Assembly: GCA_032718865.1 (NCBI GenBank)
Contig: JALUTQ010000001.1
Span: 1,860,001 to 1,924,000 of the forward strand
DNA length: 64,000 nucleotides
Direction of reading: 5' to 3'
Origin: Tilletia caries
Taxonomy: Eukaryota > Basidiomycota > Exobasidiomycetes > Tilletiales > Tilletiaceae
Positions 1 through 64,000 of the stretch are shown here, in pieces. Under the pieces are notes generated by a model that was not told where the DNA came from, did not search any database, and saw only the letters and a program-made list of their open reading frames with translations. Within the stretch, counting starts at the first letter, position 1. The number at the start of each line of letters is the position of its first letter. Made by a program: the position numbers and the translations under genes.

Positions 1-69
1 TGTAATTTGAACATGAGTAAGGTGAACAAATCCGACTGCGCTCGAGCCAGGGACTTTACCAATGCTCAC

Positions 70-142
70 CTTCTTTCACATGGTCCACCTCCATAAGCTT
101 GGCCGGTGCGATACCGTCGACGTATGCGGTGTCGGGGTCCAT
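70..142 (-). other. possible first exon of an unidentified gene running off the left edge
   Basis: On the minus strand an ATG at 142 opens a 24-codon reading frame (begins MDPDTAYVDG, ends DHVKE) that meets a good 5' splice site, GTGAGC, at 69. The acceptor would lie beyond the window. I do not recognise the protein. The first MITE target duplication ends only 9 bp upstream of this ATG, so if the gene is real the MITE sits in its 5' leader. It could also be another gene fragment of the kind that fills the next 4 kb. Confidence 0.3.
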
Positions 143-150
143 GACTATTG

Positions 151-158
151 ACTACTAG
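151..158. repeat. left target-site duplication of MITE 1
   Basis: ACTACTAG, identical to 930-937. It directly abuts the left terminal inverted repeat. Confidence 0.85.
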
Positions 159-929
159 TAAGGAAGAGCACGGAGTGCCCCGGAATTTCCGCACTCCGGG
201 GAGGACCTCCGCAGCAATTCCGGGGCCTCTCAGGGCATTCCGCATTCCGGTTAAATTACTCTTCTTTCGGGCGCAGAGCTCCGTATTCCGGGGAAAGATT
301 CAAATTCGTACATCTGGAATTCCGGCTTCCGTCAAAATTTAGGCTTTGATCAATTTTCGATTCCGCATTCCGCAGCTCCCGGAATGCGGAATCTCGCCGG
401 ATTCCGGGACTCTCCTCCGCAGTCGCAAGATCATATGAAAACGAGTCGACCCCTTTCTAAATCGGCTTTGTACTCGTCCACAGTCTACATTGAAGCTCTG
501 CATTGGCCATTTGATGCCTCACTCGCGTCCATTTGCTCCTCTTCAAGCCTCATGTGTCCTGTTGAGACCACAAGACTGGGTCTCCTCATATGTGAAACTC
601 GCCGGAGAGTCTCATTGATAAATGAAACCCCGAATGAGACCCCACATCACGTGACCCCCCGGAATCTCCCGGAATCCGGCGGAATTTCGGGAGAATGAGC
701 TTGTCTGACCACAGATTCCGCATTCCGCAAGAAAAGTTACGGCCAAAGCAAGATCTATTCCGCATTCCGGCTGAGCGGTACCAGGAAATTCCGGCTTCCT
801 GCTTAAAAGGACTAAACTGACAAAAATTGAAAATTAGCATTCCGGGTTCCGGGTACCGCCGGAACTCTGCCCGGAGTGCCCCGGAATTCCTGCAAACCCA
901 TTCCGGGGTCTACTCCGTGCTCTTCCTTA
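159..929. mobile_element. hAT-type MITE (non-autonomous DNA transposon), copy 1
   Basis: A 771-bp element bounded by 18-bp perfect terminal inverted repeats, TAAGGAAGAGCACGGAGT at 159-176 and its reverse complement at 912-929. It is flanked by an exact 8-bp direct repeat, ACTACTAG, at 151-158 and 930-937. An 8-bp target duplication with ends fitting the YARNG pattern is typical of the hAT superfamily. The interior has no transposase frame. It is packed with the short motif ATTCCG/CGGAAT in both orientations, like the subterminal transposase-binding repeats of hAT elements. The intact target duplication suggests the insertion is not very old. Confidence 0.85.
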
Positions 930-937
930 ACTACTAG
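930..937. repeat. right target-site duplication of MITE 1
   Basis: ACTACTAG, identical to 151-158. It directly abuts the right terminal inverted repeat. Confidence 0.85.
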
Positions 938-1225
938 AGGACAGAGATGGGAAAGTATGAGGACGGAGGCCCCCCTTATATACCTCTGGTCGTGCGTGCA
1001 CTCACCAAGTGTGACCCACGATGATCGATGCTTGCGGATTTGTCTTCGGCCTCAGAGGAGAAAGAGGGTGGTGACTAGTGAGGATGTGGAATCCTGGGTG
1101 CAGCAAGAAGAGATGGGAGATGCCTATGACGCTTGGTGGACCCTGGAAGAACGTCGTAGCAGAGCAAGCGGGTAACGTACCTTGCTGAAGTCGATGAGCA
1201 CACGTCTTTCCACAAGCACCATCAC

Positions 1226-1342
1226 CAACCGGCCGGACTTGAGGGTGAAGGGTCCGCCGAACTTGAGCACCTGGGAGCGCAGGGAGAGCTCGATGTACGC
1301 CTTCTGGAGGGCCTCGAGGGGAGCGTCGGTAGCGGTAGACAT
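1226..1342 (-). pseudogene. URA5: orotate phosphoribosyltransferase, first-exon fragment
   Basis: The minus-strand frame from the ATG at 1342 reads like the N-terminus of orotate phosphoribosyltransferase, the pyrimidine-synthesis enzyme that makes OMP from orotate and PRPP. It has the helix LQKAYIELSLRSQVLKFG and the family motif FTLKSGR. The next expected motif, SPYFFNAG, is nowhere in 1-1226 on this strand. The frame stays open past LKSGR and meets GTACGT near 1184, but those residues do not fit the family. A GTG donor at 1225 would fit better. Either the rest of the gene lies beyond the left edge behind an intron of more than 1.2 kb that contains the MITE, or this is a first-exon relic. 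The neighbouring relics favour the second reading. Confidence 0.6.
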
Positions 1343-1419
1343 AATTATTTGCAATTCGCTGAGTGAGTTCGTTGTCGCTGCCATCTTCCCGCTCCCACCT
1401 TTCTTCGCGTCAAACTCAG

Positions 1420-1753
1420 CTCGTTACGGCCGAGAGACAAAAATTCTGGGACCCGGCGAACGTTCTTGGCATCGACGAGGTCGGCGGTAGCGAGGACGGT
1501 GTTGAAGGTGTCCTGCGAGTGAGCTTCAACCGCCCGCCTGTCAACGCCTGGCACGATGCGTGAGTATCTCTTTTGCTTTGAAGCTCGCCGTTGATTGCTC
1601 TGGGGGCAGGTCCATTGCTGAACTCGTTCTCTGTCTGTAAATACAGGATGTGGAGAGAGCTTCACAAGCTCTTCGACACCATCAGCACAGACAACAACGT
1701 CGCCGTCGTCGTCTTGAGTGGCGAGGGCCGAGCCTTCACCGCCGGTCTTGACC
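1420..1753 (+). pseudogene. peroxisomal dienoyl-CoA isomerase-like (crotonase family), N-terminal piece
   Basis: Two exons (up to 1559, and 1647-1753) encode the front of an enoyl-CoA hydratase/isomerase of the delta3,5-delta2,4-dienoyl-CoA isomerase type, a beta-oxidation enzyme for unsaturated fatty acids. Visible motifs are FNRPPVNAW, then WRELHKLFDTIST and AVVVLSGEGRAFTAGLD, the start of the CoA/oxyanion region. No in-frame ATG is present in the first exon. The frame opens upstream without one, so the true 5' end is missing. After AGLD at 1753 the sequence passes through a GTGAGT donor straight into a Did2/CHMP1 segment. The C-terminal half resumes at 2813. About 80 residues of the crotonase middle, including the glycine-rich oxyanion loop, are absent. 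Confidence 0.7.
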
Positions 1754-1781
1754 GTGAGTCCTTCCCGCGCGGCCCCTGCAG

Positions 1782-2704
1782 TTCACAGCCAAGTCCCTCC
1801 AGCGACAGGCAAAGAAGGCAGCCAAGGACGAGGTCGCCGAGAAGGCAAAGCTGAAGAAGGTATGCAATCCCCTCCCCTGCCCCTCTCCTCTTGTGTACCT
1901 GTGGCTGATAAACCCGGCCTCTTTCCCACTCACCACCAGAGGCCCTCGCACAAGGAAATACCGAAGGCGCCCGTATCTACGCGTCCAATGCGATCCGGAA
2001 GAAGAACGAGTCGCTGAACCTGCTTCGCCTGGGAAGTCGGATCGACGCCGTTAGTTCCCGGGTCGAGACTGCTGTCACGATGCGCCAGGTCACGGGCAGC
2101 ATGACCAGCGTCGTTAAAGGGATGGATAGGGCGATGTAGAGTATGAATCTGAATAGCGTGCGTACTCTCACTCTTCTCCTTTTGCCTTGACCTCTGGAAC
2201 TCACATCAAGCTCTTGAACCCCACCATATACAGATCGCGCTGGTCATGGACAAGTTCGAAAACCAATTTGAAGACATGGACGCCCAAACATCCTACATGG
2301 AAGGCGCGATCTCCCAACAATCCGCCCAAACAACACCCTTGGACCAAGTCGACCTCCTCATGCAACAAGTCGCAGACGAGAACGGGATCGAGATCAAACA
2401 GCGCGTCGGGGAGGTGGACCTGGTGGTCGGGAAGGTGGCCGCGCTGAGTCCCGCGGCGCAGCAGGAGCAGGCGGAGAAGGAGAGGGAGGAGAGGAAGTTG
2501 ATTGCGGAGGGGTCGGAGGTGGGACCGAGCTCGGGTGTGGGCGCGGGCGCGGGTTCTGGGGCTGCGCCTGCTGCGGCCGCTGCGGCGGGGCCATCTTCGA
2601 CTGCGCGGTCTGGGGACGAAGACTCCCGGCTTGCGGGCAGGTCATTGAATTCTGGCCCCTCCCGAACCCTGCTGGCACGCCCTTCTTTCGAGGCTGAGGC
2701 TGTC
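1782..2704 (+). pseudogene. DID2: ESCRT-III Did2/Vps46 (CHMP1) core, nested in the isomerase gene
   Basis: Three exons (1782-1859, 1942-2157, 2234 to about 2704) read as CHMP1/Did2, an ESCRT-III subunit that recruits Vps4 at endosomes. Matching motifs are [37 protein letters not shown] and MDKFENQFEDMDAQTSYMEG, then the conserved DLLMQQVADENG. The first exon (start Met and about 10 residues) is absent. An in-frame TAG lies at 2137-2139 where the family has a glutamate codon. The C-terminal MIM helix that binds Vps4 is degraded to EDSRLAGR. It lies between two halves of a dienoyl-CoA isomerase gene, with both junctions inside intron-like sequence. A functional Did2 is unlikely here. A nested or recombined pseudogene, or an assembly chimera, are the main readings. 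Confidence 0.75.
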
Positions 2705-2812
2705 GATCCGGGTGAGTGGTGGGGCGTCTTCTCTTTCTCTTCTTTGTGTAGGTTTCAGTACCTTCTTTATCCTGAATCTCTTCTCTTTGATCGGTACGAC
2801 GTACGGATGTAG

Positions 2813-3474
2813 GAAGTAGAGTGAGTACCCTCGCCCCTAACCTTCTCATCTACGTCCGTTGCCCTGCACCTAACCACCACCACCCCTTTCCATCTACAGC
2901 ATCGGTCTCGCAGCGGACATCGGCACCCTCCAACGATTCCCCAAGACGGTAGGTAACGACTCCCTCGCCCGCGAACTGGCATACTCAGCCCGAACATTCG
3001 ACGCCCGCGAGGCGCTCGCCATCGGCTTCGTCAGCAAAGTGACCGAGCAAGGTCAAACCGCTGTCGTCGGTGAGCAATCTTCTTTTACTCCTCCCAATGC
3101 TTCTTTCTGAGGCTCGCCTTTTAACTCTTTCTCTAGCTGACCCCATTCCATTCCCATGCTATGTGGATTCTCTCAGCGGCGGCACTCTCCTTGGCCAAGG
3201 ACATCGCCTCCAAATCGCCCATCGCCGTCCAAAGCACGAAGGCGATCCTGCTCCACGCCCGGGACCCCCCCCGTCGACGCAGGCCTGGCCTTCACGGCCG
3301 CTTGGAACGCGGCCATGCTGCAGACGGAGGAGTGAGTTCTATTCTCTTCGCGACAAAGAGGAGCGTGTTCAAGCTGACCTCAATTGGGACGACCTCCTCC
3401 TCTCCATTGATAGTATTCAGATCGCAACTCAGGCTGTGATGGCGAAGCAGAAGCCTGCCTTCTCCAAGTTGTAG
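2813..3474 (+). pseudogene. peroxisomal dienoyl-CoA isomerase-like, C-terminal piece
   Basis: The isomerase resumes with an 8-nt exon (2813-2820), then exons 2900-3069, 3177-3331 and 3414-3474. Joined reading gives EVDIGLAADIGTLQR, then GNDSLARELAYSAR, AIGFVSKV and LAKDIASKSPIAVQSTKAIL, all typical of dienoyl-CoA isomerase. The last residues are AFSKL followed by a stop, a peroxisomal PTS1 signal. A run of eight C (3265-3272) shifts the frame by one. With seven C the expected VDAGLAFTAAWNAAM follows, so there is a frameshift or a homopolymer error. Together with the piece at 1420-1753 this was one gene, now missing its centre. Confidence 0.7.
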
Positions 3475-3877
3475 TCGCATAATGTACTCCATCCTTATGT
3501 GTTCGTGGAACCGCTCGTTGAACCTCATCGATGTCTCATGCTCATGTTCCCAATCCCCATGGGATGCGGAAGATCGTATGAATGGTGGGTCAATGTGTAG
3601 AGAGGGAAGCAAGTTACGCTGATACTATGCGTGTATGTATTTGGATAGGATAGAAGTGGGGGCAAGAAGGGGGGAAGAGCACGCAGAGACTGTGGTGAGA
3701 TGTGTATGTATGAGAAGCGACCTGGGCCCGATTACATGGTACGAAGTTGGCCCGGGTCATTCAGACGTTCTTGCGATGTTCAGGCCGGTGATCCGTCTCG
3801 TGGTCGACGTCTGTTCAGAGTTAAGAGAGGGTGGAGAGGGTCAGTTTATTACTTCTCTTCAGGATCAGCTCGAGGGT
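3475..3877. other. no supported gene
   Basis: This stretch lies between the 3' end of the isomerase relic and the cation-efflux relic on the other strand. It contains only short frames without recognisable motifs. It probably contains 3' untranslated sequence of the isomerase relic. Confidence 0.4.
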
Positions 3878-4000
3878 TCACGCACGGATGAAAGCACGCT
3901 CGACCATGAGCAGGTCCTCGATGCGGTCTTGGAGGTCCTGCGAGATGTCGTGCGACAGCCAGAGAGGTGTCTGGGGATGCATGACAAGGTCGACTTCGAC
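3878..4000 (-). pseudogene. cation diffusion facilitator (cation efflux) transporter, truncated last exon
   Basis: On the minus strand an acceptor CCCGCCAG at 4001 opens an exon that reads VEVDLVMHPQTPLW, then SHDISQDLQDRIEDL and VERAF. This is the conserved cytosolic C-terminal domain of fungal CDF metal transporters. The family normally continues with a histidine-rich stretch (AFVHVDYE). Here the frame ends three residues after AF, at 3878. No transmembrane helices of a CDF protein can be found upstream. Only this exon survives, so I call it a gene fragment. Confidence 0.65.
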
Positions 4001-4959
4001 CTGGCGGGCAGAGGAGAGTGTGGGGCGAGGTTGAAGGCGCCGAGTCGGAGGGGCGGCGCCAAGTTCCGAGCCTGCTTTGTAGGGTCGAATGCCTCGGTAA
4101 AAAGGGTGAGCACGTATGTCTGCATATAGTAAGAACGACAGAAACCCAATGTACTCACGCTCGACAACGCCCTCCCAAAGCGCATCCTGCTCTGTCCTTC
4201 TCAGATTCACGACGCGCCGGGTCGTTCCCCAGCGCACAGACAATGGAGACGCGTCAGATGACGGGCAGAGCACGATGGAGCAAGGGCACACTCACCTGGA
4301 TGGTATGCTTTGGTTGTTGTGGTCAGGATATCGCCCCACTCCGCGAACCCGTTCTCGCCGTTCTTCTCGCGCGTCTTCTCCTCAGGCGCGACGCGTTCCA
4401 GCACAAAGAAAAATAGCCGGTGATAACTGGTGAGCAAGGGAACGTGACGCGTCGAATTTGCACTGAAAAACTCACTATGCCTCGCCGATGAGCTGCATGT
4501 CTCCGGACTCGATACCGTTGTGGACCACCTGCAAAGGCGAAAAGAAAGAGGATGTCAGCATGAACTCCCATGTGTGCATACATGCGCATACAAAGCATCA
4601 CAAAACTCACAGTCTGATTGGCGGTCTCAAGGCTTTAAGTGCACGCCTGCAAACTCGTGAGCTGGTTGTTGATCGACTGGTTGAAGAAGACTGGCGGTGG
4701 GGTGCTTGAGGAGGAGGATGCCAATGTGTGGATTCGACCGATGTGAGCTCAGGGGAGCGTGCATGTGATGACTTGTAGAAGGACTGTGTCGAGGTGATGG
4801 GGAGCGTGATTGGATGAATAATGCGATGGACTGGGGCGGCGGGAGAAGAGGTGAGCGCGGGCGAGTGAGTGAGAGAGTGAGTGGCTAGTGGCTTTCGGGT
4901 CGCTCGAGCTGATCCTTAGCTGGCTTGAGCTCATCCAGCATCTGAGATCACCATCACCA
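4001..4959. other. exon-like scraps on the minus strand, gene unidentified
   Basis: Minus-strand pieces with plausible splice signals occur around 4610-4480 (reads VVHNGIESGDMQLIGEA after a TTTGCAG acceptor) and 4437-4290 (reads FVLERVAPEEKTREKNG, then GFAEWGDILTTTTKAYHP before a GTGAG donor). A frame upstream (about 4710-4610) has an in-frame TAA. I cannot assign a family. They look like parts of one small gene that has decayed. The repeat array begins at 4960. Confidence 0.3.
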
Positions 4960-7900
4960 GGTAGAATTCGTATGGTGACGGCTGGGACCGAGATGATCAT
5001 GATCAAAGTAAAGACGCCCTATACGCCGGTCACCACCGCTTGGTCAACAAAGCAGCACATCACCATGATTGGATAGCAAAGGAAGTGGTTACCAAGCTGG
5101 GACCAGCTGACAAGCTGATGGTTCCTTTCCTATCCGCCGCCGCAGAAATTTAAGGAGGATAGTTGAGCAAGCTCTCTGCTGTAGCTGACGGCCAATAGGA
5201 CACTGTAATAGGTGAATACTCTCCCTCACTCCCTCCAACTGTCCGTCCTCTCCACGACTACTGATCAAACACCTTTCTTTCAACAGCTTCGCAATCCACA
5301 TCTCTTCTCTGCCCTTCCTGTGCTGTGCGCGTGTCGCGAATCGGCGTCTGACGGCCGACAGTGCGTGTGTTTGGACCATACATGGTGAGTAAGCGTCCTA
5401 ACCGTGGCTCAGAAATCTTTCAATGTCACTGATTCTGCTTCCCCTATTTCTCTACCTCGAACAGGTCTGCATGCTCGGCTCTCAGGCGCCCAACGTCCTC
5501 AGACTCGTTCTCGTTCGTGAGTGAGCAGAAGTTGTGGTTTTTGGCCGCATGTAGTCTGTTGTCTGATGTGTCGGCACTGATCAATTCCACACCACTTCCT
5601 CCCGTCTAAACAGTGCGCACACAACGATATCGAAGCTTCAACGTTCAGGGAAATTTTTCTATTCAGAGTGCGGATGCTATGAGTGATGACAGACTGATGT
5701 CCTTACTTTTTTGAGGTTGAGCCATTGAGCAGATTGCATACGTTGTACGCAATATGGTCGACGTTGCCCACGTCCCACACGCGGTACACTCGCACACTCG
5801 CATGGCACTATTGGTGAATGACGGCTCATTTTCTTCCAGATCACAGCATAGCACCATACATGATCCTTTTGCGCGCCGTCTGCATCTGCTACGCTGGCTT
5901 CGGCTGACTGCTTTTCTGATCCTGTTCCCTGCTGATGTCTCCAAATTCCACTTCCGATGTCTTATTCTCTCTCGATGTCTTATTCCCTCAGGGCTTACCA
6001 AGCTCAATCAGGATTCAGGACGCCTACCTAAAGGTAGAATTCGTATGGTGACGGCTGGGACCGAGATGATCATGATCAAAGTAAAGACGCCCTATACGCC
6101 GGTCACCACCGCTTGGTCAACAAAGCAGCACATCACCATGATTGGATAGCAAAGGAAGTGGTTACCAAGCTGGGACCAGCTGACAAGCTGATGGTTCCTT
6201 TCCTATCCGCCGCCGCAGAAATTTAAGGAGGATAGTTGAGCAAGCTCTCTGCTGTAGCTGACGGCCAATAGGACACTGTAATAGGTGAATACTCTCCCTC
6301 ACTCCCTCCAACTGTCCGTCCTCTCCACGACTACTGATCAAACACCTTTCTTTCAACAGCTTCGCAATCCACATCTCTTCTCTGCCCTTCCTGTGCTGTG
6401 CGCGTGTCGCGAATCGGCGTCTGACGGCCGACAGTGCGTGTGTTTGGACCATACATGGTGAGTAAGCGTCCTAACCGTGGCTCAGAAATCTTTCAATGTC
6501 ACTGATTCTGCTTCCCCTATTTCTCTACCTCGAACAGGTCTGCATGCTCGGCTCTCAGGCGCCCAACGTCCTCAGACTCGTTCTCGTTCGTGAGTGAGCA
6601 GAAGTTGTGGTTTTTGGCCGCATGTAGTCTGTTGTCTGATGTGTCGGCACTGATCAATTCCACACCACTTCCTCCCGTCTAAACAGTGCGCACACAACGA
6701 TATCGAAGCTTCAACGTTCAGGGAAATTTTCTATTCAGAGTGCGGATGCTATGAGTGATGACAGACTGATGTCCTTACTTTTTTGAGGTTGAGCCATTGA
6801 GCAGATTGCATACGTTGTACGCAATATGGTCGACGTTGCCCACGTCCCACACGCGGTACACTCGCACACTCGCATGGCACTATTGGTGAATGACGGCTCA
6901 TTTTCTTCCAGATCACAGCATAGCACCATACATGATCCTTTTGCGCGCCGTCTGCATCTGCTACGCTGGCTTCGGCTGACTGCTTTTCTGATCCTGTTCC
7001 CTGCTGATGTCTCCAAATTCCACTTCCGATGTCTTATTCTCTCTCGATGTCTTATTCCCTCAGGGCTTACCAAGCTCAATCAGGATTCAGGACGCCTACC
7101 TAAAGGTAGAATTCGTATGGTGACGGCTGGGACCGAGATGATCATGATCAAAGTAAAGACGCCCTATACGCCGGTCACCACCGCTTGGTCAACAAAGCAG
7201 CACATCACCATGATTGGATAGCAAAGGAAGTGGTTACCAAGCTGGGACCAGCTGACAAGCTGATGGTTCCTTTCCTATCCGCCGCCGCAGAAATTTAAGG
7301 AGGATAGTTGAGCAAGCTCTCTGCTGTAGCTGACGGCCAATAGGACACTGTAATAGGTGAATACTCTCCCTCACTCCCTCCAACTGTCCGTCCTCTCCAC
7401 GACTACTGATCAAACACCTTTCTTTCAACAGCTTCGCAATCCACATCTCTTCTCTGCCCTTCCTGTGCTGTGCGCGTGTCGCGAATCGGCGTCTGACGGC
7501 CGACAGTGCGTGTGTTTGGACCATACATGGTGAGTAAGCGTCCTAACCGTGGCTCAGAAATCTTTCAATGTCACTGATTCTGCTTCCCCTATTTCTCTAC
7601 CTCGAACAGGTCTGCATGCTCGGCTCTCAGGCGCCCAACGTCCTCAGACTCGTTCTCGTTCGTGAGTGAGCAGAAGTTGTGGTTTTTGGCCGCATGTAGT
7701 CTGTTGTCTGATGTGTCGGCACTGATCAATTCCACACCACTTCCTCCCGTCTAAACAGTGCGCACACAACGATATCGAAGCTTCAACGTTCAGGGAAATT
7801 TTCTATTCAGAGTGCGGATGCTATGAGTGATGACAGACTGATGTCCTTACTTTTTTGAGGTTGAGCCATTGAGCAGATTGCATACGTTGTACGCAATATG

Positions 7901-9249
7901 GTCGACGTTGCCCACGTCCCACACGCGGTACACTCGCACACTCGCATGGCACTATTGGTGAATGACGGCTCATTTTCTTCCAGATCACAGCATAGCACCA
8001 TACATGATCCTTTTGCGCGCCGTCTGCATCTGCTACGCTGGCTTCGGCTGACTGCTTTTCTGATCCTGTTCCCTGCTGATGTCTCCAAATTCCACTTCCG
8101 ATGTCTTATTCTCTCTCGATGTCTTATTCCCTCAGGGCTTACCAAGCTCAATCAGGATTCAGGACGCCTACCTAAAGGTAGAATTCGTATGGTGACGGCT
8201 GGGACCGAGATGATCATGATCAAAGTAAAGACGCCCTATACGCCGGTCACCACCGCTTGGTCAACAAAGCAGCACATCACCATGATTGGATAGCAAAGGA
8301 AGTGGTTACCAAGCTGGGACCAGCTGACAAGCTGATGGTTCCTTTCCTATCCGCCGCCGCAGAAATTTAAGGAGGATAGTTGAGCAAGCTCTCTGCTGTA
8401 GCTGACGGCCAATAGGACACTGTAATAGGTGAATACTCTCCCTCACTCCCTCCAACTGTCCGTCCTCTCCACGACTACTGATCAAACACCTTTCTTTCAA
8501 CAGCTTCGCAATCCACATCTCTTCTCTGCCCTTCCTGTGCTGTGCGCGTGTCGCGAATCGGCGTCTGACGGCCGACAGTGCGTGTGTTTGGACCATACAT
8601 GGTGAGTAAGCGTCCTAACCGTGGCTCAGAAATCTTTCAATGTCACTGATTCTGCTTCCCCTATTTCTCTACCTCGAACAGGTCTGCATGCTCGGCTCTC
8701 AGGCGCCCAACGTCCTCAGACTCGTTCTCGTTCGTGAGTGAGCAGAAGTTGTGGTTTTTGGCCGCATGTAGTCTGTTGTCTGATGTGTCGGCACTGATCA
8801 ATTCCACACCACTTCCTCCCGTCTAAACAGTGCGCACACAACGATATCGAAGCTTCAACGTTCAGGGAAATTTTTCTATTCAGAGTGCGGATGCTATGAG
8901 TGATGACAGACTGATGTCCTTACTTTTTTGAGGTTGAGCCATTGAGCAGATTGCATACGTTGTACGCAATATGGTCGACGTTGCCCACGTCCCACACGCG
9001 GTACACTCGCACACTCGCATGGCACTATTGGTGAATGACGGCTCATTTTCTTCCAGATCACAGCATAGCACCATACATGATCCTTTTGCGCGCCGTCTGC
9101 ATCTGCTACGCTGGCTTCGGCTGACTGCTTTTCTGATCCTGTTCCCTGCTGATGTCTCCAAATTCCACTTCCGATGTCTTATTCTCTCTCGATGTCTTAT
9201 TCCCTCAGGGCTTACCAAGCTCAATCAGGATTCAGGACGCCTACCTAAA
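4960..9249 (+). repeat. four-copy tandem array of a 1,072/1,073-bp unit
   Basis: Four head-to-tail units start at 4960, 6033, 7105 and 8177, each beginning GGTAGAATTCGTATGGTGAC and ending CTACCTAAA. By eye they are identical except for a T run: AAATTTTTCT in copies 1 and 4, AAATTTTCT in copies 2 and 3. Each unit carries, on the plus strand, three intron-like spans: GTGAATACTC to TTTCAACAG, GTGAGTAAGCG to CGAACAG, and GTGAGTGAGC to TCTAAACAG (in copy 1 about 5212-5287, 5381-5465 and 5520-5613). Frames between them are short and unrecognised. The array could be a multiplied transcription unit or gene relic. The near identity points to recent amplification or homogenisation. Confidence 0.9.
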
Positions 9250-9637
9250 GGCCTACGACAGTCGACACGCGCGAATCTCGATGCTGGATTTGAGAGGATG
9301 GGAGGACGGGAAGAAGAGGATGTGGTTGCCTCCTTCTTCCAGCATTGTTGACCATCGTCTCCCACCATCCTCACTTCATCTCTACTCTCTGGCACTCTGC
9401 AGGCCAGGGGCGATGATAGCTCAAAGGGAAGTCATGCATTTGGACTTGCGAGCTGATTTAACATCCGGCATCCCTATCCTTCCCATTAGCCCGCAGCTAG
9501 ACCTATACATGGCGTCGAGTCGATCGATTACAATTTACATGCGAGAAAGAGCGGGCGATCGTAGAAGAGAGAAGGTGAAGAGAGATGGAGATCAAGATTC
9601 AGAACAAAAGCAAGTGAGCAACTGCTTGATGTTGGAG
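9250..9637. other. no supported gene
   Basis: Unique sequence between the tandem array and the 3' end of the Crypton gene. It may contain the right boundary of the Crypton, but Cryptons lack terminal inverted repeats, so I cannot mark it. Confidence 0.4.
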
Positions 9638-12600
9638 CTACGGCAACCATGTACGAAGCCGTCCCATGATCACATCCCGAGCTGACGTCGCGTCTTGTTG
9701 ATGTCGCCCGTGGTCGACGTCGGCGCGCTTGCGTTTGAAGCCAGATGTCTTCGAGAGCCAGTCGGAGAGACCTCTCGCGCTGTAGCCGCCGTAGCACGCC
9801 TCAAAGAATCTGAGCGCGTGTTCTTGCTTCCACGCCGGGCGAGACCGAGTGATCTCCTCGATCAATTCGATAACCTTTCGCCGACGACTCCACTCCTGCT
9901 TCATGCCCGGCGCAGATCTCCACACCGTCCCCCACATCTCCTCCATGCACCGCGTTCCGAACTTCCCATTCACGCCTATGCTGTACTCCACCCACACGTC
10001 TCGCACCGAAGGACTTGGACGAAATTGGTACGAGGGGAAGACCGTGTCCCTGTTGACGTCGTATTGCCATGGCTCGTTCGCATCCATTTTCTGCTTTCCC
10101 CATCGCTCCTCCTCCTTCAACTTCAACTCCTGAATCCTCTCCTGCTGTGCGCCTGAGATGGCAGTGCCGCTAGAGGACTGAGGAGCCGGAGCTGAGGGTG
10201 GAGAGGCGCTGGAGATGGCAGCGATGGAGGAGGCCGAGGCCGTTATGAAGTCGGCCAGGAGAGCGACAGACTGAGGGCTGAAGCAGGACTGGTCGAAGAT
10301 GGTCGGGTGGATCGGCCCGGGTGGGGAAATGGGAGGGGTTGGACCGGTGATGGCGGGTGCGGCGTTGCGCAGGACGGTTCCGGGGGGGAAGAAGGAGCCG
10401 AAATCGAAGACGGCAAGGGAGGAGAAGAGAGCTGCGGAGCCGAAGAAGGAGAAAGGAGCTGCTGAGGAGCATCATTGAGGTTTGTTGCGTGCCCAGACGG
10501 GTGCCGAGAGGAAAGGTGCGAAGAGTTGCTGCTGCTGGTGGTGGTTGAGATCGAGGAACACAATGCCGAGGCGCGGGAGCTGCTTGCTGTACCGCTGCTG
10601 CTGAGGGTGCCGCTGCTGAAGGAAGACGGCGCACGTGCAGCTGACGCGCTGCTCACATCCTTGGAGTTGGAGGTGCCGACACCGGCCGAAAGGGAGAGAC
10701 TCTGGTTGGAAACCGAAAGGAGAGGACGAGCAGCAGAAGCGGTGATGGTGGAGAGAGGGGGGCAGGCTGCTGATGATATCGTGCATCACTCGGGAGGTTT
10801 TGAAAGACAAGAAGCTGCAGACAAAGGTCGAGCTTTTGATTCAACGCCATGTCCCTGCGCTCAAAACCGGTCTTGATATCAGCGAGCGCCAGCTTGACCC
10901 CGGCTCCGAGCTGCTGTGGAAGTTGCGAGAACTGCCTCTCTGCCTCCGAGTCCTCCGCCTTGACTGCTGTGTTGAGAGCTGCTGCAAACGCGTGAAACTG
11001 CGGACTGGAGAAGGTCGGACACGCTGCGAAGGGCTTGAAGGTCGACCAAGCAGGATGCTGGCTGAGAATCGCCGCATCCTGAAGCAGCACCTCTCGGAAC
11101 CATTCGAGACAATCCAAGAAGGCAGAGAGAGCAAAGTCGGACGCATTTTCATTGGCCGTCCGTCGCTCCTTGAGCTTCTCTCGCTCGTCTTCGATCCACG
11201 GAAAGAGCTGGGAGAGGAGGACGTCGGGAGGCTCCAAAGTGGAGAGATGGAGAGGAGAAGAGCAACGATCAGCAACCTAGAACTGTGCAGTTGACGAGCG
11301 TGAAGGAATGGAGAGCGGGATCTTACTTGTGTGGGCCCTGGCAACATAGTACGAGTCCAGGTCCTGTCCATTGAATCCAGCGACCGCCCAAATCGCATCA
11401 AGGGGGAACGAACGATCGTAGCAGGACCGGAACGCTCCACCGTCGGACCACCCTCCGAGCGCCTTCGTTCCAGAAACACTGGCCCCGTTCTCGCGAGCGT
11501 GCATGGCTCCCGCGGTACGCCCTGCGTGTGTGGTCTTGCCCACATCAACATTGTTGAGGCGAAACATCGTTCGCACCGCGCCGTCATGAGCTGATGAATT
11601 GGGGAGAAGGAAACGTTCGTCAAATTGAGAAACACCATAACAGCAGCATGTGTGCGTGCGTGTCGCCCTCCCAACCCTCATCCCAAACAGTTTTCCAACC
11701 ATCAACAATGGAGCTCCTACCAACCAAACCTCAACCCCAATCGGCAATCCACAACCATCTCTATTCTCTCCCGGCTCCAGCAGAACTACTCACTCTTGTA
11801 GCTCATCTCTTTGCTTGATGCAGAATGTCGTCCACGGAAGACAACCCAACCCCACCATTCCCTGTAACCGTACTTGCCGTGGGTCTTTCTCTTGAAGTCG
11901 GGCGCAAAGGTAGGTCGCCCTCGGCTTCCAAGTTGCATCGACCACAGCGCCTGCATCGCCAGCGCGCCGACAGGACAGCGAAGAGGGTCTTTGTGCCGCG
12001 CCGCGGCAAACTCGTCCAAGCGACCCTGTTGATTCGTCTTGCTGTTGTCGGCGCGAAGTGCTAGAAGCTGAATTAGTCCATTAGTGATGAGAGAGTGTGG
12101 AAGAGTGTTAGATCAGTACAAGTAGAGGCAGAACACACCACACCACACCAGGATGCGCTTGCCTTTATTGGATTCGCATCGCCACGGGAAGGAACAGTTG
12201 CATGATGGACGAACAAATCGGACCACTCCAGTTGGCGAAGAGAGTTTCCTCGAAACGCAGTTGCCAAGGATAGCAAAAGCATAGACCGATCTCGTACCGC
12301 GGTGCCCAACTTGGCTGGTGTACGACCTTGTCCCAGCGCCCACTCACTCAACTTCAAGACCTCTTCTTTTCTAAGCGTAGCTGCACATCAAGTATCAACG
12401 GTGAGGTTAGCTGTTCTGCGGTCTTCTGACAAGGGAATAGGCCACAGGAGAGAGTAGGTTGACTTGGTACTCACCAGAGGAAGACCCGAGGGCCTTTTGC
12501 TCTTGCCCTGCGCCCGCTCTGTTGTGTTTGTCGTTCTTGGAGGTAGTCTCCAGCGAGTTGATGGTCGCATTGTCACGGAGCTTTGTCCGTGTAGCAGTAA

Positions 12601-13349
12601 AGTCGGGATGCTCTCGCCAATCGTCCTCATTGACCTTTCGAAACCATTCCAACGCGTTGATACGCTGCTTGATGGCCGAGTACCCCAACTGAGTTCCTGC
12701 AATCGTCTTCTTTGCCTCAGAGCTCGATCCAGCTCCTCGACCGCTGACATACTAGAAAGATGGACTGCAGACAAATGAAGAGGCTGTCAGCGTGTGAGCG
12801 TGTCCAAAACTCCGAAACCACAGGCCACAGGGATTGTAGAGCCGAACGCATTGAGACCATCACGCTCGAAGACCATTCACGCTCGACAACCTCGTGGTAC
12901 CACATTACCACCGCCCTTGCCCCTTCCCTTCGCATCCAGCCTTGACCATGACGGACGAAAGTATGATCCAATGATGAATGAACTGCTGCTCGTTGTCCAC
13001 ATCTTCTAGGACTCTGGTGGAGTGGTGGGCACTGGGAGAAACAAAGTCAAGGGCTACTCACATGCTCGCGCTTCATTGTCATATCGATGAAGAGCGCAGC
13101 TTTGGACGCGGTGATGGGGTAGGGCTCTATGGGCGGCTGTCGGTCGTTGCAGTACTTCTCGTACTCCGCCAGGTAGCTGTCGTAGTCGCTTTGTGTTTTG
13201 TCCAGATGGGTCGCGCATAGCCGTTTTTCGAAGTGCTGCTGCTTCTTCCAGCACCTCAGCGCTCGTCAGCGCTGCCAAGGCAACGCTTGCAGCGCCATCC
13301 ATGGAGCGCTCGACCTCCAACGCTGCAGGCAAAGGCAAGACGGTCATGC
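9638..13349 (-). mobile_element. Crypton: tyrosine recombinase with GCR1_C-like C-terminus
   Basis: Minus-strand, multi-exon Crypton/Ndc10-like recombinase, which moves DNA by circular intermediates without a DDE transposase. Readable exons are 13349-13062 (SYLAEYEKYCNDRQPPIE), 12751-12475 (LGYSAIKQRINALEWFR), from 12380 (RDRSMLLLSLATAFRGNSLR, first catalytic Arg), about 12063-11830 (HKDPLRCPVGALAM), about 11596-11325 (THAGRTAGAMHAREN, the HxxR motif; GGWSDGG; CYDRSFPLDAIWA with the likely Tyr nucleophile), about 11237-10800 (LLSQLFPWIEDEREKLKE), a Ser/Pro-rich linker, and 10126-9638 (YQFRPSPSVRDVWVEYS, a GCR1_C/Myb-like DNA-binding end). The N-terminal exon needs a one-base frame change near 13200 (NTKR to YDSYLAEY), so this copy may be inactive. 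Limits of the element itself are unknown. Confidence 0.8.
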
Positions 13350-14050
13350 TGACAGCCCTGTGGCCCTGTGGAGAATGGACATCGCGGGCTTGAAAGAGAG
13401 AAGGATGGTGGATGGAAGCTGTAAGCGCGACTCTCTTCACGCGACGCGTTGTGCGACACTTTGTAATCAGTTTGTATGCATTACGCTCCACTGTAATGGC
13501 CAACTTGCCCGGTGCGACGCATGCACGGGACCACTGCTGGTGGACAGTGGAAACGGGACCTTCCGTGAAGTCCCGCTCGGATCATCTCGGCGTCCCGCCC
13601 TCGTCACCACCTTTTGCCAGATTTTATTATATACACTAGAGAGAGGAAAGGGGGGGATGAAACTCGCTTCCACGGGCTTCCATGGTATTCGATGTCTGTG
13701 CGTTGGTGACCAGTGTGCATTACGTCATGGCTGCAGCCACGAAGCTAATAAGAAGCCCCATCCCACCACCTGCAGGCTGCACCCGCTCTCTCTTCCCCTT
13801 TCGGCTCTTCGCCCTCTTGTCGACTGATAGTTTGTTTTTGCCACGTGACTGTCTGTCGAACAAACTCTTCGGCGTTAACATCCGTCCCTCGCTGAAAGTT
13901 CAAGGTGAGTGTTTTTCATGTTTTTCGTTTTCTATTTGTATTTCTGTCTTTTTGGGTATTGTTTTCTACCGTTTTTTGTTCTGTAGTCCATTCTTTTTCA
14001 GTTTTTTTTTTCGTTTTCTTTTATGTTTTTTTCTTCTTTTCTCCTTATCA
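13350..14050. other. no supported gene; possible left flank of the Fanzor element
   Basis: This contains a T-rich stretch (about 13,910-14,060) and otherwise unique sequence. It shares short words (CTGCACCC followed by a pyrimidine run and TCGGC) with the DNA just after the Fanzor hairpin at 19,590-19,610, which could mark element ends. The match is too short to rely on. Confidence 0.25.
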
Positions 14051-14068
14051 TTATTAGATTAAAAGACC

Positions 14069-14200
14069 AACCACGTGACTAGCAGAGTCCAACCACGTGA
14101 CTAGCAGAGTCCAACCACGTGACCAGCACCGCTCCTTTTTTTCTATTCTTCCGTTATTATTATTAGATTAAGAGACGGACCACGTGACCAGCACCGCTCC
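14069..14200 (+). repeat. CACGTG-containing 22-bp direct repeats upstream of the Fanzor gene
   Basis: Three consecutive units beginning CCACGTGACTAGCAGAGTCC at 14071, 14093 and 14115 have a 22-bp period. A fourth CCACGTGACCAGCACCGCTCC follows at 14180. CACGTG is the palindromic E-box bound by bHLH factors. The position 300-430 bp upstream of the Fanzor ATG fits a promoter array, but that role is inferred. Confidence 0.6.
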
Positions 14201-14205
14201 TTTTT

Positions 14206-14406
14206 TCATTCTTTTTCTTTTTCTTTTTCTTTTTCTTTTTCTTTTTCTTTTTCTTTTTCTTTTTCTTTTTCTTTTTCTTTTTCTTTTTCTTTTTCTTTTT
14301 CTTTTTCTTTTTCTTTTTCTTTTTCTTTTTCTTTTTCTTTTTCTTTTTCTTTTTCTTTTCTTTTTCTTTTTCTTTTTCTTTTTCTTTTCTTTTTCTTTTT
14401 CTTTTC
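14206..14406 (+). repeat. (CTTTTT)n hexanucleotide microsatellite
   Basis: About 33 units of CTTTTT with two shortened units near 14,357 and 14,392, ending 90 bp before the Fanzor start. Long K-rich and F-rich frames across it are artefacts of the repeat. Confidence 0.95.
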
Positions 14407-14495
14407 CATCTTTTTTTCTGGGTCATCATCGTTAGATCAAGAGACTGACCAGCACCGCTTTTATTTTTTCCCTTATCTATTATATACAGATCACC

Positions 14496-15695
14496 ATGGC
14501 CGACCCTCCGCCAGCGCCCTGGATTGGGTCAGTAGCACCAGAATCGGTGCTGTGGCCTGGCGTAGAAGGCACACAACAGGCGGCGGAGTGGCATAATGCG
14601 CCCATCGATACTTGGTTTCTACCAAAATACGCCCACCTGCCGCATCCAGTCGTGCCGGATGAAGATATCGGCGGAATGCTCACGGAGCTGAGCGCTACAC
14701 TTCGGCAGCGCCTCGACGCTGTGCCTCCACCACCGCCGTCTCGTAGGACCAGGCCTGGAGAGCGCCCAGACAATTCGCGCTTGAAGACCTATCGCACCCG
14801 GCTTCGGCCGAATACACAGCAAAAAGAGGCACTTCGAAAAACGGCTGGAATATTCAGGTGGACGTACAACCGGGCGGTGGCGTACCTCAAGGCTCATCCA
14901 AACGCCTCTTTAAACGACGTCCGGGAACATTCAGTCACAGAGGATGGCCTTCCCCTCATGAACCTGTCATGGGTGACTCCGGTGCCATACAGCATCAGGG
15001 AGCAGGCGTGCCTTGAGGCCCGTACAGCGCTTCAGAATGGCTTGGCGGCCGTTCGGGACGGCAAAATTCCGAACTTCGAGCTGAAGTTCCGGAAAAAGCG
15101 GGCGCTCTTCTCCTCGTTCCGGATTCGGACCCGTGACTGGGTTGGAGGATGCCTCAAGATCCCAAATTTCGGTCTGGGTCCAGGTCAGCACCAGACCAAG
15201 ATTCGGACGGGGATCGACGTTCCATCGCTGGAGCATGATGGGGCATGCATCAAGCAGGAGAACGGGTCATGGTTCCTGCTTTGGCAGAAGGACATGGGGG
15301 AAGAGAAGATGCGGGTTCCTGCAGCACGTGGGCCACAAATGTGTGCCATTGACCCCGGCGTTCGGACATTTGCCACGATTTACGACCCTTTGCGGGGAAC
15401 GGCGGCAAAATTTGGCGATGGAGAACACAAGCGTCTTTTCCGCCTCGGTACGCACTTGGATGACTTGATCTCGCGATCAACCCAAGCTAAAGCAAAAAAG
15501 CGTTACCGAATGCGCCGCGCCGCAAATCGACTGCGTGCAAGAATCCGGCATCTTGTCGACAAGCTCCATTGGAAGCTGCGTGGCTACCTCAAGCGAAATT
15601 TCGACACTGTGCTGCTGCCAACATTCAACGCGCACCAGATGTCTCGGCGAGGTCAAAGGCGGATCGGGCGCAAGACAGTCAGAGCCATGATGACG
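14496..15695 (+). pseudogene. Fanzor (eukaryotic TnpB-like RNA-guided nuclease), N-terminal part, gene split by an LTR element
   Basis: The frame starts at an ATG in good context (ATCACCATGG) and gives 400 residues before the insertion. After a Pro-rich leader (about 1-90) comes the TnpB fold: LKTYRTRLRPNTQQKEALRK, then GIFRWTYNRAVAYL, the typical N-terminal signature of OrfB/TnpB. LKFRKKRALFSSF and the RuvC-I motif CAIDPGVRTFATIY follow, with the catalytic Asp at residue 286. RuvC-II reads TVLLPTF. The canonical Glu is missing there, as known for Fanzors with a relocated Glu. The frame runs into the left LTR after AVRAMMT and stops 7 codons later. The remaining 74 residues lie at 19233-19457. 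Family knowledge: these proteins cut DNA using an RNA made next to their own gene. Confidence 0.85.
15691..15695. repeat. left target-site duplication of the LTR element
   Basis: TGACG, repeated at 19228-19232. Removing one copy and the element restores the Fanzor frame. Confidence 0.85.
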
Positions 15696-15977
15696 TATAT
15701 TAGCGAGCCTTTGTAGGGAGCCAGTAGAGGGAGCCTGTAGAACCGTAATGTGCAAGATGCAGAGAATGAAGAGTGAATATATGACAAGGGAGAGAACTAA
15801 GTACAATGATGAGCTCGAGAAGGGTAACGATGAGAGCGAGGGAAAAGTGTGACGTGGGAAAAGTGGAGGTAGGGTGTTGCTATGCAAAGGTGCATGAGAA
15901 GAAAGGGAGAGAGAGAGATAAGGGGAGAGAGATAAGATAATGGACCCACGTGTGTAACCACGTGGCCGTCCAGCACA
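15696..15977 (-). repeat. LTR, left copy (3' LTR in the element's own orientation)
   Basis: 282 bp, starting TATATTAGCGAGCC on the plus strand and ending GTCCAGCACA. It differs from the right copy at TATATTAG/TATACTAG and at one A/G in the GA-rich part. Confidence 0.9.
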
Positions 15978-16484
15978 TCCCCACTCAGAAAAAGACGACT
16001 GTCCCGAGTCGTGATCAAGACTGGGAACTGCAGCGGGCATGGCCGCATAGGGGAAGGGAAGCGAGTGACCATGCGCGCGTGGAATGAGAGCGGTGCCGGA
16101 ACGGAGAGTGAAGTGAAGCTGTGCGAAGCGAAAGCAAGAGTGGTATGAATGTATGATGGGACCATGGCAGAGATGTGAAGAGTGGATGTGTCGGAGAGAG
16201 CCGTGAAGAACCGGGCAGCAGGACAACGGATGAGGGAGAAGGAGCCGTCGAAGAGTGGCGTACGCGGGTAAGGGCGCTGATATCGCCGGTGCGGAAGTCG
16301 CGATCGTGAAAGCCGAAGACGTGCGTGGCACAGCCGCTGTTGTTGCCTGCGGTGTACCGTGTAGCTGCACGAAGACGGAAGAATAGGCGTTCTCGGAGAC
16401 GATGCGGCAGTATCGGTCGACAAGGAGGCCGCGACAACAAGAGCCCGAGCCTGGAGCCATGCGTCGCGTGCGCGAAATAAGGCC

Positions 16485-16492
16485 GTGGACGC
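16485..16492. repeat. left target-site duplication of MITE 2
   Basis: GTGGACGC, identical to 17513-17520. Confidence 0.88.
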
Positions 16493-17512
16493 TAAGGCTG
16501 GCATGCGGAGTAAATGTACGGAGTTTTACTCCGCACTGGCGGAGTAACTCACTTTTTGGCAAAGTGCGGAGTACTCCGCAGTTGCTTTCAGCGAAATGAG
16601 GTAAAGTGCGGAGTACTCCGTCACTCCGCAGATTTTTGCTGGCTCCTCCGCGGTTACTCCCTACTCCGCAGTGGCGGAGTAAAATTTTTGGCAAGGCCAC
16701 TCCGCACTCCGCAAAAAAAGTCTCATTTTGCTGCGGAGTACTCCGCAACGAAGAATTTATTTGCGGAGTGAATTTTTACTCCGCAAGTGCGGAGTTTTGC
16801 GGAGTGGAATTCAGAAACTATGAACATATGGAAGAAGAAGCTCTAGTCACTGCTCCCCGTCCTCCTGTGGCGTCACCTTCCGCTTCTTGCGCGCCCGGTC
16901 CGCTTCAAGCTTGCGCTTGCGCTTCTTTTTTTCACCTTGGCCGCCTCCTTGACCTCTTGCTCGCGCTCCAGAATGTCCGTCAGCAGTGTTGTGGGAACCC
17001 AGTCGTCTAGGAACCATTGGCCAACAGCAACGACCTTGGCGAGTTTGCGTGCCCTCATGCTGTGCCTGAGGGAGGTCACGTTGCGCCCAGCGCGAGAGAA
17101 GGGGCATATCACGTGAGACTATTGTTTGCCCGTGAGAAAGTGATGCGCGCTGTGGAGGCCACAAAAGTCAAAACGGGAAAAAATGAAATTCCAAAAGTGC
17201 GGAGTAAGCGGAGTACTCCGCATTTTTGGCGGTCCGAACAACTTTACTCCCTACTCCGCACTGGTGGAGGAACATTCCGGCGAGCTTCCTCCGTCCTCCG
17301 CACAATTTTGGGGAATTTGAAGCGGAGTACTCCGCAGATTTTGGTGAACTTCCCCAAGTTATGCGGAGTACTCCGCGGAGTTTTTGGCCCCTCCGCAGTC
17401 ACTCCGTACTTTTTGCGGAGTGCTGTGCGGAGTAAAAATGCGGAGTAAAACATAAAAAATTGCGGAGTACTCCGCAAAAGTGTAAAATGAGTTACTCCGC
17501 ATGCCAGCCTTA
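16493..17512. mobile_element. hAT-type MITE, copy 2, nested in the LTR element
   Basis: A 1,020-bp element with 21-bp perfect terminal inverted repeats (left starts TAAGGCTGGCATGCGGAG, right ends CTCCGCATGCCAGCCTTA). It is flanked by the 8-bp target duplication GTGGACGC at 16485-16492 and 17513-17520. The interior is filled with GCGGAGTA/TACTCCGC motifs in both orientations and also holds about 300 bp of unique sequence (16,830-17,190). The first five bases TAAGG and the GGAGT inside the repeat are shared with MITE 1, so both may be mobilised by related hAT transposases. No transposase is encoded. Confidence 0.88.
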
Positions 17513-17520
17513 GTGGACGC
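17513..17520. repeat. right target-site duplication of MITE 2
   Basis: GTGGACGC, identical to 16485-16492. Confidence 0.88.
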
Positions 17521-18640
17521 CGAATCACAGCCGACGGTGATGTTCGTCACCAAATGTCGTGCGTCCGCCCAAGCGACACGCGTTCGAACCGTTGCCAGCT
17601 CGGCCGATACTGAGCCACCGCCCACCACGACTCCACACGTTTCCGCCCAGATTCGTCTTTGCCACGCTCCGGAGCCGTCGCCTGTCTCCAGTCTCCCCAC
17701 TCCTGTTGAGACACGGTGAGAGTCGGTGCGCGGTGTTGGCGAGCGGCAAGCCCAGTACCGAAGTGGGTCCCGAGGTCGCGGCAGGCGGCTCGGGAGGCAC
17801 TTTGTTGGGGACGTCTGGATGGGACGGCAGGCAGAGGATTCCGGTGCTGCTGAGCTGGTTCGAACTATGGCGTCGTCCAGCAGAGTGTATCAGCTCGGAC
17901 CTCTCTTGCCGGTTGATTCCTGTGGCAGCACAGTCCATCTCGTATCGTCGGTACACGACGGTCACGTCGCGCCGTTCACCGGTGGGATGCTGGGACGCAG
18001 AGGTGGGTGTGCGCGGAGCCAACGGTGGCGGCAGAGATGCCGAAGGTGGTTGAGATCCCGATGTCGGTACCGAAGTGGTGCATGAGGAGAAAGCCGGTCC
18101 TTGCGCGCGCTGCTGATGGCCTGTCGCGGTGAAAAAAGGTATGTTCCGGGAGCTTTTCGCTGTAACAGGGAGGCGAAGCGCGTAACGGTTGTGGAAAGGA
18201 GAGAACCATCGAGCCACGAAGCCTAGAGTAGCCAGGAGAAGGTAAGGCTGCGTCGAAATGCCGTCGAATGCGAACCAACACCAGGCCAGCAGCAGGAAGC
18301 ACCGACTGTGGCGATCATACAGAGCGGTGTGACGGCCGACGGCGATGACGGATGGATTGAGGATGCCAATCGAAAACATGGGCGAGACTCGAGAGAGGGG
18401 GGGCCGGCAGTGCCAAAGAGCAGAAGTCTAGACCGCCTTGCACGCCCCGTGTCGGAGATGATCGCTGGAAAAGGGATAGTCGGAAGTATGCGAGGAATAT
18501 GTGTGGGGGTGCCGCCGCCCGTGCCTGCCGATGGGGATGATCTTGATGTCTTGAGCCTGGTAAAGTGGTAAGGCGGAGGAGAAGAGAGAGGGAGAGAAGA
18601 GAGGGGGTAGTAGAGAGAGAAGTAGTGCGAAGGAAACAGT

Positions 18641-18784
18641 CGGGAACGCGCGAGGGTCGACAGAGGCTCGGCGTTGGCGACAGAGAAGAAGTCGGGAATG
18701 TGCGAGGGTCAATAGAGGCTCGGCGTTGGCGACAGAGAAGAAGTCGGGAACGCGCGAGGGTCAATAGAGACTCGGCGTTGGCGA
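18641..18784. repeat. 52-bp tandem repeat in the LTR element leader
   Basis: Nearly three units with a 52-bp period. The common core CTCGGCGTTGGCGACAG recurs at about 18,667, 18,719 and 18,771. In the element's own (minus) orientation it lies just inside the 5' LTR, in the leader. Confidence 0.7.
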
Positions 18785-18945
18785 CGGTGAGAACAGAGGG
18801 CCGAAGCAGAGACCTGGGGCGGTCTGGGATGCCGGAGCCGGGGCTGGAGCAAAGGGTGTCTCGACGAGGGAACTGGGGGTTGTGTCGTCGTGGGCTGCTG
18901 AGGATCGTCGGGTCGATGGTCAGCAAGAGAATCCTCTCATCACCA

Positions 18946-19227
18946 TATACTAGCGAGCCTTTGTAGGGAGCCAGTAGAGGGAGCCTGTAGAACCGTAATG
19001 TGCAAGATGCAGAGAATGAAGAGTGAATATATGACAAGGGAGAGAACTAAGTACAATGATGAGCTCGAGAAGGGTAACGATGAGAGCGAGGGAAAAGTGT
19101 GACGTGGGAAAAGTGGAGGTAGGGTGTTGCTATGCAAAGGTGCATGAGAAGAAAGGGAGAGAAAGAGATAAGGGGAGAGAGATAAGATAATGGACCCACG
19201 TGTGTAACCACGTGGCCGTCCAGCACA
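18946..19227 (-). repeat. LTR, right copy (5' LTR in the element's own orientation)
   Basis: 282 bp, from TATACTAGCGAGCC to GTCCAGCACA on the plus strand, followed by the TGACG duplication. Confidence 0.9.
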
Positions 19228-19232
19228 TGACG
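19228..19232. repeat. right target-site duplication of the LTR element
   Basis: TGACG, identical to 15691-15695. Confidence 0.85.
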
Positions 19233-19457
19233 TGGGCGCACGGTCGCTTCCGAAGCCGATTAAATGAAGCTATGGAGGTCGTCGAGGTGGTGGAGGACTG
19301 GACATCCAAGGTCTGCTCAACGTGCGGCACGGTCAATCACAGACTTGGAGGCAGCGAAATCCACCGCTGCCCCGGATGTCTCACAGTCTCGGATCGAGAC
19401 GTCAATGGCGCGAAAAACATTCTCCTCCACTGGAAATATGATTTTCTCAACCAGTGA
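19233..19457 (+). pseudogene. Fanzor C-terminal part (RuvC-III and zinc finger) after the LTR insertion
   Basis: 75 codons including the stop, in exact frame with the part ending at 15695 once the LTR element and one TGACG are removed. Numbered on the joined 474-residue protein it has glutamates at 415, 418 and 421 (VVEVVEDW; one is a candidate for the relocated RuvC-II Glu), a zinc finger with Cys 428/431 and 446/449 (VCSTCG, HRCPGC), and the RuvC-III motif DRDVNGAKN with Asp 456. No stop or frameshift is seen in either half, so the gene seems to have been intact when the LTR element landed. As it stands the two halves cannot make one protein unless the 3.5-kb insert is spliced out, and I see no evidence for that. 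Confidence 0.85.
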
Positions 19458-19650
19458 CAGCGACATATTCTCCTTTTCTTTTTCCTTTTCCTCCACATTT
19501 TTCTTTTCTCTTTCTTTTTTTGCTTTCTTTTACCCTTTTTGCCTTTTCTTTTCGGAAAAATGCCGCCGATCACACGTGATCGGCGTTTGGGAGCTGCACC
19601 CCTTTGGCTTCGGCCATTGCACTAGTCTGTATATAGTACAGGCTTGAAAT
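19455..19650 (+). ncRNA. candidate Fanzor guide-RNA / element-end region
   Basis: Directly after the Fanzor stop comes a pyrimidine-rich tract, then two hairpins. One has a perfect 10-bp stem CGCCGATCAC / GTGATCGGCG with a 2-nt centre (19564-19585). A smaller one is CTGTA-TATAG-TACAG (19627-19641). In TnpB and Fanzor systems the guide (omega) RNA overlaps or follows the 3' end of the nuclease gene and the element end supplies its structure. The location fits. The function is inferred and the boundary is not defined. Confidence 0.3.
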
Positions 19651-20263
19651 GCAGCGCTTGTCTCTGACTTTTTCTCACATCACCTCCAACCTCTTCCTTC
19701 TTCTTCCTTCCTTCAATCACATCTGCGCAGACAAGCAAAGACGCAAGCAACGCACGCTCCACGCTCGATCACAACATCCACCTTGGCCTCTGACGATCTC
19801 GACGTTCATCGCGCGGCACTGACAGCACAATCGGCCACGAGGTCCTCCGCTTCCAATCGACAGCAGTCCCAGCTTCGAGCCGCGTGCCAGGCTGCGAGAA
19901 GTGGTCGGCCAGGCTCGCCGTCGATCAAACCAACACAGAAAGGTTCGCTCCTTTAGTCTCTGGAGCCCGGAGCTGTAGCAGCCACGCGGAAGGCGGAGGA
20001 GGACAGCATCCATAGTTCCATACATCCCACGCTTGAACGCCGGGAGGTATTCGCGCACAGCATCCAAGACAGCAGACAGTCAAGGGTATGTTCCGCTTCT
20101 CTACTCTATGCTCTGCTTTTTTTCTTCGCTCGCTCACTGACTTCTGCAACATGCGCAACCTTAATTGGTCTCAATCACCACCAGACGCTCGGTTCCCCTT
20201 TTCCCCTTTCCTCTTCTTCTCGTCTCTCTTCTCCTTCTTGCCCTTCTTCTCATCCAGTAACTC
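19651..20263 (+). promoter_or_regulatory. promoter and 5' leader of the bZIP gene, with a likely leader intron
   Basis: This lacks coding sequence. A GTATGTTCCG donor at 20086 and pyrimidine-rich acceptors CACCACCAG (about 20,184) or TTCTCATCCAG (about 20,257) suggest an intron in the 5' untranslated region, ending a few bases before the ATG in the second case. The spacing from the Fanzor element is about 0.6 kb. Confidence 0.45.
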
Positions 20264-21240
20264 ATGGATCCCTCCGACTTCCTGTTCGGGCTCAACCACC
20301 AGCTCTCGCCCGATAGCAACGGACGTCGACCGCCCTCAGCGGCAGATACCCCGACCGCCCTCCACAACGGTCTCGACGTCGTCTTCACCAACGAGCTCCA
20401 ACACGCAGCCGGTGCTGGCCAGGGTCCCACCGCCGACGACGAGTTGATGCGAGCAGGCGTTCCCAACTTGGCCGAACAGCTCGCACTCTGGACAAACGCA
20501 AACTTCAGCTTCGACGGCCCCACCGGCCACGCACTCCTTGCCGACGACGAGGAAAAAGAGAAGGAGAAGGACGAGGGAGACGGTTCGAAAGATAAGGGTC
20601 CCAAGTCCTTCGGCTTCAACAACCCAAATCACCGTCTGGAGGAAGCTACTGGTCGGCCTTTAGGTGGACCTGCACAGCCCTTACCCGGACCTTCACGACA
20701 GTACGCCGGCGCCGCTGGTCCCGGTGGCTCGGGCAACAACAACGCGTCTGGCGGTGGGCTCGATTTAGGCCGCGGCCGCAATAATTCCCACCAAAACCCC
20801 GGTTTGCCGAACGGTTCACAGCCGAGCCCCGCTCAGTCGATCCCTACTTCCTCGGCTCAACAGGGCGGGCCGGGCTCGGCATCAGTAGCCACGTCGCAAC
20901 CTCCGCCCGGCGGGCTTGCAGGATTCGGCGGTCTGAACTTTGGTGGTCTGGCGGGCTTGGGAGCACCCGTGCCCCAGACCCCGAGTTCGGCCGCCCTTGG
21001 GTCCCTGCCCTTCCTGTACAATGCCGATCCTGCCGTCGCTGCCAGACTGGGAGCGGCTCAAGCTGGGTTGGGAACGTCGCCGCCTGCGTTGGACATGACT
21101 TCGATCCTGGCGCTCCAGCATTTGCTGACGAGCAATCCACTTGCGCTTGCCCAGCTGAGCTCGAGCTTGGCGAGCATCAATCCGCTTCTCGCCCAGATGC
21201 AGCTTGCACAGGCTCAGCAACAACAACAACAACAACAACT

Positions 21241-21300
<60 letters not shown>

Positions 21301-22789
21301 ACAGCAACAACAGCAACAGCAACAGCAGCAGCAGCAGCAACATCAACAGCAGCAGCAGCAGCAGCAGCACAATCTTCATCATCAACAGCAACATCCTCAA
21401 AATACACCTCACTCCTCTGGGATATCTTCGCCTCCCAACGGTTCCCTTCTCCCCTTTGGAGCAAGCTGGAATCTCCCCGGACCAGGCGCACCGCCGCCTC
21501 CAACCCCGCCCGTAGGGTCAGCACCACCACATGTACAAGCAGTCGTAGCACCACAACCACCACCAGCAGCGGGAGCAGAGCACGGACATACAGGCGCGAG
21601 CGGAGGTGGCAGCAACACGACTTCGCCGCCATCCCAGGCGTTCTGGTCCCATCCCAGTCTGCAATCGGACGCCCGCTTTAGCTCATTTTCGGGTCCGAGC
21701 GCCGGTGGAGCGGAAGGGCTGTCTCATCATCCCGGCGCTGGGGCGGCGTCTGCGGGCCCGCATGCACCTCCTCATATCAACGGTGGAATCGGTGGACATG
21801 GCGGAGCGGGGACGGGGTTGCCCTTCTTCCCCAGTGCTGGTGATATGCAAGGTGCCTCCGCGCACATCAACGGACTGGGAGCTGATTCCAATCTGGGCGA
21901 TGACGAAGATGACTACCCTCTACCTCCGAAGCGAAAACGCGGTTCACGGCATACGGCCACGGCTGCCTCGTCATCTGCTGCTGCGATGGCTGCGGCCATG
22001 GCTGCTGCGAACGACGGTAGCGCGACGGAGGGGTTTGGTGGATATTCGAATGCGGGCGATTCGGATTCGGCGGGGCCGTCGGGTCGGGAGAGCGGGAGGC
22101 AGTCCGGGCTGGAGCGGAGACTGTCGTTGGATGTGCCGCCGCTTAAGTTGATTGATACTGGCAATCCGGAGGCGGACGCGGAGGCGAATCGGGTGTTAAT
22201 TGAGGAGGACAAGCGGAGGAGGAATACGGCTGCTAGTGGTGAGTTTCTTCTTTTTTTGATTCTCTTTACGCGTCTCAGGGTCCCTCGTTTTCTTGGTTCT
22301 TGGACACTGAAGTTCTCTGGGCGCGTTTTCCTCTTTTTCTCAGCTCGATTCCGGATCAAGAAGAAGCAGAGGGAGGCAGCGCTCGAGACGTCTGCGAAGG
22401 AGATGTCTGGCCGGGTTCGCGAGCTCGAGCAGGAGAATGCCCGCTTGAGGACGGAGAATGGGTGGTTGAAGAGTCTGATCCAGGTCCGGCCCAATGGCAG
22501 CGGCGGGTCCGGAGATGCGAACGGCGGAGGTGGAGGTGGGGGTGCAGCGGTTGCGGGACCTTCGACCTCGTCGTCTTCTTCCTCATTGCCGACGCAGCAT
22601 CTGCCAGGAGGAGGAGGAGGAGGGTCGAGCCGCGATACGGACCTCGGGCCGCGCGATCGGTCCCATGCTTCGTCGTCGAGCACGGCTATCAACGGTGGAA
22701 GTCGATATGGCTCTGGGCCGTCGGGTGGGAAGGGGGCCGCGTCGGGAAGTGGGGCGAACGCGTCGCAAGGGCCTCGGTCGTCTAGATGA
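20264..22789 (+). CDS. bZIP transcription factor, Cys-3/Zip1 (MetR) type
   Basis: Exons 20264-22238 and 22344-22789 give 806 residues. The basic region spans the intron: EEDKRRRNTAAS then ARFRIKKKQREAALE (about 650-675). A leucine zipper (VRELEQENARLRTENGWLK) follows. The NTAASARFR core is the one seen in fungal Cys-3/Zip1/MetR regulators of sulfur metabolism and related Gcn4-like factors, so a nuclear DNA-binding role is well supported. The exact target pathway is inferred. The N-terminal 640 residues are low complexity, with a CAG/CAA-coded polyQ tract at about 317-369 and Gly/Ser/Pro-rich stretches. A PPKRKRGSR motif may be a nuclear localisation signal. The last 100 residues are Gly/Ser-rich. 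Confidence 0.85.
21216..21369 (+). repeat. CAG/CAA trinucleotide tract coding polyglutamine
   Basis: About 50 glutamine codons with two His interruptions, in the bZIP gene. Mixed CAA and CAG codons slow slippage compared with pure CAG. Length variation between strains would be expected. Confidence 0.9.
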
Positions 22790-23665
22790 ACGCGGGGACC
22801 AAGCCTCCCTCGACGCTCATTCTCTCAAACGATTTTCACGACTTTCTCAAAAGATCCTCTACATGCGGATACCTTCACGAAACAGGGGATACCAAGAACC
22901 GGCCTCGTTTCGTCTTCTCCCTCGCTCTCTCTCTTCGGTGCTCTCGTGTACTAGTATGGCCAGATCCCCTCCCCCCGTCTTCCTCCTCTAGCTTCTGAGA
23001 TGTCTATCTCCTTTGTCTTGCGCCGAAAATGCAACATCAAAGTTCGTCCCAGCTACATCTCCTGGCTTGACCTCATCTTCGCATCTTCCCGCTTGCTGTT
23101 TCCCATGCGGATTGCGGACCAGAGCACAGGTTACTTATCTTCTCACCACGATTGCCTCTTTCCGACCATCGCCACTCCCCCCAGCGCCCCAGCCCCAGCC
23201 CCAGCCCCGGGCTCTCGGATTCGCTTCCTGAATCCTGGCGATTAGCCCCCTCAGTTCTTCCATACGACCTTCGTTCCTGGCCGCAATTCCTTTGTTCTGG
23301 GTTGAAGCTCCGCAGTTCAAGCGATCAAGAAGCTCGAGCGGTCGAACCTCTCGCTTCTTTAACATCTCCTTGAAACCTCGAGCTCACCTTGACCGCACTC
23401 TGCTGCGCAAGCCCCAGCCCCTTGCCGTGAAAGCCCGAAGCAGCGAGCGAGCGCGCAAGTCCGTCTCATCTTTTCTTTCGCAGACACGGGCAGCATCACA
23501 GAGATCTGCGATGGCACCGCACTTTCACCGACAGGCCTGCATAAGTACTTGTGGCGAGCTGGACTGCTGAGGCTCACCCTCCTTCCCCATCCCTTCCGCC
23601 CTCTCTCGTCTTCTCATTGACAGTCCTTCCAACCCCCTCCTCCACTATTTTTCTCTAGACGGACA
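22790..23665. other. intergenic, no supported gene
   Basis: 3' flank of the bZIP gene and pyrimidine-rich promoter of the UNC93-like gene. Only short frames without motifs were found. Confidence 0.5.
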
Positions 23666-25777
23666 ATGTCGGTTGCCAACACGACCCCATCGCACGAAAA
23701 GGACTTGCTCGCCAGCGACCTGGCCAACGCCCAGATGGAACCACCCGGACTGGAAGCAGGCGGTCCTTTCAAGAAGCACAATAGCAAGAAGAGCTGGGTT
23801 CGGACCAAGTACGATTCGCCTACCTTTCAGGTCTTTTTGGTCGGTACGTCCCAATTATGCCGTTCCAATCACTCGCTAAGCCAGAATATGGACGATGCTA
23901 ATCTCATCGCGGATTCTTATTCCTTGGTAGCCGTCGTCTGCTTCTTGACTCCGGGCCTATACAATGCGCTCTCTGGTATTGGAGGTGGGTGCGATGTGAA
24001 GGGATCGTCCTCGAAGAAACAAAGGTCCGATTGCTTACCGTTCGCTCTCTGCTTCCAATCTCGTGACCAGGCGGAGGTCAGCTCGACAACAGTATCTCCG
24101 AGAAAGTGAGCTCCTTCCTTGGTCGCCATGATCTCCTTTGCCAATTTTTCTCTTGCTGACCCCTCTGCCGATGACGATCCGTAAGGCAAGCATCGCGCTC
24201 TACTCAACCTTTGCCACCGTCTCCTTCTTCGCCGGCTCCATCCACAACAAGCTCGGAACCCGGCTCACCCTCTGGATCGGCTCCCTCGGCTACGCCCTGT
24301 ACGCGGCCTCCTTCCTCTCCTACAACCTGAACCAGAACGCCGCCTTTGTCGTCGCTGCGGGGGCCATCTTGGGCGTTTGTGCCAGTTTGCTCTGGTGCTC
24401 TCAGGGCGCGATTATGATGACCTACCCGACCGAGCAGGAGAAGGGGAAGATGATCGCCCTCTTCTGGGCCGTCTTCAGTGAGAAATATCTCTGAATTCCT
24501 GCGAGGATGATTCCACTTCGTATTGAAGCTCGCGTCTATTTTACTCTCCACAGATCTCGGCGCAGTCATTGGATCCGTCATCGAACTGGGGCTCGCCCAG
24601 AACAACGAGGCGAATACGGTCAACAACGGAACCTATGCGGCCTTCTTCGTGTTGATGTCGATTGGCTCATGCATCACCTGGCTTCTCAAGAAGCCAGCGG
24701 ACGTCGTTCGTAATGACGGCTCACGTGTCATGGTGCCGCCGCAGGCGAGTTGGAAGCACGAGATTCAAGGTAAGTTTGCAAAGTCTCGCAACGAAGCCAC
24801 GAGCGTTGAAGCCCATCTGAACAATCCTCATTCTCTCCACACAGGATTGTTTACAATTCTTCGCACAGATCCGTGGATCATCCTCCTCTTCCCCATGTTC
24901 TTCGCCTCCAACTTTTTCGTGAGTCTCCCCCCTTTGAGCGTCACGCACATGTAGTGGCTGATCATAAGATGGATTTCACTTCTGCAAAAACAGTACACAT
25001 GGCAGTTCAACAGTTTCAACGGCTCCCTCTTCACCCTCCGCACCCGCGCCCTCAACAGCATGCTCTACTGGCTCGCCCAGATGGTCGGCGCCTTCCTCCT
25101 CGGCATCCTCCTCGACTCGACCCGTCTCTCCCGCCGCCGACGGGCCTGCATCGGCTGGGCCGTCTGTTTCGGGCTCGTCTGGGCCGTGTGGGGCGGGAGT
25201 TATGCCAAGCAGCGCACGTATACCCGCGAGAGTGTGCATGAGCAGGGCCTGGGCGGCTTTGTTCGGCTGGACTACCGTGATGGCGGCCGGTATGCGGGTC
25301 TCTGCATTCTGTACATCATGAGCGGGGTTGTGGACGCGGTTTGGCAATGCCTAGTCTACGTGAGTTGTCTCTATGGGAAAGACTGTCAAAGCTCGGAAGG
25401 ACCTGCTGACACGCGGTTACCTTCACCAGTACCTGCTCGGCGCTGTATCCAACGATCTCGGCAAACTCGCAGCGCTGGCAGGCTTCTACAAAGCCCTTCA
25501 GTCCGCAGGCGCCGCGTCAGCATTCGGGGTCGACGTCAGCGGGAGCCCATACATGACTCTCCTCGCCGTCACATGGTCTCTGTGCGTCGCTGGCCTTCTC
25601 TTCGCCATGCCTGTCATCTGGCTCCGGATCGGAGATGTGACGAAGGAGGAGCGAACTGTGCTGGTTTCGGGGGCGGCAGCCGAGTCGAAGATCAGATCCT
25701 CGGCTGATGAGGAGGACGGCGAGGGTATGAAGGGCGAGGGGGCTGTCGTCCTGGGACCGCCGAGACCTCTCCTCTGA
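23666..25777 (+). CDS. UNC93-like major facilitator transporter
   Basis: Eight exons (23666-23843, 23931-23984, 24071-24105, 24186-24477, 24554-24769, 24845-24918, 24994-25359, 25430-25777) join to 520 residues. The pattern of about 11-12 hydrophobic helices and motifs such as TPGLYNALSGIGGGG, GCASLLWCSQGAIMMTYP-like (ASLLWCSQGAIMMTYPTE) and RDPWIILLFPMFFASNFF-like segments (RTDPWIILLFPMFFASNFF) fit the fungal UNC93-like (DUF895) branch of the MFS. The substrate is unknown. The N-terminal 45 residues and the acidic C-terminal tail are cytosolic by prediction. The 35-nt third exon is unusually small but keeps frame and has good splice sites. The start was chosen as the ATG in the frame entering the first helix. 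Confidence 0.8.
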
Positions 25778-26518
25778 ACCTCGGCCTGCTCTCCTGAAGC
25801 GGACCTCGACTGGGCATAATATCGCCCGAAGAGCTCTCTATCCGTGTCGCTATGGGTTTTCGTCCGCTGTAAAACTGTCCTGCATTCTCGCATCATCGTA
25901 ACCCTGCATCTTCCCCTCGTCGTCTATCCATGCACTAAGCCTGTGACCATATCGGCCTCAGAAGGTGTGTAGTAGAAGTAAGGAAGTGGATCGTTCAAAT
26001 TCAAAGAAGTGTAGTCCGAAGACAGAGAGGAACAGAGAGCAAAGTGGGGGCCGGTATACGTAGTAGTAGGGTGGAAGTCAAGAGAAATGCAAATCGACGA
26101 TTTTATGCTGGGAAGAAACCGAGGAGCTGCATGGGTTGGAGAGGGCGACGACAGTATAACGGATTGCTTGCGTCTGGACGGGGATGGCAGGTTTTCGAAA
26201 ATCGTATGTGACATGGGCCATGGAGGATAAATTGTTGAGAATTGGGGAGACCCTGCCCGACCATTCCAAGGATTATGGCCGTCTTCTTCTCGTCCTGGCC
26301 CTGGCGAGAGGATTATTGTTGTTCGTGAATGGATACGTCAAGGCATTGGGGCAACCCGAGATGCGGTTTGCATAAAGTTCGTAGAGATTGGGGTAGAAAG
26401 CGGATGGGGGTCGTGTTTGGATTGTGTGTAAATCTACCTGAGCAAGGTCCTGTTGTATGAGTCTGGGACTGGCTGTGCTGCGTGCCCTGTTGCAGCAGGT
26501 CAAGGCCACCGAGATCGT
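25778..26518. other. convergent intergenic region
   Basis: This holds the 3' flanks of the UNC93-like gene and of the DHA2 transporter, which converge here. No coding signal was found. Confidence 0.5.
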
Positions 26519-28861
26519 TCAGTGACCGTTTTCTGGCTCGAGAGGCTCCTCCTGCAAACCAAAGCATGTGAGTAAATGAAGACTGCGGAGGTATGAAGAA
26601 AGCTCAACACCAGAAACGCACCTCTTCCAATATAGTCTCCTCGCGCGCGGGCTGGCTCGCCGGGTTGGACTTGTGTCCAGGCAGAGCGTGCTCCGCAATG
26701 GGAAGCAAGGCAAAGAGCGCGAACAGACCGGCAGCGGCCGTGGCGATGAAGACAATGTGCATCGAGCTCTGGTAAGCACCGATCGCGAGTTCGCGAGTCG
26801 CCTTGGGCAAGCTGCGGATCGAAGAGACGTCCTGACGAATGATGTCGATGGTCTGCAAGGCGAAAAAGAATCACAGAGTCAGGCAATGAAAATACAGAAA
26901 GGAGGGGATGATAATGTGTCGTCCGCGGTTGTCACTCACCTTTTGAGGAAGTCCCGACTTCTCGAGGTTGCTCTGCAAGTAGTTCTGCAGGATGGCGTTT
27001 GAAAGCGAGATACCCAATACGGAACCGGTGGCACGGAAGAGGTAGGTGCTGCAGACAAAGGGGAGTCGATCAGTTTGACGCGTCGAGAAAAGGCAAGCGA
27101 ACATGGACAAAGGGTACTCACACGCCTGTGGCGGCAGCCATGTCCTTGGGATCGATCGAGGCAATGAGCGCGACCAAGCTGATGGTCAAGATACCACCGT
27201 AACCGGCACCACCGGGCAGCATCGAGATCCAGTAGAACCACTCGTGTGTCTCGCCGCGCTTCCAGAAGCACATGAGGAGGGGACCGAGGAACGCCATGAC
27301 ACCGGCGGTGAGGAGCATGCGGCGGTACTTGCCTGTGCGGGCCATAATAAGACCAGAGCCGAGCGAGCACGAAGAGGCAACGATAGCGTTGGGGATGAGG
27401 TGCAAGCCGGCGTAGGACGCCTTGGTCTGCTCGACTGCGGTGAAGTAGAGCGGAACTTGGAATATGATCGAGAATTGAGACTGCACAGGACAAACAGAGA
27501 TCAGCTGCCTGCGGAAACGCAACGCGTACAATATGTAGGGAACACGCGCGACTGACCATCGATATGAACCAACAAGCAATGGCGACGAAGCCGGGCGTGC
27601 GGGTGAAGAGAACGCTCATGGGCATCAAAGGCTCACGCGCGACGTACTTCTCGATAAGAGTGAAGATGACGAGACCACCAAGACCGCCAGCAATGGTACC
27701 GATGACCATAGAGTCGTTCCATGCACGTTCGTTGCCTCCCAAGCTGAGACCGGTAAGGAGCAGGGTGACGGAGATGACGAGGGAGAGAGAGCCAAGGTAA
27801 TCGATGCGCTTGAGCTTCTCGACCATGCTTCCGGGACCTGCAGGTGGAAAAACACGTCCGGTCAGATCACGGAGATGGAGCGAGGTGAGAGGAAGTTAAG
27901 ATCTCCTATGGGATGAGCTCACCTGCGGGGATGTCTATCTTGTAGGACACGACACCGAAGTGGATGGCGCACAAAGGGACCTGGACAAGGAAGGCCATGC
28001 GCCAGCCGAAACGGCTCTCAGCGAGAGCACCACCGAGGGGACCACCGAAGGCAGCACCGGCCGCGTAGACGAGGTTACCGAGACCTGAGAGCAGGCGCAT
28101 GTATCGTGAAGAGATTTAGCACGCATATAGCAGATTCAAAGCGGGAGGGTGAAGAACTAAATGCACTCACCTTGCCATGTGCCACGCGCCTTGATGGAGA
28201 CAAGGTCCGAAGTAACAATAGTGGACATGGTAGTCAGACCGCCGCCTCCGATACCAGCAATGGCACGCGCCGCGCACAACTGCGGGAAGGTGGTAGCCAG
28301 ACCACAGAAGAGAGATCCGATGAGGAAGATGGCGGACGCGAAGAGAGTAGCGGCCTTGCGACCGAAGATGTCAGACGCCCGGCCGTAGAGCGGCTGGAAG
28401 GCTGTCTGGGTGAGCAGGTACGAGGTTCCGAGCCAGCCGATCTCGCGAGAGACGCGGAACTCGGATCCGACGGTGGACATGATGGTCGCGACTATAGTAC
28501 CGTCCAAAGCGGCGAGGAAGGTGCCGATCCACATGGCAGACATGATGAGGAGCACATCGTCGCGCTGGGGGGGTGCGGCAATCGAGATGACACTTGCGCC
28601 TGGCTGGGCTGCCAGAGGCTGGACGGAGAAGTGGGAGGCGTCCGGCTGGGGCACGAAGGCGGATGCGTTGGGGTCGACACCGGCTGCGGCATCGCGGATC
28701 GCACCGAAGGCGGACTCCTGTGCGATGGCGTCCTCGAGCTGGGACTGGTGCTCGATCACCGATCCGCCGCCTTCCTCGAGGAAGTCGGGGCGGGTCGACG
28801 AGGCGAGGGCCGAGGATCGGCGGGTGCGGTCACCCAGCAGGGGCGAGCTTTCGGATGCCAT
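26519..28861 (-). CDS. DHA2-family MFS transporter (vacuolar basic amino acid / multidrug type)
   Basis: Seven exons (28861-28171, 28084-27923, 27837-27557, 27480-27122, 27048-26940, 26852-26622, 26551-26519) join to 621 residues with about 14 helices. MFS signatures are LDGTIVATIMSTV (motif D1 region), YLLTQTAFQPLYGRASDIFG followed by RK (motif A), and RAIAGIGGGGLTTM (motif B). This is the drug:H+ antiporter-2 pattern found in fungal Vba-type vacuolar transporters and multidrug pumps. The first 105 residues are a hydrophilic leader with ESSPLL, a possible dileucine vacuolar sorting signal. The last exon codes only 10 residues (EEPLEPENGH). Substrate unknown. Confidence 0.85.
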
Positions 28862-29311
28862 GGTCGACAAGGTAGCAGAGAGAGGGAATAGAGAAGGAGG
28901 GCAAGTGGGAGAACGTCGTCGGTGCGCGTCCTACTGTACTTGTGGGGGTAAGCAGGAAGAACGTCTCGCTCAAACACAGCGATGAAAATTCTCAATTGGG
29001 AGCGGAGCGTGCACAGATAAGGTTCTCACATGCTGTCACAAGTCACAGCAGCCAGATTGATTACAGCGTGATTACAATGTGATTACAACCCCAGGATCTG
29101 CGGCCTTTGATAAAAATCTTGCGAGTGACGTCGGTTCATTTGCGAGGCGAGCGAGCTGCGGCAGAGACTCGGGATCCCGGATCGTGGACGAGGACGCGAT
29201 GGGGAGGCGAGACAAAGGAGACGGGCAGGCAGGCGGGTCGAGAGTCGAGGCTCGAGCGGTGAAGCGGCGAATGCAAGGAGGGTTAGCAGGCCGCTCCGGG
29301 TGCAATTGCCA
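28862..29311. other. intergenic, no supported gene
   Basis: Promoter of the DHA2 transporter and 3' flank of FEN1, both on the minus strand. It includes the short direct repeat GTGATTACA(A) twice at about 29,067-29,090. Confidence 0.5.
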
Positions 29312-31119
29312 TCACCGCTTCTTCGCCGTCAGGACCGCTTTCGGCTTGCTGGAGGAGGACGATCCGCTCTTCTTCTTGTCGTCCTTGCCCTTGTTGTCTT
29401 TGCCCTTGCCCTTGCCGCCCTTCCCGCTCGAACCTGCCTCTGGCTTTGGCTTGCTCGATGGCAGTACTCTAGAGACGGTCCGGTTTGATTGGAAAAGAAG
29501 GTGGAAGGGTCAGCCTTTTCGTTTTCCAGCATAGTGATGCGCATGGAGGGTACGTACGTGAAGAAGCCATCCAGCCGGCCTTGTTGCTTGACCGACAGCG
29601 ATCTTGTCAACTTGTCCGCACCCTTCCGTACTCGGTCCTCGCTGCCGGTATGGAAGAAGCGGTCAGCAGACGTTTGGATGTGGAATCAGACGGCATGCTT
29701 GTACCCACCTGAATCCCTTGTCCTGGCACAGGAACTTCACCAGCCCCTCGACGTCAGGAGCCTCCCACTTCAACTGTAAGGAGAGAGGTTGGAATCAGCA
29801 ACCGAGCTGAAACGGGAAAAGTCGCCTCGCATGCTCGTACTTACTTCAAGATCGTCGCCCTTCTGCGTGTCTGGATTCTTGAACAGCTTGCGTGCCTCCT
29901 CATACGGCCACACCTCTGGGATCACAATGCTCTTTTTCGGCTCGCTTCGCAGATGCTCCAATATAGCATCAATCGTGCCATGTTCCCGTATCAGCTTGAG
30001 GGCCGTCTTGGGACCGATGCCCCTTATGGGGTCCAGGTAGTCGCACCCCAATAGAATGCACAGATCGATGAACTGAAACAGCATTTTCAGTATTCTGCAC
30101 CGAGACGAGAGTTACTGGGGAGCAAAGCTCACCTGGTCCATGTCCATACCGAAGCCCTCTCTTACTTTGGCGAGACTGACCTCATGTACCGGCATCTTCT
30201 TCTGCTCGCTGAAGGTCAGATGCTTCAGCAAGATGGGAGAGCCAAAGGTAAGGGTGTCCATATCCTCTGAGCCCGCAGCATACACCTGAAGAGCACAAGC
30301 ATGTCAAGCTTGTTAGCAAGCGGCAAGCAGCATGTGGTCCTCAAGCACCGCTGGTAGACTCACCTTGCCCGCCCGACATAGCTCAGCGCACTGTGCCTCT
30401 GCCTCTGAGGGAGCCTGCGAAAGTCGGCATGGAGCGGTGCATCAGCATCGCGGGTATACTGGACAGGACATGCATTTCATTCACTCACTGTCACGCATGG
30501 TATTCCCATCAGCTTCAGCAGTTGCCGAACCTCGTCATTGTGTGACTTGGTCGGCCGCACTTGGCGCCGTGCCAGCTGGTCCATTCGCTCATTGTCAGCT
30601 AGAAAACGGAAAAAAAAAGCACTCAGTGGGTAAGATTCTGACGTTTGAGAGTACATGCCATACGACCGCAAAAGGAAAGAAAACGTACCAACATCCTTCT
30701 CCTCCTCTTGCTCCTCCCGTGCCTCCTCGCGCTTCCCATACCGACTCGCAAGCACAGCCTTCTTGAGATCCGGCGGCTTGCCATCAAAGACGTACATCGG
30801 CTTGATGCCGTACTCGACCATGCGCAGTGTGCGGTAGAAGAAGCCCATCAGATGCGACGTCGTCTCTCCGCTGTCGGACATGAGCTGCTGCCCGTCCTGC
30901 TGCCGCACGGCGATCAGGAACTGGTACAGACTCATGCTGGCGTCGATCGCTACCTTGCGCCCGAAGTAGGTCTTGATGTCGGCCTCCTTTATGGCATCAG
31001 GGGCCTCATCTTGGATGAGACTTGTCAAACCTGACGACAGGAATTTCCAAAGCGGCGCGGTCAGCAAGATCCATCACAGCAGTTCGGACACGAGAAGTTC
31101 ACGCACCTTTGATACCCAT
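29312..31119 (-). CDS. FEN1: flap endonuclease 1
   Basis: Nine exons (31119-31107, 31030-30689, 30598-30489, 30414-30364, 30285-30133, 30072-29845, 29773-29709, 29641-29558, 29468-29312) join to 400 residues, the usual FEN1 length. It removes 5' flaps in Okazaki fragment maturation and long-patch base excision repair. Visible hallmarks are MGIKGLTSLI at the N-terminus, metal ligands in [38 protein letters not shown] and [14 protein letters not shown], and a PCNA-binding PIP box QGRLDGFF at about 340-347. A Lys-rich tail follows. The first exon codes only four full codons (MGIK). It is head to head with the carboxypeptidase S gene. Confidence 0.95.
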
Positions 31120-31392
31120 GATCAGCAGTCCGTCGTATTCGGTGAGTAAAATAAATCGGAGGACAATGTGTTCGTCGGAGGCATGGATGCTGCTGGTCGT
31201 TCTTCCCACTTGAAATCCGAATCCAACACAACGCGTCGCGTCCAAATTCGCGGGCGCGTGTCGGTCCCTAGCGCGTGTCTGCCGCGATTTCCGTGTCCCA
31301 CACTGCCTTGTGCAACACCGCCACGATAGGCAGAGAGACGAACGGACCATCATCGCAGATACTTACAAGTTGCATACATTCACTTAAGAGCA
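31120..31392. promoter_or_regulatory. shared divergent promoter of FEN1 and carboxypeptidase S
   Basis: Only 273 bp separate the two ATGs on opposite strands, so both core promoters must lie here. I see no clear TATA box. Confidence 0.5.
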
Positions 31393-33533
31393 ATGGTTCT
31401 CACTGACGATCTTGTGTATCTCGAGAAGGGCGATTGGCCGCTTCATCGCGAGCTCAAAGCCCGCGCAAATCGAGCGGGTCGCAGCCACGTATCGGAGCAT
31501 CAGAGGAATACATGCGGTGTCCACCCCGTCAAGCTTCTCGGCTGGGTCTTCCTCGCTGCCAGTCTCGGTCTGCTGTACGTAGGCATCTTCCACTCCCACT
31601 CCCTCCAGAGTCTGCACTCGGTCGCGGGCGACGGTCTTGCGGACTACTGGGATGGGGTCTTCGGCGATGCTGTCATGCACGACGTCTTCTCTGAGTCTTC
31701 AAAGGGGACCGACGATCTGTGCCCTCAGCAACCCGCATTCAAGCTCAAGGACACCGCATTCACGTTCACCGAGCCCAGTGCTGCGCTTCAGGCGAGTCGC
31801 TTGAGTGGTGCGATCCAAGTCGATACATCGGTCCAGGACGAATACCCGCCTTTCAATGACAATCCTGAGCTCTGGAAGGGTATTTTCGACCCACTCGCTG
31901 ATTACCTCGAACGGACTTTCCCACTCATCCATGCTCCCCAGGGACCCGTCACCCGCGAAAAGGTCGGCGGCGTCGGTCTACTCTACACCTGGCCCGGTTC
32001 CGATCCATCCCTGAAACCTCTTATCCTGGCCGCACATCAAGACGTAGTCCCCGTCGACAGTAAGACGGTCGACCAGTGGACATACCCACCCTTTAGCGGC
32101 TTCTACGACGAGAAGACGGGACTGGTCTGGGGTCGTGGCGCCAGCGACGACAAGTCGAGCTTGGTCGCCCTTCTCACCGCGTTTGAGTCCCTGCTCGAGG
32201 CACGGGACACGGAGGGAAACCCATGGGTTCCCAAACGCACAGTGGTGCTCTCCTTCGGTGCCGATGAAGAGGCAAGTGGACGGATCGCCTTCGAATTGGC
32301 GAAACATCTTGTCGGTGTCTACGGCGAGAAGGGCGCATACATGATGGTCGACGAAGGCGGTCCCGTCGTTCCAGCCTCAGAGTCGCCTTTCAACCGCACT
32401 CTCGCTGTGGTCGCAACAGCCGAAAAAGGTAAGCAGCTTCGCGGTTCATTATGTGCCTTCAACCTGCTATTGACATCCTTTAATGTCCTCCTAAAGGCTA
32501 TTTGGACGCTCGGATCACCGTACATGCGCCCGGAGGTCACTCCTCCGAGCCGCCTGCGCACACTGCCATCGGTCATCTGGCAAGTCTCATCACACTTATC
32601 GAAGGACGACCCTACAAAGCCACTTTGGGTGTCGACAATCCTGCCTTCACCATGCTCGGCTGCCTCACGACATCCGACAGCGTTGCCCCTGGGCTCAAGA
32701 AGGCAATGAAGGAGCTCCGTCATGCATTGAAGAAGAAGAATTCGAAATCGCGCAGAGAGCAAAAGCACCTCGAGAAGCTCAAACAGAAAGTCCTTGACCT
32801 CGCCGGAGAAGATGTCGGTTTGAGCTTCGTCACCTCCCAAGCTGTCGACCTTATCTCAGCCGGTGTCAAAGTCAACGCACTTCCCGAGGAAGCGACGGCG
32901 GTCATCAACCACCGTATCGAGATCTCCTCCTCTGTGGCCGACATCCGGGAGCACATCGCCACAACGCTCCGTGATTACGCGGAACAGAATGACATCGAGC
33001 TCGACGGCTGGGGCAACGCGACGCTTTCGTACACGCCCAAGAACAAGAACTCTATCATGGACAACGAAAACGACGAGACGTTCCTGCAGCAAGTCAGCGC
33101 ACAGACGACCATGCACAACAAGAGGTCGTGGTCCCACCTAAGGAACACGACGATGACGAGTGTCCACACAGCTGCAAAGCCAATGCTTCGGATCGTGCTA
33201 TCCGACGCGTTCGAGTCCGCCCTCGAGCCCGCGCCTCAAACGCCGCTGGAAGGCGAAGGATCCGAGCCATGGAAGCTCCTGCAGGGCGTCATCCGCACCA
33301 GCTACTCGGATCAAGACATCGTGATCGTCCCGGACCTGATGGGTGGCAACACGGATACGAAGAGCTACTGGAACCTGACGGACGCCATCTTCCGGTTCTC
33401 GCCTGGCTCGCCGAACCCGACGCCGGGAGGGCTGTCGGATGGGATTCACACTGTGAACGAGTTCGCACCGGCTGACGCGCTGGTCTATGGATGGCGGGTG
33501 TGGATCTCGCTCATCCGGGCTGTTGCAGAGTGA
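31393..33533 (+). CDS. CPS1: vacuolar carboxypeptidase S-like M20 metallopeptidase
   Basis: Exons 31393-32428 and 32497-33533 encode 690 residues. A hydrophilic head and one N-terminal membrane segment (LLGWVFLAASLGLLYVGIF) match the type II topology of carboxypeptidase S (Gly-X carboxypeptidase), which is sorted to the vacuole. M20 zinc-site motifs are present in order: LAAHQDVVPVD, GRGASDDKSS, SFGADEEASG, VDEGGPVV, the dimer-domain motif HAPGGHSSEPP, and the late histidine in GIHTVNEF. The protein is longer than yeast Cps1 (about 576 residues). A Lys-rich stretch (KKKNSKSRREQKHLEKLKQ) in the lid region may be an insertion. The intron disrupts GY of the dimerisation domain cleanly. Confidence 0.88.
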
Positions 33534-33823
33534 GCGAATGGATGGTAGGATTTATTATCCTGCTTTCTCCCCTTTATCCCCATTTAGACTTGTGGACTCC
33601 CTGTGTACATATTACGACGTGTATCCCTCTCCCAACCTGTACGCCTTTCTCACCCAAGGGGAAATCTGGTCCGAAGAGCTCTGACTGTCTCATGCTATCT
33701 CTGGTCTATGGTCTACCGATCGTCCGAGAGGATAAGAAATCAATGTTCTGAGGCAAGGTTTATGCCTTGAAAGAAGCCCACCATGCTACCGATGTCAGCT
33801 CGTCCCTTCCTATTGACGGCCAC
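33534..33823. other. intergenic, no supported gene
   Basis: 3' flank of carboxypeptidase S and promoter of UreF on the same strand. No motif was recognised. Confidence 0.5.
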
Positions 33824-35177
33824 ATGGAGGGCAGCATGATGGCAGGCTATTCCGGCCTGGAGGAGGGACAAGCATCAACAGATGCTCAGAGGGACCTCAC
33901 CCAGTACATACTCTTGCTCCTGAGCGATTCCAATCTGCCCACTGGTGAGCCTTGCAATTTCGCTGAGGGAGACGACCCGACCGACTCCTTTGACCTCCCC
34001 CATTTCTTCCCTTTCCCTATGATAAGGTGGCTTCATCGCCTCGGCCGGCCTGGAGTCATACGTGGTCCACGGTCTCCTCTCGCAATGTGCCCAAGAATTG
34101 CATGGTGCCCCTCCTGGAACTGGGCAAGGTCAGGATCAAAGTCAAGGCAGGCCACCGAGCGTCGCTCAGACATGCTCGGCGTTCCTCAGCTTCCTCGGCT
34201 CCTCGCTCGACAACTACGCACGCTCGTCGATGCCCTTCCTGGCCGATGCACACGTCCTCACAGCTCGACTGGCTGCTGCTTCCGCTCCGCAGAATCAGGA
34301 CGAGACCTGCGACCATGGGCAGAATGAACAATTGGAGACAATTCGAAAATTCGTCGAGAGTTTCGCCCGACTTGACGAAGCGTATCATTCCATGGTCCTG
34401 AATCACGTCGCGCGTCGAGCATCTTGTGCCCAAGGCGTAGCTTTCCTCGCCCTCTTCTCGAAAGCCTTCGCCCGGGCTCCCGAACTCGCCACTTCGATCG
34501 ATGTTTCGATACGGAGATTACCACCACGGCCGTCAGCAAGGAGGGCCCAGCAGGCGAACGCAAGTCAGGACCACACATTAGCCAAGACGAAGACGAATGG
34601 GGATGCGGATACGGATACGAAGGCGAAGAACGCTCTCGTCTCAGCAGCAATTGACGCTCTCAAGCTCGCCATCCGCCGTGGCTCCACACCCGGCCATCTG
34701 TCCCTCTGCTTCGGCGTCTTCACTGCCGCCTTAGGACTCGAACTGCGCTCGGCAGCACATCTGCATCTTTTCCTTCAGGCTCGGGCGCTCCTGAGTACTG
34801 CGATCCGATTGAACATCTTTGGACCGTATTTGGCACATCAGATGCTCCTATTCCATGTAAGGACGCTGGTAGATTCGACGTTGGCGGGCATGGATGCATT
34901 CGACCCCTCGAGCGAAGGCCAGGAATCGCAACCTTCCACTGGTTTGCTCATGACAACGGCGACGATGCATGGAAGAACTAGCAAGCAGGGTCTCCGACCG
35001 CACGACCAGCCTGTGAGGAACGACGATCCCGATCAAGGCTGGGCATGGGACTGGCCGGACGAGGGAGCATGGGGTGCGCATGTCTCTCTCACAGACGCGC
35101 CAACAACGACCTGGCCTCTCGGCGAGCTCGCCCAGGCGCGCCATGACCAGCTCCAGTCAAGACTATTCAACAGCTGA
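33824..35177 (+). CDS. urease accessory protein UreF
   Basis: Exons 33824-33944 and 34027-35177 join to 423 residues. The signature QYILLLLSDSNLPTGGFIAS, then AGLES, is the classic UreF N-terminus, and SLCFGVFTAALGLE with RTLVDSTLAGMDAF fits its C-terminal helices. UreF works with UreD and UreG to insert nickel into urease in the cytosol. The protein is longer than bacterial UreF because of Ala/Asp-rich inserts (about 185-215 and 340-385), as in other fungi. The start is the ATG of MEGSMMAGY. The frame extends upstream without another ATG. It converges with the carbonic anhydrase gene. Confidence 0.88.
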
Positions 35178-35378
35178 GCGCTGAGCGGCTTCAAAGAAAC
35201 AGAATCTGGGGGAAACCGTGTAATTATAGGCCAGGCCCACTAATACCCAGAAAGTAGGGAGCTATAAAGGGTGAGCCCCCTAGCATGCCGGGCAGTATCT
35301 AAAATTGTGAGAAACAGGGATCAAAGAAAGCAGGCACAATGCCCTTCTTGCGCGCGCAAACCGCGGTGCCACCGCATC

Positions 35379-36447
35379 TCATCCCGACAACGAAACTGCT
35401 GTCGGATCTTCGCCCGGGGCAGTGATGGAGACCCCGAGGTCTTTGAGCTTGCCCGTGCCGATGTCGGAAATCCAGCTGTGGGAAGGCGAAAAAGGCAGGT
35501 TCAGTCACACTTTGTCTGCGCTAGTGGGAAACCTGAATTGGAGAGGAGGCCTACGTACCCGTGAATGCTGATCTTGGACATGACTGGATGCGCATCGCGC
35601 GAGAGGGGGGGGGGGGGGTAAGGCGACGTCAGCGCCCGTGCCAAGATAGCTTCTAACGAGCCAGCAAAATCCCCAGCGCGTTCGTTAAAATCTCCCTGCG
35701 CGAGACTCACCTTGGCCGCTCAGCGGTGACACCTTTCCGGCCCAGTTGTCCTGGATGATATCAGATGCCGCGATGAGCCGCATGCTCCGCTTGACTGATT
35801 CCTCAGTGAGCAGGCGGACGCTAAACAGATTGGGACCATGAGATTTTGTGAGTGAGCTGGTTTTCCCTGCTTCCTTGGAAGACGTAATGACACGTACAAG
35901 TCAGCATCCTCGAGCTTAGCTGCCTCCTCGTTCTCCTTCAGGCTCTTGGCGAGCTCGACGAGAGGAGTGAGGTATCGACCCAGGGCTCCTCCAGGAGCTT
36001 CGCCCTTCGTGGCTACGTTCGTGGCAGCAATCATACCGCCGCACGATGTGTGGCCGACGACGATGACTGTCCTCGCACGAATCCGATAAGACGCACGTTT
36101 ATTTTAGCAGAGGTATACCAACGAGACGGGCTTATCGAGAGGTGGGGGGCGGAAGACTCACTGTGCTCGACACCCAGGGCCTGGACGCCGTATGTGAGGA
36201 CACTGACGACATTGTCATCGTCCGGGTTGAACTGGTTCGCAATGTTCCTCGCCACGAAGATCTGACCCGGGTCCGCCTTGGTGACAACGCTCTCAGGTAC
36301 GCGGCTGTCGGAGCATCCGAGCCAGAGCACCTTGGGCGCCTGTCCCTCGGAGCACGTCTTGAAGAAACCGGGCTTGAGGGTGTGGGTTTCGGAGCACCAG
36401 TGCTCGTTGTGCTTGAGCATCTCGGCGAGGGCGAGCTTGGACGACAT
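35379..36447 (-). CDS. beta-class carbonic anhydrase
   Basis: Five exons (36447-36162, 36066-35898, 35820-35711, 35583-35559, 35475-35379) join to 228 residues, typical for fungal Nce103-like enzymes that interconvert CO2 and bicarbonate. Zinc ligands and the Asp-Arg dyad are in LGCSDSRVPE and VVGHTSCGG. The C-terminal SIHGW motif is split over a 25-nt exon. The start MSSKLALAEML is preferred. The frame stays open upstream to an ATG at 36762, which would add about 105 Pro/Ser/Thr-rich residues, possibly a mitochondrial leader, so a longer isoform is conceivable. CO2 sensing and carboxylation reactions are the known roles in fungi. Confidence 0.9.
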
Positions 36448-37177
36448 CTTGTGGGTTTGATGGTGTTGAATGGCCGAAGAGGAGAAGGAGGATGAAGCAG
36501 ACGGGGAATGAAGAGGGCCGGGGGATTGGAGTCCTGGACGGCGCGCGGGATTATAAATAGCTGGGCAGGGGTTCGCAGCTGGGACAACGGCGGTGGTGGT
36601 TGGGACCGAGACGGGTGTCGTGCGCACGGTTCGAGCAGTAGCAGGAGCACAAGAAGAAGATAAGAAGTAGTTGCCGCTCACCTCAGGACGGAGGCGGGGC
36701 GGGGTGAGTCCAATCCCAAACGGGCGCCCAAGCGAACGGTGGCTGCAGCTCATCAAGGTCATTATCGCCAAGCAGCAAAGAAGCCTTGGGACAAGCCATG
36801 GGAGTTAGGAGTTAGGAGTTAGGACTAAGGACTGACTGCAGACTGAGAGAAGCAAACGATGGTGCGATGGTGATGGGAAGCGAAGCCCGGTCGAGGGACA
36901 GATCGGTGATTCATTGCATGCGGACACCGCTCATCGCACATGGCGACCTGGGTGTCGTCGAGATAGACGCAACAGTCAACAATCAATTCGTACTCCGCGG
37001 AACTCGACACTCAACCTCGTCGTGCTAGCCTGCAGCCATGTCTGGTACGACCTTGCGGAGAAGACACCCTGTGAGATCTATGCAATTCGCTGTTCATTCC
37101 AAGTTGAGAGCGCCAACAAAACATAAAATGCGATGTGAATCCGGCATCCGGGCAGTCGGCACCCACGTGAAACTGTT
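36448..37177. other. carbonic anhydrase upstream region, no separate gene
   Basis: This contains the upstream open frame of the carbonic anhydrase (to 36762) and otherwise no coding signal. The short direct repeat GGAGTTAGGA occurs three times at about 36,800-36,825. Confidence 0.5.
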
Positions 37178-38732
37178 TCAAGGCTCAATGTCCTGGACAA
37201 GGACCTGGCGGTAGCGGACTGCAAAGGAAAGGAAGAAGTGGGAAAACGCGTCAATTGGACAAGTTGGAGGAGATTCCAGAAGTGGAGAGGGCGTGCACGT
37301 ACCCTTGCCTGCCTCAATGTTCGCAACGGCTTTGGAGCACTCCTTCATGTCCATTACTTCAATCCACGGCTTGACCTGCTTCTCCGCGGCGAGCTTGAGC
37401 ATCTGTGAGAGGGCCAGTCCGGGAAGCAAAGCGAAGAGGAGTCGCGTCAGCCTGGATCTGAGCTGAATGCTACCGTTTTGCACGGAGACTCACCTCAAGG
37501 ATCTCGATCTTGCTGGCAATGTGCGACGAGCCTGCATGGTCATAAAGAAAATCAGTATTCGGTATCCATCGAGACGCGTCGCAATGCAAGCACATACCGA
37601 TAAAGGCACCGTTGCCGGCCATCTCCTGGATCTTCAGCTTGAAGGCATCTTCTGGCATCCCGACGTATACAAGCTTGCCGTGCACGACAAGTGTGCTCAA
37701 AATCTGGGCCAAGTCGACTGCGTTGGAAGAGGCAGTGGAGACAATGAAGTCGAGAGGCTTCTGCTGCAGCTTCTCCGCCCACTTGTCGTCTTCAGCGGTC
37801 GAGTAGAACTCCTTAGCACCCATCTTCAGCGCGTCGTCCTTCTTGCTGTGAAAGGGAAAGGGGCGTTAGAACACTTTCTGGAAGGACGCATCGTATCATA
37901 GTTCCACACTGACCTGGAGCTGTGGGAAATCACAACAATCTCAGCACCCATCGCTGCGCCAAGGAGCACAGCGTAGTGACCGAGGCCACCAAGACCGACA
38001 ACACCGACGCGCTTGCCGGGGCCAGCACCGTTGCGGAGAAGGGGCGAGTACACAGTGGCACCACCGCAGAGCATGCTGGCGGCGTCTGTGGACTCGAGAC
38101 CTTCGGGGATAGGGAAAACGAATTGTTGGTCTGGGCAAGGGGTCACAACAGCGGCAGAATATGAAAGGAGACGCGTCAGTAACATCAAACGCGACGCGTG
38201 AGACGCGTAAAATCAGAAGCGCGTGTAGAACTCACGAGCACGGATCGCAGTGCTGTAACCACCTTGCGCCTCGTCCTTGGTGTGAGAGTAGATAGCGTTG
38301 TACGTGTCAACGAGACCCTTCTCTCCGTCACCAATGCAGTACTGCTCCTGCTTCTGGTTGCAAGGCGGGCAGTTCAGGCATGAGCCGACCTGTGCGCCAA
38401 CACCGACGCGGTCGCCGACCTTGATATCCTTCACATTGTCGCCGACCTCGGTGACGATGCCGACGATCTCGTGGCCGGGGATGACAAACTTGGTTGCGAA
38501 GGGGCCCCAGCCGCCGGAGATGGTGTGGACGTCGGATCCGCAGACACCGCAGTGGGTGATCTTGAGGGTGACGTCGTCGGCCTCGGCGGTCTTGAGCTCG
38601 AAGTCAGTGACCTTGAAGTCGGTCCATTTGGACGAGTCGTGAATGGCGTCTGTGGGAAGGATAAGATGAGCACGGATCACGGGAACGTTACGTGCAGGTG
38701 TCGTGTGAGTGTTACTTACATCCCTTAGGCAT
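37178..38732 (-). CDS. zinc-dependent alcohol dehydrogenase (cinnamyl alcohol / Adh6 type)
   Basis: Seven exons (38732-38720, 38649-38236, 38130-37914, 37845-37598, 37531-37494, 37402-37303, 37218-37178) join to 356 residues, the usual size of medium-chain dehydrogenases. Catalytic zinc ligands lie in HCGVCGSDVH and PGHEIVG. The four-cysteine structural zinc loop is CLNCPPCNQKQEQYC. The nucleotide-binding loop is VGVVGLGGLGH. This pattern is the NADPH-preferring cinnamyl alcohol dehydrogenase/YahK/Adh6 subgroup that reduces aromatic and aliphatic aldehydes. A cytosolic location is expected. The first exon codes only MPKG. Very small exons (13, 38 and 41 nt) are notable but keep frame. Confidence 0.9.
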
Positions 38733-39455
38733 GATGTATACAGCTAAAGTTAGAGGGTATGGTAAGAACAGTAAGGGGCAGGGAGAGGGAGAGGGAAGGG
38801 AGAGGGAAGGGAACAGTTCGCAGCGGTGTTCGTCCTCCTTCTTATACTCGAACCTCATCAAACGCAAACGTGCTCCGAGCGTCATCCGGCATCCGGTCGG
38901 ACGACACTTCTTCTTCTCGCTTACGTACTCCACATCCGATCGGCGACCTCAAAGAATCTCCACCACAGCATGTTGCGCGTCATGCTGGACCATGGTGTGC
39001 ATGCTGGGCGAGTGGGATCCCTTGCCGGGGCCGACGGGAAGGACAGATGGAGGACCGAAGAACAAAAGTCGTGGTTGACCCCCGAGTAATTGTAGGATGG
39101 ACAGCGCTCAATGCTGATCAAACTCACAGTCTCTCGACTTCCTTGCGATGACGACGCGGCAGGAGAAGCTCGTCGAAAGGGATTCGCCCTCGTCTGAATC
39201 TCAAATCTCAAGTCCAAGGCGTTCAGTTCGAGGTTCAGTGGTGTACTCGTGCAGCAGCCCAGCAGGGCTCGCGCGGTCCACCCTAGGATGGTTATAGATC
39301 ACGTCCGTCCCTGAATCGCGATCCACAAAGAATGCGCGTCGAGCAGGCAGGTGTGAGGTGTCGCCGTCGCACGACTGCTGGGGTCCATCGCGATAACATT
39401 AAGGGTATGACTTCATTACCGCACCGTGAAGACTCTATGCTCCAACCGAACACCT
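38733..39455. other. intergenic, no supported gene
   Basis: Promoter of the alcohol dehydrogenase and 3' flank of NudE, both on the minus strand. It includes a GGGAGAGGGA purine run at about 38,780-38,812. No frame with recognisable motifs was found. Confidence 0.5.
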
Positions 39456-41563
39456 TCATCGTCGTGCACTACCTCCACTCTGTCGCGTCCCGCTGTTCGA
39501 CCGCGGTCGCGCCGAAGTGCCACTACTCGCCATCGTCGTAGTAGGAGTGCTGGCCCCGCTTCCCGGAACCGACGGTGTACCTGGCGCGCCCCCGATCCGC
39601 GTCATCCAGCTCGACGGCGGACCAACTGTGCGGGGATGGTGACCTCCTCCGTCGGACCCCTCCCGTTCCATCATGCCCGTGCTCATCCGTGCCACTCCCG
39701 CACCAGTGGACGCTTTCAGCAAAGCACTGCTCGGCAGAGGCAGGGCACTCCCACTCCCCCGAGGCTTCGCACCGAGCGATGAGCCCGCCGTCCCGCTCCG
39801 TTTCCGATTCAGTCGGCTCTCGCCACCGATGACAGTGTTCCCCCCAGCAACCGACTGTCCGTTGGCCCCTGTCGCAAAGAAGAGCTCATCCGAGGGGGAC
39901 ACAGCACCATTGTTCGGCAGAGGTGGCGTATCCCGACCCGCACTCGACAGCCGCGAGGACGGCCGTGGACCCAGCGTGGACCGCGCCAACCCACCCGAAG
40001 GAATAGGAATCGCACTTCCGCCCGGTCGCGCATCTAAGCTGTCCCGTCTCGCTAACGAAGCACGTGGTGTATAGCTGTTCCCCCCCGCCGCACCTGGCCC
40101 TGCACTATTGCCCAGCCGGGAGCTCGGGCGTGGGATCGCACTAGGCGCATCGCTCATGCCGTAACGCGAGCTCGTCGACGACGCCAGTGTGCTCACAGGC
40201 AGCCGACTGAGATTGCGCGCCGAGTTGATTCGCGACTCGAGCGTCTTCATCCGCGCCATCATATCCTGAACCATCCGCTGAGCCCCACCACTCGGAGTGG
40301 CAGGCACACCCGACCGCCGGGACGAAGATGAGCCCATCGGACGGGAAATTCGGGCAGATTGTGCTGGTCTGGACGAGCCGCTGATCGGAGGACGCGATAC
40401 AGCCGAATCCTGCATGCTCAAGCCGCGCAAGTCGCGACTCCCGCGTCGTGAGTGGCCGAGGTGCGAAGGTCGTGCTGTGGAAGCTGTCGCAGGCATGGTC
40501 CGTTGTCTCGTCACCGTTGTATTTGGACTCAATGCACGCTCAGCCACAGCTGCAGATCCAGAACTCCGTTGTCCAGTCGACACCGAAGACGCCGAAGACA
40601 TGGGTCGGTTGACGACCAGGTCGGAGAGGTTCAAGTCGGTCTCGAGGGAATCGCTGACGATGTCTTCGGCGGCGGGACCGGGCGCATCGGACCGGCTCTG
40701 AGCGCGGCTGAGCGAGGGCGTCATGTTTCTGACCACTGACAACTCTTCGTTGAGCTCCCTGATCTCATCCTTCAGCCGCTGATTCTCTTCTTCCAGGGTG
40801 GCTTTTGTGAAGAGCTCCTCCTCCAGCAGAGCTGTTTTCTCCATCGCTACGTTGTAGCGCCCTTCCATATCCATCAGCGAGGACTGGACCATTCTGTACG
40901 CAGTTCCAGGGTCGTGTCAGTGCTAAAGCTCCAAGTGTACCCATCGTAGGGACGCATGTACTCACCGCTCCGCGCTTTCTAGTTCATCGTTCGTCAGCTC
41001 CATGTCGCGAACTTTGTTCTTGTAGTTGTTATGCGCGTCCCGCAGGGTCTCGACCTCCTTGTTCAGATCCGCAAGGGTCTTGTTGTGCTCCGACAGCGAA
41101 CTCTGGTACTTGCTCTAAACAGCGACAGCGCATACAGATGCAAAATCTCAGCATTTCCAGCTCTGGATTAAAGGAGATCATCGACCAGACTCTCGAAAAC
41201 GAAGAACGCACCTTCCAATTGTCTACGTCTGCCCGCATCGCCTCGTTCTTGTTCTGGAGGTCGGTGAGCCGCTTATTCGAAGCTGAGATTTCTCGTTCCA
41301 TCTCTGCCTCAAGCTCCTTGGACCCCTCCATGAAGTCTTGCAGCGTCGCTTCCGTTTCATTGAGGGTGTCGTGCAGGTCATTGACCTTGCTCTTCCAGTA
41401 TCTGACTTCGTCCTCGGGGCTGGAAAAGGAGCTGTGCAGAAGGCGCAAAGAGGAAATTTTTTGAGCGATGTGGCATATATTTGGGGCACCGTCGACACAA
41501 CGACGAGGTTCGCGCGCATCAGGCTGGCACTCACGGGATGTCCTCGTTGTCATCGTGAGCCAT
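39456..41563 (-). CDS. nuclear distribution protein NudE homologue
   Basis: Four exons (41563-41535, 41419-41212, 41114-40966, 40893-39456) join to 607 residues. The N-terminal 190 residues form a long coiled coil (EVRYWKSKVNDLHDTLNETE, then ELEAEMEREISASNKRL, SLMDMEGRYNVAMEKTALLE and LKDEIRELNEELSVVRN). These are typical NudE/Ndel1 sequences that bind Lis1/NudF and dynein for nuclear migration along microtubules. The C-terminal 400 residues are Ser/Pro/Arg-rich and disordered. The start MAHDDNEDIP has a 29-nt first exon. It is divergent from the Mediator 5 gene. Confidence 0.88.
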
Positions 41564-41978
41564 CTTGATGTTGGTCGTAATCGTCCGTGGCGACGTTGAA
41601 TGCTCGCTGCGTCGTGAATTGGGTGCTGAATGAGTGTGGTTGCTGCGCTGAGGGTTTTTGAGTCGCGGACTCCAGGGATGGACCACGTCCGCACGGTATG
41701 GGTTCGTGGTAGGAAACTCGGTCCGCCGCTCCTGTCTTGGCCGATGTTCTTGATGATGCTGGTCGTCGTCCGATGCGATCTTCGGGCGAAAGGGGACCAC
41801 GCGCTGTCATGCTTAGAGGGTCGTGTTGTCCAAGCGCGTGCTGTGCTGCACGGTACCGACCATGCACCGCCCACTATCCACAGGACAGCAGAACAGCGCA
41901 ACGCATCGCATTCATTCAAAATGGCCACCTCTAACCTCTTCCATTGAATCAGGCGGAAGAGAAGGACACGAAGCAGGC
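41564..41978. promoter_or_regulatory. divergent promoter between NudE and the Mediator 5-like gene
   Basis: 415 bp between the two ATGs on opposite strands. No coding exon of a longer Med5 could be found here. Confidence 0.4.
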
Positions 41979-43250
41979 ATGGAGCATGCGCAGAGGATGG
42001 AGGCAGCGGTAAGTTACCTATGTCAATATGGATATCTGCGTGGCGAGCTGAGTGATTTGTCGCTGACCTCCGTGTTTGCAGAATATCTTCGCCCAACGAT
42101 TGGCATCCGACGATCCCAACCTCGTCCTGGCCGAATTCCTCACTGAAGATGCAAGCGTTCAACCCGTGCTGACCGGGCAGATTGTTTCAAGGTTGTCCAC
42201 GCTCTCGCATGCGGCCGATTTCGACTCCCTCTCAAGACTATGCCGAGCCCTCTTGGGAAATCTAAGAGCGCTCGATGTCATCGTCGGCCATGTCGGATGC
42301 CAAAGATTAATCGAACCTGTCTCCGTCTTCTTGCGGGACGAAAGGCAGGCGGAAGAAGGTGAGTCCTTCCGCCTAAAGCGTGCGACTACGTCTGGTCGGT
42401 GCTGATCAATGATTCTTTGCGTCTTCAGTCGATGATGCGTCGATCCTAACGTCCCATCTGTTCTTTGCTCAGGCTCTGGTCCAGAGACAACAGGTGAGAG
42501 TGCCAGTCCATGTATTGAATATGGATTCATGCTGACTAGCCTGTCTTCGTCCCCAGTCATCACACATCAAAGAGCCACCCACCCCCATTCCCATGCTGGA
42601 AGAGTACCTTCGCGTGAGATCTCTCAGCTACCAGCTGAATCAGCTTAGCGAGAATGAGCGGGAACTCATCGGGCGATGGGTCACCGCGCTCTTCGACTCT
42701 GAAGGTATCTCAGACGAGCTTTCTCGGTGAGATCCACATCCGGCCCGGTAGTCGAGGTCATATTGGCGCTGAACGTCTTCTCCTATACAGAGATTCCCCG
42801 CCAAAAACAATGCTCAAGCTCGCACCGACACTGTTTGCACAGTCCATATCCGCCTGTGCGACTGGGATAGTCGACCTCGACACGCTCAGAGGCGCCTTGA
42901 CTTACTTCCTCCAAGACTTGCTGAGCTACACACTACCGGGTCCAATCATCTGGCTCCTCCGCCAATTGACACACTACCCGCCTCCCTCGCCGGACTCGTC
43001 TCTTACCTTGGGATCCTCCCATGCTTTCGGCGCAGAGGCCAAGATGAGATGGTGTCTCTACCTCGATGTCCTCGCCATGCTCCTCTTGGCAGATACCTGC
43101 CCGGAGAGTGTCATTGTCGTCACTGCCCCCGCTCTGCGTGCGCTTTTCAGCCCTCAGATACGGCTTCGGGCGGTGAGAGAGGGCAAGCAGGCCGAGTTGA
43201 CCGCGTTATGTAGTAGAATCGTTGCGGTGCTCACCGGCCAGCATCGTTGA
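41979..43250 (+). CDS. Mediator subunit 5 (Med5/Nut1)-like, short form
   Basis: Five exons (41979-42008, 42082-42358, 42429-42493, 42557-42726, 42791-43250) join to 333 residues. The last exon carries [19 protein letters not shown], then [20 protein letters not shown] and IIWLLRQL, close to the conserved C-terminal block of Med5, a tail-module subunit of the RNA polymerase II Mediator. Known Med5 proteins are about 900-1,100 residues, and this gene has no room upstream for the missing part because NudE starts 415 bp away. Either a reduced Med5 or a separate gene for the C-terminal block. All splice sites are canonical and no stop interrupts, so it seems to be expressed. Confidence 0.6.
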
Positions 43251-43520
43251 GAGAATGGATCTTTGCCGACTGCCACGGAACATGTCGCGGTGGGTCAAAT
43301 TTAGCGCCTCCCGAAACGTGTTCGGCGAGATCCAATAAAATGCAGGACCAGGCTTCCCGCTTCGCCGCTGCGTCCGGTCAGACGACCACGGGCATCGACT
43401 TGTCAGATCTTCCAAACGACGCAGAGAACTGCCTTCCCACACCCTGAGCGAGGACTTGAAGACGTTGTCTACGCTGTCTCTGCCTTCTCACCACGTCCCC
43501 TTCAGCTGAGCTCGGACAAG
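43251..43520. other. short intergenic region
   Basis: 3' flank of the Med5-like gene and promoter of the next gene. Nothing was recognised. Confidence 0.5.
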
Positions 43521-44799
43521 ATGTCGCTCCTCGACGTGCTGTACGGCTCTCAAACGGCCCAGCAGAACGGCTGGCAAGCGTCCCTTCTCGACCTTCGCAC
43601 AGGTTCGAGTATCTCCAAGGCCCGTCTACACCTCGACGCGCTGAGGGTGGCGCGAAGTCTTCACGATGGCGGCCTCCTGCGCAGCCGGATTGCCGAGAAT
43701 ACGGTCCTTCTCCATCTGCCCAATTGTCTGGCATTTGTACCCCTTCTGCTCGGAGCGCTGACAGCTGGCGCTACGGTCGTCTTGGCGGATCCTCATCTCT
43801 CACCGGAGGATCTGGCCGACTTGTTGCGAAGGAGTCAACCGCAAGTGATCGTGACCTCGACCGGAACTTCAGGAGAAGACGTGATCGGCCAGTCTCTCGA
43901 CCTGATTCTGTCCTCCGCCAGCGACGACCCGTCCAAGCGATTCGCAGATGACCTGGTCCAGTCACATCGCCTCGCCATCGCGACTCGACTACACCCTTCC
44001 GAGTTGGCACCGTACAAGAATCGCAGAATCTGGACGGTCAACCCCGAGGCCGATTACTACGGCACGGCCTTCATCCTTCGCACGCCCACGGCGCCTGCGA
44101 CTGTATACCGAGCCGACTCCCAAGACTGGACGGTCCTTCTCCTTCCACCGCCCGGACACAAGCATGCAGGTAATCAGGAGTTCGACCAAGTTGGTTCGAT
44201 GACCATCCAGGGTCAACCTCGGTTGCCCTTCAAGCTTTCTCAGATGAACAAACCAGCCTCGGACTCTGCTGCCTTCGTCACGTTTGCCAGCGGAGAATTT
44301 AAGGAATGGACTCATGATGCCGCAGTCGAGCTCGTACGTGCGATCATCACCCATTCGGCCTTGAAACCATCTACAGGCCAATCAACACCCTGGCTCAGCA
44401 GCCTCTCCTGGTCAACTGCCGAGGGGTGAGTATGTCTTTGCACAATCTGAGGGAAAAAAAGGCTTGTTCACAGTTCTCATCGCTCCCTACAGATTATTCG
44501 GCCAAGTCCTCGCATCGCTCGCGGGTGGCGCCAGCCTGCTGGTCTTGCCTCGTCAATTGCAGGCACAGGGCCAAAACCAGCAGGTACAGCACCTCTTCGG
44601 CACCCAGTCAGCGTCAGTCGCCCATGTCCACACTGTCAAAGAAGCAGAGAACGTCGCCTCGGCCCAACTTCCCTTCCTCCGCGCCGTCGCCGTTGCCGAA
44701 GACACGTCTCAGACAACAGCGGGCTCATTGCCGCTGCTGAGCATCGGCCGGCTTCTTGCCTCCAAGAATGTGTCGAGCCCGAACAAGTCGAAGCTTTGA
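43521..44799 (+). CDS. AMP-binding (acyl-CoA synthetase)-like protein, C-terminally short, PTS1
   Basis: Exons 43521-44425 and 44493-44799 join to 403 residues. The layout of LLHLPNCLAFVPLLLGALTA then GATVVLADPHLSPEDL resembles the N-terminal subdomain of ANL adenylating enzymes, and LFGQVLASLAGGASLLVLP resembles their central helix. The usual P-loop (TSGTTG-like) is replaced by FVTFASGEFKEWTHD, and the C-terminal lid domain with its catalytic lysine is absent. The protein ends in SKL, a peroxisomal targeting signal. It may be a degenerate or non-catalytic peroxisomal family member, so fatty-acid activation should not be assumed. Confidence 0.6.
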
Positions 44800-45520
44800 T
44801 GGATTTTGCGCGGGACTTGTACCGCAGCATCGCGTTTTTCTTCCCACACCACAGAACTAAACATCTCAATGTAGATGTCCGCATTTTACACACTGTGTCG
44901 GACGCCCCAGTGCGAGCGGCTGGGCAGCGCGGAGAGCTGACAATTGACATGCTGACATCTGACTGACTTCTGACCGATGGCTTGCGCCCATTTTTTACTT
45001 TGCTGCGCCATTGCCGCCTTATGCCTTATGCCTCGCTTATGGGACAGATCTTCAGCCTTCGCTTCGAGTGCACACAGCATGAAGTCGATGGATGCCTCCG
45101 GACTTCCTTATCCTTGCTTGTACTGCCGACATCGTCCGTCCGTCCGACAAACCACCTGCATGGCTGTATTGCTGCTATTTGCGGTGCAGACTGTCCTCGT
45201 TCGTGCGTGCGCGGTACGCCATCAGAAGTTAGAAGGGCAGTGCCAACAGCCTGCCGCAACGCATATAAAGGCTAACCAGGATCGCTTTTGATGCTCGCAG
45301 CTTGACCCCACTGCTCACTTACTTCGCCCTTCTGCTCAGGCTCCCTGACTCGATTTTCCGAACGTGCCTTCATGCTTCATTGCGCCTCCCAACTCTCACG
45401 ACTTCACGACGTCTCCATCTCTCCACAGATCTGCGCTCCTTGTCGCTGAGCTCGAAAAGACTTCGTCCTCGCAAGCCCCTCCACGACCACGAATCGTAAC
45501 AGCAAACAGCCCAGACAGCA
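44800..45520. other. intergenic, no supported gene
   Basis: No motif or long frame was supported. It contains the likely promoter and leader of the next gene, with a pyrimidine-rich stretch near 45,330-45,430. Confidence 0.5.
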
Positions 45521-46284
45521 TGGCCAAAGCAACAGTACAGACAAGGAGTGTCAGCCTCTTTGCCTGCAATGTCTTTGTCACGGCTCTCGCGGTCGGATTC
45601 GGTATCTGGATCGGCACATGGTCCCTTCTTCCACCACCGCAGCCGACCACAAGCCGCCAATTGAAATACACGGACCACCAAGGACGAGTCGTCGGAGTCG
45701 TTGCGCTGGGCGTCGTCACGTTGCTATGGACCCTCATAGAAACTCTGGCGCTCATTCTATATGCCGTCCAGATGTTCTACTGGAAGCGACCATTCGACAA
45801 GCTGCCCTTGGCTTTGGAGCGAATTTTCTCTGGCTTTGCACTCATCACCTTGGGTATCTTCATCCCTTTGCGTCTCGCGTCTCGTGGTCGGCATTTTCGG
45901 GATCCTGAGTTCTCAGCAAGGAGCCGGAATTCTGTCCAAAACGCCTGCAATCAAACCGCAGTGGCGCATTGCATACGCCGTCGGATAGGGTGCCTCCATA
46001 ACCCTCGCTGTCCTCTCACTAATTGGTAAGTTCTTCCCTGCCTCTGCATATCCTTAGTGTGGGCGGCAGAAACCTAACACACTTCATCTTCTGCAGTGCA
46101 CATCTTATGGGCGAACCACTGCCAGAAGACAACGTCGTACGCATTTGTACAGCAACAGAACGAGTTTGCGATGGCAGAGGAGAGTGCAGATCAGCGAGCG
46201 TACGACCGGCTGGCTGCGATCCGCCTCCAGTACTCGCAAGCTCAGGACGATCAATCAAGAGGCAACGCAAACATCGCGCGATAG
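45521..46284 (+). pseudogene. small four-helix membrane protein, frame broken
   Basis: The ATG at 45521 opens MAKATVQTRSVSLFACNVFV with a first membrane segment, followed by two more (VVGVVALGVVTLLWTLIETL; ALERIFSGFALITLGIFIPL). The next helix, LVVGIFGILSSQQGAGIL, is in a different frame, requiring a one-base change near 45,885. After RIAYAVG a TAG stop lies in that frame (45,987-45,989) before SITLAVLSLI and a canonical intron (46025 to about 46,096). The last exon reads VHILWANHCQKTTSYAFVQQ and ends at 46284. I do not recognise the family. Two lesions suggest a pseudogene, but sequence errors or an unseen intron are possible. Confidence 0.5.
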
Positions 46285-46573
46285 GACACAAGCAGAAGCT
46301 CGCCCGAGGACCAAGAATGTATTTGTAGTCAGAGTATACGGGAGCCAATGGGTTCAAGGACAATTTCTCCTGCCTGGAACAAAGACTTGTCGCTTCAAGC
46401 GATGGGAACAGACCGCAGCTTGGGTCATGTGTGACCCGTATCAGAACTTGATGTGCTCGAGCGGGCGCTCATTCGGCGAGGGAGGTCGAGTTTAGGGACC
46501 GCGCAAAGAAAGTCATATGCTGGAACAACTCGCGGGGAATGATGGGGGAACAAATGCGGAGGTAAAGGGGCTG

Positions 46574-48265
46574 TCACAGCTTGAGTTCTGACCCCGTGCG
46601 AACGACCACAGGCTCCAGACCTGTCGCGCCTGTCCCACGCTGACGAATCTCTTCAACGCTCTTGCAGCCCGCCAGAGCCGCGTTGAGCTCGAGATCGGCG
46701 AGGAGACTTCGCAGCACGGCGTCGACGCCCACTTGGCCGTGCGCGGCCAGGCCATATGCGTAAGGTCGCCCAATTCCGACGAGGTCTGCGCCAAGAGCTA
46801 CGTTGAGGAAAGACAGAGGGATAAACAGTCAAAAGCTTGCCATCTCGCTAGTCAGGAAACACAGTAAACGTACCTAGTGCTTTCATGATATCTGCGGTTG
46901 ATAGAAGAAGGATGATCAGCACTGTAGGATCTGGGTCTAGATTCAGCCGACCGTGATGGGAAGCACATACCTGCACCAGTCCGGATCCCAGAGTCGAAGA
47001 TGACAGCAGGCCGCTTTCGACCGTCTGCCTTCCCACTAGTGCTGGCACTCGCATGGGCGACCTGTACGATGGACCGAAGGGCCTGCAACGATCCAATAGC
47101 ACCGTCCACCTGTCTGCCCCCATGATTTGAGACCCAAATCCCGTCCATCCCATGCTGGACTGCCCGGAGTGCATCCGATGGCGTCTGAATCCCCTTGAGC
47201 ACAATCGGCCCATCGCCCCAGAGCTTACGCGCAATCTTGAGGTCTTCCCAACCCCGAGAAAAGCCAGGCGTGATGAGACCGATCGCCTGGATGGCCGCTT
47301 GTCCGATATCTTCCTGCGTGGCATCCTTGGACAGCGGCGATTTGCCCTCGCAGTACTTCTGGACAAAGACGGGATCCGAGAAGATGTTGGCTACGCCCTC
47401 GCCGTGAAGGAAAGGATTGTAACCCTTGTTATCCAAGTCCCGAGGCCGCCAACCCAGGGCCCAGGTGTCCAATGTGATCACGAGAGTGGTGAAACCGCAC
47501 TTCTTCGCTCGCGACAGGATGGAAGCTGTTAACTCGTCGTCGGAAGGCCAGTAGAGCTGGAACCAAGCTTCTTTTCCGGGCGTTTCCTTCGGATCCCACT
47601 CCCCCGCTTCAGCGATTTCCTCACATGGTGCTGAGGCAGCACTGCTCATGGCTTCACATGATTTCGAGGGAGGATGTCTTTAGCGCCTAAACTCGAGTTA
47701 ACTCAAGGAAAGATGATGCGACTTACTATAAGGAATGTTGAGCTCACTCGCCGCTCGTGCGACGGCGAGATCCTTCTCCTCGTGTAGCTGGCGAAGCACG
47801 CCAATTGGGCAGAGAACAAGCGGCGTAGGGAACAGTTTGCCCAATGCTGCGCCTTGACCTTCGCCAGCTTCTGTCGCCTTGTCGTCCGTCGCGGGACCAA
47901 GTGCCGGCAAGCGCAACGTCATATCAAAGTCGTCCGTCGCAGCCGCAGTGAGCATGCGAGGTACGAGCTGCCAGTTGTCGAGAGCACGCCTGTTGGAGTC
48001 GTACGTCTGCTCGGTCGAGGCGGAGCCCGCGACATAGTCCCACGCTGATTTGGGCACATTCTTCTTGCCCAACTCCTCGACGACTTTGAGCGTGGTCGGA
48101 AAGGTCTCGACCCCGCGCAGGTTTGAGACGTAGATTTCGCGCGAGTATGTGGCCTGTCCGTGCATGGAGAGAGAGGAAAGGGAAGGAAGGTGGTCAGCTG
48201 TCAGCTCAGTGGACATTGGCACACACATCAGCTCAGAGCTCGGACTTCACCTTAGAGTCAGACAT
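46574..48265 (-). CDS. FMN-dependent 2-hydroxyacid oxidase/dehydrogenase (lactate oxidase-like)
   Basis: Five exons (48265-48251, 48153-47727, 47651-46971, 46891-46874, 46797-46574) join to 454 residues. The TIM-barrel family of glycolate oxidase, flavocytochrome b2 and lactate 2-monooxygenase is shown by [52 protein letters not shown], the catalytic [10 protein letters not shown] (His-Arg), FDSGIRTG and the phosphate-binding [17 protein letters not shown] oxidises a small 2-hydroxyacid such as lactate. There is no cytochrome domain and no visible mitochondrial leader. The fourth exon is only 18 nt (DIMKAL), and the first codes MSDSK. Confidence 0.88.
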
Positions 48266-48847
48266 GGTCAGGAGCGGCAGAGCACCGATCGAAGAGGGTA
48301 CGCAGGAGGGGTGAGTACTTTGTATATCGTGGACAGCATTCATCTCCTCTCCATCTCCTCCAACGACGTCCAAGCGCAAGCGCTGCCCCGCAAAGCTCGG
48401 CTTCGGCCTCGGCAGCCTCGTCGTAGCCGGACGTTCTGTGGGGCAACGATGGCGACTGGAGCCAGGAGCGGGACTCTGTGAACGCGAGCGAGGACTTCTA
48501 TGTGTACCTTGGATGGTTTGAAGGTCCCCTTCCTCACATGTTTTCGTCAGGGCGACTCCTTCTCTCCATGTAGATCATACACATGTATACCGAGTATCCT
48601 TCTCACTAGGAAGCGGGAAGATTCATTGCACTGCGTCGTCCGAAACGAGGAAACATATCTTCGGTAGGCTACGTAAAGCGTAATAAAGAGGATACAGACT
48701 TGAGCACTTGAGCATTGAAAGTAGGTGTGATCTATCATGTGAGTGACGAGTATACGGAGCTTGAGATCAATCGGGTTAGCGTCTGGAGGCGATGGACCAG
48801 GTGCGGTCCGGTCCCGCCATGGCTCAGCAACGTCTGGTTCTCGGACG
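48266..48847. other. intergenic, no supported gene
   Basis: Promoter of the FMN oxidase and 3' flank of carboxylesterase copy 1. Near identity with the copy 2 flank starts at 48,756. Confidence 0.5.
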
Positions 48848-51131
48848 CTAGGAGCTGAGGATGGCAGACATCTCGTCGCTCCTCATGTACGCGAGCGCCC
48901 CCTCTTGGTAGTCGTCGCGAATGAGCGTAACGTTCAGGCCCTTGAACTGGATCATGGAGCGCTCTTCCTCCGAGTATCGCGGCCAATCGAGGTGGCCGAG
49001 TGCAGTCGGATCGTTGAAGTTGGCGAATGATATCCAAGCTCTCTGCATCAACTTCGACAAGGGAGGATAAAGGCCTGTCGAGTTGATGGTCGAGGTATTT
49101 CCGAGGATCTGTATAGTAGTGTGTAGCGTTCTGTTGGTCAGCTCTAATCTAACGAGGTGTCCGGGTGCCAGTAATCTTACATAGACGATTTCAGAGCCAT
49201 GCGATGTTCCGACAATTGCATTTGAGTTGTCGTGCTGATGGAAACGATAAGTCCAAGCGCCTGACTTCGTTTGATTCGCGAAGAGACGCAGGAATTTTCG
49301 GCGCGGAGCTTCGTATCTCCATGTTGAGAACATCCTAGCGGCGCGCTTGTACTGATTGGTTGCCGGCTGGAAGATTGGATCGGACACGTTGGTCACGCCC
49401 TTGCTGACGGCGTTCGGGGGGTTAAAGTATGGGGAACCCTGGGTGACATCGTCAGGGACGAGCTCGTAGAGACGTTGCAGGAGCCCAGTCACGCGACTCT
49501 GCTGGTCGGGATCCGTGCTGACATCGGCGACAGCGATGTGACGGAACCACTGATCGAAGGATGTTGCGTTTTCGAGATCGTGGGCTGCGAAGATGGTCCC
49601 TTCATCAGCGCAGTCGCCCGTGATCATGGGAACAACAGCGTACTGGCCCTTGTTCACCAACTTCGAGGGTTGTTCGCGGAACCAGAAGCCGTCTACAGCG
49701 GCGTCTTGCACGGGCGTCCAAGGCCAGTAGCCCAAATAAGGATTGCTGCTGTAATTCTGAGCGATGATTGCACTGGCATTTGCAAGGATAACCTGGTCAA
49801 TCTGTCGCAGGCATTGGACCGATGTTTCGTCGTTCGGACAGTTGACCTGGGAAAATCGAAGGGTGTTCAGCTTCCCAATACGCAGCATGAAAGCGGGAAA
49901 CGAGTTTAAAGCGTACCATTGCAGTCAGATTTGCAAATGTAGCCTGTAGACGCGGATGGGCCGGTGTCAAGGCGGTCCCTCCTGCGGGAGAGCCTGAATG
50001 CATGATGGCAGACTGTGCGGGTCGTGCCAGTTCAGCTGCGATTCGCGTCAAGACTGTTCCTTTCTAGTATACCAACGTACCTGGAAGAGACCCTCGGAAT
50101 CGCCTCCGTTGGCGAGCAGCTGAGCGCCAACTGCATACGCGCCAGCCGACTGACCGAAGATCATCACCTTAAAAAGAAGCTCGTCAGTACATATTACGGA
50201 GGGCAGTGTCTGTGGTGGAACAAACGCACTCGTTGAGGATCGCCCCCAAATCTGTCGATGTTCTGCTGAACCCTGGATGGAGACACCAATGATTGTGAGC
50301 CATCCTGCTCGGAACGAGACAGGTGTACACAGACACACCATCGTAAAGCTTCTCGCGCATCGTATAGACCGACATTCAGCGCAGCTTCGCCTGCCTGAGC
50401 GGCTTTGAGCACCTGACGTGACGACAGGAAGCCGAAGCTATTGAACATAGAAGCTTCGTGAGATGCTAGAGTAGGATTCGAAGCGTGCGTCGAGCCAGAG
50501 AGAACGTACGCATTGATCCTGTAGTTGAAGTTCACCCAGATAGCAGGAGCTTCGAGCTTGACTGATTCAGCAACCAATCGGCTTCCATTGTGATAGGTGC
50601 TGGCTCCCGTGGTGAAGCCGCCACTGTGTTGAGGCAAGTCCCACGACAGTTAGTGCACAAACGTCACTTTGGCTTCTTGATGTAGGCAGAAACTCACCCA
50701 TGATGCCAGACCATGACCGGGAGCTTCTTGTCTCGATGTTGTGCATCGGCAGGGGCCATGATGTTGATCGTCAAGCAGTTTTCGTCCATCCTTTCCCGTG
50801 GGTAGGTCGAACTGGGTATTTGCCAGCAGATATGTCCGAACGCTTTCGCGTCAATGACCGGCTTTTTCTCCGATATAGGTTTAGGCTTGGCAAACCGCCT
50901 TGAACCTGTGGGTGGCTGGGCGTATGGAATACCGAGGAAGTAACTGATCGGGACGTCGTCTACGCACCCCGTGTAGCCAACGATGGGGCCCTGCTTGATG
51001 TCGATGCGAGGATCCGGAAGACTCGAAGTTCCACCGCAGCTGCGTTTGAGATGGTCGTGGGAAGCAGGTACACCAACGACGCTGGCTATCAGCATCCATA
51101 ACTGGAAGAGAAAGGAAAGACAGAGCAGCAT
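48848..51131 (-). CDS. secreted type-B carboxylesterase/lipase, tandem copy 1
   Basis: Seven exons (51131-50698, 50623-50339, 50272-50230, 50167-50081, 50012-49917, 49846-49181, 49108-48848) join to 623 residues. A signal peptide (MLLCLSFLFQLWMLIASVVG) indicates secretion. The alpha/beta-hydrolase fold of fungal lipases and esterases (Candida rugosa lipase family) is shown by DIKQGPIVGYTGCVDDVPIS, GIPYAQPPTGSRRF, ENCLTINIMAP, the nucleophile elbow IFGQSAGAYAV, an acidic residue in GDCADEGTIF, and the active-site His in GTSHGSEI. Many N-glycosylation sequons (NAT, NYS, NVS, NRT) fit an extracellular enzyme. Substrate unknown. It is directly followed upstream by a near copy at 51726-54056. Confidence 0.9.
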
Positions 51132-51725
51132 AGCGCGAAGTATCAGAGGAAGGAAGGAAGAAAGGAGGTGTAATTGTGATGAGAGGACGTCAGGGCAGAA
51201 GGGCGTAGACTGCGAAGGAAAGGGGTAAGAATTTATACGTATTGTCGAAGGGGAACAAGCGGCTGCTATAGTGCTATTATGCATACGAGGTTTGGCAGAG
51301 TGTTCGTCCCAGACCCACATATTGACTGGCGGTCCGCGTCGACTGCGGACCGAGCGCGATTGTGAACGTGAAGCAGGAAGATGTACTTTATCCTTCATTT
51401 CGACCGTTGACGGGAGGGAACTGGATGTGGAAGGAACGAGGAGGGAGAAAGAGATCAGCTAACAAAGCATGGCTTGCCCCAGGCATCGTGTGACTTGTCG
51501 CTCAACCCGCTTAGATCGCCTGAATGAGGACGACAGAAGGTTGAGATATCCTTCACTTGGGTAGAGACTAAAGAGGACACAAAACTTGAGCATTGAAGGA
51601 TGGTCGATCATCAGTTGGTGTGATCAAGTGTCTGGAGCTTGAGATCAATCGGGTTAGCGTCTGGAGGCGATGGACCAGGTGCGGTCCGGTCCCGCCATGG
51701 CTCAGCAACGTCTGGTTCTCGGACG
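51132..51725. other. spacer between the two carboxylesterase copies
   Basis: Promoter of copy 1 and 3' flank of copy 2. The last about 90 bp (from 51,634) match the 3' flank of copy 1 and belong to the duplicated block. Confidence 0.6.
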
Positions 51726-54056
51726 CTAGGAGCTGAGGATGGCAGACATCTCGTCGCTCCTCATGTACGCGAGCGCCCCCTCTTGGTAGTCGTCGCGAAT
51801 GAGCGTAACGTTCAGGCCCTTGAACTGGATCATGGAGCGCTCTTCCTCCGAGTATCGCGGCCAATCGAGGTGGCCGAGTGCAGTCGGATCGTTGAAGTTG
51901 GCGAATGATATCCAAGCTCTCTGCATCAACTTCGACAAGGGAGGATAAAGGCCTGTCGAGTTGATGGTCGAGGTATTTCCGAGGATCTGTATAGTAGTGT
52001 GTAGCGTTCTGTTGGTCAGCTCTAATCTAACGAGGTGTCCGGGTGCCAGTAATCTTACATAGACGATTTCAGAGCCATGCGATGTTCCGACAATTGCATT
52101 TGAGTTGTCGTGCTGATGGAAACGATAAGTCCAAGCGCCTGACTTCGTTTGATTCGCGAAGAGACGCAGGAATTTTCGGCGCGGAGCTTCGTATCTCCAT
52201 GTTGAGAACATCCTAGCGGCGCGCTTGTACTGATTGGTTGCCGGCTGGAAGATTGGATCGGACACGTTGGTCACGCCCTTGCTGACGGCGTTCGGGGGGG
52301 GGTTAAAGTATGGGGAACCCTGGGTGACATCGTCAGGGACGAGCTCGTAGAGACGTTGCAGGAGCCCAGTCACGCGACTCTGCTGGTCGGGATCCGTGCT
52401 GACATCGGCGACAGCGATGTGACGGAACCACTGATCGAAGGATGTTGCGTTTTCGAGATCGTGGGCTGCGAAGATGGTCCCTTCATCAGCGCAGTCGCCC
52501 GTGATCATGGGAACAACAGCGTACTGGCCCTTGTTCACCAACTTCGAGGGTTGTTCGCGGAACCAGAAGCCGTCTACAGCGGCGTCTTGCACGGGCGTCC
52601 AAGGCCAGTAGCCCAAATAAGGATTGCTGCTGTAATTCTGAGCGATGATTGCACTGGCATTTGCAAGGATAACCTGGTCAATCTGTCGCAGGCATTGGAC
52701 CGATGTTTCGTCGTTCGGACAGTTGACCTGGGAGAATCGAAGGGTGTTCAGCTTCCCAATACGCAGCATGAAAGCGGGAAACGAGTTTAAAGCGTACCAT
52801 TGCAGTCAGATTTGCAAATGTAGCCTGTAGACGCGGATGGGCCGGTGTCAAGGCGGTCCCTCCTGCGGGAGAGCCTGAATGCATGATGGCGGACTGTGCG
52901 GGTCGTGCCAGTTCAGCTGCGATTTAAGTCAAGACTGTACGCTCTGGTTCACCAACGTACCTGGAAGAGACCCTCAGAATCGCCTCCGTTGGCGAGCAAT
53001 TGAGCGCCAACTGCATACGCGCCAGCCGACTGACCGAAGATCATTACCTAAACAATAAGCCTGTCAGTGCATACCCCAGGTGATTGTGGTGTTGTGAGAA
53101 GTGGCGCACTCGTTTAGGATCGCCCCCAAATCTGTGGATGTTCTGCTGAACCCTGCATTGAGGCACCAGGGATGGTAAGCCATTCTGTTGGTAAGCCATT
53201 CTGTTGGTAAGCCATTCTCTTGGTAAGCCATTCCGTTTGGCAAGAGACTTGTGCACAGACTCACCATCGCAAAGCTTCTCGCGCATCGTATAGACCGACA
53301 TTCAGCGCAGCTTCACCTGCCTGAGCGGCTTCGAGCATCTGACGTGACGACAGGAAGCCGAAGCTATTTGACACAGAACCATTGTCAGACGATATAGTAG
53401 GATTCGAAGCGTGCGTCGAGCCAGAGAGAACGTACGCATTGATCCTGTAGTTGAAGTTCACCCAGATAGCAGGAGCTCCGAGCTTGACTGATTCAGCAAC
53501 CAATCGGCTTCCATTGTGATAGGTGCTGGCTCCCGTGGTGAAGCCGCCACTGTGTTGAGGCAAGTCCCACGACAGTCAGTGCACGAACATCACTCCAGAT
53601 TCCGAACCTGGACAACACTCACCCATGATGCCAGAACATGACCGGAAGCTTCTTGTCTCGATGTTGTGCATCGGCAGGGGCCATGATGTTGATTGTCAAG
53701 CAGTTTTCGTCCATCCTTTCCAGCGGATATGTCGAACTGGCGATTTGCCAGCAGATATGTCCGAACGCTTTAGCGTGAATGACTGGGTTGTCCTCCGACA
53801 TAGGCACGGGCTTGGCAAACCGCCTTGAACCTGTGGGTGGCTGGGCGTATGGAATACCGAGGAAGTAACTGATCGGGACGTCGTCTACGCACCCCGTGTA
53901 GCCAACAATGGGGCCCTGCTTGATGTCGATGCGAGGATCCGAAAGAGTCGAAGTTCCATTGCAGCCGCAAGTCTGACGGGGTTGAAGGGCATGTGCACCA
54001 AAGATATTAGGCACCGACACCCATAACTGGAAGAGAAGGGAAAGACGGAGCAGCAT
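51726..54056 (-). CDS. secreted type-B carboxylesterase/lipase, tandem copy 2
   Basis: Seven exons (54056-53623, 53549-53265, 53152-53110, 53047-52961, 52893-52798, 52727-52059, 51986-51726) join to 624 residues with the same exon plan and motifs as copy 1, including GQSAGA, DCADEGT and GTSHGSEI. The signal peptide (MLLRLSLLFQLWVSVPNIFG) and mature N-terminus differ at many residues from copy 1. The C-terminal half is almost identical. The extra residue comes from a G run of nine instead of six (FNPPPNAV versus FNPPNAV), which keeps frame. Its second intron holds a 16-bp tandem repeat. Both copies look functional. Confidence 0.9.
53171..53239. repeat. 16-bp tandem repeat in intron 2 of carboxylesterase copy 2
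   Basis: Four units of GGTAAGCCATTCTGTT (third and fourth with one or two changes). Absent from the matching intron of copy 1, so it arose after duplication. On the minus strand each unit reads AGAATGGCTTACC or a variant. Confidence 0.85.
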
Positions 54057-54930
54057 GATGGGAAGGAAATGGAGCGGTGAGTTAGGAGCGAGGGGACGCC
54101 AGGGTGCGAAGGTGTGGACTGCGAAGGAAGGAAGTGGATGAGAATTTAAAAGGGGAAGAAGCGGCTGCCTTATTAATATATGTCTTAGCAGTTTCCATAT
54201 AACCTTCTTGAGGATTCGCCCGGTCCCTCTCATCGTCCGGAGCCTATAAGGCGACGAGGCGACAACGATGCGGTGGCTCGAGCTCGCCGCTGTCCATGGC
54301 AGCATGCGCTGCATCGCTCACCACCGCATCACCTCGTCCGGCTGCTGTCCAGCGCTGACAGACGCTCCAAAGTATACAGACTTGAAGGGTGCAGATAGGT
54401 CCTCGTCCCTGGGCGGTGAGTAATGAGAGGAGACCGTGGAGGTGTATAGCGCGGCACGGGGTACCTTTTAGACCGTTTATAGCGTCCTTTTCTCGCTTTT
54501 TTCTCGACGACGTGAAGGGTCTGTGGGGACTGGTGGGAGGACTGGGTGTGAAAGGAACAGGCAGGAATCAGTGATCAGTCAGTCATATGACCAAAGCACG
54601 GCGTGAACTCGGAGCTGCCAAAGCGCCAAGCGCGACTCAACCAATCCACATGTCGACGGTGACGGTGAGTCTTGCCGGTGACGCTGTGAGGCTTGTGATG
54701 CAGGTATGAAAGTGTTCGGGGGGTGAGCGGTGAGCGGTGAGAGCAGGTCCTGAAGTGGGCGAAGGTGGAGAGAAGCAGGTCGCAGTTTGCAACCTTTGTA
54801 TCTCTCCCACACTCTCTCATGGTCGAGGGACACCGCCAACGAAATCTCAGTCTCATTAGGACTTGGGGAGAGACTTGACAGATCCTTGGGAAACATAAGA
54901 CCCGAGGCCCTGTTCATCGGGCGGCTCTCA
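54057..54930. other. intergenic, no supported gene
   Basis: Promoter of carboxylesterase copy 2 and unique sequence. Frames here are short and lack motifs. Confidence 0.45.
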
Positions 54931-55610
54931 CGCCAAAATTTCGGCGTGAATTTTTTTTGGCGTCAGTTCACGCCTGTTCTGTTCACTTGACACTTCTCAC
55001 GCCGCTTGAGTTCACGCCAGTCGTGAGCTCACGCCGCTGCTACTTAATAGAAAATGGCGTGGGCCAAATCCAGCATTTTGGCCGGATTTCATTCACGCCA
55101 TTGCTGGCGCGGAGCCGAAACCACAACACAGACCCAGTTTTGCGGCGTCTCAGTGAGAGTTTTTCAGTTTTTTTCCATCAGTTTTTCACCTCATTACAAG
55201 CAGGGCAGACGTTAGAGCAGCTCGCTGCTTATTTAGTGCGCTTGCGTGCATACACATACAACAACAAGCATCGAGCATCAAGCAACTACATACAGCACAC
55301 TCGCTCCTCGCCGGATATATGTACGAGTATGTGTCCAGGGTGATCAGCAGATCAGGTAACCAGGGGGGGAATTTTTCACCTCATTTCATGTCGAGAGCCA
55401 GACGACGTGTGACACCCATACTGACTGACGTGTCGCGTCTCATTTCTGACTGCGCTCACTCAATCCGTTCATTTCAAGCCAAACCCGTTCAATTGATAGA
55501 TGGCGTGAAGTCCCGCGCGCAAGTTCACGCCAATTTGCCTCACGCCGTTGACATTTTGCAGTGTGAATTGAGGCCAAAATTGAACGCCATTCTGACCAGT
55601 GAACACCACC
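54930..55610. repeat. region dense in GGCGTGA/TCACGCC motifs, possible degraded MITE
   Basis: At least a dozen copies of GGCGTGAA or TTCACGCC (for example 54,929, 54,942, 54,968, 55,011, 55,025, 55,094, 55,528 and 55,542) lie in both orientations. This resembles the internal architecture of the two hAT MITEs in this window but with a different motif. I could not find matching terminal repeats or an 8-bp duplication, so the ends are undefined and it may be an eroded copy of another MITE family. Confidence 0.45.
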
Positions 55611-56656
55611 CGAAAGGTGAAACGAAGTCTAGCGCCCCTTTTGGAGAAGTCTTGTGAAGACAGGAAAAAAATCTTGAGGAAGACTTGGGGGAGCGGCTTG
55701 GGGAAGCACTTGCCAGCTTATGTAATGCACTCTGACCAACTCTATTTTTGGGCGCCGATCTGAGCTAGCGCGTCTCAACAGACCCTGGCGTCTGGCTTTG
55801 TCCACCCATGACCCACGCATGCCATCCTGCTTCACCATGCAGCGTCCTCACCATCCAGCCTCAACACCTCCAGTCACCTACATGTAACGATGACCCGCCA
55901 AAGACGGCGCTGTGGCGTGTTGTCTTTGCACCTTTGCTTGCTCCTTGTCGAATGCGACGATGTTCGATAAAATTGCAAAGACCCGTGACTCGGGTTCGCT
56001 GCGAGACTCACGCTAAAGACCAGCCATTTGAACGTCACGTGACAAGAAGCTGCGTGCCGCTCGAAAATGAGCAAAAAGCTGCCAGAAGTCTCCCTCAGGG
56101 CTCCGTGGCAGGGTTTGCCCAAGTCTTGATGGGGCGAGCCTTGTCCAAGACTTTGGTGCTCAGACTGCCAAAAGTTCCCATGCGCAGTCTCATCGAGCCT
56201 CCATATGATGATTACCAAAGAATTAGGCCCCCCAGGCTTATACAAGACTGGGATTTCGTTGGCGGTGGAGTCAGTGCTGTGATCGGACAGAGGCAAATGC
56301 TGAGCGCTGAGCTGTGGTCGGGGAAAGCCTGTGCGCATGGTGCTGGCACAGCTGCCATGTTGCTTCTCTACGTCGAACTCAGACGGGTATATGAAGAGAG
56401 GTGCGGGAAAGAATCGAAGCTCAACAGCAGGCATGAGTTACAGGCTCGTTCACGAGCCGCGTGGAGGGGAAACAAAAGGAACGAATGGAGAAACCTGGGC
56501 TTGGAAAGGAAGAAGAAGTGACTCAAGTCGAGAAAGGGGGAGAGTGGAGACGGTAACACAAGAAATCAGAATTTGTGAACGGATTTGGCGAGTCAGGAGA
56601 AGGAAAGGCGACGTCCTCAAGCAGCAGCTTGGTTCTGGTGCAGAGGAGGACAGAAC
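55611..56656. other. intergenic, no supported gene
   Basis: A 237-codon plus-strand frame (55808-56521) and a 186-codon minus-strand frame (56434-55874) overlap here. Neither shows a recognisable domain, and the region is probably 3' flank of the next gene. Confidence 0.4.
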
Positions 56657-59600
56657 TCAGCCCTGGGAAGAGAATCCCCAGCCAAAGGTTGATCGAAGAT
56701 TCGAGTTGGACGTCGAGTGCTGCGAGTGTTGTTGTTGATGTTGCTGCTGCTGTGGCTGCTGCTGATGTTGCTGCGGTTGCTGCGCCTGTGCCGCGGCAGT
56801 GCCGCTGTAGCCAGAAGGCCCAAAAGCATTCCAGTACGAGCTCGCACCCGTGTTCGAAGCAGCTTGCTGCTGCTGATGCTGATGCTGCTGTTGGTGCTGT
56901 TGCTGCTGTTGCTGCTGGTATTGACGCTGTTGCTCCTGTGCCGCAGCCACCGTTCGAGCAGCGTTCGCAGCAGAGGCACCATACCCTGAAAGCGCATGGA
57001 TTCCAGCAGTCGAGCTGGCAGAGTAGCTAGGCCGATGCGTCGAACTCGAAGACGAGGTCGAAGAAGCGTAGTCATGATTACCGCTTCCCGATCGTACGGC
57101 CGCTTGCGTCCCAAAACCGGCGATGCTGCCGCCGCCGTGAGCGTGGGTATGAGCGTGGTTGGCAGCGACGGTAGTGGGCCGCATGTTACTGCTGCCCCTC
57201 GAGTGCGTGCCTGCTGCCGCAGCGTATTCATCCACTCCGCTCCCCGTTGACGCAGTTGTACCACGTGCTCCTGCTTGCGGTGAGGGCGTCAGGGACAAGT
57301 AGCCAGTCCGCTGTGAAGCGTGCTGTTCTTGCTGCTGCTGCGTCTGCGTCTGAGAAGCGGCAGCTGTCGAGCCCGAAGGCTGATACCAGCTTATCCCATC
57401 ATGGCCCTGCTGTGTGCTTGCGTAGCCACCGTGAGTCGCAGCTTGCTGGTGACCCTGATACGCAGATCCCGTGTCCGCAGCGCTTGAAGCGCGCGAAGGG
57501 AGATCGTTTCGCGCCGTCGGATCGGGCGTGTCACCACCCCCAGAGCCAGCCCCGTACGCTGCCGTGCCGAACCCATCAGCCAGAGAGGAGTGGTTGTTAG
57601 AGACAGACTGGCCCATGGTAGGCCAGGCCGAAGCGGCCCGCAACGACGCCGTATATCCTCCGCCGGATTGATTGTTGTTGTGTCCCGTATCGCCGCCCTC
57701 GAGGGTGGAAGCAGTATTGGCGGCAGAGGCATAAGGTGACCCCGACTCAGCATGTGCAGTCGGAACTGCGGTGGCAAGCCGCGAGGCGCCTTGTCCAGCC
57801 ACAGCACCGCCAGCTGAAGAAGTCCCGCCCTCCGCTTCTCCTGTACTCTTTGATCGAGGAGCCGCTGCACTGTCACCACCAGCACCACTGCCACTCTGCC
57901 CATCAGTACCACTACCACTTGCGCCACCTCCCGTCCCAGATCCCGGCGCTCCGCCACCCATCACAATCGTCGGCGCCCCCGCTCCCGAGAAGTTCAGCAC
58001 CAAAGGCGTACCCCAGCACGTCGCGCTCTTCGCCACCGTCGGCGAGCCATTCGACGGCTGGCCCATGAACGGCCCCGCATTCAGCGTCACACTCTTGACA
58101 AGCTCCGGATGCTCCTTTGCAAACTTCTCGCTGACTTGCCATCGGCGCAAGGTGGCCGGCAGCGGCACCGTAACCGGCGTCAGGCCGAGCGGAGGCAGAA
58201 TCGAGCGCGAGCGTTTGATCGTCTTCTCCAGATCGGCGATGACCAGCGCAAGTTCCTTCGATCGCCACTCGGGAACGACGGCGCGGGCGGGTGGGCTCTG
58301 TGGCTTGCGCTTCTTCCCACCTTCGCCATCGTCCTTGTCAGCTTCATCCTCCGGAGCCTCTTGCTCTCCGTCCGTCTCATCTTCGCTGACAGCTTCCAGC
58401 GCAGTGGCGGTTTCAATGTCCGTGCCTGCCCAGCCCTTCCGCTTCTTGAGCTCGACCTCCCGTTGCGTTCGACGACTCTTACGACGTGCAACGCGACGTT
58501 GCCGAATATTGTAGACAGTTCGGGACCTTTCCTTCTCAGGGTCCTTCGCCGCCTTCTCTCCAGTAGCCCCGGCTGCCGGAGCAGCAGAGGTCGAAGCAGC
58601 AGATGCATCCGCCGCTGCATCGCTCTTCACAGCTCTCTTCGTGTACTTCCGCTTGGTAGCAACAGTTCCGTCCGCCTTCTCCTTTCCTTTGCCCTTGCCA
58701 TTCGCATCTCCCTGCGCAGCCGCACCCGCAGCGGAAGTCTCGGCTGTCGCAGGAGCTGCATTTGTAGCAGAAGCAGTAGCAGTAGCGGAAGCCGAAGCCG
58801 GAGCCGCAACGGTAGACGTAGTCCCGGCAGCCGGTTCAGAGTCCTTAGCCAGCGCATTGGCCTGCTTCCCGTGCCGTCGCACCTCGAAGTACGATCGCTT
58901 GATAGCATTCAGGGCCACGTCCGGGTTCCGCCGAACAGGGTCATTCGGAATACCATGCTTGTCCGGATCCGCCAAGATCCGGTCACGCAGTCTGACCAGA
59001 TATCCTGCGATCGTAGGGTTGGTAGGCGGCAAGTTCCAGTCCAGACGGACTTTGCGGGTGCCAACGGTTTCCCGCGGCGGTCGTTTGTCGGCCGGAAGGG
59101 TTTCCCACGCAGCGAGCTGTTGCTCTGTCGGGTCGAAACGCGGCCAGCGTTCTTCGGGAACACCGTGGCCTGGGAAGGGAGGCCACTTACGGTCGCTCAG
59201 GCCCATCTCGGAACGAAGCAGCTCGAGGAAAGCTGATTGCACATCCCGATCCGGTTGATTGACGCGGCTGGCGTCCGTCGAACTGTCAGCAGTGGTCTTA
59301 GCTTTCTTGGTTGGCGAACCCGCAGTGGTATCCGGTGCCGCACTAAGATCAGCAGGGGGCTCAGCGATGGTCGACTTGCGCTTGCGTCCGCGAGCAGGAA
59401 CGGGAGTAGACGATGAAGGCCCTACCGCTGCCTGTTGCTGAAGCTGCTGTGTTTGCGGAAGCACAGGGCGATAGACTGCGGGCGCAGGGACCGGCGCCTT
59501 CTTAGGAGCCTGTTCAGCACGGAGAGCATGTTGTTCGATGAGCTTCTTCCATCGGACAAGATGTTCGACTTGGGCGCTGACGCCGCGAAGTTGAGCGTCG

Positions 59601-60878
59601 AGCGTTTTCAGTGCATGTACCAGCGATGCGTCACGCTGCTCGAGAGCTTCGATCCGTTGCTCGACCGGGGCAGACTTTGCTGGCATGGGTGGAAGCGCAG
59701 AAAGAACACTCGTCGTTGCTGAAGCGCTTGCAGAAGCCTGATCGGGGATTGCTGCTGAAACTGGAGCTTGAATACGATTCTGGACTGGAGTGGTGATGGC
59801 AGTACTGGAGCTCGCAAGGGAGGCCTTTTGAGCTGCAGCGGGCGAGGCCTGGGCGAATGTCTTGCCAGTAGGTACAGTGAGAGCAGTGCTCTGCGCAGGC
59901 ACTGAGGCCGAAGAAGGAGTGGGCGCAGGCACAGCTCCGGCTTGAAGTGTCGACGTCGATGCCTGGGCAACAGGAGTACCAGTTGCTGCAGTTGGTGCCG
60001 GCAATCTTGCGGGAGGAGCCGGGGTTGCACTCACACGCGTGAGGGAGCTCTTCACGCGCGCATACTGGTGGAATGTTAGGGATACATGCGCATAAGTGAA
60101 CTGTGTATTCTCGCTCAGTAGTCGAGCAGAAGTCGCTGAACGGGAAACATACCTCTTGAGCGAATTGCTCGAATCGATCGGTGACTACGTCCGTGACTTT
60201 CTGCATGAGGCCGGGCATTATTCCCTTGCGGATACGCTCTTGCATCTGGGGCAGCATGCTGTCGATCTTGTAGTCGAGGATGCGCTCAATGGTCTCCTTT
60301 GTGCGTGCCTGCATACTGGTGAGCTCGGAAGCGGCCGTGGCGCGGCTGAGGGCTGTTGCGTGCTGGAGCGGACTGCCCCGGATGGCGCCAAAGGGCGAGG
60401 AGATGTTCGCTGATGTGGAGGGGCTGGAATCGCGACGAGCGGCGGCTTCTGCGGCGGCATTTGCGATGGCGAACGTACCCGCAGAAATGCGTGTCGTAGA
60501 AGTGTTTGGGGTTGCATCGCCGGGTGTAGAGATTGCTACTGCAGACGACGTCGCTGGGGCTGTTGCTGGTGCGGACCCTTCAGATGCCGGCGCGGCAAGT
60601 GCTGGCTGCGCAGGCGACGCAACAACGCCTGACGAAGGACCGGCTACAGCTGATGTTGTTGCTGCTGTTGGTGTTGTCTTGGGCGAGGCTGCCGACGACA
60701 TCGTTGCGGCGGCTGTCCGTGCAACGGGGGCTCTCCTGCCGGTGGGTGTGGATGCGGCTGCTGCCGTGGCTGCGCGCGTTCCTGCCTTGTGTCCGGCCAA
60801 AGCCAAGGGACTCCCGCTGGATGATCCACTAGCAAGACCTGGTCGAGCTCTGCCGCGTATGTTCTTACGCGGTGGCAT
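56657..60878 (-). CDS. large Q/A/S-rich protein of unknown function, probably nuclear
   Basis: Exons 60878-60153 and 60064-56657 join to 1,377 residues. The head is Arg/Gly and Ala/Thr-rich. A short helical block follows (SMQARTKETIERILDYKIDS, then QKVTDVVTDRFEQFAQE). Around 430-560 there is an ordered-looking segment, DVQSAFLELLRSEMGLSDRK, then TVGTRKVRLDWNLPPTNP and VRRNPDVALNAIKRSYFEVR. A basic stretch RQRRVARRKSRRTQREVELK (about 690-710) and RKRKST/SPTKKAKTT look like nuclear localisation signals. An acidic run (EDETDGEQEAPEDEADKDDG) follows. The last 350 residues are Gly/Ser/Gln-rich with polyQ/H. No catalytic domain is recognised. A chromatin or transcription co-regulator is a guess from composition. 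Confidence 0.7.
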
Positions 60879-62170
60879 TCTCGAGCGCGTACTTCACGCT
60901 CGAGATCGTGGATGGATAAACGACGGCGACGCGTACTCTGACCCCCACCGCGTCTTGGACAGCTACGTGCGCGTCAATGGAAGCTGTATTGAGGGAAGAA
61001 ACGCGTCCTACCTTCGAACGCGACGCGTCGAACCCAGAAGAGGAAGGGCGGGGCGGACGTGCTTGGTGTTGGACTCGCACTCGCTCTCGAGAGTCTTGTG
61101 GTTACGCGTTGGGGGTTGGGGCGGTTGGGGGGTGTTGGGATTTCGGGAGGTGACCGACAGAAATCCCCAGGTGGTGGTGAGGCGATTCAGTGAGGGGAGT
61201 GCTCTCTCGGCCGAGAGACGAGGAATACACACACCTTCAGACGCGCTCCCACGCGGCAGATGCTTGTCACGTGACTTCACGTCCCACCCTGCTGCCCACT
61301 GACTTCCGGAACTCCTTCTTCGCATCCCCGCCGCCGCTGGGGCCGCCGTTTTAAGGAGAGTCTCAGTTCAGAAGATCTTGTCTGGGACCTGGGCGCCAAG
61401 ACGGCTGCGGGCTGCGACATGCTGCTGAGTAACCTGAGTACTGAGTGCTGGGTAAACCGTGGTGTATGTAATCGCCGGTTGTGGAGAAACAAAGGAGAAG
61501 TGGTGCAGTCATCGGCGGTATCGGGTACGCCTCCTTCAGCCAGCGCTCCAGCTTCGCCCTGCTTAAGGTCTTAGTATAGTGTTCTTATTCTTAGGTCTAG
61601 GTGACAACTGACAGCATTCATTATTCAGGTCCCACCACTCACTCACTCCCTCCCTCCCTCCCTCTCGCTCATCCTTCTCTCCCACCTTCGCTCCCGTTGC
61701 GTGTCTGTGGTTCCCCCCTCTTTCTGTTTGCAGGTTCAAATACATCTCGTTCCCGGGCTTCTTCGATCACCATCTAACAAATCACTAGCTGCCACTCGCT
61801 CCTTGACCGGCTCAAGGATCGCCAACAGCAGAGGCAACAGGGTACGTCCTCCATCTCCGCGCCGTAAAACCGACGCACACTGACCCCGTTTCTCTCTTAC
61901 ACACACATTCTCCGACCCCCGCGCGCAGACCCCCCAGAACAACAGAATCTCACTCCATCATCGCCCTGTTCTCATCGACATTAGGAACCCTTTTGTGTGG
62001 CTGTGCCCCGGAACGAAGTCATCGTCTCATCTTCTCACTACTGTAACGCTTGCGCCCCTCCTTCATCCCCAACTCCCGACATTTATCAATCTCTCGACCT
62101 ACGACTCCTCCTTCGGTCTCCCCTTTCCGTCCGTATCTCTCACCAACTCTGACGCACTCAACTTCCCAGC
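60879..62170. promoter_or_regulatory. divergent intergenic region, promoter and leader of the last gene
   Basis: No supported coding sequence. A CT-rich stretch (61,640-61,700) and possible leader introns (GTACGTCCTCC at 61,839 to an acceptor near 61,929) precede the ATG at 62,171. Confidence 0.4.
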
Positions 62171-64000
62171 ATGCGCTCTTCCCCTTTTCAAATGCTCTCG
62201 AAGGCAGCAGCAGCACTCCTCTGCCTCGTCGCTTCCACTTCCGCCTTCTCGCACCCGGATCCTGCCCTGGAAAGGCGGCAGGGCCTTTCAGCCGCTACTT
62301 CCGATCCTTTGGGAACCATCCAGGTCAATAGCCCAGTCCGCCCGCTCCCTACGTGCGCATCAGCTGATATCGAATGGCAGTGGACTGGCGACCTCTCCGT
62401 CTCCAATACGGTCGCAATCTACATTCAGAATCTCGCCGAGTACAGCTTCTCGCGCCGAGACATTGGCGGTGGTGGTTCAGCAGCCCGCTCGTCTCGCATG
62501 CACAAGGTCCGTCGCGGACCCGGCGGCGATACGGCATCGTCTTCGCTCCACATGCTCCATGCTCGCGCAGGCAGTCGGCTCCTTGCGCAGGACATCAGTG
62601 TTGTCGATCAGAACTGGGTTTGGCCCAGCGTCGATGTTAAACCGGGCCTGTACCGCTTCTATATCGTTCTCCAGGGAACAACTCAGCAGGCAACCTTTGG
62701 CAGCACCTCCGCCTTCTCCATCTTGCCCGGTTCAGACACTACCTGTTTGGGTGGAAATCCCGCCGAGACAACTACCACCGCCGATCCGACATGGGCCTTG
62801 GCTCCTGTCGCCTCGTCAACTACATCATCACCCACAGTCGTATCGACGCCATCGCAGTCAGCTGCAGTCAGTTCGACTCCCTCCGTTGCTGCGACCACCA
62901 CCACCGCATCGACGCCCGTCGTCGCACCTGCCACAACCAGCAATGGCTCGACCGCAAATTCCACCTTATCCGGCAACAGCTCATCATCTCAGCCCGCATC
63001 TGGCCTCCACGGTCCCATCATTGCGGCCGTCATTATCCTTCCTCTGTTAGCCGTGGTCGCCCTCGCAATGGGTGCGGTGCACATCCTTAGGAAACGCCAA
63101 GAAGAGAGCTCTTCGCCTTACATTCGTAGTGTCCCCTCCTCGGACGCTCTCGCAGGCTCAGGTGCTGGAGGAGCGGGTGCTTGGGCCGGACGCTTCCTGA
63201 CCAGATCCGCAAGTCGGGGCATGGACACGGATGTCGCGGAGGTACATGCAGAGAAACGCGAGGACAACCGAGACAGTGTCGCCTCGGACGTCTATGGAGG
63301 GATGGGACAGGTTGAGCACCAGCGTACACCTTCGCACGACTCCATGGGACTCGGTCGTCCCAGCATGGCCGAAGTATGCCTCGACGATTCGCCCTATCTC
63401 CACTGCCAGTCGGTCTCGCCGGGACCCACGATGTCAGCCTCGGGCCGACCGAGCATGGCTTCTCTCCGCAGCATGCCCATGTCCTCGCCTATGCCTCTGA
63501 TCATTGAGGACCGTCCCACGGGCCGCAGCTACGACCTGTCGCGCGGTACGGCAGCAACAACCCCGCAAGCCGTGTTCTCTCCCACAGAAAGCGAACAGGC
63601 CTTTTCCACTGGCGGTTGGACGCAGTATGCAAATGTGGGCACGGTCGATGTCGAGGGTGCCCATGCCCTGAGCAAAGATGAGGTCGACGTTATCGGTAGC
63701 ACTCCTTCTTTCGCCAGTCAGCAACAACAGCCCCCTCTCACCCGTGCCCTGCCAATTCCAACCCATCTCGAGACCATCCCTGGCTCCAAGGGTAGCAAAG
63801 GCACCGAAACCGAGGGAACGGCGGACCAGCTCCCACAAACCCTCCTCACCGAGCTCAACAGCGAACCAAGCCCAGAGATGCCGTACCCAGACACGCCTCG
63901 GCCGTATGACACCATGAGGCATGTCGACGAAGGCGCCTCCCACCCTCCCCGCAGTGCGTCGAGCATGGCTAGCAGGAACATCGGCGGAGGAAGCGGTGCA
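62171..64000 (+). CDS. type I membrane protein with Ser/Thr-rich ectodomain, incomplete at the right edge
   Basis: An uninterrupted frame from the ATG at 62171 runs off the window (610 codons). The signal peptide is MLSKAAAALLCLVASTSAFS (about residues 8-27). An ectodomain (about 28-200) has CASADIEWQWTGDLSVSNTV and VDVKPGLYRFYIVLQGTT. A Ser/Thr-rich stalk (about 200-275) follows, with a membrane segment GPIIAAVIILPLLAVVALAM at about 278-297, then HILRKRQEE as stop-transfer. The long cytosolic tail is Ser/Pro-rich (RPSMAEV, RPSMASL). The layout resembles fungal cell-wall stress sensors and related plasma-membrane glycoproteins, but I see no WSC domain. The extracellular block is conserved-looking but unassigned. 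Stop codon not in the window. Confidence 0.75.
   Translation, partial: MRSSPFQMLSKAAAALLCLVASTSAFSHPDPALERRQGLSAATSDPLGTIQVNSPVRPLPTCASADIEWQWTGDLSVSNTVAIYIQNLAEYSFSRRDIGGGGSAARSSRMHKVRRGPGGDTASSSLHMLHARAGSRLLAQDISVVDQNWVWPSVDVKPGLYRFYIVLQGTTQQATFGSTSAFSILPGSDTTCLGGNPAETTTTADPTWALAPVASSTTSSPTVVSTPSQSAAVSSTPSVAATTTTASTPVVAPATTSNGSTANSTLSGNSSSSQPASGLHGPIIAAVIILPLLAVVALAMGAVHILRKRQEESSSPYIRSVPSSDALAGSGAGGAGAWAGRFLTRSASRGMDTDVAEVHAEKREDNRDSVASDVYGGMGQVEHQRTPSHDSMGLGRPSMAEVCLDDSPYLHCQSVSPGPTMSASGRPSMASLRSMPMSSPMPLIIEDRPTGRSYDLSRGTAATTPQAVFSPTESEQAFSTGGWTQYANVGTVDVEGAHALSKDEVDVIGSTPSFASQQQQPPLTRALPIPTHLETIPGSKGSKGTETEGTADQLPQTLLTELNSEPSPEMPYPDTPRPYDTMRHVDEGASHPPRSASSMASRNIGGGSGA

What the first reader, a model, noticed from the sequence alone, without database searches (positions are those of the whole stretch)
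14496..19457. Fanzor nuclease gene split by a fresh LTR element that itself carries a hAT MITE
Seen: a TnpB-like frame (RuvC-I Asp 286) stops at an LTR. A 3,532-bp element with 282-bp LTRs and a TGACG duplication follows. The frame then resumes with RuvC-III (DRDVNGAKN) and a four-Cys zinc finger, in exact phase. Inside the LTR element lies a 1,020-bp MITE with TSD GTGGACGC. Known: Fanzors are eukaryotic TnpB relatives, RNA-guided DNA nucleases carried by mobile DNA. Inferred: order of events Fanzor, then LTR, then MITE, all recent (two LTR differences seen). The uninterrupted allele, if present elsewhere in the genome or in sister strains, would encode a complete 474-residue protein.
Basis: partly seen in the sequence, partly recalled or inferred. 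Interest (0 to 1): 0.9.

Follow-up and report, generated by a model that had tools for sequence, protein, structure and literature searches.

The report
Fanzor gene broken by nested transposons
In a wheat-bunt fungus, one of about twenty copies of a gene resembling RNA-guided DNA-cutting enzymes has been split by a jumping element that itself contains another, while the stretch thought to make its guide RNA is untouched.

Summary
By its nearest proteins the genome is a wheat-bunt Tilletia. ORF 14496-15713 and its continuation 19233-19457 are two parts of one Fanzor2-type gene. A 3,532-bp LTR element (15696-19227; 282-bp LTRs, 2 differences; TSD TGACG) separates them and holds a 1,020-bp hAT-type MITE. 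In 18 of 19 other copies fetched from the same genome the two parts are contiguous with a single TGACG; 5 of 19 keep a full-length ORF. Corrections: the LTR element lies on the minus strand and looks non-autonomous; LTR-then-MITE order is unproved. Additions: the Fanzor element spans 4791-19656 and carries a second, 8.7-kb Crypton-like insertion. Its 3' end is exact and holds a nearly invariant 97-nt module with a pseudoknot that a second family keeps by one compensatory change: the probable guide-RNA scaffold, intact here although the protein is broken. Across copies the 3' end is exact with unrelated flanks, while 5' ends are ragged and share nested host flank: a one-ended signature, reported before for Fanzor1 in algal Helitrons. 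No serine recombinase matched. Nuclease activity, RNA expression and mobility are untested.

The parts
4791..4960 (+). 5' core of the Fanzor element, cut off from the rest by a Crypton-like insertion
   Evidence: 95% match to the element 5' region of copy L012
4961..13633 (-). 8,673-bp Crypton-like insertion in the Fanzor element: four tandem 1,072-bp units at 4959-9251, then minus-strand ORFs with GCR1_C and NDC10_II domains; direct repeat CACCAG/CACTAG at its ends
   Evidence: the site is uninterrupted in copy L012
13634..15695 (+). Fanzor element, second piece: 5' leader region and first 400 codons
14496..15713 (+). ORF of the first part of the Fanzor2-type nuclease (400 residues plus 6 read from the LTR, then stop); HTH_OrfB_IS605, RuvC-I DPG at residue 286
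15691..15695 (.). target-site duplication TGACG, left copy
15696..19227 (-). LTR element, apparently non-autonomous; on the minus strand LTR TGTGCTGG...TATA, PBS-like TGGTGATGAGAGG next to 18946, purine tract GAGTGGGGA next to 15977
   Evidence: no Pfam domain in four interior ORFs
15696..15977 (-). LTR (3' LTR of the minus-strand element)
16493..17512 (.). hAT-type MITE, TIR TAAGGCTGGCATGCGGAGTAA, 8-bp TSD GTGGACGC
18946..19227 (-). LTR (5' LTR of the minus-strand element)
19228..19232 (.). target-site duplication TGACG, right copy
19233..19457 (+). last part of the Fanzor gene: alternative RuvC-II Glu (codon 19293), C4 zinc finger, RuvC-III DRD, stop
19559..19656 (+). putative omegaRNA (reRNA) scaffold at the element's right end: hairpins plus pseudoknot of loop 19593-19598 with 3' end 19650-19655; a guide would begin just after
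   Evidence: 2 mismatches in 1,067 aligned nt over 11 copies; fold z -3.49; pair counts
19655..19656 (+). right end of the Fanzor element (GCAGC followed by G)

Best explanation
This is one copy of a multi-copy Fanzor2-type element in a wheat-bunt Tilletia. The protein gene was broken when a young, apparently non-autonomous LTR element, which carries a hAT-type MITE, inserted between codon 400 and the last 74 codons. The truncated product would keep the N-terminal part and RuvC-I but lack the alternative RuvC-II Glu, RuvC-III Asp and zinc finger, so it should be unable to cut DNA. The right-end guide-RNA-like module is intact and lies outside the insertion. If transcribed, it could guide the nuclease made by full-length paralogs (a 'ghost' guide locus). 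Shown by sequence: family, interruption, paralogous empty sites, intact 3' module, ragged 5' and exact 3' ends. Inferred: guide-RNA function, loss of cutting, action in trans, mobilisation in trans by a one-ended mechanism.
For: The halves match neighbouring parts of one TnpB profile. 18 of 19 other copies are contiguous across the site with one TGACG. DPG, the alternative Glu six residues before the zinc finger, and the C4-RD pattern occur in 5 of 5 full-length paralogs. The best solved relative, by profile and by fold of a homologue, is mimivirus Fanzor2 9b0l. The 97-nt module differs at 0.19% of aligned bases against 4.25% in the 5' coding part and folds better than 200 shuffles; the pseudoknot is kept in a second family with one compensatory change. 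dN/dS is 0.29-0.70 in all 15 pairs among the five full-length copies and the window's first half.
Against: No RNA or activity data. The pseudoknot's compensatory change comes from one divergent sequence among 5 distinct rows; in the same count one of five measures (further pair types) was reached by 105 of 500 shuffles, and that family's 3' stretch did not fold better than shuffles (z -0.85, 43 of 200 as good). Conservation of the 3' end could reflect transposase recognition rather than RNA. No Rfam match. After the insertion the 3' module is cut off from the gene's own promoter, so it may be silent (inference). The modelled homologue (58% identical) is only moderately confident (pLDDT 77.6, pTM 0.57), and the TM-scores to 9b0l are low (0.44 and 0.45).
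Confidence: 0.85

Rival explanations
1. The conserved 97-nt 3' end is only the recognition end of a transposase acting in trans (Helitron-like hairpin end), with no RNA function; the window copy is simply a dead transposon.
For: Sharp right end in the 18 copies where it was located; subterminal hairpin; 60 Helitron_like_N matches in the genome, some of them pieces of one gene.
Against: The last 6 nt can pair with a hairpin loop, and a second Fanzor family keeps this with one compensatory change, as described for TnpB/Fanzor2 reRNAs (PMC10711439, section 26 read). The 32-nt end was found at 16 places, 15 at Fanzor copies and one (C5:897797) at a place with both element ends but no Fanzor coding match; none at a Helitron_like_N match.
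Confidence: 0.25
2. The interrupted gene still yields whole protein because the LTR element is removed from the mRNA like an intron.
For: The coding frame before and after the element belongs to one protein.
Against: Paralogs explain this without splicing. The element's ends TATATT...CAGCACA are not splice sites (seen directly), and the ORF stops 6 codons into the LTR.
Confidence: 0.03
3. The ragged 5' ends and shared 5' flanks result from ordinary segmental duplication and later rearrangement, not from one-ended transposition.
For: L013 and L020 share 691 bp of right flank, so duplications do occur; win and L017 share left-flank pieces of 2,345 and 539 bp; three of nine copies show 5-6-base strings common to both junctions (L014, L003, C5c).
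Against: The right break is at the same base in all 18 right ends located, with 17 different right flanks, while left breaks fall at many points. Random duplications would not stop at one base. One copy, L018, has lost the last bases and L008 and L010 have no located right end.
Confidence: 0.25

Closest known systems
Acanthamoeba polyphaga mimivirus Fanzor2 (TnpB-like protein L79, PDB 9b0l)
   Same: Best match of the family profile to any solved chain (2.8e-54, profile 27-470) and best Foldseek match of the modelled relative (3.3e-19, though TM only 0.44); same RuvC and zinc-finger layout
   Different: Here fungal, in many copies per genome, and in a genome without a detected serine recombinase
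Fanzor2* elements (Fanzor2 captured by non-IS607 transposons; PMC10711439, abstract and passages seen, section 26)
   Same: DPG plus alternative Glu, reRNA pseudoknot, about 475 aa, no IS607 TnpA found
   Different: Those described have TIRs and TSDs of cut-and-paste transposons; neither was seen here
Chlamydomonas CRe-1,2,3 Fanzor1-carrying Helitron2 elements with one-ended transposition (PMC3627910, abstract and passages seen)
   Same: Intact 3' ends, ragged 5' ends, extra sequence beyond the usual 5' end in some copies
   Different: Fanzor1 there, Fanzor2-type here; TSDs common there, none convincing here in 9 copies; Helitron end sequences not recognised here
Non-autonomous LTR elements (TRIM/LARD type; term recalled)
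   Same: Two LTRs, 5-bp TSD, PBS-like and purine-tract-like sites, about 2.5 kb without the MITE, no Pfam domain in four interior ORFs
   Different: LTR ends TG...TA rather than TG...CA; much of the interior has no second copy in the genome

Membership tests
Fanzor/TnpB superfamily | TnpB-type profile over the protein (HTH_OrfB_IS605, TNB zinc-finger domain) | tested here: met
   PF12323 1.2e-10 (first half), PF07282 1.2e-13 (second half), guided_TnpB 3.8e-14 and 6.2e-12. PF01385 and all NCBIfam hits stay below the curated cut-off; each half was searched alone
Fanzor (DPG plus alternative Glu fingerprint, PMC10711439) | RuvC1 motif DPG and glutamate six residues before the zinc finger, none at the canonical place | tested here: met
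   DPG at 286, Glu 421 with Cys 428, VLLP around the canonical site, in 5 of 5 full-length paralogs; the window halves show DPG at 286 and EDWTSKVC
Fanzor (D-X(125,275)-[TS][TS]XX-C4-X(5,50)-RD, PMC3627910) | C-terminal motif | tested here: met
   Matched in 5 of 5 full-length paralogs
Fanzor2 rather than Fanzor1 | Closer to Fanzor2 in sequence, fold and size; reRNA with pseudoknot | tested here: met
   9b0l best by profile and fold; Fanzor1 entries 9ceu (2.5e-4) and 9cer (1.4e-2) far weaker by fold and not among the 23 profile matches; 473-474 aa; pseudoknot. No phylogeny was built
RNA-guided nuclease | Cuts DNA with an RNA from the right end | not testable with these tools
   No expression or biochemical data
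IS607 element (usual home of Fanzor2) | Serine recombinase TnpA (PF00239) | tested here: not met
   0 matches at E 0.001 in the whole own genome; the control rings in 10 of 14 genomes
Helitron | 5'-TC and CTRR-3' ends, insertion between A and T, 3' hairpin, RepHel | tested here: inconclusive
   3' hairpin present; canonical ends and A/T target not seen; RepHel-type matches elsewhere in the genome, but the 32-nt right end was found at none of them
LTR element | Two near-identical LTRs, 5-bp TSD, PBS and purine tract, dispersed relatives | tested here: met
   single LTRs with 5-bp TSDs in L031, L033, L035
hAT-type MITE | TIRs and 8-bp TSD in independent copies | tested here: met
   8-bp TSD in 10 of 12 loci examined, the window's among them; for the other 2 (L061, L062) the script found no pair of termini
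Crypton | Tyrosine recombinase with NDC10-type and GCR1_C domains, short direct repeats at ends | tested here: inconclusive
   GCR1_C 9.3e-11, NDC10_II 4.7e-11, direct repeat CACCAG/CACTAG; catalytic residues not checked; the family's definition is recalled

The most novel reading that the evidence does not exclude
A Fanzor2 nuclease is carried by an element that moves by a one-ended process starting at its guide-RNA end and dragging variable lengths of host 5' flank with it, without serine recombinase, TIRs or TSDs; protein-dead copies such as this one persist as guide-RNA donors for the intact paralogs.
Probability: 0.3. Interest if true: 0.7.

Novelty: new variant of a known kind. Interest (0 to 1): 0.45.

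Why it matters
Fanzors are the eukaryotic relatives of CRISPR nucleases, and their natural role and way of moving are open questions. A fungal genome with about twenty similar copies, an exact 3' end with a conserved RNA-like module, ragged 5' ends and both full-length and broken copies makes two questions testable with existing sequence data: whether the guide-RNA end is also the end at which mobility starts, and whether copies with dead proteins still supply guides. The nested insertion itself is ordinary transposon turnover.

Tried and rejected
Retroposition as the source of ragged 5' ends: the 234-bp gap in the left flank of L004/L014 against the window was looked at for intron borders and reads as a plain deletion. 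TSDs at the ragged ends: none convincing in 9 copies; the longest strings shared by both junctions are 6 bases (L003) and 5 bases (L014, C5c). Insertion into a shared repeat as the reason for shared left flanks: rejected because right flanks differ. Proteasome-type gene (recognised by eye) as cargo of the element: it lies beyond the left core in L003 and L012, and a homologous locus without the element is at C32:924780-925700; neither copy's right flank continues that locus. IS607 mobilisation: no PF00239 match. A third Fanzor family (L096) was too degenerate to locate its right end. An autonomous partner was not found. An empty MITE site in related LTR elements was not found, since interiors differ. 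The interior of the place at C5:897796-907143 could not be fetched. Alleles in sister strains could not be examined: P0002 from T. caries is 99.3% identical over 297 residues but sits on a 1-kb contig. Print: 'Fanzor'+'Tilletia' 0 papers, 'Fanzor'+'Basidiomycota' 0, 'Fanzor'+'Helitron'+'one-ended' 1, the 2013 paper. Supplements and subscription papers were not searched, so species tables may well list Tilletia Fanzors.
Full report
What was checked. The window is G000:C1:1860001-1924000 of a 38.1-Mb, 40-contig assembly. The nearest database proteins are from Tilletia: T. laevis 91%, T. caries 99% over 74% of the query, T. indica 58%; copy L008 is 99.0% identical to the T. laevis protein P0001. 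I infer a wheat-bunt Tilletia; the species was not resolved.

The gene. The halves were searched apart. First half: HTH_OrfB_IS605 1.2e-10 and OrfB_IS605 7.9e-05 (below its cut-off); second half: Cas12f1-like_TNB 1.2e-13. NCBIfam guided_TnpB covers profile positions 1-318 and 316-387 of 389 in the two halves, each below the whole-protein cut-off of 100 bits. The fingerprint that PMC10711439 gives for Fanzors (DPG in RuvC-I; glutamate six residues before the zinc finger instead of the canonical place; passages seen) is present in 5 of 5 full-length paralogs, and the window halves show the same residues. A profile of 15 relatives found mimivirus Fanzor2 9b0l first among solved chains (2.8e-54); the Fanzor1 entries 9ceu and 9cer are not among its 23 matches. 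An AlphaFold model of the T. indica relative P0003 (pLDDT 77.6, pTM 0.57) matches 9b0l best (3.3e-19, TM 0.44/0.45), while 9ceu gives 2.5e-4. No tree was built; the Fanzor2 assignment rests on these comparisons.

Empty sites. The own-genome search listed 48 matches; 20 were fetched as loci, the window's among them. In 18 of the 19 other copies the sequence left of the LTR element and the sequence right of it are contiguous, overlapping by exactly the 5-bp duplication; L015 does not reach the site, and L010 ends 49 bases beyond it. Five of 19 have a full-length ORF: L002, L003, L004, L006 (473-474 residues) and L007 (547, reading on beyond the usual end). Pairwise dN/dS among these five and the window's first half is 0.29-0.70 in all 15 pairs, which suggests constraint rather than free decay.

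The insert. The LTR element is on the minus strand: read that way the LTR begins TGTGCTGG and ends TATA, a PBS-like TGG sequence follows one LTR and a purine tract precedes the other, and both recur beside related LTRs. The first look found 239 candidates and scored 40, so the 42 listed LTR matches are a lower bound. Pairs of related LTRs span about 2.4-2.6 kb end to end (positions), close to the 2,504 bp of the window element without MITE and its duplication. Four interior ORFs have no Pfam match. The interior at about 17513-18390 has no second copy, so the MITE could have been there before the element moved; LTR-then-MITE is likely but unproved. The MITE family has perfect 8-bp duplications in 10 of 12 loci examined, the window's among them; in the other 2 no pair of termini was found.

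True extent of the Fanzor element. Its right end is at 19655/19656: 18 right ends were located, all ending ...GCAGC, followed by G in 15 and A in 3. The script's own tally prints 14 and 4 because its cut for L017 lay one base too far; the printed sequence shows G. Misses: L018 has lost the last bases, and L008 and L010 have no located right end. The left core starts at 4791 in the window and is separated from 13634 by an 8,673-bp Crypton-like insertion with four tandem 1,072-bp units and GCR1_C and NDC10_II domains. The window copy thus carries two independent insertions, one of them holding a third element.

The 3' module. Positions 19559-19655 differ at 2 of 1,067 aligned bases over 11 copies (those aligning over at least 90%), against 815 of 19,177 in the 5' coding part over 16 copies and 79 of 3,790 in the 3' coding part over 17. 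L009, whose middle differs, is outside that count. The RNA folds better than all 200 shuffles (z -3.04 for 119 nt; -3.49 for 98 nt). The last six bases can pair with the loop of an upstream hairpin (GCTGCA with TGCAGC). A second Fanzor family in the same genome (two loci on C34 identical for 572 bp, then diverging sharply after ATGTAGCCGG) keeps all six pairs, with one compensatory change and one wobble. That count has 5 distinct rows, only one of them divergent; four of five measures exceeded all 500 shuffles, the fifth was reached by 105. The second family's 3' stretch did not beat shuffles (z -0.85). PMC10711439 (section 26 read) reports such a pseudoknot as required in an IS607 TnpB and predicted in Fanzor2s. 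I take this module as the guide-RNA scaffold (inference). It is undamaged in the window copy, which fits the 'ghost loci' supplying guides mentioned in PMC10432273 (passage seen).

How the element may move. The 18 right flanks (220-1,060 bp examined) are unrelated except L013/L020, which share 691 bp; L009 and L020 also share a 56-bp stretch away from the junction. Twelve left junctions fall into three classes of shared flank: six share 35-39 bp or more, four share 39-47 bp (the window among them), and two share about 1.2 kb of a gene I recognise as a proteasome subunit (recalled, no call). One of the six, C22, has no located right end, and another, C5c, has no Fanzor coding match. Within classes the shared stretch grows to 100-335 bp, 539 bp, or, for window and L017, pieces of 2,345 and 539 bp. 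Four further copies start about 72 bp inside the core. No convincing target duplication appeared in 9 copies tested. No serine recombinase matched; 60 Helitron-type replicase matches did, but the 32-nt right end was found at none of them. Fanzor1 elements in Chlamydomonas Helitrons show the same asymmetry and were interpreted as one-ended transposition starting at the 3' end (PMC3627910, passages seen). A similar process acting on a Fanzor2 element is the reading I find most interesting; segmental duplication remains a rival.

Verdict. The finding is real, and its central claim is a well-supported case of ordinary nested insertion into one member of a Fanzor family. The added value lies in the family: Fanzor2-type, multi-copy, in a smut fungus, with a highly constrained guide-RNA-like right end and a one-ended mobility signature.

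Noticed in passing
window 4961-13633: Crypton-like insertion in the Fanzor element, beginning with four tandem 1,072-bp units (4959-9251, about 99.9% identical)
   Followed up: partly
G000:C5:897796-907143: Place with both ends of this Fanzor element but no Fanzor coding match; about 9 kb of unknown content
   Followed up: partly
L003 and L012 upstream (L071, L072); L075: A proteasome-subunit-like gene (recognised by eye) adjoins the element's left core in two copies; a related locus without the element exists on C32
   Followed up: partly
window 16144-18390: Interior of the LTR element largely lacks other copies in the genome while its LTRs are repeated many times; possible capture of foreign sequence
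   Followed up: partly
G000:C34:1247421, 1266061, 1270540: Second Fanzor family with its own sharp right end ...ATGTAGCC and the same pseudoknot
   Followed up: partly
L009:3649-3863: Copy whose 3' region is replaced by GCGGAG-rich sequence but which keeps the last about 34 bases of the right end exactly
   Followed up: no
own genome: 60 matches to Helitron_like_N, several in long open frames
   Followed up: no
window 14200-14410: Long CTTTTT repeat in the 5' leader of the Fanzor gene, differing in length between copies; may lie in a leader intron
   Followed up: no
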